DNA from: Argopecten irradians
Taxonomy: Eukaryota; Mollusca; Bivalvia; Pectinida; Pectinidae
DNA: 64,000 nucleotides
Direction of reading: 5' to 3'
Assembly (NCBI RefSeq): GCF_041381155.1
Contig: NC_091135.1
Coordinates: 124,001-188,000 of the forward strand
Position numbers and translations under genes: made by a program. The notes beneath the pieces were generated by a model. The model did no database searches. It was not told the DNA's origin and worked only from the letters and a program-made list of their open reading frames with translations. Shown in pieces: positions 1-64,000 of this stretch (position 1 is the stretch's first letter; every line of letters begins with the position of its first letter).

Positions 1-39
1 TGCAATTTGATCAAGACAACATACATGTACATGTATATG

Positions 40-625
40 TTTGTAAATACAGCAGTGTATCTATGAAATGGACAAGACATATATATATACGGTGCAGTGT
101 CTACAAACTAAACAAAGACATATCACAGTACATGTATGTACATTTGTATGCATGTATATGGGGATTTAGTGGATGGGGGCTCCTGTCCTGTAGTAATGTT
201 GATACTGCAATATGGTCATGACATAAAATATACATGTATAGACACTGCAGTGTACACATATCTACAATATTATCATGACATAACACATAGATGTATAGAC
301 ACTGCAGTGTATCTACAATAAGGTCAATGCATAAAACATATACATGTATAGACACTGCAGTGTATCTACAATAGGTCAATGCATAAAACAGTCAATGCGT
401 CAATGCATAAAACATACATGTATAGACACTGCAGTGAATCTACAATAAGGTCAATGCATAAAACATATACATGTATAGACACTGCAGTGTATCTACAATA
501 AGGTAAAGACATATCACATACTTGTTTGTAGACAATGTATACAATGTAATATGGTAAAGATACATGTTTGTAGACACTGCAAGCAATGTATCTATAATAT
601 GGTACATATAAAGACATAATACACA
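40..625. repeat. Minisatellite, unit about 53-57 bp
   Basis: A diverged tandem array. The unit carries CACTGCAGTG followed by TGTATCTACAATA, GGTCAATGCATAAAACA and TATACATGTATA. The CACTGCAGTG core recurs near 243, 300, 353, 427 and 480, so spacings are mostly 53-57 bp with one 74-bp irregular unit. Units decay at both ends. Short open frames across it on both strands have the same period and are not genes. Confidence 0.85.
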
Positions 626-907
626 AGTATGTGTATTACAATAATGGCAAAGTATATCACACATATACACACGAATATGCACGCTGCATTTTGTTTGTAA
701 ATGCATGCATGTATATTTGGGGAATGTGGGGGTTCCTACCATATAAACTTGTCTTTTTGGTTATTGGACACAATTTTTTGTCCATGAAAGCACACTTGTC
801 TACTTGTCTTTTACTCTGAATTGATTTATTTTGTTGATGGATATTGATACTTTTGTGTGGATAAATTAAAGAAACTGACACTAAATAAATGGATAATAGT
901 TGCCTTG
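626..907. other. No gene seen; AT-rich unique sequence
   Basis: AT-rich sequence after the minisatellite. A stretch at about 680-735 (ATGCATGTATAT then G-rich) resembles 145-175, so the satellite block may belong to a larger duplication. No coding, RNA or splice signals could be supported. Confidence 0.4.
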
Positions 908-911
908 TTAA

Positions 912-3900
912 AGTGAATAGTCGGGCAAAGGAAACAGTCTAAATGCGTTCTTTGGCCTTCCAAAAGTCATTGTATACCATAATGATGGTCAAGTTCTGCT
1001 TACGGTGTCCAGTTTTGACATTGAAATTTTGGGGAAGCCCGTGTAAAATTTAGCACAGTTCTAAATATAAATTCTCCAAACTCTTTGAAAACGAGGCTGC
1101 GTGGAAATGTCAACATGGACATGTGTTTCTCAGTCGTGTCGGTTTCGTTTCGTGTGATAAACCACTAATGCGGTATGCAAATTGTTGTTTTGAGATGATA
1201 CATTTGATGCAAATGAAGTATTCTTACATTAATGACAATGCTTTGTAATCATTTTTCGATAAAAGCATCTTGTACATGGAAATCGACACAAATATTCGGC
1301 CGATGCAGAGATGGGGCCCCGGCAAGGGGCAATTATTGCAGCATAGCATTCGTCGTATTTTACATCAACATGAAGGTTAAATACAAATAATCGTAACATA
1401 ATTTCCCATTTAAAACCACACGAAAACGTTCCATAGAACGTCCATGCATGTAGCTGTCAAAGATGTGAAAATAAATTAGCTCATACATAGATATTTTACA
1501 AGTACAATATATGTGTTCAATTATTCGTGTAGTTTTTTGCAGAGATTTAATTAAATTATCTATGTCTCTGGTTGTTGTTTTTTTTTGTAAACAATATTTG
1601 AGTTCTGGAGAGAGATGACATGAATGTCCAGCTGGAAGGAAAGAAACTTTTATGATGTGTATGTATCGTACAATGTATATATGTAAACGTACATTCCATG
1701 TAGCTGCTATAGAATTACAACTAGGAAATTCTCTCAAACATTGATAATATTTAATTCTTCACATTCATGTAGGCCTATGCTGTGAGAATTAACACATCAT
1801 ATATATTTCCAGAAAACATATAGGCCTACATGTATGTTACTTTCCTTTTCTGTTGTTTCCTGTTCTTTTTTGTGCTCTGGAGAAAAAGATGATTGAGTTG
1901 AAGAAAAGTAATTAATTAAGAGAAATGTGTACCATAGTACTTTGTCTGTAGCCGAGGGGTTCTATACTGTTTTAATAGTCCAGTAATTAATAATTAAATT
2001 GAAAATTTCAAAATTAAGATGAAATTGTAAATTCAATTTTTGAATGAAGTGGTTCCCCTCCTTTGAGAGTACACACAGTGTGTATACCCTTTTTGGTTTT
2101 TAGGAATAATACCTGAATAGGAACCTGAAATAACATGACAATCAATCAGGTATGTGTGTGTGTTGGGGGTGGGGGGGCTAAAAGACAGAAGAATCATGAG
2201 GTTGGGAAGTTGTAACTTGAGTGGGGGGTTGAAATATAGAAGAAATAGCTACAGATAACTGGAAGTGGAAGGGTGCTTTATCATTGATCTGGTCATTGCA
2301 TATTTGGGGTTTACATGGCTTTTTTTTTTTGTTATTTAGTCTCATTGATTTTGGAGCAACTTTGAATCCATATGGTACTGTATATCTTTCTTTTTTCCAT
2401 GTGTAGCTATTTCTTCTGTATTTCACCCTCCGCCCAAGTCACAACTTCCCAATAGGTACCACTTTTTTGTTTAGAACTCAAATCAAAGACAGATGTACAT
2501 AGTACTACATACTACATTTTATGTCTATGTGTTTGTAATCACTGTTACTACAGTATTAATACATAAATGGTCTATGTACAAGTTACACATAGACAATAAA
2601 TGTGAAATTTGGTTCAGACAAAAAGATTTTTAACATTTCAGATAACTTGCTAGTTTTATGGTTTTATTTATATGTTGAGTCTACTCTCTTGTAAAGTAGA
2701 ATTTAGAAATCCTAAGACAATGTTATCTATATTGCTATATGTAAAAAAAAATCCTTATATTTTAAAAGTACTTGAAAAGCTATCTCACAAGCCCTGACAA
2801 ACAATTGGGCAGGCATATGGATGCAAGAATTATAATCACTGGATCTAGAGGACTAATATAAACAAATATTTCTACAAAGTTAAACAATGAAAAAGTATTG
2901 CATCATAATTTTATTTAATGATTACAGTTGAAAGGAACATTTAATAAATTAATACTGTTTAAATGTTCTGTTCATGATCTTCTAGGTCCATATTGGAAAA
3001 GTTTACTTTCAAGAGCACTCAAATCAACATTCTTCAGTCTTCATATGATGCTAATTGTATGTATATGTATATACATACACTTGTATACAGGTCCAAGGGA
3101 TGAACTTTCTGTATTCATGTCACTATGCATGCATGGTGCCTGAAAAAAAGAACCAGCAATTTTTTTATACTGTTGAATATGACAAAAATTGAAATGATCA
3201 ATTTCAAATATATATAAATGAATAAATGTAGGTTCATTCTACAGGTTTTTGTTTATTTTTAGAGAAAACATTTTATAAGTTGTGAATGTGTCACTGATGC
3301 ATTTGATAGAATCAAATATTGTTTCAAAAAAGATACAAAATTCATTATCTATAGTTCCAACAAAAATTCAGAATAATTATAAATGATACATGGCTGCAGT
3401 ACATTTCAACTCTGTAAAGTTTGTCATATACACATGAACCAGGTACAGTTGTAATAAATATACAAACACTATTTATTATTATGACCAGAAATAATATTGT
3501 ATGTGTCCTCCAAATATATATATCTAAAGAACAAGCTAAAACCTACATGTACATATGTATATGTGTATATCAGAACATATACAATACAATTTTACCAATT
3601 AACCTACAATGTAAATCCTATATACAATGTATGTGTATAACACTACCAGAACATGTACAGAACAAAAATTTACAAATTAAAAATCTATAAATATATACAT
3701 CAGAACTGTATGAATTGACCGGTACCATACAGGGCATTCATTACCCCTAAAGAGGCCCCACTAAAGAACCGCTACCCCAGGGTTACGTTTTACGCGATTG
3801 GGGAACAGGTATGAAACATGTGACCATATGTGACCACTCATTTATGAAAAAATACTGCTAGGGACTATTTACATAATGATCAAAATACGAAGACTCACTC

Positions 3901-4374
3901 ACAATCAGCTGAGCAGGGAGTACCGGGTACGTAGTAGGCCTAGGTACGTACAGTAGCGGTCCGGAGCCGCGTGCTCGTTTGAACTGTTCTCTTCACTATA
4001 ACAAGTTGTATTAACACTCTCCATGCGTCGTAATGTTTACCGAGTCAGTTGTTGGGATTGTCGCTGCTCCATTGCCTTTCCTTTCGCATTTTAGGTGAGT
4101 CAGTTGGTTGTTTTGGCGGAAACATTTTGGTTCAAAACTACGGTAGCCATGTTTTGTTTACTACGGAGAGTGGTGGGTGTTGCGCATGCGTTAAGATTGA
4201 ACTGCACTCTTAGCCGTCCGGGAGGACTTTTAGGATTCCCATAGATATTATTATTTTCTTCGCATGTACAGCGATTTTGACGTAAAGTTTTATTTTTCTA
4301 ATTCATAAGAAATTATACCGGATATATTAATACCATTTTTACCGATTTTACAGTCACTTGCCCGACTATTCGCT
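912..4374. mobile_element. TTAA-flanked DNA element, non-autonomous, 3.5 kb
   Basis: The ends are inverted copies of a 17-bp motif, AGYGAATAGTCGGGCAA, at 912-928 and 4358-4374, each preceded outward by TTAA (908-911 and 4375-4378). A TTAA target with ends starting AG resembles Kolobok-type (or piggyBac-like) elements. No transposase was found inside; the interior is AT-rich, with a CpG-containing stretch at about 3,720-4,260. That stretch includes a splice-donor-like GGTGAGT near 4,092 and may be unrelated cargo or a host promoter. The two ends could also belong to separate insertions, because similarity stops after the 17 bp. Confidence 0.5.
2202..2452. repeat. Foldback MITE, about 250 bp
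   Basis: Two inverted arms of about 52 bp, 2202-2253 and 2402-2452, both starting TTGGGAAGTTGT from the outside and ending GAAGAAATAGCTACA at the loop side. They differ at roughly 7-8 positions. The 148-bp spacer is AT-rich with a poly-T run. No target duplication was evident. Confidence 0.7.
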
Positions 4375-4378
4375 TTAA

Positions 4379-4689
4379 CTTAAAATTACTGCAGTATATG
4401 TATGTCTTGCATTGCATTTTTTCGCTGAGTACATATATATTTAGACATCTTATCTAAACATCTTAATTTGAGAGAAAACACGCATACCTATTTGTAAGTC
4501 GTCTTGCTACGATGACAAAGGAAATGATTGATATGAAATATACTGGTGATTGTTGGCGTTCCAAAAAAAATGTTTAATGTTGTAAACAGTGACATGTCAA
4601 ACAAACAATTTTTGCAACACAATACATTTTTTTTCGATGTGTTATTCGACTGAAACCCATGGAAATGGTTCTATCAGCGCAAAACTGCA
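4379..4689. other. No gene seen
   Basis: AT-rich sequence with scattered A and T runs between the TTAA-flanked element and a short tandem repeat. No coding or RNA signal supported. Confidence 0.4.
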
Positions 4690-5250
4690 TTTTTTCGTAG
4701 TTTATATTTTGGTTGCCATGGTAACATTTTTTACGCAAAAAATAATGATTTGATACTCATTCTGGCCACGTCCTCTTTTGAAATTAATATGAAAGTTAAA
4801 AGATTACAAAGCCTGATATATAAATTTAACTTTCTGTAGTTGAAGCAAGACAGGTAAAACACTAATTTTAACATTTTCAAAAATCTTCGGTTTTAAATGT
4901 TGTTGGTTACCATGGTAACATTCAAAATTAAATTGAAATTATGGCATTCAATAAAATTTTCAACCCTTCTGCAATAATATACATGATGATCAGGTTGATA
5001 AATGGACATTTAAATAAGTTTCGTTATCTTAAGAGTGATAAATGTGGGAAACTTTAACTTTTTTGTCAGATTCCAAAGTTTCGGTTGCCATGGTAACATA
5101 ATGAATGTGAAAACATTATTTTTCTTACAAAATTTGAAAAGGTTGTGATCTAAAGTTTCTAAATATATATGGGTTGATTACCAAAATTGTTGATGCAAAA
5201 GGGTGAAAAATCACTTTGAAAAAAATGTCGGATTTTCGGGAACTCTGATA
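4690..5250. repeat. Diverged tandem repeat with GGTTRCCATGGTAACA cores
   Basis: Three palindromic cores (GGTTGCCATGGTAACA or GGTTACCATGGTAACA) lie at 4711, 4905 and 5083, spaced 194 and 178 bp, each with similar AT-rich flanks. This resembles the tandem core of pearl/Helentron-like non-autonomous elements. The element ends were not identified. Confidence 0.6.
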
Positions 5251-5956
5251 AAAATTCTTGGGAGTTAAGGGGTTAATGTAGATCATACTGGATTTGTATT
5301 AATTAATAGAAGTTGGAGGTCTGAGAAATGATACTCTTCCTTCGTATTTGGATATGAAGGATATAGTTCCTTTTTTAGAATCACAGGACAGTGCCAATCC
5401 CCTGCAATTCTCGGGTGTTATTCTGTAGTATCTCTTTCCTTTATATCCACATAAATGTATCAGCAGTTAACAACTTCATTTAATGTCAGTAACTTATTTG
5501 CACTTATACATTGTTTTTCTTAAAAAGAAAAATGTCATTTTTAATATTTTAAGCAATTACACATTTTGAGTCGTTCTTACATTGCGCAATATTGATCACT
5601 TTTCGGAAATACCTTTTCCATTCTTCATCTAAACCGAATAACCGAATACATGGTACATATTATTCTGCTGTACTGTTCCTACATGTAAATGTATATGAAC
5701 ATGATATGTATCTTTTTATTTGAACACATTCAAATACTTATATGTCACATTAGTCTCCCTTTGGTGCACTAGAAAACTATTATATTTGTAATTTAAGTAC
5801 AACTGTATCTTTTTGTGATGAATTATATAATGTTCTCATTGTACTTGCTTTACATTGTATTACACGATGATTTGTTAAATTCAAAGTGGGTTTTTTTCTT
5901 ATCATGAATTGTATGTGCATGTAAATATGTTTTGAGGGTGTCAAATAATACAACAG
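5251..5956. other. No gene seen
   Basis: AT-rich stretch with no recognisable gene, repeat or RNA. A few ATGTACATGT-type words occur, as elsewhere in the window. Confidence 0.4.
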
Positions 5957-5960
5957 TTAA

Positions 5961-6443
5961 AGTTTCTTGTGTTGTATTTTTTCAAACTCACGAATCAAGA
6001 TACGCTTTTAATATGTTATTCATCACCAAAAGTTACCTAACATTTTGAAAATAACAATACTTTCAATTTTACAAATACAAATCAGAGCAGAAAATGATTT
6101 TAGCAGTACTGCCAAAATTACATTTGTATATGTACATCTACAGTGTAGCGAAATTAGTACCTGCGGTCAGACCGTGAAGCCAAATTGTAGTCTATAATTT
6201 CATTTCACATTTTACAGTGATATTAGTAATTGTAAAGTGATTTCTACAGAGAAGATTCCACCTAAACATAAAAAACAACAATTTTACAGTACATAATTTC
6301 TGTGTTGTAACTCACGTTTATAAGGCATCTGAAGCCATTTGAATAATTTTCACGGCTTAATTTATCAAACCTTATGGTTTTCAATAGCTTAATGAAGAAA
6401 AATTAACATGCCAAAATTTTCACCTAGTTATGGCAAATATAAA
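5961..6443 (-). mobile_element. MITE family 1, diverged copy, reverse orientation
   Basis: Reverse-complement relative of the copy at 7410-7912. Shared blocks include the CACGAATCAAGA region near one end, AATTGTAGTCTATAATTTC in the middle, and AAACCTTATGGTTTTCAATAG near the other end. A TTAA (5957-5960) flanks the left end. The right end is degraded. No ORF. Confidence 0.65.
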
Positions 6444-7405
6444 TTTATTGTACAGTTTCGGTCATTTGTAGCATTTCCATACCACGAAAAAATGTTTAAT
6501 TTGCAAATATATCGTTCAGCGGATTTCGCACAGGCGTCTGCTTCTTATTTTGGAAAACTACAATAACGTACCCCTATTTTGTTTATATAGTAGGGTAGCA
6601 ATTATTTTTTTTCCAAACCAGAAGCAGACGCATGTGTACGAAAATGATGTATTGTTAGGCCCTAATCAGATGTTATTTCATGGTGCGCAGAATTGCGACA
6701 CGCACATAATATCAACAATAGATAAATGTACAGTACTGTATATGTAAATATTAACATACATGTACGTTTTATTTTTTCACATTGTAAACTTACATTTTAT
6801 TGTCGAATAAGACCTCGTGGATGCATCGCTATCGCTTGTAAACACAAAAAACAAATCACACTTGTCGGAAGTTATAAGTTGATGTCTAATTTGCAAAGCG
6901 ATATACGGGTGATGTGTTTCCGGATAAGAGTTATTCTGTACATAAAATATATCATTTATGCTCTTTTTTATAATCCCTTCTTTTTAGATGCAATTAAGTA
7001 CTAACACTTATTGCAAACAAGCTATGTTTTGTTATCATGCAGCGAGAAAATGAACTTATCAACCCTTGTAAATGTAAATCACATGTTCTATATATAAACG
7101 CTACTGACAGTTAGACGTGCTTGAAAAATAACGTGAATGAAATGCGTAGATAGTCTAGGAATGTATAACGCCCGAAATGAATGAAATGATGTGACAAGCA
7201 ATAATAAAACAAATTAATTTCCTGCGAAATTAAAACCCAACAAGGCGATTTGCATCTAATTGTATTTTGAATGACCTTTGTGGTTGATGAAAATTACCTG
7301 TAACCGCCCCATGGAAAGTTTGAAGGACTTCCATCGGCGAGTCAAATTATGTTTTTTCTCGGTCAGATATCTAGGTTATTCAGTCCTTTTCTTATTTAAT
7401 GACCT
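6444..7405. other. No gene seen
   Basis: AT-rich sequence. Two overlapping open frames of 65 and 92 codons at 6550-7004 have no recognisable domain, signal peptide or splice context and are probably chance. Confidence 0.4.
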
Positions 7406-7409
7406 TTAA

Positions 7410-7912
7410 AGTTATATGTGCCGTTACTGGGCGATAATTTTGATATGCCATTTTTTCATTATTTATTTATTAAAAACCATAAAGTTTGATGAATAAAGCT
7501 GTAAAAATCATTCAAATGGCTTCAGATGACTTATAAACTTTAGTTATAACACAGACATTTTGTACTGTAAAATTGTTATTTTTATTCCTTAAGTATGTTT
7601 AAATAAAAACATACCTGCAGAAGTCACTTTACAATTACTAAAAACATTGTAAAAATGTGTAATGAAATTGTAGACCACACTTTGGCTTCATGGTCTCACC
7701 GTATGTACTCATTTCACTTCACTATTGATGTAAATAAATGATTTTTGGCAGTACTGCCAAAAATCATTTTCAGCTCTTACTTGTACATGTAAAATTAAAA
7801 CCTATGCATTGAAAGCACTATAATTTTCAAAAAGTTGGTAATTTGTGGTGCTGAATAACATATTAAAAGCTCATCTTGATTCGTGAGTATGAAAAATACG
7901 GCACATATAACT
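7410..7912 (+). mobile_element. MITE family 1, best copy
   Basis: A 503-bp element with terminal inverted repeats AGTTATATGTGCCGT and ACGGCACATATAACT, flanked by TTAA at 7406-7409 and 7913-7916. Further copies or pieces lie at 5961, 11225, 12264, 48146 and 59880. The TTAA target and ends starting AG suggest a Kolobok-like parent (inference). It carries an internal palindrome TTTGGCAGTACTGCCAAA and no ORF. Confidence 0.8.
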
Positions 7913-7916
7913 TTAA

Positions 7917-9390
7917 GCTTATCTATAGACTTGTGTATCTTTTCCAGTGCATCACCATATAGTAATTACTTCGTACCAAGCGAAACAGAAGGCTCTGAAA
8001 ATAAGGCAGCTTTCCCAATAACACAAAGATGATGCATGGATATTCCAATATTCAAAATTCAAAAGAATTTGACGATAATAGAAATTATTAATACTTTGGC
8101 ATTGACATATTCTTTCTCTAAACTTTATGTGGTAAATGTTTTGAGGCGTCGTTATCATTTGTCATAGTTTCACTCTAACATAAAAAAGAAGAAAAAAACT
8201 TAATGAGAGAGAGAAAAAATATCTTAGCACTTTACCGAAGGGGCAAGCACTATTGTAATATACTTATACATTTCTTATGTATGCAAAAATGGCCTTAAAA
8301 ACTTGTGTTAGTGTTAAACAGTAAATAAAATATAACAAAGCCAAATGAATATCGAAAGCTAACTAAATAATGGTCACTATAAGTATAAATTCATCCCAAA
8401 AGTGAGATACATACATTATCATAAATTAATTTACATTCCCTGATACCGAACTATCTTAATGTCTGCACCTGTTTTCCTAGTAATGAAACATATAAGATGT
8501 CAGTTTCATTGTAAACAACTTAATGAATGAGTGACGTAGACTGCGGCCCAGACCGACTTATACAGTATATATACCTATCTTACAGTACGTACAACCATGG
8601 GTAAAACGTCATTCAGTGCGTCAAACCAGCACTCAGTTACTCCATAACATTAATTCAAGCCAGTGTATAAACTTTATATTACAAATAGATTTGCAAGATT
8701 TAGACACAATTCTAAAAACTGTTTTTATATTCATTATGGAATGTTTACAAAAAAAAGTCATTTTGAACCGTAGATTTTTTAAAAGTGCTTTATTTAAAGA
8801 TGACCGAGTTTTTAAATGAATGTTCTTTGGAGATATTAAACCTACTTTCTAGAAATAATGTATTAGGCATAGCACTGCTTAAAAAGCATCATTAACATGG
8901 AAAAATATTCATATTATCAATGAGAAAAAAAACCAAGCAAACAATTATGCGATTATACATCTCGAAAATGAAATTATATGTATGTTAAAATCGTTAAGAA
9001 CAACGGTGTTAATGGCTTTACCAACATTGAGAAATACAACAACATTATTTTAACGTTATACATATACTGTATGTACATGTAGCGACAAATATCCTTGTTA
9101 ATGACTACATCAATTAACATTGAAAACAAAACATAATTTGATAATGGATTTAATGCTACGTTTCAAATCATTAAGAAGAAATATTTGCAGAATAATATTG
9201 TAATTATTGAAAAGATTAAGATATATAATGTAATCAGTTCATTAGGTAACAAAATAATGCGCAATCATATCTCTGTAATAATTATTACAATGAGACCGAT
9301 AAACTCAGATGCAGACGTTGGGTGCGTGTGTTCTCACAGGAAAGTCAAGCATCGTCTCGTTTTGTCATTGAGCTAAATATATGATATTGT
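7917..9390. other. No gene seen
   Basis: AT-rich stretch with no recognisable coding region. Short open frames at 7952-8158 (minus) and 8616-8819 (plus) show no domain or signal. Confidence 0.4.
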
Positions 9391-9457
9391 TTATTTGACC
9401 TCTTGTAACACACATAGGTGTGTCTGAAAGCAATAAAGACATCTGAAATCTGAATCC
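9391..9457 (+). repeat. Retroelement-like 3' tail repeat
   Basis: TTATTTGACCTCTTGTAAC, an inverted GTGTGTC-like block, AATAAAGACA and a TCTGAAATCTGAATC tail. A related copy lies at 59259-59326. A short tandem tail after a conserved block is typical of SINE or LINE 3' ends; the body upstream was not recognised. Confidence 0.4.
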
Positions 9458-9800
9458 AGTCGATTTCCGTTATACTTGTTAATTTAATGTCCTTGATGAA
9501 ATAGCCAACGCCTGCTTTCTTGCATAATTAAAATACATAATTTTGTTTACACGTGTCGTAGTTTATGTTTAGGTTCCGGGTTTGTTTGATGATTGCTATA
9601 ACTATAAAATTCAACTGTTATAAAATATATTCCAATTCATACTAAATATTCCATCTTCGCCTGAATACTCACCATTTTCGTTGTAGGCAGGTTTTGTTGA
9701 CACATCGATTATATATCGTAACAACATGCGTGACTGTGTGTGACGCTTAAGTCCATTTTAAGTAATGAACTGCTTTACATAATATTTGCCAAATTAAAGG

Positions 9801-9878
9801 AAAGCATTGCAGAAGATATGGAAAGCTCATCTTCTTCAGATGCATGTCTTATCTCTTAAGTAACTTCTGCAATGCTTT
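9801..9878. repeat. Perfect 15-bp inverted repeat (hairpin)
   Basis: AAAGCATTGCAGAAG at 9801-9815 is exactly inverted at 9864-9878 around a 48-bp spacer. Possibly a short foldback or a transcript hairpin; no other function is visible. Confidence 0.6.
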
Positions 9879-10038
9879 TTTTCAGACGGAGAATATTAAG
9901 TTAGGAAACTCCTTAAAGATAGCTAGTGAATATTGAACCACGGGTACAGTTTCACCAACATTCTTTAACTTAACGTTTTTCATAGGAATGCAGTGCCTAA
10001 GTTAAGGATAACTTATTAACTTAAGATGGTTGCCTTAA

Positions 10039-10378
10039 AGCTGCTCCACCGCTGACAAATAATATTATTTGCTCGATCAAACAGGAACAGGCATTTTTTT
10101 TCTTCAGTTACAAAAGTTACTTACGTTTCACCGTTGCCACAATTGAAAAGTTTGAGCTTCTAATTTGACTTCAAGGTAAAAATATTAAAAACAATGAATT
10201 ACACCCGAAAAAAGTCCGTGGATCTATGTCCTATATGGAATGAAGTACTGATTGCGCATGCATCAAACGCAAAATGAAATATTTTATATTTTATTTTGTG
10301 TCAAGTAAACATTATAAACATGATTAAACACCAATTATTGTTCAAATGATGAGTATACTATATGCTCTATTGGCATCT
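10039..10378 (+). mobile_element. MITE family 2, copy a
   Basis: Starts AGCTGCTCCACCGCTGACA and is flanked by TTAA at 10035-10038 and 10379-10382. Its interior aligns by eye along its whole length with the copies at 11701-12054 and 26351-26700, including a TATGGAATGAAGTA block and an ATTAAACACCAATTATTG block. The right end is degraded compared with the other two. No ORF. Confidence 0.8.
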
Positions 10379-10761
10379 TTAATTGTCTTCTGTAATGCGT
10401 TTCAATGAAACGTAATGGGATCACTTAAAGCCAAGGGAAGTTGATGAAACTACATCCTGGTTAGGATACCGTAGAATAAGTCAAATATTAAAATCATATA
10501 TTAAGCATAATAAGGAATAAACGTAAGGGTATATGTCGTTATATAACGTAACATTCTTCTGTAGAAAAATACTATATGAATGAAAAACCGAACAATCATT
10601 GATAATAAGGCGTATTGATTAATCCAAACCATTGCCCGTCTTTGTACCATAAATAAAGACGCTATGTTTATGTAAATTATTATTATAATAAGCTATATAT
10701 ACAAGTATATATCTACAGTCCCACTTACAGTGTTATTCGCTATAATTAGATAAAGTTCTGA

Positions 10762-10884
10762 ATGAAAAATATTCAGATTTTATACATTGTCATCATGTTT
10801 GTCGCCAAAAGCGCCAATGGCAGACGTCCTTGTGCCTGTATGACAATGACTCCATGTGTATATACACCAGCAAAATTCAAATGA
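10762..10884 (+). CDS. Possible small secreted Cys-containing peptide (40 aa)
   Basis: An ATG opens a 40-codon frame ending in TGA. Residues 1-20 (MKNIQILYIVIMFVAKSANG) look like a signal peptide with a hydrophobic core and small residues before a cleavage site. The remainder is basic with three Cys: RRPCACMTMTPC then VYTPAKFK. A TATA-like run lies upstream near 10,690, and ACTTACAG just before the start could be a splice acceptor. I do not recognise the family. It may be a complete peptide or a first exon. The odds of a short chance frame are substantial in AT-rich DNA; the signal-peptide-like start and Cys cluster are the only support. Confidence 0.3.
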   Translation: MKNIQILYIVIMFVAKSANGRRPCACMTMTPCVYTPAKFK

Positions 10885-11224
10885 AATCTAGTACGGAGCA
10901 AGACGTTTATACAGTTGTACAACAAAGACGTACTGCTTAAATTTGTCCATTCACTATATATCGTGGGAAGTTAGTTCTCGTGATTAATGCGTTATCTCGG
11001 TCAGCCTTCCAGTCGGCATTGAGGTAAGCATATTTGTTTACTGTTTACAACTGCTATTTACGCTGATATTTCCTTGATACATTTTGATTTTTCAAACTTT
11101 GTCTATTATATAGGTAATGATATATTTTGTTTATTTGACAACATTCAAATTCAAACCTGAACTATATGTATAGCAATATTTAATTATTGTAATAAAACAT
11201 GATGTATACAAATTCTGACGTGGT

Positions 11225-11676
11225 TATAAGAATTTATGTTTATCTATAATTAAGAAAATTTTGACATGCTATTTTATTTCTTTTCAAATCAAAGCTTTCA
11301 CGAATTTAAAAGCTGTGAAACCCATATAAAACAGACAAAATGTATGATGCCTTATATGCAATAGCTACAAAATAGAAGTTTTACACTGAGAACGTTCTTC
11401 TTTTAATGTTTTATCTATGTCCAGGTGAAAGCATATCATGTGAAATGAAATTGCAGACCGAAGTTGGTTTCATTGTTCGATCATATGTTCTCGTTTCACT
11501 GCACTATAACCGTAAATATCGCGCAATAATTTTAGCTCTTATTTGTCTTTATAAAATTAAAAACCTATGCATTGTAAGTATTGTAGTTATCAAAATATCG
11601 GTGACATTTAGGTGTGAATAACATGCAAAACTCTTCGAAATTTGTCAGTATGAAAACAGCGGCACCTATAATGTGA
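11225..11676 (+). mobile_element. MITE family 1, diverged copy
   Basis: Shares with 7410-7912 the left block AATTTTGACATGCTATTTT, the middle GAAATTGCAGACC region and the right block with AAACCTATGCATTG and CAGTATGAAAACAGCGGCAC. The terminal sequences are eroded, so the exact ends are uncertain. Confidence 0.55.
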
Positions 11677-11700
11677 TTCACGACAAAGAAAACCCGTTAA

Positions 11701-12054
11701 AGATGCTCCACCGCTGACAAATGGTATTTCTTCTCTATCAAAAACAAGAGCTGACGATTTAGTATTTTTCTTCGAGTACAAAAGTTACTTACTTTACATC
11801 ATTACCACCATGAAAAAGTTTGAACTTCTAATTTTACTTAAAGTTAAAAATATGAAAAATAATTAATTGCATCCCGAAAAAATTCCGTGGCACTATATCT
11901 TATATGGAATGAAGTAATTGTGCATGCATCAAAGGCGAAATAAATTATTTCATGTTATTTTTTTGTGTTAATTAGGCATATATATACACGATTAAACACC
12001 AATTATTGTTCAAATGATGAATATCATTTATGCTCTGTCGGCGGTGGAGCATCT
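11701..12054 (+). mobile_element. MITE family 2, copy b
   Basis: Terminal inverted repeats AGATGCTCCACCGCTGACA and TGTCGGCGGTGGAGCATCT (one mismatch by eye), with TTAA on both sides (11697-11700, 12055-12058). It is 354 bp long with no coding capacity. It lies immediately upstream of the Kunitz gene and next to a MITE family 1 copy. Confidence 0.85.
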
Positions 12055-12263
12055 TTAAGCTCTGTACATCAAAATATAATTATTTTTGGTTATTTAAACT
12101 TTGTCATTTCCAACGTAAACGTAAATAGACGCAGGTTTATCAGTAACATTTTATAAGATGGTAGACGGATAGCGGATTCAGTGTGTTAAACGGATAAGTC
12201 CATACGGTTTATAATAATAATTTGATTCATTTGAATAATCGTGCAATTAGGATCAAACATTAA

Positions 12264-12345
12264 AGTTATATGTGCCATAAACGGGCGACGTGATTTTTCT
12301 TCAGTAATCTATTGAAAACCATTAGTTTTGATGAATTTCTCAATG
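12264..12345 (+). mobile_element. MITE family 1, left-end fragment
   Basis: The left end AGTTATATGTGCCATAAACG after TTAA (12260-12263), then the family block TCTATTGAAAACCAT, after which similarity stops. It sits just upstream of the first Kunitz exon, so it may contribute promoter or 5' untranslated sequence. Confidence 0.6.
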
Positions 12346-12456
12346 TTGTTTTATTTAATATTACAGTATATATACCTATAGTGTATACATGTGTAGATTA
12401 TGAACCACACCAAAATTACACAAATTTGTTTTTACAGAGTGTGTTATATAAGCAGA

Positions 12457-14409
12457 ATGAAGACATTTCTATTTCTCTACCTGACCCTAGGAATCTTCTC
12501 CATCTCAGTACATGCGGATAACGATCCCAGCCTACAGGAGGTCCTTAGTATGTATCGATATTCAAATTCAAACATTTCACATGTCGGTTACCTCCCGTGA
12601 TATGTTTAAAGTATATAAAACTTACAGATAAACCTGTCTATAAAGAATACAAAAACAAAATATCAGTAATAGACAGGTGTCCTATATATAGATGTCCATT
12701 AAGTAGTAATTGAGTCTGTATAGTAAGGTATCCTCTATCTAGATGTGTCCTTTATAGCATGGGTTACTGTGTAAATCCTTCGAATTACAATTAAAATTAA
12801 CATTTAGTTTGAACTCGTTAATCAAGCATTCTTTCAAATATTATTTGGGTTTACGAAGTCATAGACTCTCAGCGTTTTGTATTATATAACTCCAGAATAT
12901 AAACAAGACGCCCATGAACCTTAACGGTCACCTGGTATTTGATACAAATTAGTTACGTAATTTACTAGCCAGCTGATGTCTTTTGTTCACGAAAATGCAT
13001 CTTAGGTCTACATACTAAGTGTCATTAAGCTTGGTGCATATTTACTCACATTATCTTGTTTACAAGGTTCAATAATTATTATTGCAAAGGGTAATATTTC
13101 CATAAATAAGTTCGAGTCGATTCAAGCTTATTTTCATAATTGTTCAAGATATTTCCAATATCAGCCATATAGTCTATATGCGAAGTTTCATTTAGCTCGG
13201 ATCATATTTACTCAAGTTGTCATGTTCACCAGATTCAATAATTATAATTGCAAAGGGCAATAACTCCGTAAGTTACAATTGAATCAAGCTGAGTTTCAAA
13301 CCGTCCGAGATCTTTCCAATGTTAGTCTACATACAAAGTTTCATTAAGCTCGGTTTATATTTACTCAAGTTATCGCGTTCACAAGGAAATGTTAACGGAC
13401 GACGGACGACGACGGACAAAAGACTACCGCAATAGGTCACCATGGTCAGAGGACCTGGTAATCTATTAAAAGTAATTCCTTTAATTCAATTTACTTATAA
13501 TCTCTAGATTAATTTTTGGACTCTTTTTCTATAAAATCAATACGCCGTTATTTAAGCAAATCAGATACAGGATGAAAACTGACAATGCCATTATATTTTT
13601 TTCCTTTCTTGGCTGACAAAAATAGTTTTAAGCAATGAAAATTAGCTTGTTACAAACAAAATTGAATTACGGGGTACGACAAAATAATGTCAAACATCTT
13701 ACCATTAGAAATGAGTGTAACACTCATGTGAATGACGCTTCCAAATATACTCTAAAAAGATGATTCGTGAGAATAACTCCATGCGAATACCGTAAGCGCA
13801 TATAATTTAGCGGTGACAATATTTTACCGCTTTTCGTGCTAAACAGTTTGCGCTAATATTTGCTTGCGCATTTTGTACGTAACTTTAGTATGCATGTAGC
13901 TATTATCACGAAAGTGCGACCTCATCACGGCGTGTACCTGTTCTAAACAATCGCGAAATTTAACACCTGCAAAAAGTTCAACAACTGTACAGTATGTTTC
14001 TACAGTCAAAAGATGCATTGGATTAAGTTAAGATGCAAATGCTATCCTTATCAAAGGTCACTGTCCACCAATCAAAATGTTGTAAAAGGTTAATTGATAA
14101 TTCATACCGCGTGTGGTATACATGTATTGTATTCTGATACCATAGGCGTTGAATATAATCCACATACTTTATTATAAATGCATGATGTAGTAAATATTTA
14201 AATTTATCTTGTTTTCAGTTGATTTGTGCATGTTGCCACTTCCTACCGAACAAGAAATATGCAGTTCTCGTCTGTCGTGGTACGGATACGATGCAGAAAC
14301 CAGAAGGTGTCGCCATTTTGTTTATGGGTGTGGCGAAAGACGAAGGAATATATTTAGCTCGATAATAATGTGTCGAAGACTGTGTGAAAATCTGCTGAAT
14401 TGGCGATGA
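12457..14409 (+). CDS. Secreted single-domain Kunitz-type inhibitor, two exons
   Basis: Exon 1 is 12457-12547, ending at donor GTATGT; exon 2 is 14219-14409, after acceptor TTGTTTTCAG. The junction codon ATT is split 1/2 and gives a 93-residue protein. Residues 1-20 are a signal peptide (cleavage likely after VHA). Residues 34-86 form one Kunitz/BPTI domain with six Cys (34, 45, 61, 68, 82, 86), plus FVYG and the NIF box. Kunitz domains usually block serine proteases from outside the cell. Oddities: the fourth Cys sits one residue early (YGCG where BPTI has YGGC), and the first two Cys are 11 apart rather than 9. The residue after the second Cys (P1) is Ser, not a trypsin-type Lys or Arg. A TTTTTACAG acceptor at about 12,437 suggests a 5' untranslated exon. 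The family call is firm; the target protease is unknown, and an ion-channel or non-inhibitory role cannot be excluded. Confidence 0.8.
12902..13458. mobile_element. Pearl/Helentron-like repeat, member A, inside the Kunitz intron
   Basis: Starts AACAAGACGCCCATGAACC then TTAACGGTCACCTGG, and ends near GGTCAGAGGACCTGG, matching the ends of the copies at 57482, 60264 (reverse) and 62880. The core holds about two and a half tandem units of roughly 190 bp, each with AATTATAATTGCAAAGGGCAA and AGTTTCATTAAGCTCGG-like blocks. A GACGGAC microsatellite lies near 13,395. No ORF. Confidence 0.7.
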
Positions 14410-16923
14410 CATAGGATGGAAAGTGCACTGAATATATACAATGTTAACCAAAACATTTGTGGAAGAGTATTTAAGTGTATGCGTGATCAGCATCTAACCT
14501 AAAACGCGTTTCAAAAGAAAACGCGTGTCACATTCGAAGGAAATTCTGAGTATTAATTACCTTAAAAGTGTAACATTGTACATAACTATGTTTCCAGCTG
14601 CCATTGTTGAATGAAACAATAGACCATGTATTCATGAGTCACTATTAATTACAGAGAGGTAATGTTACAGGGCTAATTGCTCGTCAAACCTGCTTGAATA
14701 GGTGTTAACTTTTACCAGTGACTTCTCTCTTTAATAGCAATATTTGGTTGAGATGGTTTTGGTACTGTTTCATTAAGTATTTATTTATATTTATATAATT
14801 TTGCCATATACAATATCTAAGCATTGTCTTTTTATGGAATCTATGGTCTGTCTAGGCGTTTGAGCTTTGCAGACAAACTTCATAATGCGTGGAAACGCAT
14901 TACATTGTAATAGCGCGCGTTATGATTTTCTGTCTGCAAAACTATGATTCGAATCTTGTCCTGCACATCCTGATAAGGTTTGTCGCTGAAAATATATTCC
15001 ATGTGTAAGTTGACAACAAGTTAATTTATCAACAATGAAACTCGAAACCTGTTTTGAAGACTAAAACCTGAACTGTCTATTTTTTTGTGATTCCAACGAC
15101 ACATTATTATATTTTAACTTAATATTTATTATGTGTGTAAAATCAAATAGTAGAAAAGTAGAATGGAAATTACCGAGATATATAACCACACAAGTTGATA
15201 AAAACGTCATTTGTGTTAATTAGCATTCCACAAATTATTTCCACCGAAAATAGAAATTCATCGGTGTGTAAACCAAGTGTAATGTCATGAGTTTTAATCA
15301 AGTATATAAAATCGTAATGTAAATAATGAAAGTGATTTATTATAATATATGGAATGGCCCCGCAGTTGCTTAAAAATGGTTTTTACGTCAATAAACATGT
15401 CTGTTTCACTCCAGGTATGTTTTCATTCTTCTTATAAGCTTACCGTTGATATTATACAATGCATTTATCATAACTTCCTGAACAATTTTAAGCACAACAA
15501 ACATTTATACAGGGAATTGTGCATTTGTATAATGTTTTTAACTTCATCTTAGGCTATCGATATAGATGTTCTGGCATTATAATTGCAATCGATAAACCTG
15601 GTATTCTCCTTTTCGGAAACTTCTGCCTCGTATCAAATTTTAACATGCCAAAAATAACAATTGTTCGAAATAATTGGCGTTGAAAAAATAATGCAAAAAT
15701 TATGAGTAATTAATCTAAAATTTTCAATAAAATTTAACATGTGATCCAACCAGATTGAGGTATATTTTCATTAAAATGTACTTAATTGTGCTCTATATGT
15801 GCTTTTAATGATCTAGGTATTTCTATAGAGATCTACCTTGGCCACTTTTAGTAAATATTTTGATCAGCTGATGGTTTTGTTATTTGTCTAATGAGCATGT
15901 TTTATGTTATTTTACTAATAAGCCACGTCAAATTGCTATTTAATTTTGAGTTGTACATCCCGTTATTTCACAATGAACTGAAGATAAGTGATAAAAGAAA
16001 CAGATATCGCCTCAATGTTTCTTTAATTATTGGAAGGAAGCGAATGCAGTTAGCTCAGTCAAATTTTACTTCAAAGCTGACAATGGAAGTTGATGTCAAA
16101 AAAGTACACACCTCATTATACAACGATACCACTGTCTGATGTGGATTTCACAGACCTTGTACATGTGTTTACATTCGACAAGAATTAATATCTTGTTGAC
16201 GTCAATTTGCGGTTAGAGCTCCGTCATATGAAAGTAGGTAGCTACGAGCCTTAAAAGAATTACGTTGATGGAAATGTACTGAAACATTTGGTTGTAATTT
16301 GGTAACGGTATTAGTGACGTCAAGCGTATACTGGAAAGGATATTCTAGGTTAAAACAAACCCATTTATGCCAGACAAGGATAAAAAAATCTCCATGAGAA
16401 TTGGAACATTTGAGTTACAAGCAGTGAAGTCTTGTGCTTGTTTCCTCCATTCGGCTAACACTTACTACTAAAATTATCACTTAATACTAAAGAATATATT
16501 ATCGGAGACATCAAATTAGTACTGTTTATAACGCTTAACATAAGGTCATCATTTGGACACATTTCTGGAATATATATATATGAGGGTACCCTTTCCAGGG
16601 ATCAAAACTATTACGTTTGAGTAAAATATTTCAAATCTGATCACTTAATAAATGTTCTGGACTCTATACTGAAAACAAATCATATTGATCGTTTCTATCT
16701 GAGCGTATTATAATAGCTCCAACTGGCCATTGGGGGCCTCCATTAATTTAGTAAACACATTGCTTTACACAGAGAGCTAGCACAAACAGGTTGTATATTT
16801 TCTATTATTAGATATGATTTTGTGTAATCAAAATCCAAAAGCTTGCCAATTTAGTTCAAAGCTTTGGGGTATTTGTAGATGATCATGGCATAGGCAATGG
16901 AATGAAAAACTGACAAGATGTTT
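14410..16923. other. No gene seen
   Basis: 2.5 kb of AT-rich sequence between the Kunitz gene and the COR/death-domain pseudogene. Open frames of 67 codons (15349) and 82 codons (15891) show no recognisable domain, signal peptide or splice context. No clear repeats. Confidence 0.4.
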
Positions 16924-18125
16924 TCATGATCCAAAGAGAACATCAACATCGATTTCAGATTGTCTAAACGCTTCCTCTAAGCACCGATATGTAGCATTCT
17001 TCCCGGATTTCTGCTTCCATCGGAGTAAGTATATGATAAATCTGGGTATCTGGTGTCAAAGTAGTGATCTGACCGAATCTGGAAAATCTCTGCAGCATCC
17101 ATACCGAGATAATACGCAAGAGTTTCAAACTCTTTTCCAATTCTGGCAGACATCCGATTGAGCTCTTGGTTATCTGGGACAGCATCAAGATGTCCAAAGA
17201 TGACAGATTCCACCTGACGATCTGTAAAAACACTCTACGTAAGACACGGTAACACAAAAGTGAAAAATTATCCAAATGATAAATAATTAAATTTACCATT
17301 GTTTGGCTTTGAGAGCAAGAAGAAACACACCCATTTTATATAATTATAATGCCTTACCTTCGTGTGCTTAGATTTGGTATCATTAGATGGTATCTGAAAG
17401 TAAAAAGAATTTCTTTGTAGCACACTTATAAATCCCTCCGCGTTCTTGAAGGAAACTGATCTGATGTCATGCATTTTTATTTGAATTTCCATCAGTATCA
17501 GATTTTACTTTCTGCAAATCATGAAGCTGAAGACAAATATTTTTAAATAATTAAGCTTGATTATTAATAATAAATAATTTACCTTATCGGGAATACCATC
17601 CCTGTAGGTGGCGATATTTGTTGATGACGTGACTTTTATTGGCATGACCATGACACGCCATTTCCTCGCCTGTTGTCGCTAAGTCGTCCACAGACAGCAA
17701 GCCCTCGGTAGAAAGCAAAGGACTTCTTTCACACTTCAAGCACAGAGTGAATGGTAGAGTAGATTCATGCAATATCTGCCGAGAATGCGCTTCAATGTCT
17801 CCGTCCGCGAATTTTTGTACTGACGTACATGTAGTAGCGTCGGGTGGATATTTGTTTAGACTGAATCGGTTAAAGCCCTATTTGAATGATGTTATCGTAG
17901 AACGCTACCACAAGTCGTGTCATTTCCCCATTTAGATCAAAGATCCCACAGCCACAAAACATCAGGAATTGTGACCCTTGTTTTGCTACTGGATATTTGG
18001 AGAGACATGCTGAGAGGAGTCTGTGGAATACAGCCGGTGGCAGGAAATTGCTTTTGAAGACATAACACAAGATAGCGGTTCTACTAGTGTCACCGACATA
18101 GTTGTTCAACTGGCATTCAGTGAGT
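16924..18125 (-). pseudogene. Decayed Roco-like gene, COR C-terminus plus death domain
   Basis: Reading leftwards: an exon at about 18109-17870 encodes a COR-like end (FLPPAVFHRLLSACLSKYPV, FLMFCGCGIFDLN). Next comes a segment to about 17,584 with a CLKC...CHGH Cys/His pattern as found after the COR domain in bivalve Roco proteins. A small linker exon near 17,374-17,409 lies between acceptor TTTACTTTCAG and donor GTAAGG. The last exon starts near 17,222 after TTTTTACAG and encodes a death domain (MSARIGKEFETLAYYLGM, then RWKQKSGKNATYRCLEEAF) ending at TGA 16924-16926. The frame changes once after IIQIG (about 17,872) and twice inside the death domain (about 17,050 and 17,020). No Roc GTPase part was found to the right. 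Roco/death-domain proteins are signalling scaffolds, often linked to innate immunity. Multiple shifts and the missing front half favour a pseudogene; sequencing errors are less likely. Confidence 0.65.
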
Positions 18126-18819
18126 TTGTCTTGTAATTAATGAAGTCAATCTAATGGTCAAAATTAAATGGCTATTTTCTGCATTACTATCCATAATCAC
18201 TTTCAGTCACAAAAATCCAAGCTGAAGAATGAGCGGGACCAAATGAGTGGCGGGGGACTGGGCCGGGTGTGACAAATGGGTTTTATGCTATACCTTGATA
18301 GAACAAGGCTCGTTAAAGTCGTTAAAGGGGACAACATATATATTTATTTATTTCTAATTATCACCAACACATCAGAACAATGTAACTGTAATGAATTATT
18401 GACATGGATTTTTACAATGTTCACAATAGTTAACTTACCACATCTTTCTTTTGATAACACAAAAAAATAATGAATTGGAAATTACCTATCCGTCCCCTTC
18501 TGAAGTACAGGGGACTAGAAATTCTTTGTTTTTGTCAGAGAGACAGTCTATTCTGAGTAAAGGGGACATCATACCTTCATTGAAGACAACCAAATTAGCT
18601 TGAATGTTTTTAATGAAACACCTTATGTATGTTACATTTTAATCAAACGAGTTACAAACAAAATATGATTGGACGTGATATTTGATATAGATAACAATTG
18701 ATACAAACCAATTAGTGCAGAAATGTCATCCTCTGACCCCTCCAAATGACATAGTCCTACTGTTCATTATTTCATGATTAGAATGCTAAATTCTTTCAGT
18801 GCTTATATTATTTTCAAAT
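18126..18819. other. No gene seen
   Basis: Sequence between the pseudogene and the transposase-like gene. AAAGGGGACA motifs at about 18,325 and 18,555 and TCCGTCCCCTT near 18,497 hint at repeat ends, but no clean inverted pair was found. Confidence 0.35.
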
Positions 18820-20525
18820 ATGGCAGAAACAAGTAGGATAAGAGACATCAATCGCGAAATGAATCCAAGGAAAAAGAGGCCAAGTGATAATCCGCAAGAT
18901 CAGCACGAACGAAATAAGAAAAGAAAAGAACAACACTCCACTAAAGTACGAACCAGATTTGAGTTTATGTGTAAAGATGAAGCAGAAAAGTGCCATATTT
19001 TTAACAAAATGGATTCTATCAAAATGAAGTTGGGAGAAGGAAAAATATCTAATATTGGAACAAAGGATCTTTTGAACTCTGTTTTTGATTTTTACATAGA
19101 ACACAACCTGACGTCAAAGAAAACAAGAGATCATTCATGTTCAACGTCAGCAGCATCATCTCATGAAATCCCGTCATCCTATCAATATATAGAAATGGAA
19201 AATGCTTTTAACGAAAGCTTATTTGTTGCAACACCTTTGGCTATCACTAATCTTCTGCAACAAATCCAGAACCATCAGAAAAAATGTTCCTGTGAAATGA
19301 AGGTAGCTTCTGAAGAAAAGTTTAGACATGTAAGCAAGTTTCTGATCAAATGCAGTGAAGGCCATACCTTGACATGGTATTCATCACCACATGTGGAAGG
19401 AGGAAAGCTCTTCGGTAACCTGAAGTTAGCCCATGGCTATTTCTCATCTGGCATTCTACCAATTCAGTTTGAGAAATTTTACAAAGGAGCTAACCTTGGA
19501 ACAATGGGAGAAAAATATCTGGCCGATTTACAGGAAAACTATGCACCAATTGTACAAGACGCCCTCCTTGAAGAAATAGCATTTTCTGTTGCATCCGAAA
19601 TGGAAGATGGTATAAGTATCATGACAGATGCTAGGCACTGCTGGCGAAGAAATTCAAAATTCACTGATGTTGTTTGCTTAGGAGATTTGACACACAAGGT
19701 CCTGAAAATTGAAACTGTCAGCAAAAAAAGATGATTCTTCTAGTCAGAGACATGAACTCATTGGTGTCCGAAGAATTTATGATTATTTAGATGGAGAACA
19801 GGTTCCTGTAAAATACCATGCTCATGATAATAATGCTTCCATCATCAAATATGTTAGAGAGGAGAGAGGAGATACACAGAACTGCAATGACACATGGCAC
19901 ATGACAAAAAGTATTGGGAAAGCCGCGAAAAAGATCACTCAAGGGACAAAAAAGAATCACGGAAAAACCTGGCACAGTGAACTCTCTGACAAAGCTGCAT
20001 CTATTCGGACCCATATATATTGGTGTATACAAAATTGCAACAGAAATGCTGACATACTACGACAAAACATATCTAACATATCTGAACACTACAAAGGAAA
20101 TCACAAATTATGTCACTCTACATCACGATGCAGATCAGATCCAGAATATGAAAGCACAAAAACACCATCAGGACTCCAGAGGCTGAACAAATGTTGAAAG
20201 ATTTCCTTTTGAAATTACAAGTTTACAGAAATGCTCAGGATTACTGTTATTGCAAAGACACACACTACGTCGAATCATTCAACAACTCTCTCCTCCAATA
20301 CCATGACAAGAGAATAGTATTTAATGAATGTTCATACAAAATGAGAATCAACCTTTCAATTTTAGACTGGAATGAACATGTGGATAGGCCAATAACATCC
20401 AGACAAACAGTATTTGAGGACATAAAATCACGACAAAAGTTGGGATCTTCAGTGCACAAAAGAAAGACATACAATTTTCGTGAATATATCTGGGTTCTGT
20501 GGATGGAGCATATGTATACCAACTA
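18820..20525 (+). pseudogene. DDE-type DNA transposase-like gene with two frameshifts
   Basis: The first frame (MAETSRIRDINREMNPRKKR) gives a basic Lys/Arg-rich front followed by a Cys/His region (KCSCEM ... CSEGHTLTWY) and ISIMTDARHCWRRN, probably the first catalytic Asp. A seven-A run at 19723-19729 shifts the frame. The next part has SQRHELIGVRRIYDYLDG, HAHDNNASIIKY (probable second Asp), CNDTWHMTKSIG and GKTWHSELSDKAASI. A second shift near 20,168 leads to THYVESFNNSLL (probable catalytic Glu) and LDWNEHVDR. These blocks resemble a family of DDE transposase-like proteins scattered in molluscs, cnidarians and fish; I cannot assign the superfamily, but it may be near Kolobok. No terminal repeats were found. 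With two shifts it cannot make a full protein. Confidence 0.65.
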
Positions 20526-20889
20526 GCTGGACTATATAAATAGTTATCTAATTCATAGATACTCATATTCACATTTATTAATAACTTGTAATTTGTAATA
20601 TTTCAAGTGAATTCTGTGGTGAACACATTGAAAAAAATCAGGAAATTTACTTTGGTGACAATCATAAGGTAAGACATAGCTACTTTGTTTATACATGTGC
20701 TCCCCATGTTGTTATCAGCCCTGGGTCTAAAATTAGATTGCAGTGTGTGGAGACCCTCCCAGCAGGCTGTGTTAACTCCTCCCGTTACACTAGTCACAAG
20801 TTAAAAATGCGCGGTACCAGGGTACCGCATGTTGGGGGTTTAAATACTTTTACAAATATGGTCATCCGTGGTTTGGGACCATCGCTCGA
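20526..20889. other. No gene seen; short palindrome
   Basis: AT-rich trailing sequence of the transposase gene, then GCGGTACCAGGGTACCGC at about 20,811-20,828 (an inverted pair of GCGGTACC) beside the SINE tail end. Confidence 0.4.
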
Positions 20890-21089
20890 GTGTCCTATTA
20901 ACAGCCAGGGTCATGCAAGGGCGTGCCATGTTTGTTGGTGGAGGAAAGTCGGAGTACCCGGAGAAAAACCACCGACCAACAGTCAGTACCTGGCAACTGC
21001 CCCACATGGGATTCAAGCCCGCATCCCACAGGTGGAAGGCTTGTGGTAATATGTTTGGACATCTTAACCATCTTAGCCACCGCGGCCCC
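20890..21089 (-). mobile_element. tRNA-derived SINE, reverse orientation
   Basis: Read on the minus strand from 21,089 it starts GGGGCCGCGGTGGCTAAGAT (A-box-like), then GGGCTTGAATCCCATG (B-box-like), then a conserved body with GGTTTTTCTCCGGGTACTCC and TTGCATGACCCTGGCTGTTA. The TAGCTGTTAATAGGAC-type end is shared with the SINE at 46961-47359. Head plus shared 3' domain is the layout of bivalve tRNA-derived SINEs. Confidence 0.75.
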
Positions 21090-21925
21090 TGAAAACAATT
21101 GGCGGATCGCCAGGCGATGTTTAAGCCACGCCCCCAACGATTCAAGGGAGATCACTCCTGTTTGCTCCGACATCGGCAATGTAAAGGTGGAGGCTAAACC
21201 ATGTAGCCCGCCCCGAGCCCGAGCTTTAAAACCCGAGCCCGAGCTTTGGTTATTTTCGTTTTTCTCCTCCAAAATAGCACGTATTAAAACAATTTTTGGC
21301 ACAAAGAATCTTTGAGGTATTTGTTATCTATACATATAATTCATATTTCATACAATTAATGTGAATTTCATAAATCGACCTTTATCACTTTTCAAGGGGC
21401 TAAACCATGTAGCCCGCAATGGAGCGTGACATTTTACGATTTTCCCAAAATATTTTAAATCTATGCTTTTTTGAGAAGAATTGTTTTAATCCAAACAACA
21501 AGTAAACATAGCTGGTCATAAATTTATAAATTTCAACATCAATATCAGATTATTTCATAACGAATTCTGCTTTTTTGTAACCTCGTTGACCTGTCTCGCC
21601 GATCTCTCTGTTTACCCGAGCCGAGCCCGAGCTAAGGGCAGACAACTCTCCGACCCAAGCTTTTTTAATGACTGTATGTAAAATGCACACGTTAATATTA
21701 CAATATTGTATAATTTAATTAATGTAATAGCAGTTTTTATGTTATATTAATATTTGAATTTTAATTAAATGACATTAAGTACAAAACTTGACTAAATTCA
21801 AATGAAAAATAATTAGATAATTAACTTTGCATGAAATAAACATCAGTTATTCATGATATTGTTTATTTGTAATTTCAATATAATGTTATATTGAGGTTTG
21901 ATAGTTAAAGCGATTTTTTAAAAGT

Positions 21926-22306
21926 ATGTTAGATAAGGTCTCTGAGAAGTGGAGTGAACCATTTGTAGATTATTCCAATTCTAATATCAAGGGAGATATA
22001 GTGAAATACATAATGTATACAGGTTGGTGGGTACTAGCTGAATTAGGTATAAGTAACAAGTACAAGGGTATTACAAATAATATAGTTGAAGGTACGAATA
22101 GTTTGATCAAATCTTTAAATACTTGGAAAGTGATTCCGTTAAATAGTCAGTTTTGTCATTTTTATTATCTTCAAAATTACTATAGCAATGAGATCAAAAG
22201 GGTATTAATAGGAGCAGAAACATATGTATATATGTTTCTGATAGGAGTAGGTACATACCAGCTGAAGGCTATACATAAACGTGCCCAATTGCTGATTTTC
22301 GGATGA
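21926..22306 (+). pseudogene. MULE transposase C-terminal remnant
   Basis: A 126-codon open stretch. WWVLAELGISNKYKGITNNI followed by VEGTNSLIKSLNTWKVIPL and a YLQNYYSNEIKR segment matches the C-terminal part of mollusc MULE-like transposases as I know them (typical form: GITNN-SEGFN-LLKDLQ-WKE, then YYLNEI). The catalytic front part is absent or unrecognisable, so this is a truncated remnant. It lies between the inverted arms, ahead of the protease remnant and in the same direction. Confidence 0.6.
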
Positions 22307-22364
22307 ATAATGGTAAAAGTACAATTAGTTTTAAGGAAAAGAATAATATTTCAATGGATAAGAA

Positions 22365-22624
22365 ACTTTGTGGAAATACAATGTGTTATGTTCAGGACAT
22401 TTTAAAGAAGCAATTTTCAAATATTAATGGTATGCAGGCAGGATACGGGTTATGCTCTGGACAATGTTACAGGCAATTTTACCTTATGTACAACAGACAA
22501 ACGGGGTCAACTGTGGGGTTTTTGCAATCGCTAATTTAGTAGAGTTTCGTTTCAATGGTTTTAAAGGTTATGAAGAGTTAAAATTCGACATATATTGTAT
22601 GAGACCGCATCTATGGATTTTTTA
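22365..22624 (+). pseudogene. Ulp1-like (C48) cysteine protease remnant within the MULE
   Basis: One frame gives KLCGNTMCYVQDILKKQF; a second overlapping frame gives QQTNGVNCGVFAIANLVEFR followed by FNGFKG and CMRPHLW. The NCGVFAIA block, with its Cys codon at 22512-22514, matches the catalytic-Cys region of Ulp1/SENP-type C48 proteases carried by some MULEs (plant Kaonashi-type elements are a known example). The frame changes between the two parts and the catalytic His/Asp region is not clear, so the gene is broken. Confidence 0.55.
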
Positions 22625-23500
22625 ATTAAATTTGCAAAGATGAAGTTGAATCGAAAACACTTTATTATATTGACTCTGTGTAGAACTGCGTCACCGTCGC
22701 AGAGCTCGGAAACATTCTACATGTACTATAAAAAGCTCGGGAACGGAGAGTTGTCTACCCTTAGCTCGGGCTCGGCTCGGGTAAACATTGAGATCGGCGA
22801 GACAGGTCAACGAGGTTACAAAAAGCAGAGTTCGTTATGAAATAATTTGATATTAATGTTGAATTTTATACTTATCAGACTAGCTATGTTTGCTTGTTGT
22901 TTGGATTAAAACAATTCTTCTCAAAAAAGCATAAATTTAAAATAATTTGAGAAAATCGTAAAATGTCACGCTCCATTGCGGGCTACATGTAATAACGTGT
23001 GCATTTTACGTGAAAAAAGCTCGGGTCGGAGAGTTGTCTGCCCTTAGCTCGGGCTCGGCTCGGGTTAACAGAGAGATCGGCGAGACAGGTACTTGTCAAC
23101 GCAGTTACAAAAAAGGCAGAATTTGTTATAAAATAATTGGATATATATGTTTGAATGACCAGCTAGGTTTACTTGGTGTTTGGGTTACGGCAATTATTGT
23201 CAAAAAGGCATAATATTTTAATAATTTGGAAAATCGTAAAATGTCACGCTCCATTGCGGGCTTCATGGTTTAGCCCCTTGAAAAGCGATAAAGGTCGATT
23301 TATGAAATTCAAATTAATTTCATGAAATATAACTTACATAGAAAGATAAAACTTAACACAAAGAAATGTTGTGTCAAAAATCGTTTTAATATGTGCTGTC
23401 GTTGTGTAGAAAAACGAAAATAACCAAAGCTCGGGCTCGGGTTTTAAAGCTCGGGCTCGGGGCGGGCTACATGGTTTAGCCCCCACCCAATGTAAACAAG

Positions 23501-23596
23501 ATGGCGACCGCCAAATTTTCAGATGACTTTTCATCCATAATTACCTTATTAACCAATCATTCAACAAAAACGAAGGACAATATCGTTTGTCAGTGA
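23501..23596 (+). CDS. Possible 5' coding exon or small ORF, 31 codons
   Basis: ATGGCGACCGCC in a good initiation context (AAG before ATG, G after) opens MATAKFSDDFSSIITLLTNH and continues 11 more residues to a TGA. CAAGATGGCG at the start is also a YY1-like motif, common at animal transcription starts. The MULE insertion point is 13 bp upstream. No homology recognised; it could be a relic of a promoter-proximal exon or a chance frame. Confidence 0.2.
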   Translation: MATAKFSDDFSSIITLLTNHSTKTKDNIVCQ

Positions 23597-26346
23597 TTTT
23601 AAAATAAAAACTGTGAAATTGTCAATTGATATTTTGCAAACTTTCACACATGTATATTGCAGTCAATGCATATTGAAGTAGGCGTATCGCTTTCTAAAAC
23701 CGTGTTGAATGACATTCATTATTCATGGTTTAAAGCATGGTTAGTACTTATTGTGTGTGGAAAAGTATCGCCAATTCAGCTTTGTTTCTTCTTTATTCCC
23801 CTAGTATTTCCAGCTATAATTCCAGTATATTTTGCATGTATTTTTTCTGTCTTCTGACAAGGTCTGTAGGCCATTTTTCAAAAGCCTAATAGGGCCCTAT
23901 ATTTAAAAAAAGAATTCAAATATATGTTGAGGTAGGCCTAATAATCATGGCAGGATTTTTTTTTCATAAATAATCAAAGTACTGTAAGTACTGAACTGAA
24001 AAAGCATCGATGTAACAAAAATTTAGTTCAAAGAAGGCAAATATGTCATTAGTAACATTTTAGGGTGTGTATTTTCTTGCAAGTCTCATGTCATTATCTA
24101 GTTGGGTTATTTATCTTCCAAGTATTCATTTCATTAATTTTGGATAAATTGTTAAGATTGCAGACAACCATTCCTCCTCATATCAAAAGATGAATCTAAA
24201 AATTATGAGAAGATTTTGAGAAAATGCTAGAAAATTTCTTTTAGATTTGAACTTTGAACCTATCTTGAATTCAACAGTTTCAACAAATATTTATAGTCAG
24301 TGTCATGTGACCTTTTCTCTAATGTTTGAATATAATTGTCTGAATAACAAAATAAAGAAAAAATTTGTAGTTATGATTATTTGATAATTGATCTTGAGGA
24401 CAAGGCCATGGAGACCTACAGCTAATAACAATCTGCAGTAAAATGACAACAAGGGAAACATTAAGACTCCATTAAGAAGAAAGTATAATCTGACACATGG
24501 ATATCCCTTGATGGCATTTTTACAAAGTTCATGGCTTATGCTGCAAATGTTGTTTACATACCTCATTTATAAAGAACTATGTGCAATGCATATAATAAAT
24601 ACGGTACAAGTATTTTTTTTTCGATGAACTATGTGGTACAGATCTACTACAGGAGGAAAGGGCAAAAGGCAATTAATTAGATAATTATCAAGAGAAGAAA
24701 TGAAATGACAAAAACTAAGGGTCAAATGTTCATTTAAAGAATTGGTTACTGCATCAAAATCAAAACTGAATTGTTTTGAATTATGTTTATTCAAAAATAC
24801 TTTAATACAAACATGAAATAACATCACAATACATTATTTTTTCTAGTTCTCTTCTGTGATACACACAATGTATTAGGCATATTAGTAAGTAATGAGCAGT
24901 TCTTGATACTTTGCTGCAATATTGAAGAAAAGTCACATCAAAGTCAGATTCAGTATGATACTGTCTCTATATAATGCATAAAATGGACACTGAGAATTCT
25001 TAATAGCATATTAAAACAACCATTCTCAAAATTAGTGTGTTATTTGTATACATTGACATATGCATGTACATTGGACTCTCGATAATCTGGACACCTTCGT
25101 TCCCAGCCTAAACCGTCCAGATTACAAATTTTCTGGACTGCCGAATTTCGTGTACCCTAGTCAATTTTGAAATTGTCATGTACAAGTTACTCCCCTTGAC
25201 CTTGTAAATCAATGATGGGTTTTTATGTTTATGTTCTAAAATAAATACTTTGTTTGTTATGTTTTAAAGGTTTTTTTCCCCATTTAATTATGTTAAGGAT
25301 ATGAAATTAACGTACATGTAATCACACATTATTGGCAACTTGTTGTTAATGTCACATTACTTACAACTGTTTATACATGTATTGGTAACAAGATCAGAAA
25401 CAGTTGTAAAAACATTTGATAGAGGCATCAACTGATGGGAACAACCAACGGGCTATGTCACCAGAAGTGTTAATTTGTGTCATTTTGGTGAACACACTGC
25501 ACAAAGTCAACAAGTAAAACTGTTTAATGTGTTTCTGTTGTAGCAAATAATTGAATGTCATTCCATATACAATGTACTTATATGGCCGTGTCACAGATGT
25601 GAATCATTGAAATATACATTGCAGTAATGATAATTCAGACGTGATGATGGGTGAATAAATTATCAGTTTATATTATAAATGTAGGATATTTCTAAATATA
25701 TCTAAATGCAAAGTTACTCGACACTCGCTAATTGTCATCACTTGATGTTTTGCAACATTACAGTCAATGGGACAGAATTGTAGTTCTGATAATGACCGTC
25801 TGTCAGAACATATATAGTGTGTTTCATTCAAGCTAAGAAAACTCTTTTTTGTTTGTTTGAATTTTACAACAAAACAGAAAGACTAGCACGTGAGTCAGTC
25901 TGTGAAGTTAAAAGTTTAAACACCTTCTATCTCTCCACAGACAACAATCGGCAGTATGTCAAATGGTGACAACTCTTTGCAAAAGTTGCAAATATACTGG
26001 ATTTACTTTTTTGTATTTTGGTGTTTTAATTGGCATTATGAAACAATGCGAATGAGAAGCGCCAACCCATATGCCTGTTGTCCAGAGCTACATGTATGTT
26101 GTCGCAGCTTGTTTAATATATGCCTGGTAGTCATCCTTAGAATCATTTCACTGCTTCCAAAGTAATCCTGATAATCTCCAGTCTTCAACAATTATGAATC
26201 TGCTTCAGATGACTAGCCAATGAGTCCTGTAATTATAAAATTTAACATATATATCAATATTCTTAATTTGTTATAAAAAAAGTTACAGAAATCATCTAAC
26301 AATGACAAAAGGAAGAAATTGGACTCATGTATACAAGTACTTTGAG
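23597..26346. other. No gene seen; possible pogo-like end near 25,070
   Basis: AT-rich DNA with no recognisable coding region. At 25,070-25,150 TTGGACTCTCGATAATCTGG then ACACCTTCGTTCCCAG, followed by inverted TCCAGATTA/TTCTGGACTG words, resembles the end of a pogo/Tigger-type element; the matching other end was not found. The many short open frames show no domain. Confidence 0.35.
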
Positions 26347-26350
26347 TTAA

Positions 26351-26700
26351 AGATGCTCCACCGCCGACAGCTGTATAAATGATATTCATCATTTGAACAA
26401 TAATTAGTGTTTAATCGTGTATGCATAAGTCTAATTAACACAAAAAAAAATATAAAATAATTTATTTTGCCTTTGGGTCAAGCGCAATCAGTACTTCATT
26501 CCATATCGGATATAGTGCTACAGAATTTTTTTTTTTTTTTTTTTTTTATATTTTTAACTTGAAGTGAAATTAGAAGCTCAAACTTTTCAGCGGCGGTAAT
26601 GGTGTAAAGTAAGTAACTTTTGTAACTGAAGAAAAATACTAAATCGTCTGCTGCCGTTTTTGATAGTGAAAAAATACCATTTGTCAGCGGTGGAGCATCT
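26351..26700 (-). mobile_element. MITE family 2, copy c, inverted
   Basis: Terminal inverted repeats AGATGCTCCACCGCCGACA and TGTCAGCGGTGGAGCATCT with TTAA at 26347-26350 and 26701-26704. The interior is the reverse of copies a and b, with a 23-base poly-T run at about 26,525 where the others have GAAAAAA. Precise TTAA flanks support insertion by a TTAA-targeting transposase. Confidence 0.85.
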
Positions 26701-26704
26701 TTAA

Positions 26705-27543
26705 ATATATTAGCATCATAATTAATTTGTCTCCTATACCTGATACACATTGATACAATGCTTTTTACTGTTAGCAAAACTTACTTTAAACCAAATACTG
26801 GTAATATTGAGCAAGTGTAAATTTACCATGTATGATATATTACAGTGCACAGGTTATTGTTTATTTTGGTAAGTGGTATTATAAATTCTCTGAATCCATG
26901 AAGTTATATGTAACGAAGCTGCGGTGCGCTTCGTTGCTATATATTCCGGAAATTATATTAACCGAGACTTTGACGGGATTTTGCTGTGCACGAGATCTCG
27001 GGGCTATATGTAGTGACTGTTTAATCGATGTTTTAAGTTCATACCGCCAATTTCGAAATCCCAGATATTAATTGTCTTAAATAAATCTAGCATTACAATT
27101 CTTCTATTTATCTAAAGAAATTCTGTATTCACATGTGTATTACACACATATGTACGTATATTTTATGGATCTATATCATGCATTGTTTTGCCTACAAATA
27201 AACACATGATTTGTGATGTTTATAGACATATTGACAATCTGGTAAATTGACTCTATGCATTAATATTAAATTTGATGTCATCGCATTAGAAAATAATACC
27301 AAAAATGAATCTTGTCAACTGCTAATATAACAACAAACTACTTCAAATTTAAAGTGATATTCAATTTTGTTCGTTGCGTTGTAATAAAATAAAACGTCGA
27401 TTATTTGGATGTTAGCAGGAATTCACACATACTCATGATGTTGTAAGTTCAGTTCATGTGCCGATGTCTGTCAAATAGTTCATATAATAATATACCGACC
27501 CATAGGCATGATAGGCAAAGAAGCAAAACGAAATGAAACTTAC
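26705..27543. other. No gene seen; hairpin repeat
   Basis: AT-rich sequence. AACGAAGCTGCGGTGCGCTTCGTT near 26,910 is a hairpin-forming repeat word. The 79-codon frame at 26832-27071 overlaps it and is not credible as a gene. Confidence 0.35.
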
Positions 27544-27613
27544 GATTTTCACTGCTTATGTCTCCAAATACGAAAAGAATTCCGTGGTTTGCTAGCAAGG
27601 TGGCTTGCAACAT
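27544..27613 (-). CDS. Possible first coding exon
   Basis: On the minus strand an ATG opens 23 codons (MLQATLLANHGILFVFGDIS then SEN) and runs into a consensus donor GTAAGT (27538-27543). The DNA upstream on this strand (27,700-28,000) is less AT-rich, with CpGs and TGACGTC, as in a promoter. I do not recognise the product and found no following exon, so this is tentative. Confidence 0.25.
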
Positions 27614-29071
27614 GCAGTGTTCAAATATTCTTCGGAGTTTTTCAGATATGAGAATGCATTTATTACGCTTGATAATTAAATGGAAAATGTCTCTTGACTT
27701 GCAAGTTACATGTACATCACAGGTCCGCTTTGCTTGATGACGTCTTTGTTTACATTCGGCCGTTTACACTATTCCTGAGTGTCACGATATTTTATTGTAT
27801 CTGTATCCATGTATTTAATATTCCCTCGTTAATGAAAGGATGCGTTAGTTGACAATCCGTGCGAAATGATAAGGAGCCAGCGTAACTCAGAATTTATCGT
27901 GTTTGTTAGCTTCTGCATAGATCACCCAGACGCTTGATGCGTACGTAGTTAGCAAGCGTCTGTTTGAGTGAGACTTGGTTAAATTCAGTGGGCCATCGTA
28001 ATGACATGATCACAATATACGAACGTACCTGTTCTCCAAAATGACTATCAATATAATACATGTAAAAACAAACAACTTTTGTATCTTTCTTACGTCACGA
28101 TGAATTAAAAAAATTGTCATTATATAATAGATTATGAATGTATACATCAAAGTACAATTAGATACTTACATACCAAAATCCTGACAATTCCTTTATTTAG
28201 TGTTACCCAAACCGGATGTTTACATAAATATATGCAAACGACTGGCGAGAATTAGGCCACCGATCGCTACCACTGATGCAAATTATCCTCACTATTTTTC
28301 AATTATAGACGTTCATGCTATAGTTTTTGTAGACATGTTTGAAACTATTCTATTTAATGAAATGCCATAGAAGTTGTTTATTACAATTAAACTGCACTAT
28401 GGCAGCATATTTGTTCTAGAAAGAGGAAAAAAGAAAAAATCGCATGCAAATGAGAGGTCAATCGCATTTAAATTAGTGGGTCATCCGGGCCGTAGCAATA
28501 CTGCAAAAACACGCTTTTTCAGTAAAAACACTTAACTAGACAGTAAATAAATTTTATGATTTAATGAACATATAAATTTAAAAATCAATAATACAAAAAA
28601 ATCACAGAGTATTAATTAAGGTAGAATATTGATGTGCAATGCATTAAACAGGACAGAACTAATGTAATTGATATCTGCATCATTTATAAGCACCTGCAAA
28701 TATCTCAATATGCCTATATCTTTATGGTTAAATTTATCATATTAAGATAGGTTAGTTTCAAATATTTGTATCTGATGTTCATTAGAATTTAAATATTATA
28801 GTGTAATTATTAAATTAATAGAAAAATCTCTATCTATTGTCATTATAACACTACAAATGTTGAAATACATACAATTGATAAATTGATATTTTGTTCAATT
28901 CATATACAATATATGCATTAAATGTTCATTAAAAGCACACTGAATATACATGAATCAAATGTTTCAGTTCACAGCATGGATGAATTGTTCCCATGTACTG
29001 GCACTTATCACGATCCTCACCAAGATAGTTATAACTGTACATGTATATTTATAAAGTTTTTGTTGGTTTTT
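27614..29071. other. No gene seen; possible promoter region at its left end
   Basis: 27,700-28,280 has several CpGs, TGATGACGTC near 27,738 and a perfect 10-bp hairpin CAGACGCTTG/CAAGCGTCTG at about 27,930-27,965. The remainder to 29,071 is very AT-rich with no visible feature. Confidence 0.35.
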
Positions 29072-30484
29072 CTGTAAAATATAATGGAGACAGCTTTTCA
29101 AATAGATGTTTCTCTTTATTCGTCCAGTCCGAAAGTCAATAAACAAAATCACAAAAGTTATAAAGATAATAATGACAATCTGTAGTTATACAGTAAAAGT
29201 TACAAACAACAATCTATAGCGTAAACCTATATTGTTATAGGAGACCAGAGACTAAGATACAACCAGAGAATAATAATGTACATGGGGAAAATTAGTATAT
29301 AGCTTGGCATGAGAAGTTTAGGATGAAGGCTGCTGAAGATTATGATTACAAGTTTGATAAGAAATTATTGAACACTTTTATAAACTTTACAACTGATAAT
29401 CAAAATGTAAATAAGGTATAAGTCAGATTAACCAAACAAGTTATAATTACTTTATAATTTAGATGTTTGAAATATAATTATATTACTTGATGTACAATAC
29501 TGTTTAGAAACATTGTTTGTAAATATTCCTAATAGTCTATATTCAAAACATAAACAATAACTGGTCATCCTATACAGTGAAAATACAAAGATTGTATTTA
29601 AAAATAGAATAGAACAAATGTTCAGAAACAATATAATTATACCTGCTGTGTCACAACACATTATTATAAAATAAATCTACATGTATTTGAAATCTGTGAA
29701 ACATAGTCTATTCAAAATCGCATTCGATGATTATTCTATCAACAATTACCTTCTTAACTTTACATCGTAACCAATCGATTACATTATTGATAGTCATATC
29801 TAGTGTCAGTATTCACATAAATGGAAGTTGACAAGTTAACAAGGGGGATAACTCTATATGACAAATTGTATAATTTGATCACATCAAGGGAGGTAACTCC
29901 GTAAGATTTTAATTAACACTCAATAAATACAAGGGAGGTAATTCCCTAAAATTTAAAGTAACAAGGCAATTAACAGATTGATAGATCTGGTTAGATTCAC
30001 TTATAGGTGTTTTCAGTAAATGTTTAGAATGATTGATAAAGTGAAATGGTTACCAAAAAGGAATATAAGTGATTCAAATGCTATCATATTTTGGTTTTAA
30101 CAAAATAACAAAAATGATAATTTGCAATGAAAAAGCAATGAAATACATTCATAGTGTTAGGAAAAACAATACTTGATCAATAATTTAAGGATTACAAATT
30201 AGAATGTTGAAGAGTTATTAAAATGTTACCATTCATTTCTCTCTAATAAAAATAATAATTTAATAATGTGTAATGAAAATACATGTAATGCTAGAAAAAT
30301 ACTATATGAGAACAATCATTTTAGAATAACAATACAGAATAGTTCACAAGAAAACATAGAACAATTACAATACAAAATCATATATACAATTAAGATTGTA
30401 AAATAAAACATTTTCTCACCTGTAAAATATAATGGAGACAGCTTTTCAAATAGATGTTTCTCTTTATTCGTCCAGTCCGAAAGT
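29072..30484. repeat. 65-bp perfect direct duplication flanking 1,283 bp
   Basis: An identical 65-bp block (starts CTGTAAAATATAATGGAGAC, ends CAGTCCGAAAGT) occurs at 29072-29136 and 30420-30484. On the minus strand the right copy ends TTTTACAG and is followed by GTGAGA, and the left copy ends TTTTACAG as well. A spliceosome using that donor and that acceptor would restore a single copy. One minus-strand frame is open through such a junction (HYILQ then KNQQKLY) for roughly 95 codons, but a plus-strand frame is open over the same block. Perfect identity points to a recent event. Mollusc motifs AAGGGAGGTAACTC lie within (near 29,850-29,950). Confidence 0.6.
29845..29960. repeat. Cluster of AGGGAGGTAACTC-type motifs
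   Basis: Three related words, CAAGGGGGATAACTC, CAAGGGAGGTAACTC and CAAGGGAGGTAATTC, spaced about 45 bp, with AT-rich spacers. A similar AAGGGCAGATAACTC occurs near 56,377. Function unknown. Confidence 0.5.
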
Positions 30485-32219
30485 GAGGACCTGGGCGATA
30501 TTTTGGAAAGTTAAATATCCCTGCTCCAAGGTGAGAGTTAATTTTATGATTAGATTGGTCATTTTGGAGATTTCCTTTAGATATGTAAATAAGGTAGCCC
30601 TAAGGACTGTAGAGACATGCGCAGAACTACGCGTGGGTTCGGACCCTGAAGTGATCTATATACAGGTAATCCCTAGGTAACCTTACGTGAAGGGTATTAT
30701 ATACTTAATGACATTAGGACGTAAAAATTAACTTGAATACAAAGGCTGGTGTCACTCGGTAGCCGGAGTTAAACCTTTAAAGAGTATAGGTAAATAATAA
30801 ATCTCTCAGAACGGAAATACGAAATTTATGTACAAAGCAATGTTTGTTCATTAATCTTGTTTGATAGAAAAATTGACAGCGTCTGTCTAATCAGCTGATA
30901 TCTTTTACTCAAATATTACAACAGGAAGGTAGAATTCAAAGAACCGTCTTTCTATACAATTGTAATTCATATACATGTTTTCTCAATAACTTATTTACAA
31001 AATACTGCACTATAAAGACGAAAACTAGAATAGTTAAATTTGACCAAATTGTTTCCTAACATAAATAGGGAATTGAAGATTCAAATTCAAATTTTAAAAA
31101 TAAAATAAAACTCAAATTTCTCTTATGATATATATATGTGCTGAATATGTCAACTCTTTCATGACTGACAAGTACAACTGGTTGTATGTTTTCCTCTTCA
31201 ACTTGTTCCCCAATCAATGGCACTCTGTTTGAAAATAAATAAACAGAATAAATTAATTCCATGTCTTTATTTATTGCATATCTCTCAGTCAATTTTCAAT
31301 TTAGCTGATATCCAGCAAGTACCATTTTCAAATAGGGTTCACTTCTTTACAGAATTTCTTAGTTTTAGATTTTCCCATAACTTAGATGAAATGCTCTACA
31401 TTGGAAACTTTTAAGTTAAGGATAACTTAATATTTCTTAAGTTAAGTTAAGAAATGTTCATGAAACATATTGAAATTAGGGTCTATAAATAAATCAAATC
31501 AGACATCACAATGACTTTAAGACTGATTAATATACATGTACACAGAATATAAAAAAATCACAGACATGATGCAACAAATGATAAAATTAATATGATTAAT
31601 ATTGTAACTATACATGTATAGGAACATGACCACTTCTCAAAGCTGTTTTCAGCAGGTTGTGGCAAGCTTGTACATAAAAGTACAATACACCAGATTAAAA
31701 CAAATATATAGGTCACATTTCAATAATAAGAGACATTAAATACATGAATTATTAAGAAAGGTTGGGTATAGATTTTGGAATGCACATGTATATGAAAATT
31801 TGAAAAAAAATATCAATAATCTGCTTAAAATATATTATTTAATTAAATATATTCTATTGCATTATCAAATATTTACTTTAAAACATTATATAATGAAACA
31901 GACTGTGGATCAGGGATGGTTGGCCCTCCATGTTTAAAGTGATGATCAGGATTAAAAAATATATATACAGTATATAGTGTAAGAGTTCAAATAATTACTT
32001 TCAAGTAATTATAAGAGGTACTAAGTTTTTTTCATCTTAGGAAGTTTTACATCAATCAGAAACTTAAATGCATAGTGTAAAGGTTTCAGTGTGTTAGTAA
32101 TATTAATGTATGTACTACATGTACACAGTATTTTCACTCCCTATAAAAATGCACTAACTAGTACTGATAATGCATCATTGAATCCTTGATTTTATCTAGT
32201 CACTAGGCTACACATTGTA
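30485..32219. other. No gene seen
   Basis: AT-rich host DNA up to the Polinton. TTAAGTTAAGGATAACTTA at about 31,411 matches a word near 10,000 and marks a small dispersed repeat. The rest shows no coding or RNA signal. Confidence 0.4.
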
Positions 32220-32225
32220 TATGCA

Positions 32226-32447
32226 AGTAGTAGTACAAAAGTACCGGTTTTGGCACAGGGTCACCCAGTGCACCTCCTATATAATCCTTACCACCCCCTG
32301 GCACCTCCCTATGGCACCCCCCTTCAAGAGGGGGGTACCGATCGATGACGTCATGGGAAGAGGGGGGTTCTAATCGATATGGGTTTTCCCATCTATTTAT
32401 ATCGTCATGGGGTAATCCATCTATTGATAACGGCAACGATTGCATCA
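32226..32447. repeat. Polinton left terminal inverted repeat
   Basis: 222 bp, mirrored at the right end. It contains a CRE palindrome TGACGTCA at 32346-32353, a C6/G6 hairpin (CCCCCCTTCAAGAGGGGGG near 32,317) and the CCGGTTTTGGCACAGGG terminal block. Confidence 0.93.
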
Positions 32448-33261
32448 CGTTTAGAAATAGTCAAACAAGTTTCAACCTGTTGTGTAAACAACGCCGAGAA
32501 TGGCTACTAAACCAGGTCACACACTACCTTGTAAATTTCGATTATGATCACTCATTAACTATGCTATTCGTGTTTCGTCAAACCTTCAGGAATATTATAT
32601 TTCCATGATACATATATATATTGAATAAGATGTTTATTGTTTACTATAGTAACACAGAGTTGGCACACATAAATAACATAGCAAAAACGATTGAAGATGA
32701 ACATCCCTAAATTATAAATATAAAATAGAGAAACACTGCAACAATGGCTTTATTTACTCAACACGATTACATATCTATACATGTACAACGATTAGCTCTA
32801 GCGAATACGATTGCATCACGTTTCGAAATAGTGACACTGTTAACCAGTTCCATATGAATATATAGATGTGATTTGATAACGTGTAAAATTATAAAAAAAC
32901 TATAGGAAGTTGTTTTAAAAGTTACCACGAACTAAAAGTTCTTTGTGTTCACATACAACAATGTTCAGTGGTTTAGTTATATACACGTAAACATTAAGTA
33001 TATGTGCCGGTAAATCGGTACATTTCCTCGTATATAGTTATACGTTATTACTCGAAATGTAGTCATTGTGTAAAACGTATTTAGGTATAATCTTAACATA
33101 GTCGAGGATAAATGTTTTTAATAACAAACTTTAAACGTATTAAATTCCGCTCACACTATTATCACTATAACTCAAATGGCCGCTTACAGGAAGCGTTACC
33201 TATTTATGTGTATATACACACACATGTGTATACATAGAAAATTAAATAGCCTAGTCAATAT
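32448..33261. other. Polinton left non-coding region
   Basis: AT-rich interior of the element between the terminal repeat and the tRNA-like sequence. TTGCATCACGTTTCGAAATAG-like words occur at the left (32,440) and again at about 32,811, a short internal repeat. No gene. Confidence 0.5.
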
Positions 33262-33350
33262 CCGGCCCCTGTAGCGTAGCGGTCTAGACGGTTTTAAGCA
33301 TTCACAGCCTAGCTAGCTAACTCAGGTGTTGGGTCGATTCACAGAGCCGG
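33262..33350 (+). other. tRNA-like sequence in the Polinton
   Basis: TAGCGTAGCGGTCTA resembles an A box and GGGTCGATTCA a B box, about 50 bp apart. The ends CCGGC..CTGT and ACAG..GCCGG pair like an acceptor helix with a small internal loop. The T-arm does not pair well, so this is unlikely to be a working tRNA. It may be a tRNA-derived insertion or a pol III promoter relic. Confidence 0.4.
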
Positions 33351-33481
33351 TGTCGTCTAAAATATGAAATTTGTATTTCTACATAAAATTCGTATAATTT
33401 CCTACAGAGCAATGTAAAACACGTCCGACCACTACGATGACACTAAAAAAATGAAAAATAAAATTGCACAAAAATATATTA

Positions 33482-33540
33482 ACCAATCAAATTACGTGAA
33501 AATAACGGAGTGATTGAGAGGGTATAAATACAGGCGTAAA
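33482..33540 (+). promoter_or_regulatory. CCAAT/TATA promoter ahead of the structured repeats
   Basis: AACCAATCAAATT at 33481-33493 and TATAAATA at 33533-33540. It is followed about 75 bp later by GAAAAGGTAAGT, a strong donor-like sequence. A similar CCAAT word and TATA box precede polB, so this probably drives a separate transcript containing the two structured repeats. Confidence 0.55.
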
Positions 33541-33648
33541 TGAAGTAATAAGTCATTCTGCAGAAGACCCCGGAACGAGAAGCAGCAGAACCCTTGGAAT
33601 ATATACAGCTGAGGAAAAGGTAAGTTTCAGCACAATTACTAACAAAGT

Positions 33649-33867
33649 CTGAGGTGTTTGTCACGCATGGATTAGGTGTACTGGATTAGGGCGATGTCAC
33701 AAGTCCACAACGGAAAGAGGGCGCTATAATGTGACATGTCCCCGCGATATCCAGGAAGCTCTTTCCGACTAAAAAATTCATGTGGACCCTTCGGGTGATG
33801 CCAGTTACTGGTGACAGTAGTCTGTGTTCTTCGCACGAACGCCATAGGACTCCGGTCCTTTAATCAG
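33649..33867 (+). ncRNA. Structured RNA-like element, 5' copy 1 (Polinton)
   Basis: 219 bp, starting CTGAGGTGTTTGTCACGC and ending GGACTCCGGTCCTTTAATCAG-like. Helices that can form by exact pairing: CTGGAT 33681-33686 with ATCCAG 33749-33754; ATGTCACA 33694-33701 with TGTGACAT 33730-33737; CGGAAAGAG 33711-33719 with CTCTTTCCG 33759-33767; GTCCAC 33703-33708 with GTGGAC 33782-33787. The last two cross the first pair, giving a pseudoknot. CCAG/CTGG hairpin at 33801-33811. It is followed by a second copy 290 bp on that differs mainly in loops and linkers. Not a known RNA family to me. Confidence 0.5.
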
Positions 33868-33938
33868 ACACAATTATACTGCATAGTAGGAATTAATCAA
33901 ACATAAAATTATAATTCGATATTAAGTAATTAGAACAA

Positions 33939-34156
33939 CTGAGGTGTTTGTCACGCATGAATTAGGTGTACTGGATTAGGGCGATGTCACAAGTCCACAA
34001 CGGAAAGAGGGCGCTATAATGTGACATGTCCCCGCGATATCCAGGAAGCTCTTTCCGACCAATAATTCATGTGGACCCATTGGGTGATGCCAGTTACTGG
34101 TGACAGTAGTCTGTGTTCTTCGCACGAACGCCATAGGACTCCGGTCCTTTAATCAG
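33939..34156 (+). ncRNA. Structured RNA-like element, 5' copy 2 (Polinton)
   Basis: Near-identical second copy of the element at 33649. All four helices are preserved base for base; the visible differences fall in the single-stranded linker after CTCTTTCCGAC and in the small loop between ACCC and GGGT. Selection on structure is a plausible reading, although a recent duplication would also give high identity. Confidence 0.5.
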
Positions 34157-34213
34157 TCGTTAAAACACGTCTGTAAGCTTAAAAAATCTACTAATACTAA
34201 TAGTATCTGAAAA

Positions 34214-34265
34214 ATATTAACCAATCAAATTGAGGGGATGACGTCATTGATTTGTAGGATATAAA
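34214..34265 (+). promoter_or_regulatory. Promoter of the Polinton polB region
   Basis: ATTAACCAATCAAATTG (CCAAT box), GATGACGTCATTG (CRE palindrome) and TATAAATGG at 34260-34268, about 85 bp before the first ATG of the polB region. The same CCAAT word precedes the TATA box at 33,533. Confidence 0.6.
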
Positions 34266-34349
34266 TGGACGGGCTTGTAATTTTCAAACATCATTCATTC
34301 AGGATACATCGTAGGGAGCTTATCGGCATATTTTGTTATTGTAGAAACT

Positions 34350-37300
34350 ATGGAGAAAAGGAAAGCTATGGATCACGATAATATTCAGGCTAAGAAGGGG
34401 AAATGGAGAAATGACAAGTACCGCAAGCATTTGGAAAGTCACATGTCAAACCAAATAGGCGGGCAGGACAACAAGGAGAACAACACACCTTTAGTCCCCG
34501 AGGCTGCTGTAAAGCAAGCTGATGATAGCCAACAGAATGATGCATGCTCCGAAGAAGCGCTCGGGGGAACCTTTAAAGTAGTAGCCATTCCTGCCGAGAG
34601 TCAAGCTAAATTAGACACAACTACTTTTATACAACAACAATACGACCCCATTAAGAAGATAATAGAGCAAGCTGTTGTCGGTGGAGGTGTCAAGTGGTAC
34701 TTATCTATACAAGTCCAGCTGTCAAAACCGAAAGGAGAAACAGTGGAGCGCGTCACACCACATTTCCGTGGAAAGTGTCAAATAACTTTAAATCCATTAG
34801 ATATAGATGAAGGTATGAAGGAATCTGTCCGAAAGATGCAAAGTTCCTTCATCGAATACCAACGTCAGGGAAGTAATTGGACATTGGACAAGGTGATTCA
34901 AATTCAGATACACTTTGCCCGCTATAAACCTCTTAAAGGCTCTAGCTACATCCCTCTACCGATCAAGCTGAGATCAAAGCATGCCATCATCAACGTTCAA
35001 AACAAAGACAAGAAATGTTTCATGTGGTCAGTGCTTGCTGCATTACACCCGGCCAAGAGAAATTCCCAGCGAGTCAGTAAATACAGTATCCATCAGAATG
35101 AACTCGATTTCACAGGCATAACTTTTCCCGTCAAAGTAGCCGACATCAGCAAGTTTGAAACACTGAACAAAATCAGCATCAGCGTATTAGGATACGAAAA
35201 AATAGAAATTTCCCGATCCACGTGACAAAGCAAAGGTTTGAGAGACACGTCGATTTATTGTTGATATCAGATGGACGAAAGTCACATTTTTGTTGGATTA
35301 AAGATCTGAATCGTCTGTTAAACAATCAAAAGAGTGACAGTCACCGTCACTTTTTCTGTATCTACTGTTTGCAAGGATTTACAAAACAAAGAATTTTAGA
35401 AGATCACATATCCTACTGTCGAGAGCATGGCACTCAAAAAATAAAACTACCAACAGAAGAGGACAAGTGGCTGTTCTATAAGGATGTGAGAAAGCAGCTT
35501 AAGGTACCTTACATTATATATGCAGATTTCGAGTCATTCCAGGTGCCCATAAAGAGATGTGATGTCGACCCAGACAAATCACACACGGAGAAAACCACAC
35601 ATCATGTACCATCCAGCTTCGCCTATAAAGTCGTAGGGCTCATACAAGAAACATCAAAGGAACCCGTGGTCTACAGAGGAACAGATGTCACGGAAAGGTT
35701 TGTTGAGTGCATGCTAAAAGAACAGGAAGAAATAGAGCAAAGGTTCAAACACGTCGAGCCAATGGATATGACGGGGACTGACTGGCAAGCCTTCGATGAA
35801 GCAACTAACTGTCACATTTGCGGAAAAGTGTTAGGTGAGGACAGAGTAAGGGACCATTGTCACGTGACCGGTAAATTTAGGGGAGCTGCTCACAACGAGT
35901 GCAACATCAACTTTAAGTTCACGGGACGCATTCCGGTTGTATTTCACAATTTACGCGGTTACGATTCCCATCTAATCATGCAGGCCATTGGAAAGGTGTG
36001 TGATAAAGAGATCAAATGTATACCCAACAATATGGAGAAATACATTTCGTTCTCCATGGGCTGTATGGACTTCATAGACAGTTTTCAGTTTATGGGGACA
36101 TCACTGGAAAAACTCATCGTGAATTTATCCGCAGACGGTAAAGAAAAGTTTGAACACATGACACAGCATTTTGGTGAAGAGGATATAGAACTTCTCCTAC
36201 AAAAACAGGTGTATCCCTATGACTATTTCGATGGTCCGCATAGGTTTCAGGAAGCCAGTCTACCTCCAAAAGAAGCATTCCGGAGCAGTCTGACTGGAGA
36301 AGACATATCTGATGAAAAGTATGAACACGCTCTCCGAGTATGGGAAACATTTAGAATAAACAATCTTGGAGAATACACGGATCTCTACGTGCTAACTGAT
36401 GTGCTCGGGCTCGCCGATGTGTTTGAGAACTTTAGGAATCTATGTCTGGAGTCATACGGGCTCGATGCAGCTCACTTTTACACCGCCCCTGGGTTAGCGT
36501 GGCAAGCAGCATTGAAAATGACGGGAGTTCAATTAGAGCTACTCACAGACATCGATCAACATCTGTTTATCGAAAAAGGCTTGCGAGGGGGTATATCCAT
36601 GATCAGTCATCGGTTTGCAGAGGCAAACAACCCATACGTACCAGGTTATGATCCATTGAAACCAAAAGAATACATCACCTACTTAGATGCAAACAATTTG
36701 TATGGATGGGCCATGTCTCAATCCCTACCCACTCATGACTTTTTCTGGCTGAGTGATACCGACAAAGACAAGCTTGATGTCACGGCAGTTCCGGATGACG
36801 CAAGTGAGGGATACATATTAGAAGTAAATCTCGAGTAATCAACAGATCTCCATGATATACACAATGAATACCCCTTGGCTCCTGAACGAATAACTGTAGG
36901 AAAGGATGATTTGTCAAACTACAGTAAAACATTATGGCGGGATCTAGGAGACTGTGGAAATCAGCATGACTGCTTAGATCATTATCATTCATCCGAAAAA
37001 CTCATACCAAATCTCAAAAACAAGGAGAAGTATGTCATACATTATCGAAATCTAAAGCAATATCTTTCTCTTGGCATGAAGCTTACAAATGTTCACAGAA
37101 TATTAGCGTTCAAACAGTCGCATTGGCTGAAGCCTTATATTGATTACAACACCCAAAATAGGAAGACTCGCGAAACAGCTTCGAGAAAGATTTCTATAAG
37201 CTGATGAATAATAGCGTTTTTGGGAAGACTATGGAAAATTTAAGGAAGAGAATGGATGTCAAACTCGTCAACAGCGAGAAGAAGGCCATGAAATTAACAT

Positions 37301-38011
37301 GTAAACCAACTTTCCACGAGTTTAGGATCTTTTCGGAGGATTTGGTTGGTGTCCACATGCTAAAATCAAAACTATATCTGAACCGACCTATATACGTGGG
37401 ATTCAGTATTCTCGATGTCTCTAAAACATTTGATGTATGACTTTCATTATAATTATATGAAACGAAAATATGGATGCAATGCACGTCTCCTCTTTACTGA
37501 TACCGACAGTTTGGCATACGTCATCAGGACAGAGGACATTTATCAAGATATGTCGGAAGACAAACATTTGTTTGACACCTCAGAATATTGCACATCGCAT
37601 CCTCTCTACAGCACGGAAAATAAAAAGGTATTAGGGAAAATGAAGGACGAAACCTTTGGGAACCCGATTCACGCTTTTGTTGGATTAAAAGCGAAAATGT
37701 ATGCCTACACTTACAATTGTAAAAAAGAAAAAGATGGGAAAATGTTAGAAACAAACGTAGAATCGAAAAAAGCGAAAGGCATAAAAAAATATGTCATCGA
37801 AAACCATACCCGTTTCGAGCACTACAAAGAAAGCCTTCTGCAAAAGAAAATCATAATGTCAAAAATGAACCAGATCAGAAGTTACAAACATCAACTTTTT
37901 AATGTATCTCTAACCAAAAGAGGCCTTTCGCCATTCGACGACAAACGATATTTGCTTGCCGATGGCATCACTAGTTATGCATACGGGCATTGGAGAATAT
38001 CAGGAGAGTAA
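34350..38011 (+). pseudogene. Polinton protein-primed DNA polymerase B region (fossil)
   Basis: Family B DNA polymerase of the protein-primed type, which replicates the element. Recognisable blocks in order: a Polinton-type front region (SSYIPLPIKL, KKCFMWSVLAALHPAKR), a Cys/His finger (FCIYCLQGF), exonuclease I (YIIYADFESF), a Zn-binding insert (CHICGK ... DHCHVTGKFRGAAH), exonuclease II (FHNLRGYDSH), polymerase motif A (YLDANNLYGWAMSQ), motif B region (MNNSVFGKTMEN) and motif C (LFTDTDSLAYV). The region is broken in about three places. It is the first gene of the element, behind its own TATA promoter, and is followed by a structured 3' element. Confidence 0.9.
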
Positions 38012-38230
38012 ACTACCCAAGAAAGGTCTAATGTCAAGACATAGTGTGATGGGAAATGGTGTACATATACACAGATTATTCGAGTACCATCATTCGGGTG
38101 GTAGATGACTCTCGACTATTTGTAAATATACATTGTCCATTATAGATTGTTGTACAGATGGACACAAGATGGGTCCCTGACTTGTGTTCCGTCTCATTAA
38201 CAGGGACTATAAATATTAAATATTATTATA
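38003..38230 (+). ncRNA. Structured 3' element, copy A (after polB)
   Basis: An RNA-like element overlapping the end of the polB region. Outer helix: GAGAGT 38004-38009 with ACTCTC 38108-38113, and CTACC 38013-38017 with GGTAG 38100-38104. Inner hairpin: GTCT/AGAC around the loop AATGTCA (38026-38040). Distal hairpin: GGACACAAG with CTTGTGTTCC near 38,159-38,192. A paralogue sits after the integrase at 41105 with compensating changes. It may act in 3'-end formation or stability of element transcripts; function unknown. Confidence 0.5.
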
Positions 38231-38270
38231 ATTGGTCGAGTTATTTTTACCCACAATGCAATTGACACGG

Positions 38271-38280
38271 TATATATATA
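38271..38280 (+). promoter_or_regulatory. TATA box of the Polinton ATPase gene
   Basis: TATATATATA 58 bp before the ATPase ATG, with ATTGG (inverted CCAAT) about 40 bp further upstream. This matches the two other promoters of the element. Confidence 0.5.
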
Positions 38281-38337
38281 GGGACAAACTGTAAAACTCT
38301 CATTTAGTAATCTGGACGCCGACGAGAACACATCGAT

Positions 38338-38435
38338 ATGAAGCACCAGTGTGAAATTTGCTTTAGTGAATATATCTGGCCACATGATTTAAAACGTCAC
38401 ATAAAACATAAACATATGGAAGGAGAGAACAATAC

Positions 38436-38517
<82 letters not shown>

Positions 38518-38526
38518 CAACAACAA

Positions 38527-38557
<31 letters not shown>

Positions 38558-38559
38558 AA

Positions 38560-38598
<39 letters not shown>

Positions 38599-39284
38599 CA
38601 AGAGTTTGTATTTAAACATCCATTTACCGCAACTGTTTCGGGACCGACCTCATGTGGGAAGACTTATTTTGTCAAAACACTGCTTCAATCTTGTATGACA
38701 AAACTATCACCACCTCCTCAGCGTATTTTATGGCTTTACAAACGGTGGCAGCCACTTTATGATGTCATCAAAGCAACGGTTTCACCAGCGGTAGAATTCA
38801 TCCAAGGGATTCCGTTGGATTTAGACCAGGATTCTTTCATTAGTCCAAACGTGAGAAACTTGGTGATCTTGGATGATCTCATGTCGACAGCAAGCAAAGA
38901 TCCTCGTATCAACGAATTATTTACGGAGGGGAGCCATCACAGAAATTTGTCCGTTTTGGCTATCAATCAAAACCTTTACTACAATAAAGACCCAACACAG
39001 AGGAGGAATTGTCACTACTTAGTGCTATTCAACAATCCTATCGACAAACAGCAGGTCATGACTCTTGCAAGACAGATGTACCCTGGGAATCATGAATATT
39101 TGATGAGACATTTCAGTGAGGCTACTGATAAGCCATATGGTTACCTACTCATCGATCTAAAACCATCAACACCCGAATCATCACGCATGCGCAATGACAT
39201 ATTTTCCGAGCGGTCTATAAAAGGACCAACAAAGCACATCAACGATCATTTTGAGACTGACACTCCGACCGTGCAGACGTATAC

Positions 39285-39316
<32 letters not shown>

Positions 39317-39939
39317 TATTACCAGATCAAGAAAATATGTCGGCCTGCGACGATTGTGGTATCATGTTTCAAGACGTTCACGATTTACAGAGACACGTAA
39401 AGAAATGGTGTCCAGAAAATGATTCCCGAAAAAGGAAGCTACCATCAAATGAAGAGAATGAACCAGTGGTCAAGAAATGGTTGTCTTTAGAGAGTTTAGA
39501 ATCACAAGACGAAGAAAATGAAAGTGAAGAACACGTGGTTTTTAATGCCATTATGACAAAAGCAAACTCTGTAAACGAAGAAGAATGGAATAAAAAGTAT
39601 GACAAATACGTAAATGAAGGCATGTCTGATGACGAAGCCAAAGCTAAAACAGAGGAAAAGATGAAAGTCAAAGATATGGATCAATTTATCAAAGATTATG
39701 GATCGATTATTATGTCCATTCTTAAGCTACAAAATGGTAAGATCCACGAAAAGGTCATGAACGATGTCACGGAGCTCATAGACGATGGTTATGACGATCG
39801 CAAGGCAATCAAGATGGCTCTTAAAAAGAACCGTCATGTCTTAGATGAGATGTGGGATGGTGAAGATAGTGATGGTGATGAAGATGAGGAGGAAGAAGAT
39901 AGCGATGATGATGAAGAATCTGAAAAGGATGAAAACTGA
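38338..39939 (+). CDS. Polinton packaging-type ATPase with zinc fingers (fossil)
   Basis: A 533-residue open frame. It has an N-terminal C2H2-like finger (CEICFSEYIWPHDLKRHIKH), a polyglutamine tract of about 60 residues encoded by mixed CAG/CAA, and an FtsK/HerA-type P-loop (SGPTSCGKTYFVKTLL) with a Walker-B-like LVILDDLMS. After a second short Gln run comes another C2H2-like finger (CDDCGIMFQDVHDLQRHVKK) and a very acidic tail rich in Asp/Glu. Such ATPases pump DNA into capsids in Polintons and related viruses. This frame looks whole, but the element as a whole is broken and lacks recognisable capsid genes. The Gln tract and the fused C-terminal finger/acidic tail are unusual. Confidence 0.85.
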
Positions 39940-39998
39940 TATAAATAGACTTTTTTCTTAATGACGTCATTATAAAGTTTAGTACTCGACGAAGAAGG

Positions 39999-41105
39999 AT
40001 GTCGTCTTGGGAAGACTATTTAAAAGACATTTACTTCAATCCCGCCAATGCAGGGAGTTTCTCTGGACCAGACAAGCTGTATCGATACGTGAAGAAAGCT
40101 GGGAAATACGTCATAAGTAAATATAAGATAAGAAAATGGTTACAACGTCAAGAACCCTACAGCCTGCAGAGAGCAATCCGACATCCATTCAAACGAAACA
40201 AAATTTTCGTAACTGGCATCGACGACCAGTGGTCTGCTGACCTCATGGACATGGTCAAATTTAAGAGTGAAAACGATGGTTACTCTTATATACTTGTCGT
40301 GATTGATGTGTTCTCAAAATACTTGTGGTTGAGGCCACTGAAAAACAAGAAGGGAACGTCTGTGTCAAAGGCACTGCAAGACATTCTCAGCGAAGGGAGA
40401 CAACCCAGTCGTATCCGTAGTGACAAGGGCCAAGAATTTAGATCCAAGGACGTTAACTCTCTACTAAATCGATATGGTATCACGCATCTATACGCACAAA
40501 ACGAAACCAAAGCTGCTGTAGCCGAGCGTGTCATCAAGACTATCAAAACAAGGTTGTATAGATATTTCACACACAATAGAAACTACGAGTACGTAAAGAA
40601 ACTACAGTCGCTGATAGCTACAATCAGACATATCACCGGACGATCGGTATGGCTCCGGCAAATGTAACCGAAAAAAAGGAAACTTCTATCTGGTGGAGGA
40701 TGTATTGGCCGAAAAAAACAACCTGTGTCGACAATAACGAAGAAGACTCGTAAACCGTTCAAATTCAAGGTTGGAGATAAAGTGAGATTGACTCATTTGA
40801 AGAATCCTTTCACAAGGGAATATGATCAAAGATGGACCGGAGAGATATTCTCCATTTCTCAAAAGGTACTTCGAGGAGGTCTACCTCTATATAGAGTCAA
40901 AGACTATGATGGGGACGAGATCAAAGGGACTTTCTACCAGTCTGAACTACAGAAAGTGGGAGTCAGGGACGACGACATGTGGAAAGTGGAAACCATTTTG
41001 AAGACAAAAGGAAAAGGTCAAAACAAACAATACTACGTGAAATGGCTTCACTGGCCTAAGAAATTCAATTCCTGGATATACGCGTCTGATTTAACCGATT
41101 TGTAG
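39999..41105 (+). pseudogene. Polinton integrase with chromodomain (fossil)
   Basis: Retroviral-type rve integrase: a Zn-binding-like front, WSADLMDMVKF (first catalytic Asp), YSYILVVIDVFSKYLWLRPL, RIRSDKGQEFRS (second Asp) and ETKAAVAERVIKTIKTR (Glu). It is followed by an SH3-like part and a C-terminal chromodomain (WKVETILKTKGKG, YYVKWLHWPKKFNSWI). It would insert the element and may target chromatin marks through the chromodomain, as in chromovirus integrases (inference). The region has about one break. It lies just before the right terminal repeat, a common Polinton position. Confidence 0.88.
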
Positions 41106-41312
41106 GAGAGTGAACTACCCTAGAAAGGTCCAATGTCAGGACCCCGTGTTATGGGAAAGAGCGTACATACACACAGATCGCTCTAGTACTATATCGTGGG
41201 AGGTAGATGACTCTCAGTAGCGTAAATATAATATTGTCCATGATAGAGTAGGTAAATTTTGTAAGGATGAACGTAGGATGGCTCTCCGACCCATGTTCAT
41301 TCAATCGCGACG
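41105..41312 (+). ncRNA. Structured 3' element, copy B (after integrase)
   Basis: Paralogue of copy A at 38003. Same outer helix (GAGAGT 41106-41111 with ACTCTC 41210-41215; CTACC 41115-41119 with GGTAG 41202-41206). The loop AATGTCA is kept while the closing pairs read GGTCC/GGACC instead of GTCT/AGAC. AGAGCG/CGCTCT hairpin near 41,158-41,184 and ATGAAC/GTTCAT near 41,267-41,303. Stems change together while loops stay, which is the pattern expected of a conserved RNA fold. Confidence 0.5.
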
Positions 41313-41376
41313 GGGAAAATAAAACATGTTTGTAAATATATCACCTCCTTGTTATTCGTTATGTAATAATTAAAAA

Positions 41377-41595
41377 TGATGCAATCGTTGCCGTTATCAA
41401 TAGATGGATTACCCCATGACGATATAAATAGATGGGAAAACCCATATCGATTAGAACCCCCCTCTTCCCATGACGTCATCGATCGGTACCCCCCTCTTGA
41501 AGGGGGGTGCCATAGGGAGGTGCCAGGGGGTGGTAAGGATTATATAGGAGGTGCACTGGGTGACCCTGTGCCAAAACCGGTACTTTTGTACTACT
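41377..41595. repeat. Polinton right terminal inverted repeat
   Basis: 219 bp, the exact inverse of the left repeat by eye (one AGT shorter at the tip). It is followed by TATGCA, which also precedes the left end. Confidence 0.93.
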
Positions 41596-41648
41596 TATGC
41601 ACTTGACTTGTCATATTTTTTTTAAACAAAATTGGAATTAGAATGACA

Positions 41649-43960
41649 AGATAAGATAAGATAAGTTTATTTCTGGTTCAGGACTTATATGTAAAGTCCT
41701 CTATACCAGACTCAGACAAAATATAGAGTTTACAGTTAATACATTTTTATCCGGTAATAATAATAAATTAATGATGTATAAAGGCTTTGTAGTTGTATAA
41801 GAGTTCTTGTTCTTTCCAATGTTTATCTAACGCATTTTTGAAGGAGTTTTATATTTGGCGCCATCACTACATTCTCTGGTAGATCGTTCCATATCTTAGT
41901 AGCTCTTAGTGAAAAAAAGTTTCTCCTAATCTCATAGTTTGATCTTGTATGGAATAGCTTCCTCCTATGCCCCCTGCTGCTCTCGCGGTCCGTTGCATCT
42001 TTCCATAAAGATAAAATGTTACAACATTCGGAGTCATATACTCCATCTAAAATTTTGAAGAGTTCTATCATGTCTCCTCGTATTCTTCTATATGCCAATG
42101 TTGGTAATTTCAGTTTCTCCAGCCTTTGACTGTATGCTAGATGTGACATTCCTGGTAGACATTTTGTCGCTCTTCTTTGGACACTTCCTATCATTTCTAT
42201 ATGCTTCTGTAGGTAAGGCGCCCATACGGGGCAAGCATAGTCCAAATGAGACCGAACTAAGCATTTATATAGCGGAATAAATGATTTGATGTCTAAAAAC
42301 TGAAAAGTTCTTCTCAAAAGTCCCAAACATGGAATTGGCCTCTTGTTTACTTTCTCTGATATATGGGTGTCGAAGCTTAACGTGGAATCTACAACTACTC
42401 CTATATCTTTTTCTTGGTCTATATGTTGCAGTGTTTTTCCATTGAGCTGGTATTGTATAATTTCCTCACGTTGGTTTCTTGTTCTCTGTTTGTGTATCCT
42501 CATGTGTTTGCATTTATCTGGGTGCATTTTTAGAAGCCACGTTTCACTCCATTTCGACATTGTATCTAAATCACTTTGCAGATCTAAAGCATCATCTTTG
42601 CCACGGATAGCCTTGAATATTTTAGTATCATCCGCAAATAAGTATACGTCTGACTGCACTATATCTGGAAGATCATTAACAAATATCACAAATAATAAGG
42701 GTCCAAGAACCGATCCTTGTGGAATTCCTGATGTTACACTTGACCATTCGGAATTTTTGCCATTCACTGTTACCATTTGATGTCTTCCTTTCAAAAAAGA
42801 TGAAATCCAAGTTTTCATCTGCTGGTTGAAATTATATGAGTTTAATTTATTCAGTAAACGGTTGTGCGGAACTGTATCAAAAGCTTTCTGATAATCCATG
42901 TATATACAATCGACTACGTCACCTTTATCTAAAGCAGTTGTCCATTTATCCAAAACTTCTAAAAGTTGTAATGTTGTTGATCTACCTGATAAGAAACCGT
43001 ATTGTTTGTTGGAGAAGTACTTGTTTTTCCTCATAAATGTTACTATATGATCCCTTATTAGAGTTTCTAGTGTTTTACAAACAACTGACGTGAGACTTAC
43101 AGGCCTATAGTTTCCCGGTTCACACTTATCTCCTTTTTTGAAAATGGCACACACTCGAGCCCTTTTCCAATCATCCGGGAGAGTTCCTGTTGAAATTGAT
43201 TGGTTGAATAACTTCGTTATTGGATCTGATATTGTACCAGAGGTGTTTTTCAGGAACATCGGGTGGACGATATTTCGCACCTCGGACTGCGAACATTTGG
43301 TTTTGATCAGATCCTCCATAGCTGTTATTCTTTTCTCATATTTTTCCATAATAGCCTGGCAACGTTCCTCGATCTTCAGATCTGTTGCTATGTTTTTCTG
43401 TACATTCTCTCTGCAAGACATGCAGAACCACATGTAATCAGAATCTTGGAGGATTCTATATTCATCTTCCGATTTCCCTAGACATCGTATACAATGACGC
43501 GATGTACAGCGTTCACATTCTAACATTTTGTCCTCTGGATCGGAAAATACATTATCGCAATCAATGCATTTCCATCCCAAATCCTCTTCATCACTGTTAT
43601 TCAGTAAATCATAGTTTGTTATGAAGTTTGAGCCAGTTGACATCTCTCTTTGGGATGTTTTCAACACATTTTTGGAGCCGGGAGGCCTTCCACGGGATTT
43701 TTTCTGTGCGTTGCTAAGGACGCCGCCATTGTTCTTTGAAGACTGTGTTGACATGGTTCGTATTTCAGTTGATTACATCGCCTCTCTACCCACTGATTGA
43801 TGTTTTTTGTAATGACTACCCTCAGGAAGTCTTAAATAGACTATCCGTCTTTGGGTAACTTTGGTCTCTTCGGATAACCGCGGTATTTTCACTTTACTGG
43901 ACCTCCGTGAATTGTTATTGTTTAACTAAGTCACGTGACCGTAATGACATTAATGTACAA
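41649..43960 (-). mobile_element. LINE (CR1/L2/jockey-like), internally deleted
   Basis: Runs right to left. The 3' end carries the tail CTTATCTTATCTTATC, a short tandem tail typical of CR1/L2-like LINEs. The body contains a single ORF (41823-43754) with PHD and reverse transcriptase. 43,755-43,960 is the likely 5' untranslated region; the 5' boundary is uncertain. The tail starts about 50 bp from the right end of the Polinton, so the two insertions sit side by side. Confidence 0.75.
41823..43754 (-). CDS. LINE ORF: AT-hook, PHD finger and reverse transcriptase fused
   Basis: A 643-codon ORF. Residues about 19-28 form an AT-hook (RGRPPGSKN) and 57-112 a PHD finger (CIDCDNVFSDPEDKMLEC, CTSRHCIRC, WFCMSC), followed by a short coiled-coil-like segment. 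From about residue 165 comes a non-LTR reverse transcriptase: FKKGDKCEPGNYRPVSLTSV, GIPQGSVLGPLLFVIFVNDL and FADDTKIF. The C-terminus has SHLDYACPVWAPY and FFSLRATKIWNDLPENVV. In CR1-like LINEs the PHD lies in ORF1 and ORF2 starts with an apurinic endonuclease. Here the endonuclease and the first RT block are missing, so ORF1 and ORF2 appear joined by an in-frame deletion. A frameshift near 41,850 cuts off the usual end; another frame continues NSFKNALDKHWKEQELLYNY. Confidence 0.85.
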   Translation of the reverse strand: MSTQSSKNNGGVLSNAQKKSRGRPPGSKNVLKTSQREMSTGSNFITNYDLLNNSDEEDLGWKCIDCDNVFSDPEDKMLECERCTSRHCIRCLGKSEDEYRILQDSDYMWFCMSCRENVQKNIATDLKIEERCQAIMEKYEKRITAMEDLIKTKCSQSEVRNIVHPMFLKNTSGTISDPITKLFNQSISTGTLPDDWKRARVCAIFKKGDKCEPGNYRPVSLTSVVCKTLETLIRDHIVTFMRKNKYFSNKQYGFLSGRSTTLQLLEVLDKWTTALDKGDVVDCIYMDYQKAFDTVPHNRLLNKLNSYNFNQQMKTWISSFLKGRHQMVTVNGKNSEWSSVTSGIPQGSVLGPLLFVIFVNDLPDIVQSDVYLFADDTKIFKAIRGKDDALDLQSDLDTMSKWSETWLLKMHPDKCKHMRIHKQRTRNQREEIIQYQLNGKTLQHIDQEKDIGVVVDSTLSFDTHISEKVNKRPIPCLGLLRRTFQFLDIKSFIPLYKCLVRSHLDYACPVWAPYLQKHIEMIGSVQRRATKCLPGMSHLAYSQRLEKLKLPTLAYRRIRGDMIELFKILDGVYDSECCNILSLWKDATDRESSRGHRRKLFHTRSNYEIRRNFFSLRATKIWNDLPENVVMAPNIKLLQKCVR

Positions 43961-44404
43961 AAGTACCTAGGGCAATCGTACATTGTATATAGACCATGAA
44001 TACAGACATAACGAGGCCCTACTGACAGAAAAATATTTTCGTCTAAACCATACACATGCATGTACATGTATCTAATAACTATAACGTTAGTTAGTCTCTG
44101 GTATTGTACACTTTGGGCCTAACATATATATAAATATAGGAAGTTCGGTCACGGCCACACACGTTACCGACTTTATACCTTCAGAAATCAATAGGTCTTG
44201 ATGGTAACAAATTTAGAGCTAACACTTCTTAATGATCTGTATAAAATATGACATATGCACAACAGAATATTTTATGAGTTACTTACATACAGTTTCACCT
44301 TTGAACACATGTGTAACACGTAACGTTAGACGTGCTTTCAGAACATCAGCTGTTGCCTCGGGCGGTTTTATCCACTTGTCAAGCGATCTTCCAGGTTCAG
44401 GAAA
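43961..44404. other. No gene seen
   Basis: Unique-looking sequence between the LINE and the 8-mer element. The 92-codon frame starting at 44,232 runs into the 8-mer array and is not credible. Confidence 0.4.
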
Positions 44405-44742
44405 GGTATGGTGGCTGATTACGGCCATCTCGTGTTGTTGTGTTGTCGCCTTGTCGTGTTGTCGCCTTGTCGAGTTGTCGCGGTCTCAAACTGCGACAAC
44501 CCGAGATTAAACAGTTAAAATTTCGACTTGTCGCGTTTTCGAACCGCGACAAGTCGACAAGACGACAAGACGACAAGTCGACAACACGACAAGTCGACAT
44601 TTCAAACACGCTAATTAGCGCGTACAGAATCTCGTGTTGTCGCGGTAAAATGTCGACTTGTCGTGTTGTCGAGTTGTCGTGTTGTCGACTTGTCGTGTTG
44701 TCGAGTTGTCGACTTGTCGCCTTCCTGTTACACATGCGCAAA
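44405..44742 (-). mobile_element. CGACAANN 8-mer foldback element, copy 1
   Basis: Bounded by TATGGTGGCTGATTACGGCC on the left and CCTGTTACACATGCGCAAA on the right; inverted relative to the copy at 50486-50845. Most of its length is 8-bp words CGACAANN (NN = CA, GT, CT, GA, GG) or their complements in alternating arrays, split by ACACGCTAATTAGCGCG and GCGTTTTCGAACCGCGAC palindromic linkers. Arrays of opposite orientation can pair, so the whole can fold back. No target duplication seen. Open frames through it reflect the 24-bp coding period only. Confidence 0.7.
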
Positions 44743-44771
44743 CAATGGATAACACTCGCCATATTGGATTA

Positions 44772-46345
44772 TAGGAGATTTCAGAAAAGATGGCGATGAC
44801 GTCACACAAAGGTACATCCGGGCGCTCAAAGGTACAACTCCGTTATAAGCCGCTTGCGATGTTTGTTTACATTTAATTGTAATAAATAGTACGACAATCC
44901 GAGAACTATTGCGTTATTTGAATTATAAAAAAGGTAAATAAAAATATTTAACAATAATATTTATATATAAACATCTGGTATTTATATATTTTACTCCGTT
45001 TATACTCCATTTTCTACCGCCACGAGAAAAAAACACGGTCGCCATTAGACCTACGTATAAACATTGACAGAAGTTACAAAATTGACAGAAACTACAAATT
45101 AAATTCCAAGTTTCCCCAATTATTATACTGATATTTTAATAAGCAATTACTGTTTTCTAAGTCTTACTTGGTAAAACACCTTACGATGTGTGATTATGAC
45201 CAAATTAAAATTTGCCTTCGTAGATACCCCAAGCGCACTGCAGCCATTACGTACAGTACTGCCGAGATCCCGAATTTCGTCATTTTTCATAGTCACAAAA
45301 TTATGTATTCTGGTTAACTTTTTCGTTAGAAATTTTGGAATTTAGTTTATAACATTCAAATGAGTCATTTTATAGTTACTTTTTTATCATATTTTTAAAC
45401 AAAACTTCGAGTATTTTAGAATTCTCAAAGCCGTGCGCAATGTGTCCTGGTCGGCATTTATTCATTGTAGTAATTACGATCTACATTGTAGCTATATTCA
45501 TAAATCTAAATGTAGTCTATCTAACATGTATTCAAGTTATTTAAAAGTAATATCACCTAAATTTGGGACTTCACATAACGGCACATGGAATAAAAGTGAT
45601 TAAAAAAATAAAAAAATAAACTCATGAAATTGAACGATTTCACTATTTTATTTTTCGAGATATCGGCAGCCATACTGTACGTCTACGTACACATACATGT
45701 ATATCTTCATTTATGTGTAACAGTGGTTCATACCATTCATTTAAAATAATATATACATGGGAAATAACGAAAGATATATATTTTACAAGTACTTATTGAG
45801 ATATGTGTTGGTAATTACGTATAAATATTATTAATTTCCCAATTATCGGATGTTGCCCGAGGTGATCTACCAGCGAAGCCATGCACGAGCGACCGTGGTC
45901 TGGCCAGGTGGTTCACTTTTCGTTATATTTATATTAAATAGTGTTATGAACAGATTTTTCGTGTATAACAGAATATGATACATTGAAATCAATTATCTAT
46001 TCATAACTTTTTCACAACATGGATTTCTACGTGTGAACAAAAAGCGGGTACGTGTGACGGCCCGGCACCGCTTCGCAAGCAGGCTTCAACACTAAATCTA
46101 AACAAATATATTTAGCAATAAACAATTGTAAATATAAATGTCTGTAACCTCTGAAACAATAAGAAACTATTTTGAAATCAGAATTTGCAAGTATGAAAGT
46201 GTATACTTTTGTCAACGTATCGATTATGTATCAGGGATGTACGTATCTGTTATTGTTTTTAATAGTCGCCATACCGTGTTTGTACCTTTGAGGACCCGGA
46301 TGTTAACTTTCTGTGACGTCACGCCATCTTTTCTGAAATCTCCTA
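44772..46345. mobile_element. Harbinger-like element with TTA target duplication
   Basis: Inverted ends of about 33 bp (TAGGAGATTTCAGAAAAGAT then GGCG and TGACGTCAC) at 44772 and 46345, flanked by TTA at 44769-44771 and 46346-46348. A 3-bp TWA duplication is typical of PIF/Harbinger. The 1,574-bp interior has no transposase, so it is non-autonomous. It holds a diverged internal inverted pair (GCAGCCATTACGTACAGTAC near 45,240 and CGGCAGCCATACTGTACG near 45,664). Confidence 0.65.
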
Positions 46346-46960
46346 TTAATGAAAATAATTGTGTGCATGTGGTTGTAGCTAGATGAAGATATTTGATAGC
46401 AATTTCTTTACCGAGAGTTGTCAAAGTATTTTTTCTCTGAACTATGAATTTCAAAAATTTGTTTATTATATGATAATCGTGTAATAATGGTCTGGTCGTG
46501 CCGTCTGATTAGTAAGCAGTAATCGTCATCTGTTAATTTTAAGGTCACTTGAACCGCTAAGGCCTAATAGTTCGAAGGCCCGTTAATCCGAAAATTAGAA
46601 AATATTGCAATTTATGTAGTTGTTTTACTTCATGTAAATTGATAGTTTGACATGTTTTCAATAAATTGTGATAAATACATTTTTCGGCAATTCTTTAAAA
46701 TTATTTAACTGCAAACTTCTATGGACGGCAAGTTGTGATTTCTTCAATGAGCATTGCATGATAAATACATCAAAATTATAAATTAAAAAAAAATCATAAA
46801 GAGATAGAAAATATCTTACATTTTATAAGATGTCACATAAATATACATTTTATGAATTATCTTATAAACATACGCCTAATGTAAAGCTTATGTGTACTGC
46901 AATTTGATTGCATTAGAGATAACATGGCTGCATGAATGGATGATATATATCACCAATTCT
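46346..46960. other. No gene seen; possible inverted end near 46,555
   Basis: AGGCCTAATAGTTCGAAGG and CCGTTAATCCGAA near 46,560-46,595 are loosely inverted at 47,755-47,790 (AGATTAACAGGCCTTCGG). The pair might bound a diverged element containing the SINE. No coding sequence. Confidence 0.35.
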
Positions 46961-47359
46961 AACCTGCCTGCCTTGAGTTAAGCGTTCGCCCCTGTGAGGA
47001 AGGCTCTGGGTTCTGTCCCCTGGCCGAGACACACCAAAGTCTATAAAAGTGGTAGTTTCTGCTCCTGCTTAGCGCTCAGCATACATGGAGTGGGACGACT
47101 GGTTCGCCCGTTGTCAGTATATTGTGACCGGGTGGAGTGTGTTGCTTGGTGTCTTCGGCGGCATGCTTCAGTGATATAGCACTTTAAAAAGGGCAACAGT
47201 TCCACTATACAAGAAGACACAACATGAATATACCGCAGTCTCCTAAAACACGCACCTCGCACAACATACACGCAACACATCGCATACATGGGAGGCCGTC
47301 CTTACATGACCATAGCTGTTAATAGGACGTTAATAAATCAAACAAACAAACAAACAAAA
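46961..47359 (+). mobile_element. tRNA-derived SINE
   Basis: The tRNA-like head has a B-box-like GGGTTCTGTCCCCTGG. The body includes GAGTGGGACGACTGGTTCGC, GTGTCTTCGGCGGCATGCTT and AAGAAGACACAAC, followed by AGCTGTTAATAGGACGTTAA and a (CAAA)n tail. The head-body-tail layout and the common 3' segment match the minus-strand SINE at 20890-21089. Non-autonomous; probably mobilised by a LINE sharing the tail. Confidence 0.8.
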
Positions 47360-48141
47360 GCATGTTTGAAATATGTATTTCCCGACTTATTTTTGTGTTT
47401 CCTGCTTCCTTTTACTTGTTAATCCTCCCCTTTTAACCAGGATTGCAGTGTACATATACACTCTTTCATATCGGATACGTTTACGTACATGTATTGCAAG
47501 ATTATGTTTTTTTTTCACAATTTCATTTCGTTTTTTGTCGGTGACCCTACGCTACATTTGTGATAATTGTAGCGTAGTGTAGTGCAATCATCCGTGGGTC
47601 ACTGAAGATGGTGTCAATCTAGAGTTACACATATCTTAGCAAGTTTACTACTGAGTCTTGTAATTAAAGTCTGTACATTTATATCGGTTATCGGCCTATC
47701 AGACTTTCCGACTAATGGGCCTTAGGACTAACGGCCGTTCGGACTAACGGACGTTCAGATTAACAGGCCTTCGGACTATTAAGGATAATATAAGGTGGTC
47801 ACCTAGGCAGGTGACCTATCGAAATCACTTTTATTTGTCGTCTATCGCCATTAAACATAACAATTCCATCATCTTCTCAACTGGTCCGAATTCAACTAAG
47901 CCTGTTAGGGAACATGTTTAGGATAAGTTGAAGTGTAAAAATCAAGCGGCTGATCTCAACAGGGTAGCAGATCTACATATATATGTAATTATTTGAAAAA
48001 TCTTATAATGTTGCCACACCTATGAATCAAAGTTCAATATACGCTATTCGGATAATATATACATGTACCTATATCATAGATGGTGTATAACGGCTGGGAA
48101 CATTTTGTTTTATTAATTACCCGATTTTATGTGTTGATTAA
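47360..48141. other. No gene seen; short GGACTAACGG subrepeats
   Basis: 47,700-47,790 carries several GGACTAACGG/GGCCTTCGGACTA words. The rest is AT-rich, without gene signals. Confidence 0.4.
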
Positions 48142-48145
48142 TTAA

Positions 48146-48541
48146 GTTATATGTGTCGTAACTAGGCATTCATTTTTTTCTTCAAGAAACTATTGAAAAC
48201 CATCAGGTTCTTTTAAGGTGTGATAATTATTCAAATGGTCAGAAAATCATGTACGATGCCTTGTAAACATTATTTACAAGTCAGAATTTATGTCTTATGT
48301 ATGTTAAGATAAATGCATACCTGCAGTAATCACTTTATAATTTCTTATTACTTTATAAAAATGTTAAATGAAATTGTAGACCACATTTTGGCTTCATAGC
48401 CTGACCGCATATGTACTGTCAAAATCATTTTCAGTTCTTATTCATACTTGTAAATGTAATTTTCGAAAGGTTGATGGTGAATAAAATATCCAAAAGCTCT
48501 TGATTCGTGAGTATGAAAATTACGGCACATATATACAGCTT
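48146..48541 (+). mobile_element. MITE family 1 copy
   Basis: After TTAA (48142-48145) it starts GTTATATGTGTCGTAACTAG and ends GATTCGTGAGTATG, AAAATTACGGCACATATA. Interior blocks (ACCATCAGG, TACCTGCAGTAATCACTTTA, GAAATTGTAGACCACATTTT) match 7410-7912. About 100 bp shorter than that copy. Confidence 0.75.
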
Positions 48542-50485
48542 TTAAGACCAACTACCTTTCCGAAACGAAGAATTCAATTAGCGTTTGCTTCTTAATTGTT
48601 TTCATTTTCATAATATGAATTAACAAAATAGTAGCACATCTAAAATTAAAACAAAATCAATTTTTTTTCTTATATTGGTGATCCAATATAGACACAGGAT
48701 TAATTGTCTACATGTAGATGGCGATAATTTGGACCCACCAGAGCGTCATTCATAGACTATTTTGGACGTTTTATGAGTTTAAATACAAAAATCGGTAAAA
48801 TCGTAATCTACATGGTGATATATATATTGAGAAGGATGGATAGATCCCGAGACAAACAAAACTTAGTCCACCTACATGTAGTTTTAGCGGTTAAAATCAT
48901 ATTTATAGTAAGTCTTCACAAAAACGTTTACTACCGTTGGTAAGAGCAATAATTTCCTTTTCAAAATCCTACACAACTATACAAAGTGCTGTCACTAAGA
49001 CGAAATCAGCCGAAAAATTATGCAAATATTATAAGCCGGATTTGATCTTCATTATATAAATGTTTGCACATTATATAAAGAAGGTTGCACATCATATAAA
49101 GAAGTGTGTACAGAATTTGAAGAAATTTGTACCGAATATAATATAAAGGAAAAGGCATCGAATATCTCGATATAACGACGGAGCATAATGGTAAATGTAT
49201 CGAATATAACACAGGAATTACCGAATATAAAGATAAAAGCACTGCAGATATACATGCATAAGGATGTATATATGTTGTTGTCCCGCCCTGGTAGAATAAA
49301 TAATAACCCAGACCGTAGCCCGAGGTCATTATTTTAAATTATACCAGGGCGGTATAACACCATATGAACCGAAACTGAGGTCCTTATTTTTTATACTAGA
49401 TATTATTTTCTTTGGCAAGTATCAAACCATTCTCTAATGTGCATGTTACTTACAAGAAAAAACATTGACCATAGGACACCACCCTGAAGAACTCAATGTT
49501 TGCGTAATGTAACTTGAGTTGCTTTTATTGACTTTGCACTCGGACCATATTAACACAGGTCAATTACACTTGAATGTATCATAATTAGCCAAGCCTCTCT
49601 TAACCACAAATTGATCGCTTTGAGAAAGATTATTATATAATTATGATATTCATTTCGTAAAATGAACACATGTTTTGTGTATTAGGAATTTATAGACCCA
49701 GAAATACTAATTGTGTACTTTTCTTTTGCAAGAGTTCCATTATATTAAATGTCCACTGGAAGTATCTATGCTACAGCATTTGATTACTATTGTATGAATT
49801 ACTGTAGTCAAAATACACAATCAAACTTTCGAAGGTTAAATCTTGCTGTATTACAATAAACAAATTTTATAAAAGGAATATTAACATTATGTACGTTGTG
49901 ATGCATGCAGATGATCAAAATAGATGAACTAATTACCAGAAAGATGGGGCACAACACCTTATCTGTTCTATAACGCTTTGGACTAAATGAAAGTTTTAAT
50001 GATTTTTTCTTATCGTTTTAAATCAAATTCTTTATTAGATCTTAAATTAAGGTTATTGTTTGATGTACTGCACACATAACCTATTACAGTTATTAGTAAT
50101 AATAGTTAATATATCGTCTTATCATCCGTGTTCTCTTCAATTCTTCAAATTGAATAATAAGTTTTAACCGATTAATAACACAATATTTTGTAAAGGAGAT
50201 TTTACAATATTAAGTTAATATACATGTACATTTGTCCTCTCTGTTACTGTTCATTGTACAAACATTTTTGTTCTGTGTTCTGACAATATCCTTTGTTTTG
50301 TTAATATTCAATTAATTTAATATTATAATTTCCGTTAAAGTATAATACATTTTAAAAGAGTTAACAATGGGGAAAATATAATTTTTGAACAATTTTGAAC
50401 ATCGAATATCTTACAAACACACCAAATATTCACAAGCACTGACTTCAGTTTTCTATATTCAAAGATAGTGGTTATTTCATATAAT
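48542..50485. other. No gene seen; foldback at 49,282-49,360
   Basis: About 1.9 kb of AT-rich DNA. CCGCCCTGGTA (49,284) and TACCAGGGCGG (about 49,344) form a foldback with ATTATT-rich inner arms around GACCGTAGCCCGAGGTC. Two antisense frames of 67-103 codons near 49,018-49,329 lack any domain. Confidence 0.45.
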
Positions 50486-50845
50486 TTGCGCATATGTAAT
50501 AGGAAGGCGACAAGTCGACAACACGACAAGGCGACAACACGACAACACGACAAGGCGACAACACGACAAGTCGACAACTCGACAACACGACAAGTCGACA
50601 TTTTACCGCGACAACACGAGATTCTGTACGCGCTAATTAGCGTGTATGAAATGTCGACTTGTCGTGTTGTCGACTTGTCGTCTTGTCGTGTTGTCGACTT
50701 GTCGCGGTTCGAAAACGCGACAAGTCGACATTGTAACTGTTAAATCTCGGGTTGTCGCAGTTTGAGACCGCGACAACTCGACAAGGCGACAACACGACAA
50801 GGCGACAACACAACAACACGAGATGGCCGTAATCAGCCACCATAG
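50486..50845 (+). mobile_element. CGACAANN 8-mer foldback element, copy 2
   Basis: Inverted partner of the copy at 44405-44742. The first array runs about eleven CGACAANN words, with the variable pair in the order GT, CA, GG, CA, CA, GG, CA, GT, CT, CA, GT. The other copy has about eight words in a different order, so the arrays expand and rearrange independently. The same linkers are present (GCGCTAATTAGCGTG; GGTTCGAAAACGCGAC). Ends in GATGGCCGTAATCAGCCACC. Confidence 0.7.
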
Positions 50846-51410
50846 GAAAGGGGTTTAATAAAACATTTCTAACAAATTTATCAGGATGTCGATTGTTGCT
50901 GTTATATTTATCCCAACGCCAACGCTAACGAGCATTTTCAAATTGCACACGCCGTACAAGTCTACAGTGTTGACGTAAACAAATGGCTGTGATGTCGGAG
51001 CATTCGAATTGGCGGCTAAGGTCACGTGCAAAAGGGGGCGGTACCAAGCAGTTTGATTGACAGCTGGCGATCCGCCAATGGTGTCTACAGTGTACATCAA
51101 ACAGATATAGAGAGTCTATGCACTTTATTATTGTAATTACTCTAAGGGTTACAAACTCTGTTGATCCCTATCCCCTATATATAATGTTGATGTTTTCCTG
51201 TAATATCGAAAAATAATTTAATTTTGCTTGTTACAAGCATTTTCATTGGCTTAAGAATTTAAAAATTAAATATCAACCCATAAAGGAAAAAATGGCGTCG
51301 CTGTTTGTAACGTTGCTTCTGATTTGCTGAGATGACGGCGTAATGTTTTCATAGATAAAAGAGTCCCAAAATGAATTTTGAATATTGAAAAGATTATCTA
51401 TAGTAAATTT

Positions 51411-51590
51411 TTAATTATAAGGATTAATTTGAATAGATTTTTTTTTATGTTATGGAGATATAACACAAAAATCTGAGTGTACGCTCATCATAAACATCAG
51501 AAACTGCTTCGCGGTTTATTAAGAATACACTCAGATTTTTGTGTTATATCTCCATAACATAAAAATATATTCTAGTTAATCCTTAATTAT
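51411..51590. repeat. Foldback upstream of YAE1, near-perfect 37-bp inner arms
   Basis: TTATGGAGATATAACACAAA then AATCTGAGTGTA is inverted as TACACTCAGATTTTTGTGTT then ATATCTCCATAA. Outer arms TTATAAGGATTAA/TTAATCCTTAA extend the pairing. The loop at 51,482-51,525 includes GCTTCGCGG. A MITE-like hairpin about 0.4 kb from the YAE1 start codon. Confidence 0.75.
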
Positions 51591-51724
51591 CAGCGACTGT
51601 GATCAATTTATACTTTCCCGCTAAAATAATTTATTATCACGTGATTAATACTGGCGTACATATCACGTGACGGGCTGTCCAAAATGGTCGATGCTGTTGT
51701 GAATTAGCTGGCGTCGAGAGGAAG

Positions 51725-51832
51725 TGTACAACAGGTCCGGTAGCACCGCTAAATCTGGCTGTATAGTCAAATCTAGCTTTAAAGTCAAATCTAGCTATAT
51801 AGCCAGATTTTGTGGTACTACCGGACCTGTAC
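51725..51832. repeat. Foldback upstream of YAE1
   Basis: GTACAACAGGTCCGGTAGCA and its inverse TACTACCGGACCTGTAC bound inner repeats of AGTCAAATCTAGC (two direct copies) and AAATCTGGCTGTATAG/CTATATAGCCAGATTT. A compact hairpin element about 170 bp before the YAE1 ATG. Confidence 0.65.
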
Positions 51833-51879
51833 AAACAGAGACACGTGTGCACGTGGGGCTGGTGTCTCGGTCCATATGT

Positions 51880-51948
51880 ACCTGGCTCGTTAAAAAAAAT
51901 ACATGTTGTAATACATAAAACATGTCATTTTTTTTAAACGAGCCAGGC
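51880..51948. repeat. Foldback immediately upstream of YAE1
   Basis: ACCTGGCTCGTTAAAAAAAA inverted as TTTTTTTTAAACGAGCCAGG around a loop with ACATGTTGTAATACATAAAACATG. A related single arm (CATGTCATTC, AAAACGAGCCGGGTACCTATG) recurs in intron 1 at about 52,500-52,542. Confidence 0.65.
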
Positions 51949-52001
51949 ACCTATGCTCGATCTCAATGCTCAAACTGTGTTATAGAAATTACAAAGAGAA
52001 A

Positions 52002-55000
52002 ATGGAAGCACAAGAAGACGACATATTTGACGAAAATGCCACGGAGATCATGATAGGTTCTAGGGACTGGCAAAAAATGGAATCGAGTCTGACAAAGGTG
52101 AGAGTTTCAGAGGTCCTACATATAAAAATTCAGATGTATACATATTTTTTTTTTTATAAATGTACTGGTTAGTACATAACATATACATGTAGCTATATCT
52201 TGAACATTTATTTCAATGTCATCAATATAAACACTTGATGCCATTCCCCACTGACTAGAACGAATATACGTTACCCGGCCTACTATACCTTTCAGCTGGG
52301 TACAAATTGGTCCCTATGTGTCGTAGTGGAGCGCTGCCTCCGAAAATCAGTCGGGAACAGTTTTCCATACTTTTTTGCAGGCTTCCAATTATTTTATGCG
52401 TATACATGCATTTACATATTATTTTTGTCCAAAACAAACATAACTATCACTCTTTTTTTTATATCTACTGTTAATAAAAAATGATATTATGTATAACAAC
52501 ATGTCATTCAAAAAAATAAGAAAACGAGCCGGGTACCTATGCACTAACACTACATTGTACGTGTACTACAACGAATAATCATACCCTAGCCTGCCTCCAC
52601 TCCGGATCCGTGACGACAACCATCTGTCAGAAATTGTCCGTCTGTCGTTCAGAGCTACATCATCACTGCTTAAATGTATATGCAATTGTAACCCTGGTTA
52701 ATACTAGCCGCAATCAACCTCTCGGCTAGGTAGAACTTCTCTTTAGCGCGATCGGTTGAGCGTCAGACTAGTATCCCAAAGGTCCCGAGTTCGAATCCTG
52801 GCAGAGGAAGATTATGTTTGTATCAACTATCAAATCATGTGCTCTGTTACATTGGCGCCCATGTAGGGACTCGGGAAATACTCAGCCATGCCCAACAGGT
52901 ATCGCTGTTAAGCCCTGGAAACTCGAGAACGAGTTCTGTCCTTGAGGGGGAGTATGTAACCCTGGTGAATACTATAGCCGCAATATACCGTTCGGCTAGG
53001 GAGAACTTCTCTTTAGGTCGATCGCTTGAGCGTCAGACTAGTATCCCAAAGGTCCCGAGTACGAATCCTGGCAGAGGCAGTGATTATGTTTGTATCAAAT
53101 CATGTGCTCTGTTACACAATTACGGGTACATGTACATGCATGGGAGCCAGAGATACTCTGGCCCTGACACCAGACTTTGACTTTATGACACATAGATGTC
53201 TGGTGTAGGGCCAGAGCGCAGTGCTATTTCAAAAGGTGGAACTCGCCGACACCGTTTGGTATCGAGATGGTATTTGCCATCTCTGATTGAGACTGCGCTT
53301 ACAAAACATTACCACAGAGAAGCGTCACTTAACTTGGTCTTTTCAACAAATGAGTGATTTATCTACCCACAGCAATCCATATTATCATGCATTCACATTA
53401 TATTATGTCAATACAGTAGTTTTCTTTACGCAACATTAAATCTTCCTTCTCGTCGACGCCATTTTCTCATAGTATGCAAATCGCCTCTAATCTTGACGGA
53501 TTGCTATGTTTGGGTAGGTCAGTCTGAATTTGGAGATGACCTGGCCCGATACCTGTGAGTGGATGTACTTGCTGAATTATTTATCACACGATGTAATTAA
53601 GAAATTAATGCCTCACTTCCTAAACCTAGTTAGACACATTAGACACCTGCTTTTCATGTGAAGTAGACAACATTTTAACAGTTGATAGGCTAGGCTAGAC
53701 CATCTGGATGAGGTTTCAGAAATCAAAACAAGCATGGATAAAAATGATAAAACTTTCAGGACCAGCCTATTTTCGATTTAGACTTATTATCGAGATTTTA
53801 GGGTATATAGATAGAGCTACATTGTAAATGAATTTCTATGTGTGTTTTTGAGGTTGATATTTAAATAGCAATATTGTCAAACTCATTTTCTAGACAGATA
53901 AATATATAAATGTGAATATTTACTTTATGCTTCAATATATTTGACAAATGATTAAAATTATTATATACATGTACAAAAACCTGATATCATTTAAGCTTGG
54001 TTACCGAGAGGGAATAGCTGACGGCCAAGAGATCAATGTACAGGAGGGATTTAACCAAGGCTACAAAGCTGCAGCCTCACTTGCATTTAGCATAGCTGTC
54101 CTTCGTGGAGAAATAAGGTCAGTAATGTATTATGACATTATATATCGGTATATCTATGGTACAAATGTATAGTTAAAATGCTTACAGAGATGAGGTAAGA
54201 GCTAGTATAAAACACAATTATTATCCCCCACCAACGAAGTTGGCGGGGGATATACAAATGGGTTCCGTCCGTCCGTCCGTCCGTACGAATGGTTTCCGGA
54301 GCAGAACTCTAAAACCAGTAGAGATATTTCCACGAAACTTCATACACACATTGGTCTTATGGTCAAGTAGTGCCTTTTGCTATTTTTAGGTTTTCATTTG
54401 TTGCATTTTTTCCGTAACCATGGAAACATTGCTGAAAATATCATTTTTTTGTACCAGGTTCGTTTCCGGAGCATAACTCTAAAACCAGAAGGGATATTTC
54501 CACGAAACTTCATAGACACATTGGTCTTATGGTCTAGTAGTGCCTTTTGCTATTTTAAGGTTTTCACTTTTTGAACTTTTTTCTGTAACCATGGAAACAT
54601 TGCTGAAAATGGCAGATTTTTGTACCAGGTTCGTTTCCGGAGCATAACTCTAAAACCAGAAGAGATATTTCCATGAAGCTTCATAGACACATTATTCTTA
54701 TGGTCTAGTAGTGCCTTTTGCTATTTTAAGGTTTTCACTTTTTGTACTTTTTTTCTGTAACCATGGAAACATTGCTGAAAATGGCAGATTTTTGTTTAAG
54801 AATCGTTTCCGGAGCACAACTCTAAAACCAGCAGAGATATTTCCATGAAACTTCATAGACACATTGTTCTTATGGTCTAGTAGTGCCTTTTGCTATTTTT
54901 AGGTTTTCACTTTTTGTGCTTTTTTCTGTAACCATAGAAACATTGCTGAAAATATCATATTTTTGTAGCAGGTTCATTTCCGGAGCATAACTCTAAAACC

Positions 55001-56083
55001 AGCAGAGATATTTCCACTTCATAGACACATTCATTTTATGGTCTAGTAGTACCTTTTGCTATTTTTAGGTTTTCATTTTTTGCACTTTTTCCTGGGTTTT
55101 TTTTCATACACATAAGTCTCCACAATCAAACTTACTTCAGCTTTGATATCTCCATTGGCGGGGGATCTGAATGACTATGTCCTTGTATCATTATTGAATG
55201 TCAATACTATAATAGATTGATTTATTGTTATATTTCTCGGGCTATAACTCCAAAACTGTACAACTTAGCTTCATGGAACTGCACATATACCAGGCTTAAT
55301 CATCCTACATGTAGGAGTGTCTTTTGCAAAATATAATGTACTATAAAAAATTTGGCAATATTGGGGACCTCCCCTTTTTGATAAGTTCCTTTAAAACTAA
55401 AAAGCATATTAAAATCTTATCACTAGCACAGTTAAATAACCATGTGTAAATGATAGGCAACCATGAAATACATATAGATTTTACATTAAAATGTAAACTA
55501 CTGCAGGGTGCAGGGATGATTAAGCATGATTTACGGCACCTTATTCTGTATTCATTATAATTACTCATATGGTTATACCATTTACAATTTACAGAACGTC
55601 GTGTATAGTCAACTTAACAGATAGGAGATTCTTGGAGATAATCAGTAACTATAAGAATTAAATCTTGTGAGTAAAAGTGTTTCTTATATTTCCCTTTGCA
55701 GTGCTTTATTATCTGTGAAACACATACAGAAGACAGATATGAACAAATCTACAGAAGTTAATCTGGAGCAGCTTCTACAGGATGTCCGTGAGTTAGAGCA
55801 GAGCTGTATAAAAAAAACTTGTATGGAGGCAAAGACAGAACCTCTAAGGAAAAGCAAGCAGTGTTGTGTCAAAAGTGAGGTCTCCGGGGTCACAGAGGTC
55901 AGCGATTATTCAAACCAATGTAAAGGCAGTTCTGACCAATTAGGATGTTGTCAAAGCCTTGATGTTCTGGAAAGGGCAGCGAAAACAGACATGGATGGGC
56001 AAATCCCTAATGTATCAGTAGATACAAGGAGTATATTAGGAAAATTAAGAAGACGTCTGGAAGATATTATGATAAAAAATTGA
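52002..56083 (+). CDS. YAE1: YAE1 homologue, three exons, 199 aa
   Basis: Exons: 52002-52097 (donor GTGAGA), 53996-54117 (acceptor ATTTAAG, donor GTCAGT) and 55702-56083 (acceptor CCCTTTGCAG). The phases fit and give 199 residues. Exon 1 has the IFDENATEI...SRDWQKM front typical of YAE1. Exon 2 carries the deca-GX3 Yae1 domain (GYREGIADGQEINVQEGFNQ, then GYKAAASLAF), and exon 3 begins SALLS as in vertebrate YAE1. The C-terminal part is poorly conserved, Cys/Lys-rich, ending in KLRRRLEDIM. Yae1 with Lto1 links the cytosolic iron-sulphur assembly machinery to ABCE1 (Rli1), which recycles ribosomes. AATAAA follows the stop by five bases. Lto1 shares the deca-GX3 domain, but the front and the exon 3 junction favour YAE1. 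Confidence 0.88.
52687..53116 (+). mobile_element. Miniature LTR element (TRIM-like) in YAE1 intron 1
   Basis: Two direct LTRs, 52687-52851 and 52955-53116, both starting TGTAACCCTGGT and ending CTCTGTTACA; about nine in ten positions agree by eye, so it is not very young. The 103-bp interior starts TTGGCGCCCATGTAGGGAC, a primer-binding-site-like sequence, and ends CTTGAGGGGGAGTA, a polypurine tract abutting the second LTR. A 4-bp duplication CAAT flanks the element (52683-52686, 53117-53120). There is no coding capacity, as in terminal-repeat retrotransposons in miniature. A fossil dependent on other LTR elements. Confidence 0.8.
52736..52810 (+). other. tRNA-like sequence inside the left LTR
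   Basis: TTTAGCGCGATCGGTTGAGC (A-box-like, D-arm) and GAGTTCGAATCC (B box, T-arm), with CTCT/AGAG acceptor-like ends. The same segment lies in the right LTR (53006-53080). It looks like a pol III internal promoter embedded in an LTR. The anticodon arm does not pair well, so it is not called a working tRNA. Confidence 0.55.
53155..53216. repeat. Hairpin in YAE1 intron 1
   Basis: CTCTGGCCCTGACACCAGAC and its inverse GTCTGGTGTAGGGCCAGAG with one unpaired position. A second hairpin GAGATGGTATTTGCCATCTC follows near 53,264, and AGCGCAGT/ACTGCGCT brackets that stretch. Confidence 0.65.
54225..55166. mobile_element. Tandem-core repeat in YAE1 intron 2
   Basis: The left end is a hairpin CCCCCACCAACGAAGTTGGC then GGGGG, followed by a TCCGTCCG microsatellite. 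The core has five tandem units of about 173-178 bp, each with TTTCCGGAGCA, AACTCTAAAACCAG, ATTTCCACGAAACTTCATA and AACCATGGAAACATTGCTGA. The right end is TCTCCATTGGCGGGGGATCT. A hairpin end plus tandem cores resembles pearl/Helentron-associated elements. Confidence 0.7.
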
Positions 56084-56088
56084 TGTGA

Positions 56089-56094
56089 ATAAAG
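56089..56094 (+). terminator. YAE1 polyadenylation signal
   Basis: AATAAA five bases past the YAE1 stop codon; a further AATAAA-like word lies near 56,345. No long 3' untranslated region is implied. Confidence 0.5.
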
Positions 56095-56099
56095 AATGT

Positions 56100-57480
56100 T
56101 GTACTTAAACTTCTTTGATATGTCAGGGAAGCACTTTTCAATGTTCTGAAGACATTTTTCCTTTAGGCAAATCTGGCTATAAATATGTGCTATTTTACAT
56201 TTCTAAATCCACAGATGACTATTCCTTCTTTGGATATTACAGAGTTAGCTCCCTTACAGGTACATGTAGGTATCGATTGTTATGTCATTATTTTGTGAGG
56301 ACAAGTAACATCATTTTTCCAAAAGCTATGACATTACACTAGCAAATAAATGACGTCACAATCAATACCTACCCATAAGGGCAGATAACTCTGTAATATG
56401 CACATAGAAAATAAAATTTGTTATTTTACATATCAAAATTAAGCCACAGAAGGCAGTTCACTGTTCAAGATTTATGAATTATGAAGATATGATAAATTAC
56501 TTTAATAATATCTCAACACATCAGAATTCAGAAAACCAAGTCAAGGTCACTTCTTCTATGTTTTCGTTAGATTGTTGCCTTGTTAAGTTTCAAATTATGT
56601 CAAGTTCACTGCAACTTATTTCAGAAAATCCTTTTTATCATCACAGGGTATGGGATTGTAGGGACTAGTAAAGCATATGTATAAAACAATTACTAGCAGA
56701 TCTATTTTGATCTGTCAGTTGAATCTCATGAAACTATTTTAAAACTACCTTCTTTGTATCCTGTATGATTGGATCTCAACATTAAGTGGTGTTAGTATTA
56801 TGTTTTCCTACGTAACTTGTGTGACAAATCACTATTAAATTCACTTTTAAGTACTAGTAGCTCATAAGCTATATAAACAGAAGAAAAAGTTTTGTATTAA
56901 ATCAAAGATAGTTGTAAATATTTTGAAAGGAAGCAAGATACATCTATATATGGACATGTAGATCTTGAGTGTATTAAATTATAAGGTGTTCTGAACCTAT
57001 AGTCATCATGCATCGGTCGTCATGTGCCATCCACTGTGCAGCATCCATAATTTCTGTTGAAGTATGGGGTTTTGAGAATAAGACTATTATTGAAAAAATT
57101 CACTTGCATGTAAACATATTTTAGGTTTGAGATCTAGTACACTAAATTTGATGGTCTATGGTGAATTGGGTAGAAATCCGTTGAGTATTGAAGTTAAATG
57201 TAGAATGGTCATGTCTTGGTATATTATATAATATTCTCTGATAAATTGTTAAGTAAAATATATAAAGTAATGTACCAGTTGCATGTAAATGGTAACATGA
57301 GTTTCATGTGGATTGATTTTGTGCAAAATATTTTGTATGAGACAGGCTTATTTTGTAAGGGATTAGCAGGAATCTTGTATATTGAACAAATTATGTTTTA
57401 AAATTTAATGTTAAACAAAGACTTCAGGATAAATTTATTCAAAATGGTTTAATGATATGATACAAATTTGTCAACTTTAG
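56100..57480. other. No gene seen
   Basis: AT-rich intergenic DNA. Open frames of 60-75 codons (56115, 56474, 57216) show no recognisable domains or splice support. Confidence 0.4.
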
Positions 57481-57481
57481 G

Positions 57482-58807
57482 AACAAGAGGCCCAAAGGGC
57501 CTTAACGGTCATCTGACTACCTTGGCAATAGTAAAATTAATTTTATATGGTGTCACTTTGTCAGGACCATGTCAGGATCATTTTCAATTTCTTTCAACAA
57601 ATTTTATTTCAAACAAGAGTCCAAAGGGCCTTAACATGTAGGTAATTAATTAGATATAGTGTCATGGTAGCATCTTCGATTTGGGATCAACCAGAAATGT
57701 AACAACACTTTGTCGGGACCATGTCAGAATCATTTCATGCAAGTTTCAGCCGAGTCGCACCGGTAGAACTTGAGAAATTCAAAATGTGTTTTCAAGATGG
57801 CGGCTGTGGTGGCCATCTTGGATTTCGGATCGATCTGAACAATAACAATACTTTGTCGGGACCATGTCAGGATCATTTCATGCAAGTTTCAGCCAAATCG
57901 CACCGGTAGAACTTGAGAAGAAGTTCAAAATGTGTTTTCAAGATGGCAGCTATGGCGGCCATCTTGGATTTTGGATCGACCCGAAAAATAACAACACTTT
58001 GTCAGGACCATGTCAGGATCATTTCATGCAAGTTTCAGCCTAATCACACCGGTAGAACTTGAGAAGAAGTTCAAAATGTATTTTCAAGACGGCGGCTGTG
58101 GTGGCCATCTTGGATTTCGGATTGACCCGAAAAATAACAACACTTTGTCGGGACCATGTCAGGATCATTTCATGCAAGTTTCAGCCAAATCGCACTGGTA
58201 GAACTTGAGAAGAAGTTCAAAATGTGTTTTCAAGATGGCGGCTTTGGCAGCCATCTTGGATTTCGGATCGACCCGAAAATAATAACAACACTTTGTCGGG
58301 ACCATGTCAGGATCATTTCATGCAAGTTTCAGCCAAATCGCACGGGTAGAACTTGAGAAAAAGTTCAAAATGTGTTTTCAAGATGGCGGCTTTGGTGGCC
58401 ATCATGGATTTCGGATCGACCCGAAAAATAACAACATTTTGTCGGGACCATGTCAGGATCATTTGATGCAAGTTTCAGCCTAATTGCACCGGTAGAACTT
58501 GAGATGAAGTTCAAAATGTACTTTCAAGATGGCGGCTGTGGCGGCCATCTTGGATTTCGTATCAACCCGAAAAATAACAACACTTTGTCGGGAACATGTC
58601 AGGATCATTTCATGCAAGTTTCAGCCAAATCGCACCGGTAGAACTTGAGAAGAAGTTCAAAATGTGATTTCAAGATGGCGGCTTTGGCGGCCAACTTGGA
58701 TTTCGGATCAACCCAAAAAATAACAACACTTTGTCGGGAACATGTCAGGATCATTTCATGCAAGTTTCAGCCAAATCGCACCGGTAGAACTTCGGGTCAG
58801 ATGACCT
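57482..58807. mobile_element. Pearl/Helentron-like repeat, member B, YY1-motif core
   Basis: Starts AACAAGAGGCCCAAAGGGCC then TTAACGGTCATCTGAC, and ends GGTCAGATGACCT (short inverted ends). The core is about seven tandem units of roughly 147 bp. Each has CATGTCAGGATCATTTCATG, AAATCGCACCGGTAGAACTT, and an inverted pair CAAGATGGCGGC / GCCATCTTGG. CAAGATGGCGGC matches the YY1 consensus. Each unit can be read for about 63 codons, but the copies are repeats, not genes. Confidence 0.8.
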
Positions 58808-59258
58808 AAAAATGTATACATGTCAAGTCTGATTTTCAAGTTGGGAATTATCTATTGATATTGAACAGAAAAGATTGAAAAGATATTGTCAAAATCCGTA
58901 CATTTAATTTTCATTTGCCTATAGAAACGGGGCGATGGGCTGATATATCTCTATGAAAGTATGTTTGGATGGTATTGTAGACAAGTTTCATATTTCATTT
59001 ACGTGTGCCCATGAAAAAGTTTATCAAATTCGACAACTATATATATATACCAAAATATTATTGTATGAACTCAAATGTAACAAAAATGAACTGTGTAATG
59101 TATATGTTCTTTTGCAAATTAGCAGACTTATAGAAAGATCAAAACATCTTTTTTGTATTAATTAGATTAATTACTTCATTATATTATTTATTGTACTTAG
59201 TCTAATAAATATAATGTTGAGTTGATTGTGTTCTGTCATATCAACATGTAATATACTG
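58808..59258. other. No gene seen
   Basis: AT-rich spacer between repeat B and the next repeat block. No credible ORF. Confidence 0.4.
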
Positions 59259-59326
59259 ATTTGACCTCTTATTACACAAGTAAGTGTGTCAGAGTGTAAT
59301 AAAAAATCTGAGAAATCTGAATCAAA
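59259..59326 (+). repeat. Retroelement-like 3' tail repeat, second copy
   Basis: GATTTGACCTCTTATTACAC, AAGTAAGTGTGTC, AATAAAAAATCTGAG and AAATCTGAATC parallel the block at 9391-9457. Confidence 0.4.
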
Positions 59327-59339
59327 AACTTTTCATACA

Positions 59340-60264
59340 GACAACTTTTTCTGCCCAGAGTACTCATATTAGGCCTGCAGCATACTGGCATGAAGAGCAA
59401 CCAAGTTTGTTCAAATGAATGACCTTGAAAGATGGGTCAAAAAGGCTTAAATCTTTTAAATAACTTCAAATCTCCACAACAGAAAGGCCCAGGGTACTTA
59501 TAATTGGCCTGCCGCTTGCTGGCATGGAGGACTACCAAGTCTGTTCAAATGAATGAACTTGACCTTCATTCAAGGTCACAGAGGTAAAAAAGTCTAAAAT
59601 CTTGAAACAGCTTTTTGTCAAAAATTATTTGAGCCAAAGTTTGTTTAAATGAATAATCTTGACCTTCATTTAAGTTCACAGGGGTCTAATTGGCTAAAAT
59701 CTTTGTAGCATGTTAGTAGAAGGGGCTACCAAGTTTGTTTAAATGAATGACCTTGACCTTCATTCAAGGTCATATAGATCAAATTGGCTACAATCTTTCA
59801 CATTTTACTGACAAGTTTACATGTACTTAAGTTCTACTATATTTTGTATTGTAATAGTCAGATCTCGGATGACTGTTAAGTTATATGTGCCATAATTTTC
59901 AAAAAATAACTGTGCGAAAATTTTGACATCCTATTTTTTCTTCTCCGTAATCTATTGAAAACCATAAACATTGATGACTTCACATGGAAACCATTGAAAG
60001 GCACAGACAAACATGTACATGTATCTGTATTATGCTTTATAAGCATTTGTAAGAATCGATGCACCGTAATAATGATTTTTTGATACTTATTTGATGTTGT
60101 AACATTAAAACCTATACATGTATATATTGTTAGTAATTCTCAAATTTTGGTAATGTTTGGTAATGAATAACAGTACATGTCTGTTACAATCTCTTCTTGA
60201 TTTGTGAGTATGACAATTATGACATATACATTTGTATAACTTTAAAGCCCTTTGGGCCTCTTGT
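59340..60264 (-). mobile_element. Pearl/Helentron-like repeat, member C, reverse, with nested MITE
   Basis: Ends on the right with CCCTTTGGGCCTCTTGTTT, the inverse of the family start. The core has about four diverged units with CCAAGTTTGTTCAAATGAAT and TGACCTTCATTCAAGGTCA (59560-59578 and 59754-59772). A MITE family 1 copy interrupts it at 59880-60241, exactly at the TTAA of the family's conserved start region. Confidence 0.7.
59880..60241 (+). mobile_element. MITE family 1 copy nested in repeat C
   Basis: TTAA at 59876-59879 and 60242-60245. It starts GTTATATGTGCCATAATTTT, includes TAATCTATTGAAAACCATAA, and ends GACATATACATTTGTATAACT. The host sequence outside joins as GACTGTTAA / AGCCCTTTGGGCC, matching the uninterrupted family start elsewhere, which proves insertion at TTAA. 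Confidence 0.8.
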
Positions 60265-60392
60265 TTCCTAATAAGGACCCGGGTACAACCCCTATTCATT
60301 TTACTGTGAGAAATACAACAAACAAACTTAGTGTTCTACTTATTTCACTAATGGAAAAAAAACAAAAATACTCATATGTACAAAGATATATA

Positions 60393-60398
60393 TTTATT
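60393..60398 (-). terminator. NOM1 polyadenylation signal
   Basis: AATAAA on the minus strand (TTTATT on plus), 22 bases after the NOM1 stop codon. Confidence 0.5.
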
Positions 60399-60420
60399 CA
60401 CCTTTCACAGTTGCAAAGTT

Positions 60421-61509
60421 TTATAAGAGCATTTTTGACTGGCTAGATGAAAGTGCCCTGTCAGCCAATGAAACACGCTCTTTCAATAGTGTGAAGTCTT
60501 TATTTTCTGCAGAACTTTTCTTCAGAAGGAAGTGTTGCATGAATAATTTAAGTCCTTCGTGTAACATATGAAGCTTGTTGAGTGGTGCAATCCTCATAAA
60601 GCAAGCCTCAGTCACGTCTTGAGGATATTCCAACAGGAGACCTCGTAACACTTGCTTCATAAACCGAACCATGATTTTATCCAACACACCAAATTCTACA
60701 ACCTGGAAATACACAAACTTCTTCTGTCAGTATTTTTTATACAAATGTTAGATAAAGCATGGCAAAAAATTTAAGATAATAAGAATTGGGGGAGAAAACC
60801 AATAAACTACTGCCTATAAGGCTTAACTTAAGGAGTAAATAAGTTGAATAGAATGCTTTAAAAAATATATTCCAATATATATACAAACTATATATATTGC
60901 TTTACTTAAAATCTGAGTCTTGACGAATTTCAAGGGAAATGAATTGCTAGATCTATATGAGCAGGGTTTTGAAAAGACGACATTCATCAATGATCAAATT
61001 TGGAATAGATAAGAATATATGGTTCAAATATTGAGTTATAATCAATGATTTATACATGTATTAACAATTTATACAATGATTTAGGTTGTTATGATATTTG
61101 TTACATTGCTTGTATCACAAATTTTCTTCATTCTCATGGTTACATTGTACAGACACCAAGAAAATAAACATTTACAGACATTTACAACTATTACAGAAAC
61201 ACTTAATGTTTAGTTACATTTGTATAAAGCTATAGTATTGATGTATAATGATTCCAGAATGGCTTCCTTGATTACTCAGTGACTAGAAAAAACAATACTA
61301 TTCTGTGTTTGACCAATTAACAACCTCTTAGCAAAGTACGTGCCAAACTATGGGAATTCTGAAGAGTTATGACTCACTTTAAATATGGATAGGGATACAG
61401 CTTTGGTAGACAGAAGGTGTATAATGGTACGTGCTAGGTTGTCACGGTTACGCTCTGACAAGTTACTCATCTCTTTAAACTTATCCCACATAGTGAACTG
61501 GAATGTCAT
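60421..61509 (-). CDS. NOM1: NOM1 homologue, last two exons (partial)
   Basis: Exon 61378-61509 (acceptor TTTTTTTTAG, donor GTGAGT) encodes MTFQFTMWDKFKEMSNLSER and LARTIIHLLSTKAVSLSIFK. The last exon 60421-60703 (acceptor TATTTCCAG) encodes VVEFGVLDKIMVRFMKQVLR, RIAPLNKLHMLHEGLKLFM and QHFLLKK, then a polar tail to the stop. This is the C-terminal region after the MA3 domain of NOM1/Sgd1, where FQF.xWDKFKEM and VxEFG.LDK are characteristic. NOM1 is a nucleolar MIF4G/MA3 protein that binds eIF4A-type helicases and supports small ribosomal subunit maturation. The intron is 674 bp. Upstream exons, with MIF4G and MA3, must lie right of the window or be missed. Convergent with YAE1. Confidence 0.82.
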
Positions 61510-61655
61510 CTAAAAAAAACAAAGAAAATGTAACCTTTGAATAGATTCAACAGAATATACATGAATATGTTTATGAAAGTGTATCTTTATTATTTAAATA
61601 TTTTCTTTCTGTAATAAAATATTGAGAACTGTAGTAAAAAAAGTGTGTACAGATA

Positions 61656-61710
61656 AACAAGAGGACTATGTGCCTTAACGGTCATCTGACTCATGGCACA
61701 AAACAGTCAT
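61656..61710 (+). mobile_element. Pearl/Helentron-like repeat, fragment D
   Basis: ACAAGAGGACTATGTGCCTT then AACGGTCATCTGACTCATGG is the conserved start of the family; the core and the other end are missing or too diverged to see. A TATATATA run follows. Confidence 0.55.
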
Positions 61711-62879
61711 AGTATATATATATATATAAAGTAGTGTTTAACAATTAATATAAGCAATGCAAAGAACATCTTCGTTTAATACGTAAGTTTCTGAAATAGG
61801 TAATGTCCCTAAGAGTGGAATCTGGTTCATTTATATAAAATAAGATTGTCTTCCCCCATTGATGTTTCACACCAATTATGGTTGTTATTCATTCAAGTGT
61901 TAAGGAGAAGTATAAAAGCCAAAGGAGGTGTTGCATGGCCGCCCTCGATCAATTTTTAATTTTTTGGTGCAAATACATCAATCGGCACATAATACGTATC
62001 GGAACAATTCTTATTCCATGAATAGAATAATCTTGTGAACATAGCGCCACCTTTTATTAGTTTTACATCTGATTCCTACTTGTGCGTCTTTAATGTATCA
62101 TATTCAGGCATACACAAGCCAAAGATAAATTATTTTGGTGTAATAACATAGTATTTCGTATTATCTTTTTAACGATATACAATATTTCATCATATCTGTT
62201 GGTTTTTCTAGCAATTTCCAGTTTTGCTCTTAATATTTCATGAAAATAGAGCAATTTCATTTCATTAGTTTTTAATAAATTCATTAGATAACAATGACAA
62301 ACCCTGAGTACCCTAAAATTTTAGTAATCAAAAATATCTTCATATATCATTGATTGACTCATGAAAATATTGTGTTGATGAATCACTGGATATGTCGACT
62401 TTTTAGCACTTTTTTACGCCTACCCCCTTTATTTCTTACACAATATCAAAGTACTGGGAGTACTGAGTCTATCATGTATATCGTCATCAAGCAAAATAAG
62501 ATCAATATCACATATATTTCCTACACCACTTGTCAGAAGTATTTATATTGGTGTCATCATGTGTTTATTTACTTATTAAAAAGCAAATTTAAAAAAAAAA
62601 CCGTATATCAATGTAACTTATATGTTGACCTTAGATATTTCTCAAAAGAATATACTAACAGATGTTTTGATGTCATAAACATGTCATGGATAATAGGATT
62701 TTATTTTTAAGCCAAACAACCCATGTCTGACTATTATTCACACAATAAAACACTGTCAAACTATACAGTAATGAAAAAAGAATCTAGTGGACTGAAATGG
62801 CTTATTTTTTTTGGGGCAACAAATTAGATATTGCACGCTAGGAGCTCTTTAATAGACGTTCTTAGTGTCTGATATATTT
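61711..62879. other. No gene seen
   Basis: AT-rich sequence within or upstream of NOM1 on the minus strand. No further NOM1 exon could be recognised. The 118-codon plus-strand frame at 62354 has no domain. Confidence 0.4.
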
Positions 62880-63736
62880 AACAAGAGGCCCATGGGCCTT
62901 AACAGTCATCTGACTATTGGCACAATATAACATAAACGTTTAGAGATTTTAGCCTATTTGAACCCTAGCTGTGACCTTGAATGAAGGTCAAGTTCATTCA
63001 TTTGAACGAACTTGGTAGCAATTCATCCCAGCATATCACAGGCCCAATATAAGGTCTCTAGGACTTTTGGTTATTCACAAGAAATCGTTAAAAGATTTTA
63101 GCCTATTTGACCCTTGTGACCTTGAATGAAGGTCAAGGTCATTTATTTTAACAAACTTAGTAGCCCTTCATCCTAGCATGCCGCAGGCCCAATATTGGCC
63201 AAATATTTAGTCTATTTGACCCCCCTGACCTTGAACGAAGGACAGGGTCATTTATTTTAACAAACTTGGTAGCTTTTCATCCCAGCATGCTGCAGGCCCA
63301 AAAGGAGTACCCTGGGCCTTTTTGTTCTTGAGAAGAAGTCGTTTAAAGATTTTAGCCTTTTTGACTCTATGACCTTGAATGAAGATCAAGATCATTCATT
63401 TAAATAAACTTGGTTGCCCTTCATCCCAGCATGCCAACGGCCCAATATCAGGTCTCTAGGCCTCTTAGTTATTCACAAGAAGTTGTTAAAAGATTTGAGC
63501 TTTTTTGACCCCTGTGACCTTGACTTGAATGAAGGTCAAGGTCATTTATTTGAACAAACTTTGTAGCCCTTCATCCCAGCATGCTACAGGCCAAATATCA
63601 GTTCCCTGGGCCTTTCGGTTATTGAGAAGAAGTTGTTTGAATGAAAAGTTTACACACGGTAGACGGCGCACGGTGCATGATGACGGACTGTGCATGATGA
63701 CAATAGATCATCCTGACCCTTCAGGTCAGATGACCT
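62880..63736 (+). mobile_element. Pearl/Helentron-like repeat, member E, GGTCA-motif core
   Basis: Starts AACAAGAGGCCCATGGGCCT then TAACAGTCATCTGAC, and ends TTCAGGTCAGATGACCT. The core has about five units of 120-190 bp with TGACCTTGAATGAAGGTCAA then GGTCATT, ACTTGGTAGCCCTTCATCCC, AGCATGCCGCAGGCCC and AAGAAGTCGTTAAAAGATTT. It is the inverse of the core in member C. Confidence 0.8.
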
Positions 63737-64000
63737 CAAATTGTTACCATGGAAGTAGGTAAAGTAAACAAATCATGCGGAATAGTACAGACCCACTATC
63801 TTAGTTCTTTAGGCATTTCACGTATTGAAAAGCTGTTTTAAGATTTTCATACATTTGACCTGTCTGAAGCCCTTTATTCCAGCATACTGCAAGGCGTCTT
63901 AGTTATTGCCAAGAAGTCGTTTATGTTTGCCAATTTGAACCCTGTGACCTTGATTAAACATTAAGGTCATTCACTTGACAAGCATTTTTGTAGCCCTTTA
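63737..64000 (+). repeat. Further GGTCA-core repeat units to the window edge
   Basis: GACCTTGATTAAACATTAAG then GTCATTC, and CCCTTTATTCCAGCATACTGC with TTATTGCCAAGAAGTCG, continue the member E core pattern in more diverged form and run off the window. Confidence 0.55.

Follow-up and report, generated by a model that had tools for sequence, protein, structure and literature searches.

A probable Helenus-type miniature LTR element with tRNA-like segments in its LTRs in Argopecten irradians, and a candidate Gypsy helper in the same genome

INTRODUCTION

A 430-bp element in the genome of the bivalve Argopecten irradians is very probably an old Helenus-type TRIM (proposed class TRIMp3), that is, a non-coding miniature LTR element with a tRNA-derived segment in its LTRs, which we set with Helenus by the features described below. 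It lies in a stretch of 64,000 nucleotides of contig NC_091135.1 (positions 124,001 to 188,000 of the forward strand), here termed the window; positions given without a contig name are those of the window. Helenus comprises tRNA-bearing TRIMs of fungi, six animal phyla and one plant (Kojima 2024, Biology 13:119; PMC10886601), and TRIMp3 is the name proposed there for TRIMs with a pol III promoter (PMC10886601). Animal Helenus elements have 4-bp target-site duplications (TSDs) and Gypsy-type primer sites, and tRNA-Lys is among the primers of the bivalve families (PMC10886601). Every Helenus feature that we tested was found here: LTRs, tRNA-like part, primer-binding site (PBS), polypurine tract (PPT), 4-bp TSD and a PBS shared with Gypsy.

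The original prediction for this DNA had described a new type of pol III-driven LTR element, with the plant element Cassandra as its sole precedent. Neither part of that claim survives the publication of Helenus in 2024, which placed tRNA-bearing TRIMs, animal ones included, on record (PMC10886601). Because the class is already in print, the finding itself is confirmatory. What is new here is same-genome evidence on which larger retrotransposon may move Helenus. The genome offers a test of helper dependence, with young low-divergence copies, a candidate Gypsy family whose primer site is the same and whose LTR ends are unrelated, and one locus in which the two are joined at that site.

THE WINDOW ELEMENT

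Table 1. Features of the miniature LTR element, in window positions
Feature	Position	Strand	Basis or description
Complete miniature LTR element	52687-53116	+	430 bp
Target-site duplication CAAT	left 52683..52686, right 53117..53120	.	exact 4-bp in strict fixed-end test
5' LTR	52687..52851	+	165 nt, TGTAACC...TGTTACA; LTR matches at 39 further fetched loci
tRNA-like segment, 5' LTR	52737..52809	+	cmscan/Rfam, 17.9 bits
A box TAGCGCGATCGG	52744..52755	+	5' LTR, motif comparison
B box AGTTCGAATCC	52788..52798	+	5' LTR, motif comparison
Non-coding internal region	52852..52954	+	103 nt; primer site from second base
Primer-binding site	52853..52873	+	starts TGGCGCC; 21 nt exactly complementary to host tRNA-Lys(UUU) 3' end plus CCA
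Polypurine tract GAGGGGGAG	52944..52952	+	just before 3' LTR
3' LTR	52955..53116	+	162 nt, TGTAACC...TGTTACA
tRNA-like segment, 3' LTR	53007..53079	+	placed by alignment to 5' LTR; both boxes mutated

That the element is a miniature derived from an LTR retrotransposon, as first proposed, is borne out: LTRs, PBS, PPT and the CAAT duplication are all present (Table 1). It is TRIM-like in its size and its two LTRs, and it encodes no mobilisation protein. The internal region ends on its 3' side in GAGGGGGAGTA. Within the window the LTRs match each other with E 1.7e-54; 147 of 158 aligned bases are equal, with 11 gap columns. The resulting K2P of 0.073, together with the mutation of both promoter boxes in the 3' LTR, marks this copy as old. 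Its LTR pair differs by 1 transition and 10 transversions; in other old copies the substitutions are balanced or transition-rich.

Elsewhere in the window, 34281-41105 holds matches to a type-B DNA polymerase, an integrase and a chromodomain, with a weak match to an adenovirus IVa2/poxvirus A32-like ATPase, and may be read as a Polinton/Maverick-like gene set. A reverse transcriptase ORF on the minus strand (41826-43772; RVT_1 match, E 1.1e-35) is probably of the non-LTR type. A Mutator-like transposase match (PF20700, E 8.5e-8) falls at 19706-20197, and tandem arrays occupy 54292-55094 (171-bp units) and 57671-58792 (146-bp units).

THE FAMILY IN THE GENOME

The genome searched amounts to 845,758,899 bases (846 Mb) in 1508 contigs. 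A genome-wide search for full copies, which had been proposed as a check on the original prediction, found them: with the whole element as query there were at least 45 matches including the window, at least 37 of them over query positions 1-430 (40 of 1107 candidates scored), and other copies have LTR, PBS and PPT in that same order. The 44 matches outside the window were fetched as 39 loci, making 40 copies with the window. Each of the 40 copies listed has a purine-rich stretch ahead of its 3' LTR, in some of them (e.g. L010) an imperfect one.

TSDs were scored with fixed TG...CA ends. Six of the 40 copies examined were left out, their ends not being intact by this motif; 27 of the other 34, the window copy included, have an exact 4-bp TSD, and no more than 4 do so in a control in which one side is moved by as much as 30 bases. 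Three pairs of loci (L011/L012, L019/L020 and L039/L047) share their flanks and are thus duplicated DNA rather than independent insertions. Among further copies an exact 4-bp TSD was present in 13 of the 22 scored; these 22 come from 37 loci, L137, L171 and L172 having been left out of 40. Solo LTRs also occur, and five of the seven scored have an exact TSD (nine loci examined).

In 6 of 38 scored LTR pairs there is no substitution over 160 bases, so the family has been active recently. Three LTRs around two internal regions identify L009, L024, L028 and L037 as tandem copies. The internal region alone, used as query, gave at least 42 genome matches (40 of 223 candidates scored), and 19 of 20 further loci of this kind adjoin family LTR sequence. 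The exception, L052, has a Helenus internal region behind a different, low-copy 5' flank. Traced as a lead towards a helper, this flank was found at two other, partial places, neither with such a PBS. A 27-nt exact pattern searched in viral contigs gave no match.

THE PRIMER SITE

Host tRNA-Lys(UUU) genes (L072, L090) end in ...GAGTCCCTACATGGGCG, and the reverse complement of this end with CCA added is the window sequence TGGCGCCCATGTAGGGACTCG over 21 nt. Scored over 18 positions, the PBS agrees completely with this tRNA in 33 of 40 copies and at 16 or more positions in 37 of 40, with L013 entered as a miss owing to a misplaced start of its internal region. A second host tRNA-Lys(UUU) type matches the window PBS at 17 of 18 positions, and tRNA-Lys(CUU) at 13 of 18.

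The 21-mer is found 127 times without mismatch in the genome, and the reversed 21-mer, used as control, not once. Of the 127 places 100 were listed, 95 of them within fetched loci; those outside are C9:2243279, C11:29467380, C11:43054508, C12:34168074 and C13:756017. The 40 loci added for 21-mer places all carry family LTR or internal sequence. High-scoring tRNA genes stand in long tandem arrays on C608, C614, C672, C561 and C10, with a spacing of mostly ∼1.6 kb; in the two loci examined (L072 and L090) the arrayed genes are tRNA-Lys(UUU), with tRNA-Gln genes nearby.

THE tRNA-LIKE SEGMENT

Both LTRs had been said to contain a tRNA-like segment with A and B boxes, and this stands on the alignment of the two LTRs, on the Rfam match in the 5' LTR and on relatives that score higher, the boxes of the 3' LTR being mutated. 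The suggested Rfam/Infernal scan of the LTR agreed in part: between 52640 and 53160 nothing but tRNA matches at E up to 10 (17.9 bits, E 0.55; 4227 families), and the score falls below the Rfam gathering score of 29 bits. ARAGORN at default settings and the Rfam cut-offs, applied to the window, did not call the segment. We take it as real because cleaner relatives score up to 28.6 bits at the same place in the LTR. The anticodon-loop position in the 5' LTR may be read from the alignment as CUAGUAU, with AGU (Thr) as anticodon.

Relaxed ARAGORN at 80% does not discriminate, with 29 matches in the window and 564 in 20 random 64-kb sequences; at 85% the window segment is among four matches, the random control being at 80% only. 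On a simple A+B-box score, 5 of 2000 shuffles and 1 of 1596 window tiles attain the value of the 5' LTR, and 384 of 2000 shuffles that of the 3' LTR. In neither LTR does the RNA of the tRNA-like part fold better than shuffles. No match to 5S rRNA-derived sequence, the feature of Cassandra and Ajax, was found in 52640-53160 (Rfam, E up to 10).

Rfam was applied to 20 of the 39 loci. Twelve of them yield tRNA matches, 22 in total and every one at the corresponding position in the LTR, and the remaining eight give no tRNA match at the threshold used; the highest score among the 20 relatives is below the gathering score. Default ARAGORN makes no call in the 39 loci, and a genome search with a tRNA-Thr sequence as query returned no match and thus did not find a host tRNA as source of the promoter. 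The typical motifs of the young LTRs listed are A box TAGCTCGATCGG, anticodon loop CTAGTAA and B box GAGTTCGATCCC. All three are clean in most of these LTRs, which indicates that the source active in recent times had retained the segment.

TRANSCRIPTION AND ORIGIN OF THE SEGMENT

Judged by sequence, transcription of the Helenus copies by pol III is likely; the published account draws no conclusion on this for Helenus without experimental validation (PMC10886601). TTTT is absent from 33 of 40 elements, copies that share ancestry, compared with a TTTT-free background of 5.2% of 430-nt window stretches and 17.9% of element shuffles. Its absence from most copies would permit pol III read-through.

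Alternatively, the LTRs would be driven by pol II, like those of LTR elements in general, and the tRNA-like part would be carried along by descent without acting as a promoter. ATTAAA occurs in 29 of 40 elements and AATAAA in 5 of 40, counted anywhere in the element, and one or the other lies near the LTR end in the printed tails of L016, L021, L028, L039 and L043; such signals would be usable by a pol II transcript and leave room for this explanation. The tRNA-like part, moreover, has no clear conservation advantage over the rest of the LTR in old copies: across nine of them its conservation is 0.868 in the 5' LTR (U3 0.877, tail 0.857) and 0.883 in the 3' LTR (U3 0.866, tail 0.735). Against pol II stand the presence of TATAAA in just 3 of 40 elements, the general lack of TTTT, and the clean boxes and anticodon loops of most young LTRs listed. 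On balance we think it unlikely, while giving it some weight, that the segment has no promoter role, and we prefer pol III.

Far less probable is the secondary insertion of a SINE into this single LTR element. An ancient entry of a SINE into a TRIM LTR has indeed been proposed for Helenus (PMC10886601), but the tRNA-like part sits at matching positions in the two LTRs, and the relatives have it there too. It is thus no later arrival present only here, the outcome that would have told against the original prediction, and a recent SINE insertion in the window copy is ruled out by the relatives. When the tRNA-like part alone was used as query, the best 40 of 945 candidates all fell within family LTRs, 22 in the window or loci in hand and 18 in 16 new regions, each of which shows at least 130 nt of the 160-165-nt LTR. 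Among these best matches, therefore, the part belongs to the LTR and is not a later insertion. Free-standing SINE copies of it were absent from the best 40 of 945, a sample that more distant SINEs would escape; the part may have an ancient SINE origin, from a source too distant for these matches.

The least probable explanation, that two tandem SINEs or a chance duplication mimic LTRs, has in its favour the tRNA-like parts at both ends, but is refuted by the TG...CA ends with an exact 4-bp TSD in 27 of 34 copies, by the 21-nt PBS match to a host tRNA together with the PPT, and by the solo LTRs with their own TSDs (five of seven).

A CANDIDATE GYPSY HELPER

With any base but T after it, the 18-nt primer site is present at 38 places in the genome (control, 0). 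Five of these were read: two are Gypsy copies (L173, L175), one is a Gypsy leader behind a Helenus LTR (L169) and two are Helenus copies (L155, L174). Matches to the Gypsy LTR end coincide with 16 of the 38 places, L173 and L175 among them. At L173, on C1010, the 18-nt site stands behind a different LTR end, which contains AATAAA and in which no tRNA was matched. Downstream of this primer site, at a distance of 3.6 kb, an open stretch of 367 aa carries RT and RNaseH domains, probably of Ty3/Gypsy type (L176); a second Gypsy LTR end (L175), 8.25 kb beyond the first, differs at 1 of 230 bases.

The Gypsy LTR/primer junction, used as query, found LTR ends that are mostly 95-100% identical over 70-93 nt (best 40 of 277), several of those listed lying in pairs ∼8.2 kb apart. 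Such near-identical, paired ends suggest that the Gypsy family was recently active. In the stretches and ends read, Gypsy and Helenus have no similarity beyond ∼20 nt at the primer site. A PBS common to a Gypsy element, as expected of Helenus, is thus found as the same 18 nt in an RT/RNaseH-bearing family, and this family, read from its LTR ends and the RT/RNaseH piece, is our best candidate for the helper.

One locus joins the two families. On the plus strand of L169 (C11:5642267-5645091), a Gypsy LTR (98.5%) is followed by a Helenus internal region, a Helenus LTR and the Gypsy primer site and leader (99.4%). The first three of these parts recur at the locus in inverted orientation (672 aligned bases, 99.1%), and the inverted copy stops within one base of the Helenus LTR end. 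Among 40 scored matches to the junction of Gypsy LTR and Helenus internal region, only the two arms of L169 carry through it. The joins at this locus fall in or beside sequence common to the two families. We read L169 as a probable case of Gypsy/Helenus mixing during or after reverse transcription; it could instead be the result of DNA recombination between inserted copies, after integration.

SATELLITES AND TANDEM ARRAYS

Two 56-bp satellite arrays derive, as read from their unit, from the Helenus LTR/primer-site junction: the unit consists of ∼12 nt of Helenus LTR end and the first 44 nt of the internal region. The arrays have 54.7 units in L137 (C2:72603703-72607095) and 44.8 units in L171 (C12:8859988-8862600), each running to the edge of the fetched stretch, and both abut a Helenus LTR. 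At L172 (C12:39367518-39369358) Helenus LTR-internal units stand in tandem at 255-bp spacing, with five exact primer sites.

A PROPOSED MECHANISM

Pol III would start near the tRNA-like part of the 5' LTR, giving a transcript that would run into the 3' LTR or the flank. On this transcript tRNA-Lys would serve as primer, and a Ty3/Gypsy element would provide, in trans, the enzymes for reverse transcription. After transfer of the first strand via the repeated LTR sequence, the PPT would prime the second strand, and the Gypsy integrase would insert the DNA. We hold in even balance the more specific proposal that Helenus is mobilised by the recently active Gypsy family via the shared 18-nt tRNA-Lys primer site. 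In this proposal the two would recombine where LTR and primer site meet, in the course of reverse transcription or later, and this would explain the C11 hybrid, the 56-bp satellites and the tandem arrays of Helenus.

COMPARISON WITH KNOWN SYSTEMS

Like the bivalve biv-TRIM, the present family is a miniature LTR element outside plants; for biv-TRIM no canonical PBS is described as identifiable (PMC6934838), whereas here the PBS matches a host tRNA exactly over 21 nt. The nemertean TRIM Ajax has a pol III-type promoter in its LTR and a similar length (421 and 434 bp), but its promoter is 5S-derived, its TSD is 5 bp and its primer is tRNA-Leu (PMC10886601). The plant TRIM Cassandra is likewise a miniature LTR element with a small-RNA pol III promoter in its LTRs, and it too forms tandem arrays (PMC10886601, PMC7215508); it carries 5S rRNA where the present element has a tRNA-like part (PMC10886601).

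The closest likeness is to Helenus (PMC10886601), which shares the form of a short non-coding LTR element with a tRNA-like part bearing A and B boxes in both LTRs, a PBS and a PPT. The 4-bp TSD and Gypsy-type PBS are those of animal members, and the tRNA-Lys primer is that of some bivalve families (PMC10886601). The length of 430 bp falls within the published range of 311-1263 bp, the tandem copies have a counterpart in the tandem arrays of zebrafish LTR-11_DR, and the AGU (Thr) reading compares with seven bivalve families said to be able to encode tRNA-Thr (PMC10886601). The B boxes differ, with mostly AGTTC here and GGTTC in PMC10886601. The word 'satellite' is absent from the main text of that paper (PMC10886601). 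Beyond Helenus as published, the present genome offers a candidate helper, a locus where Gypsy and Helenus are joined, and a satellite built from the LTR/PBS junction.
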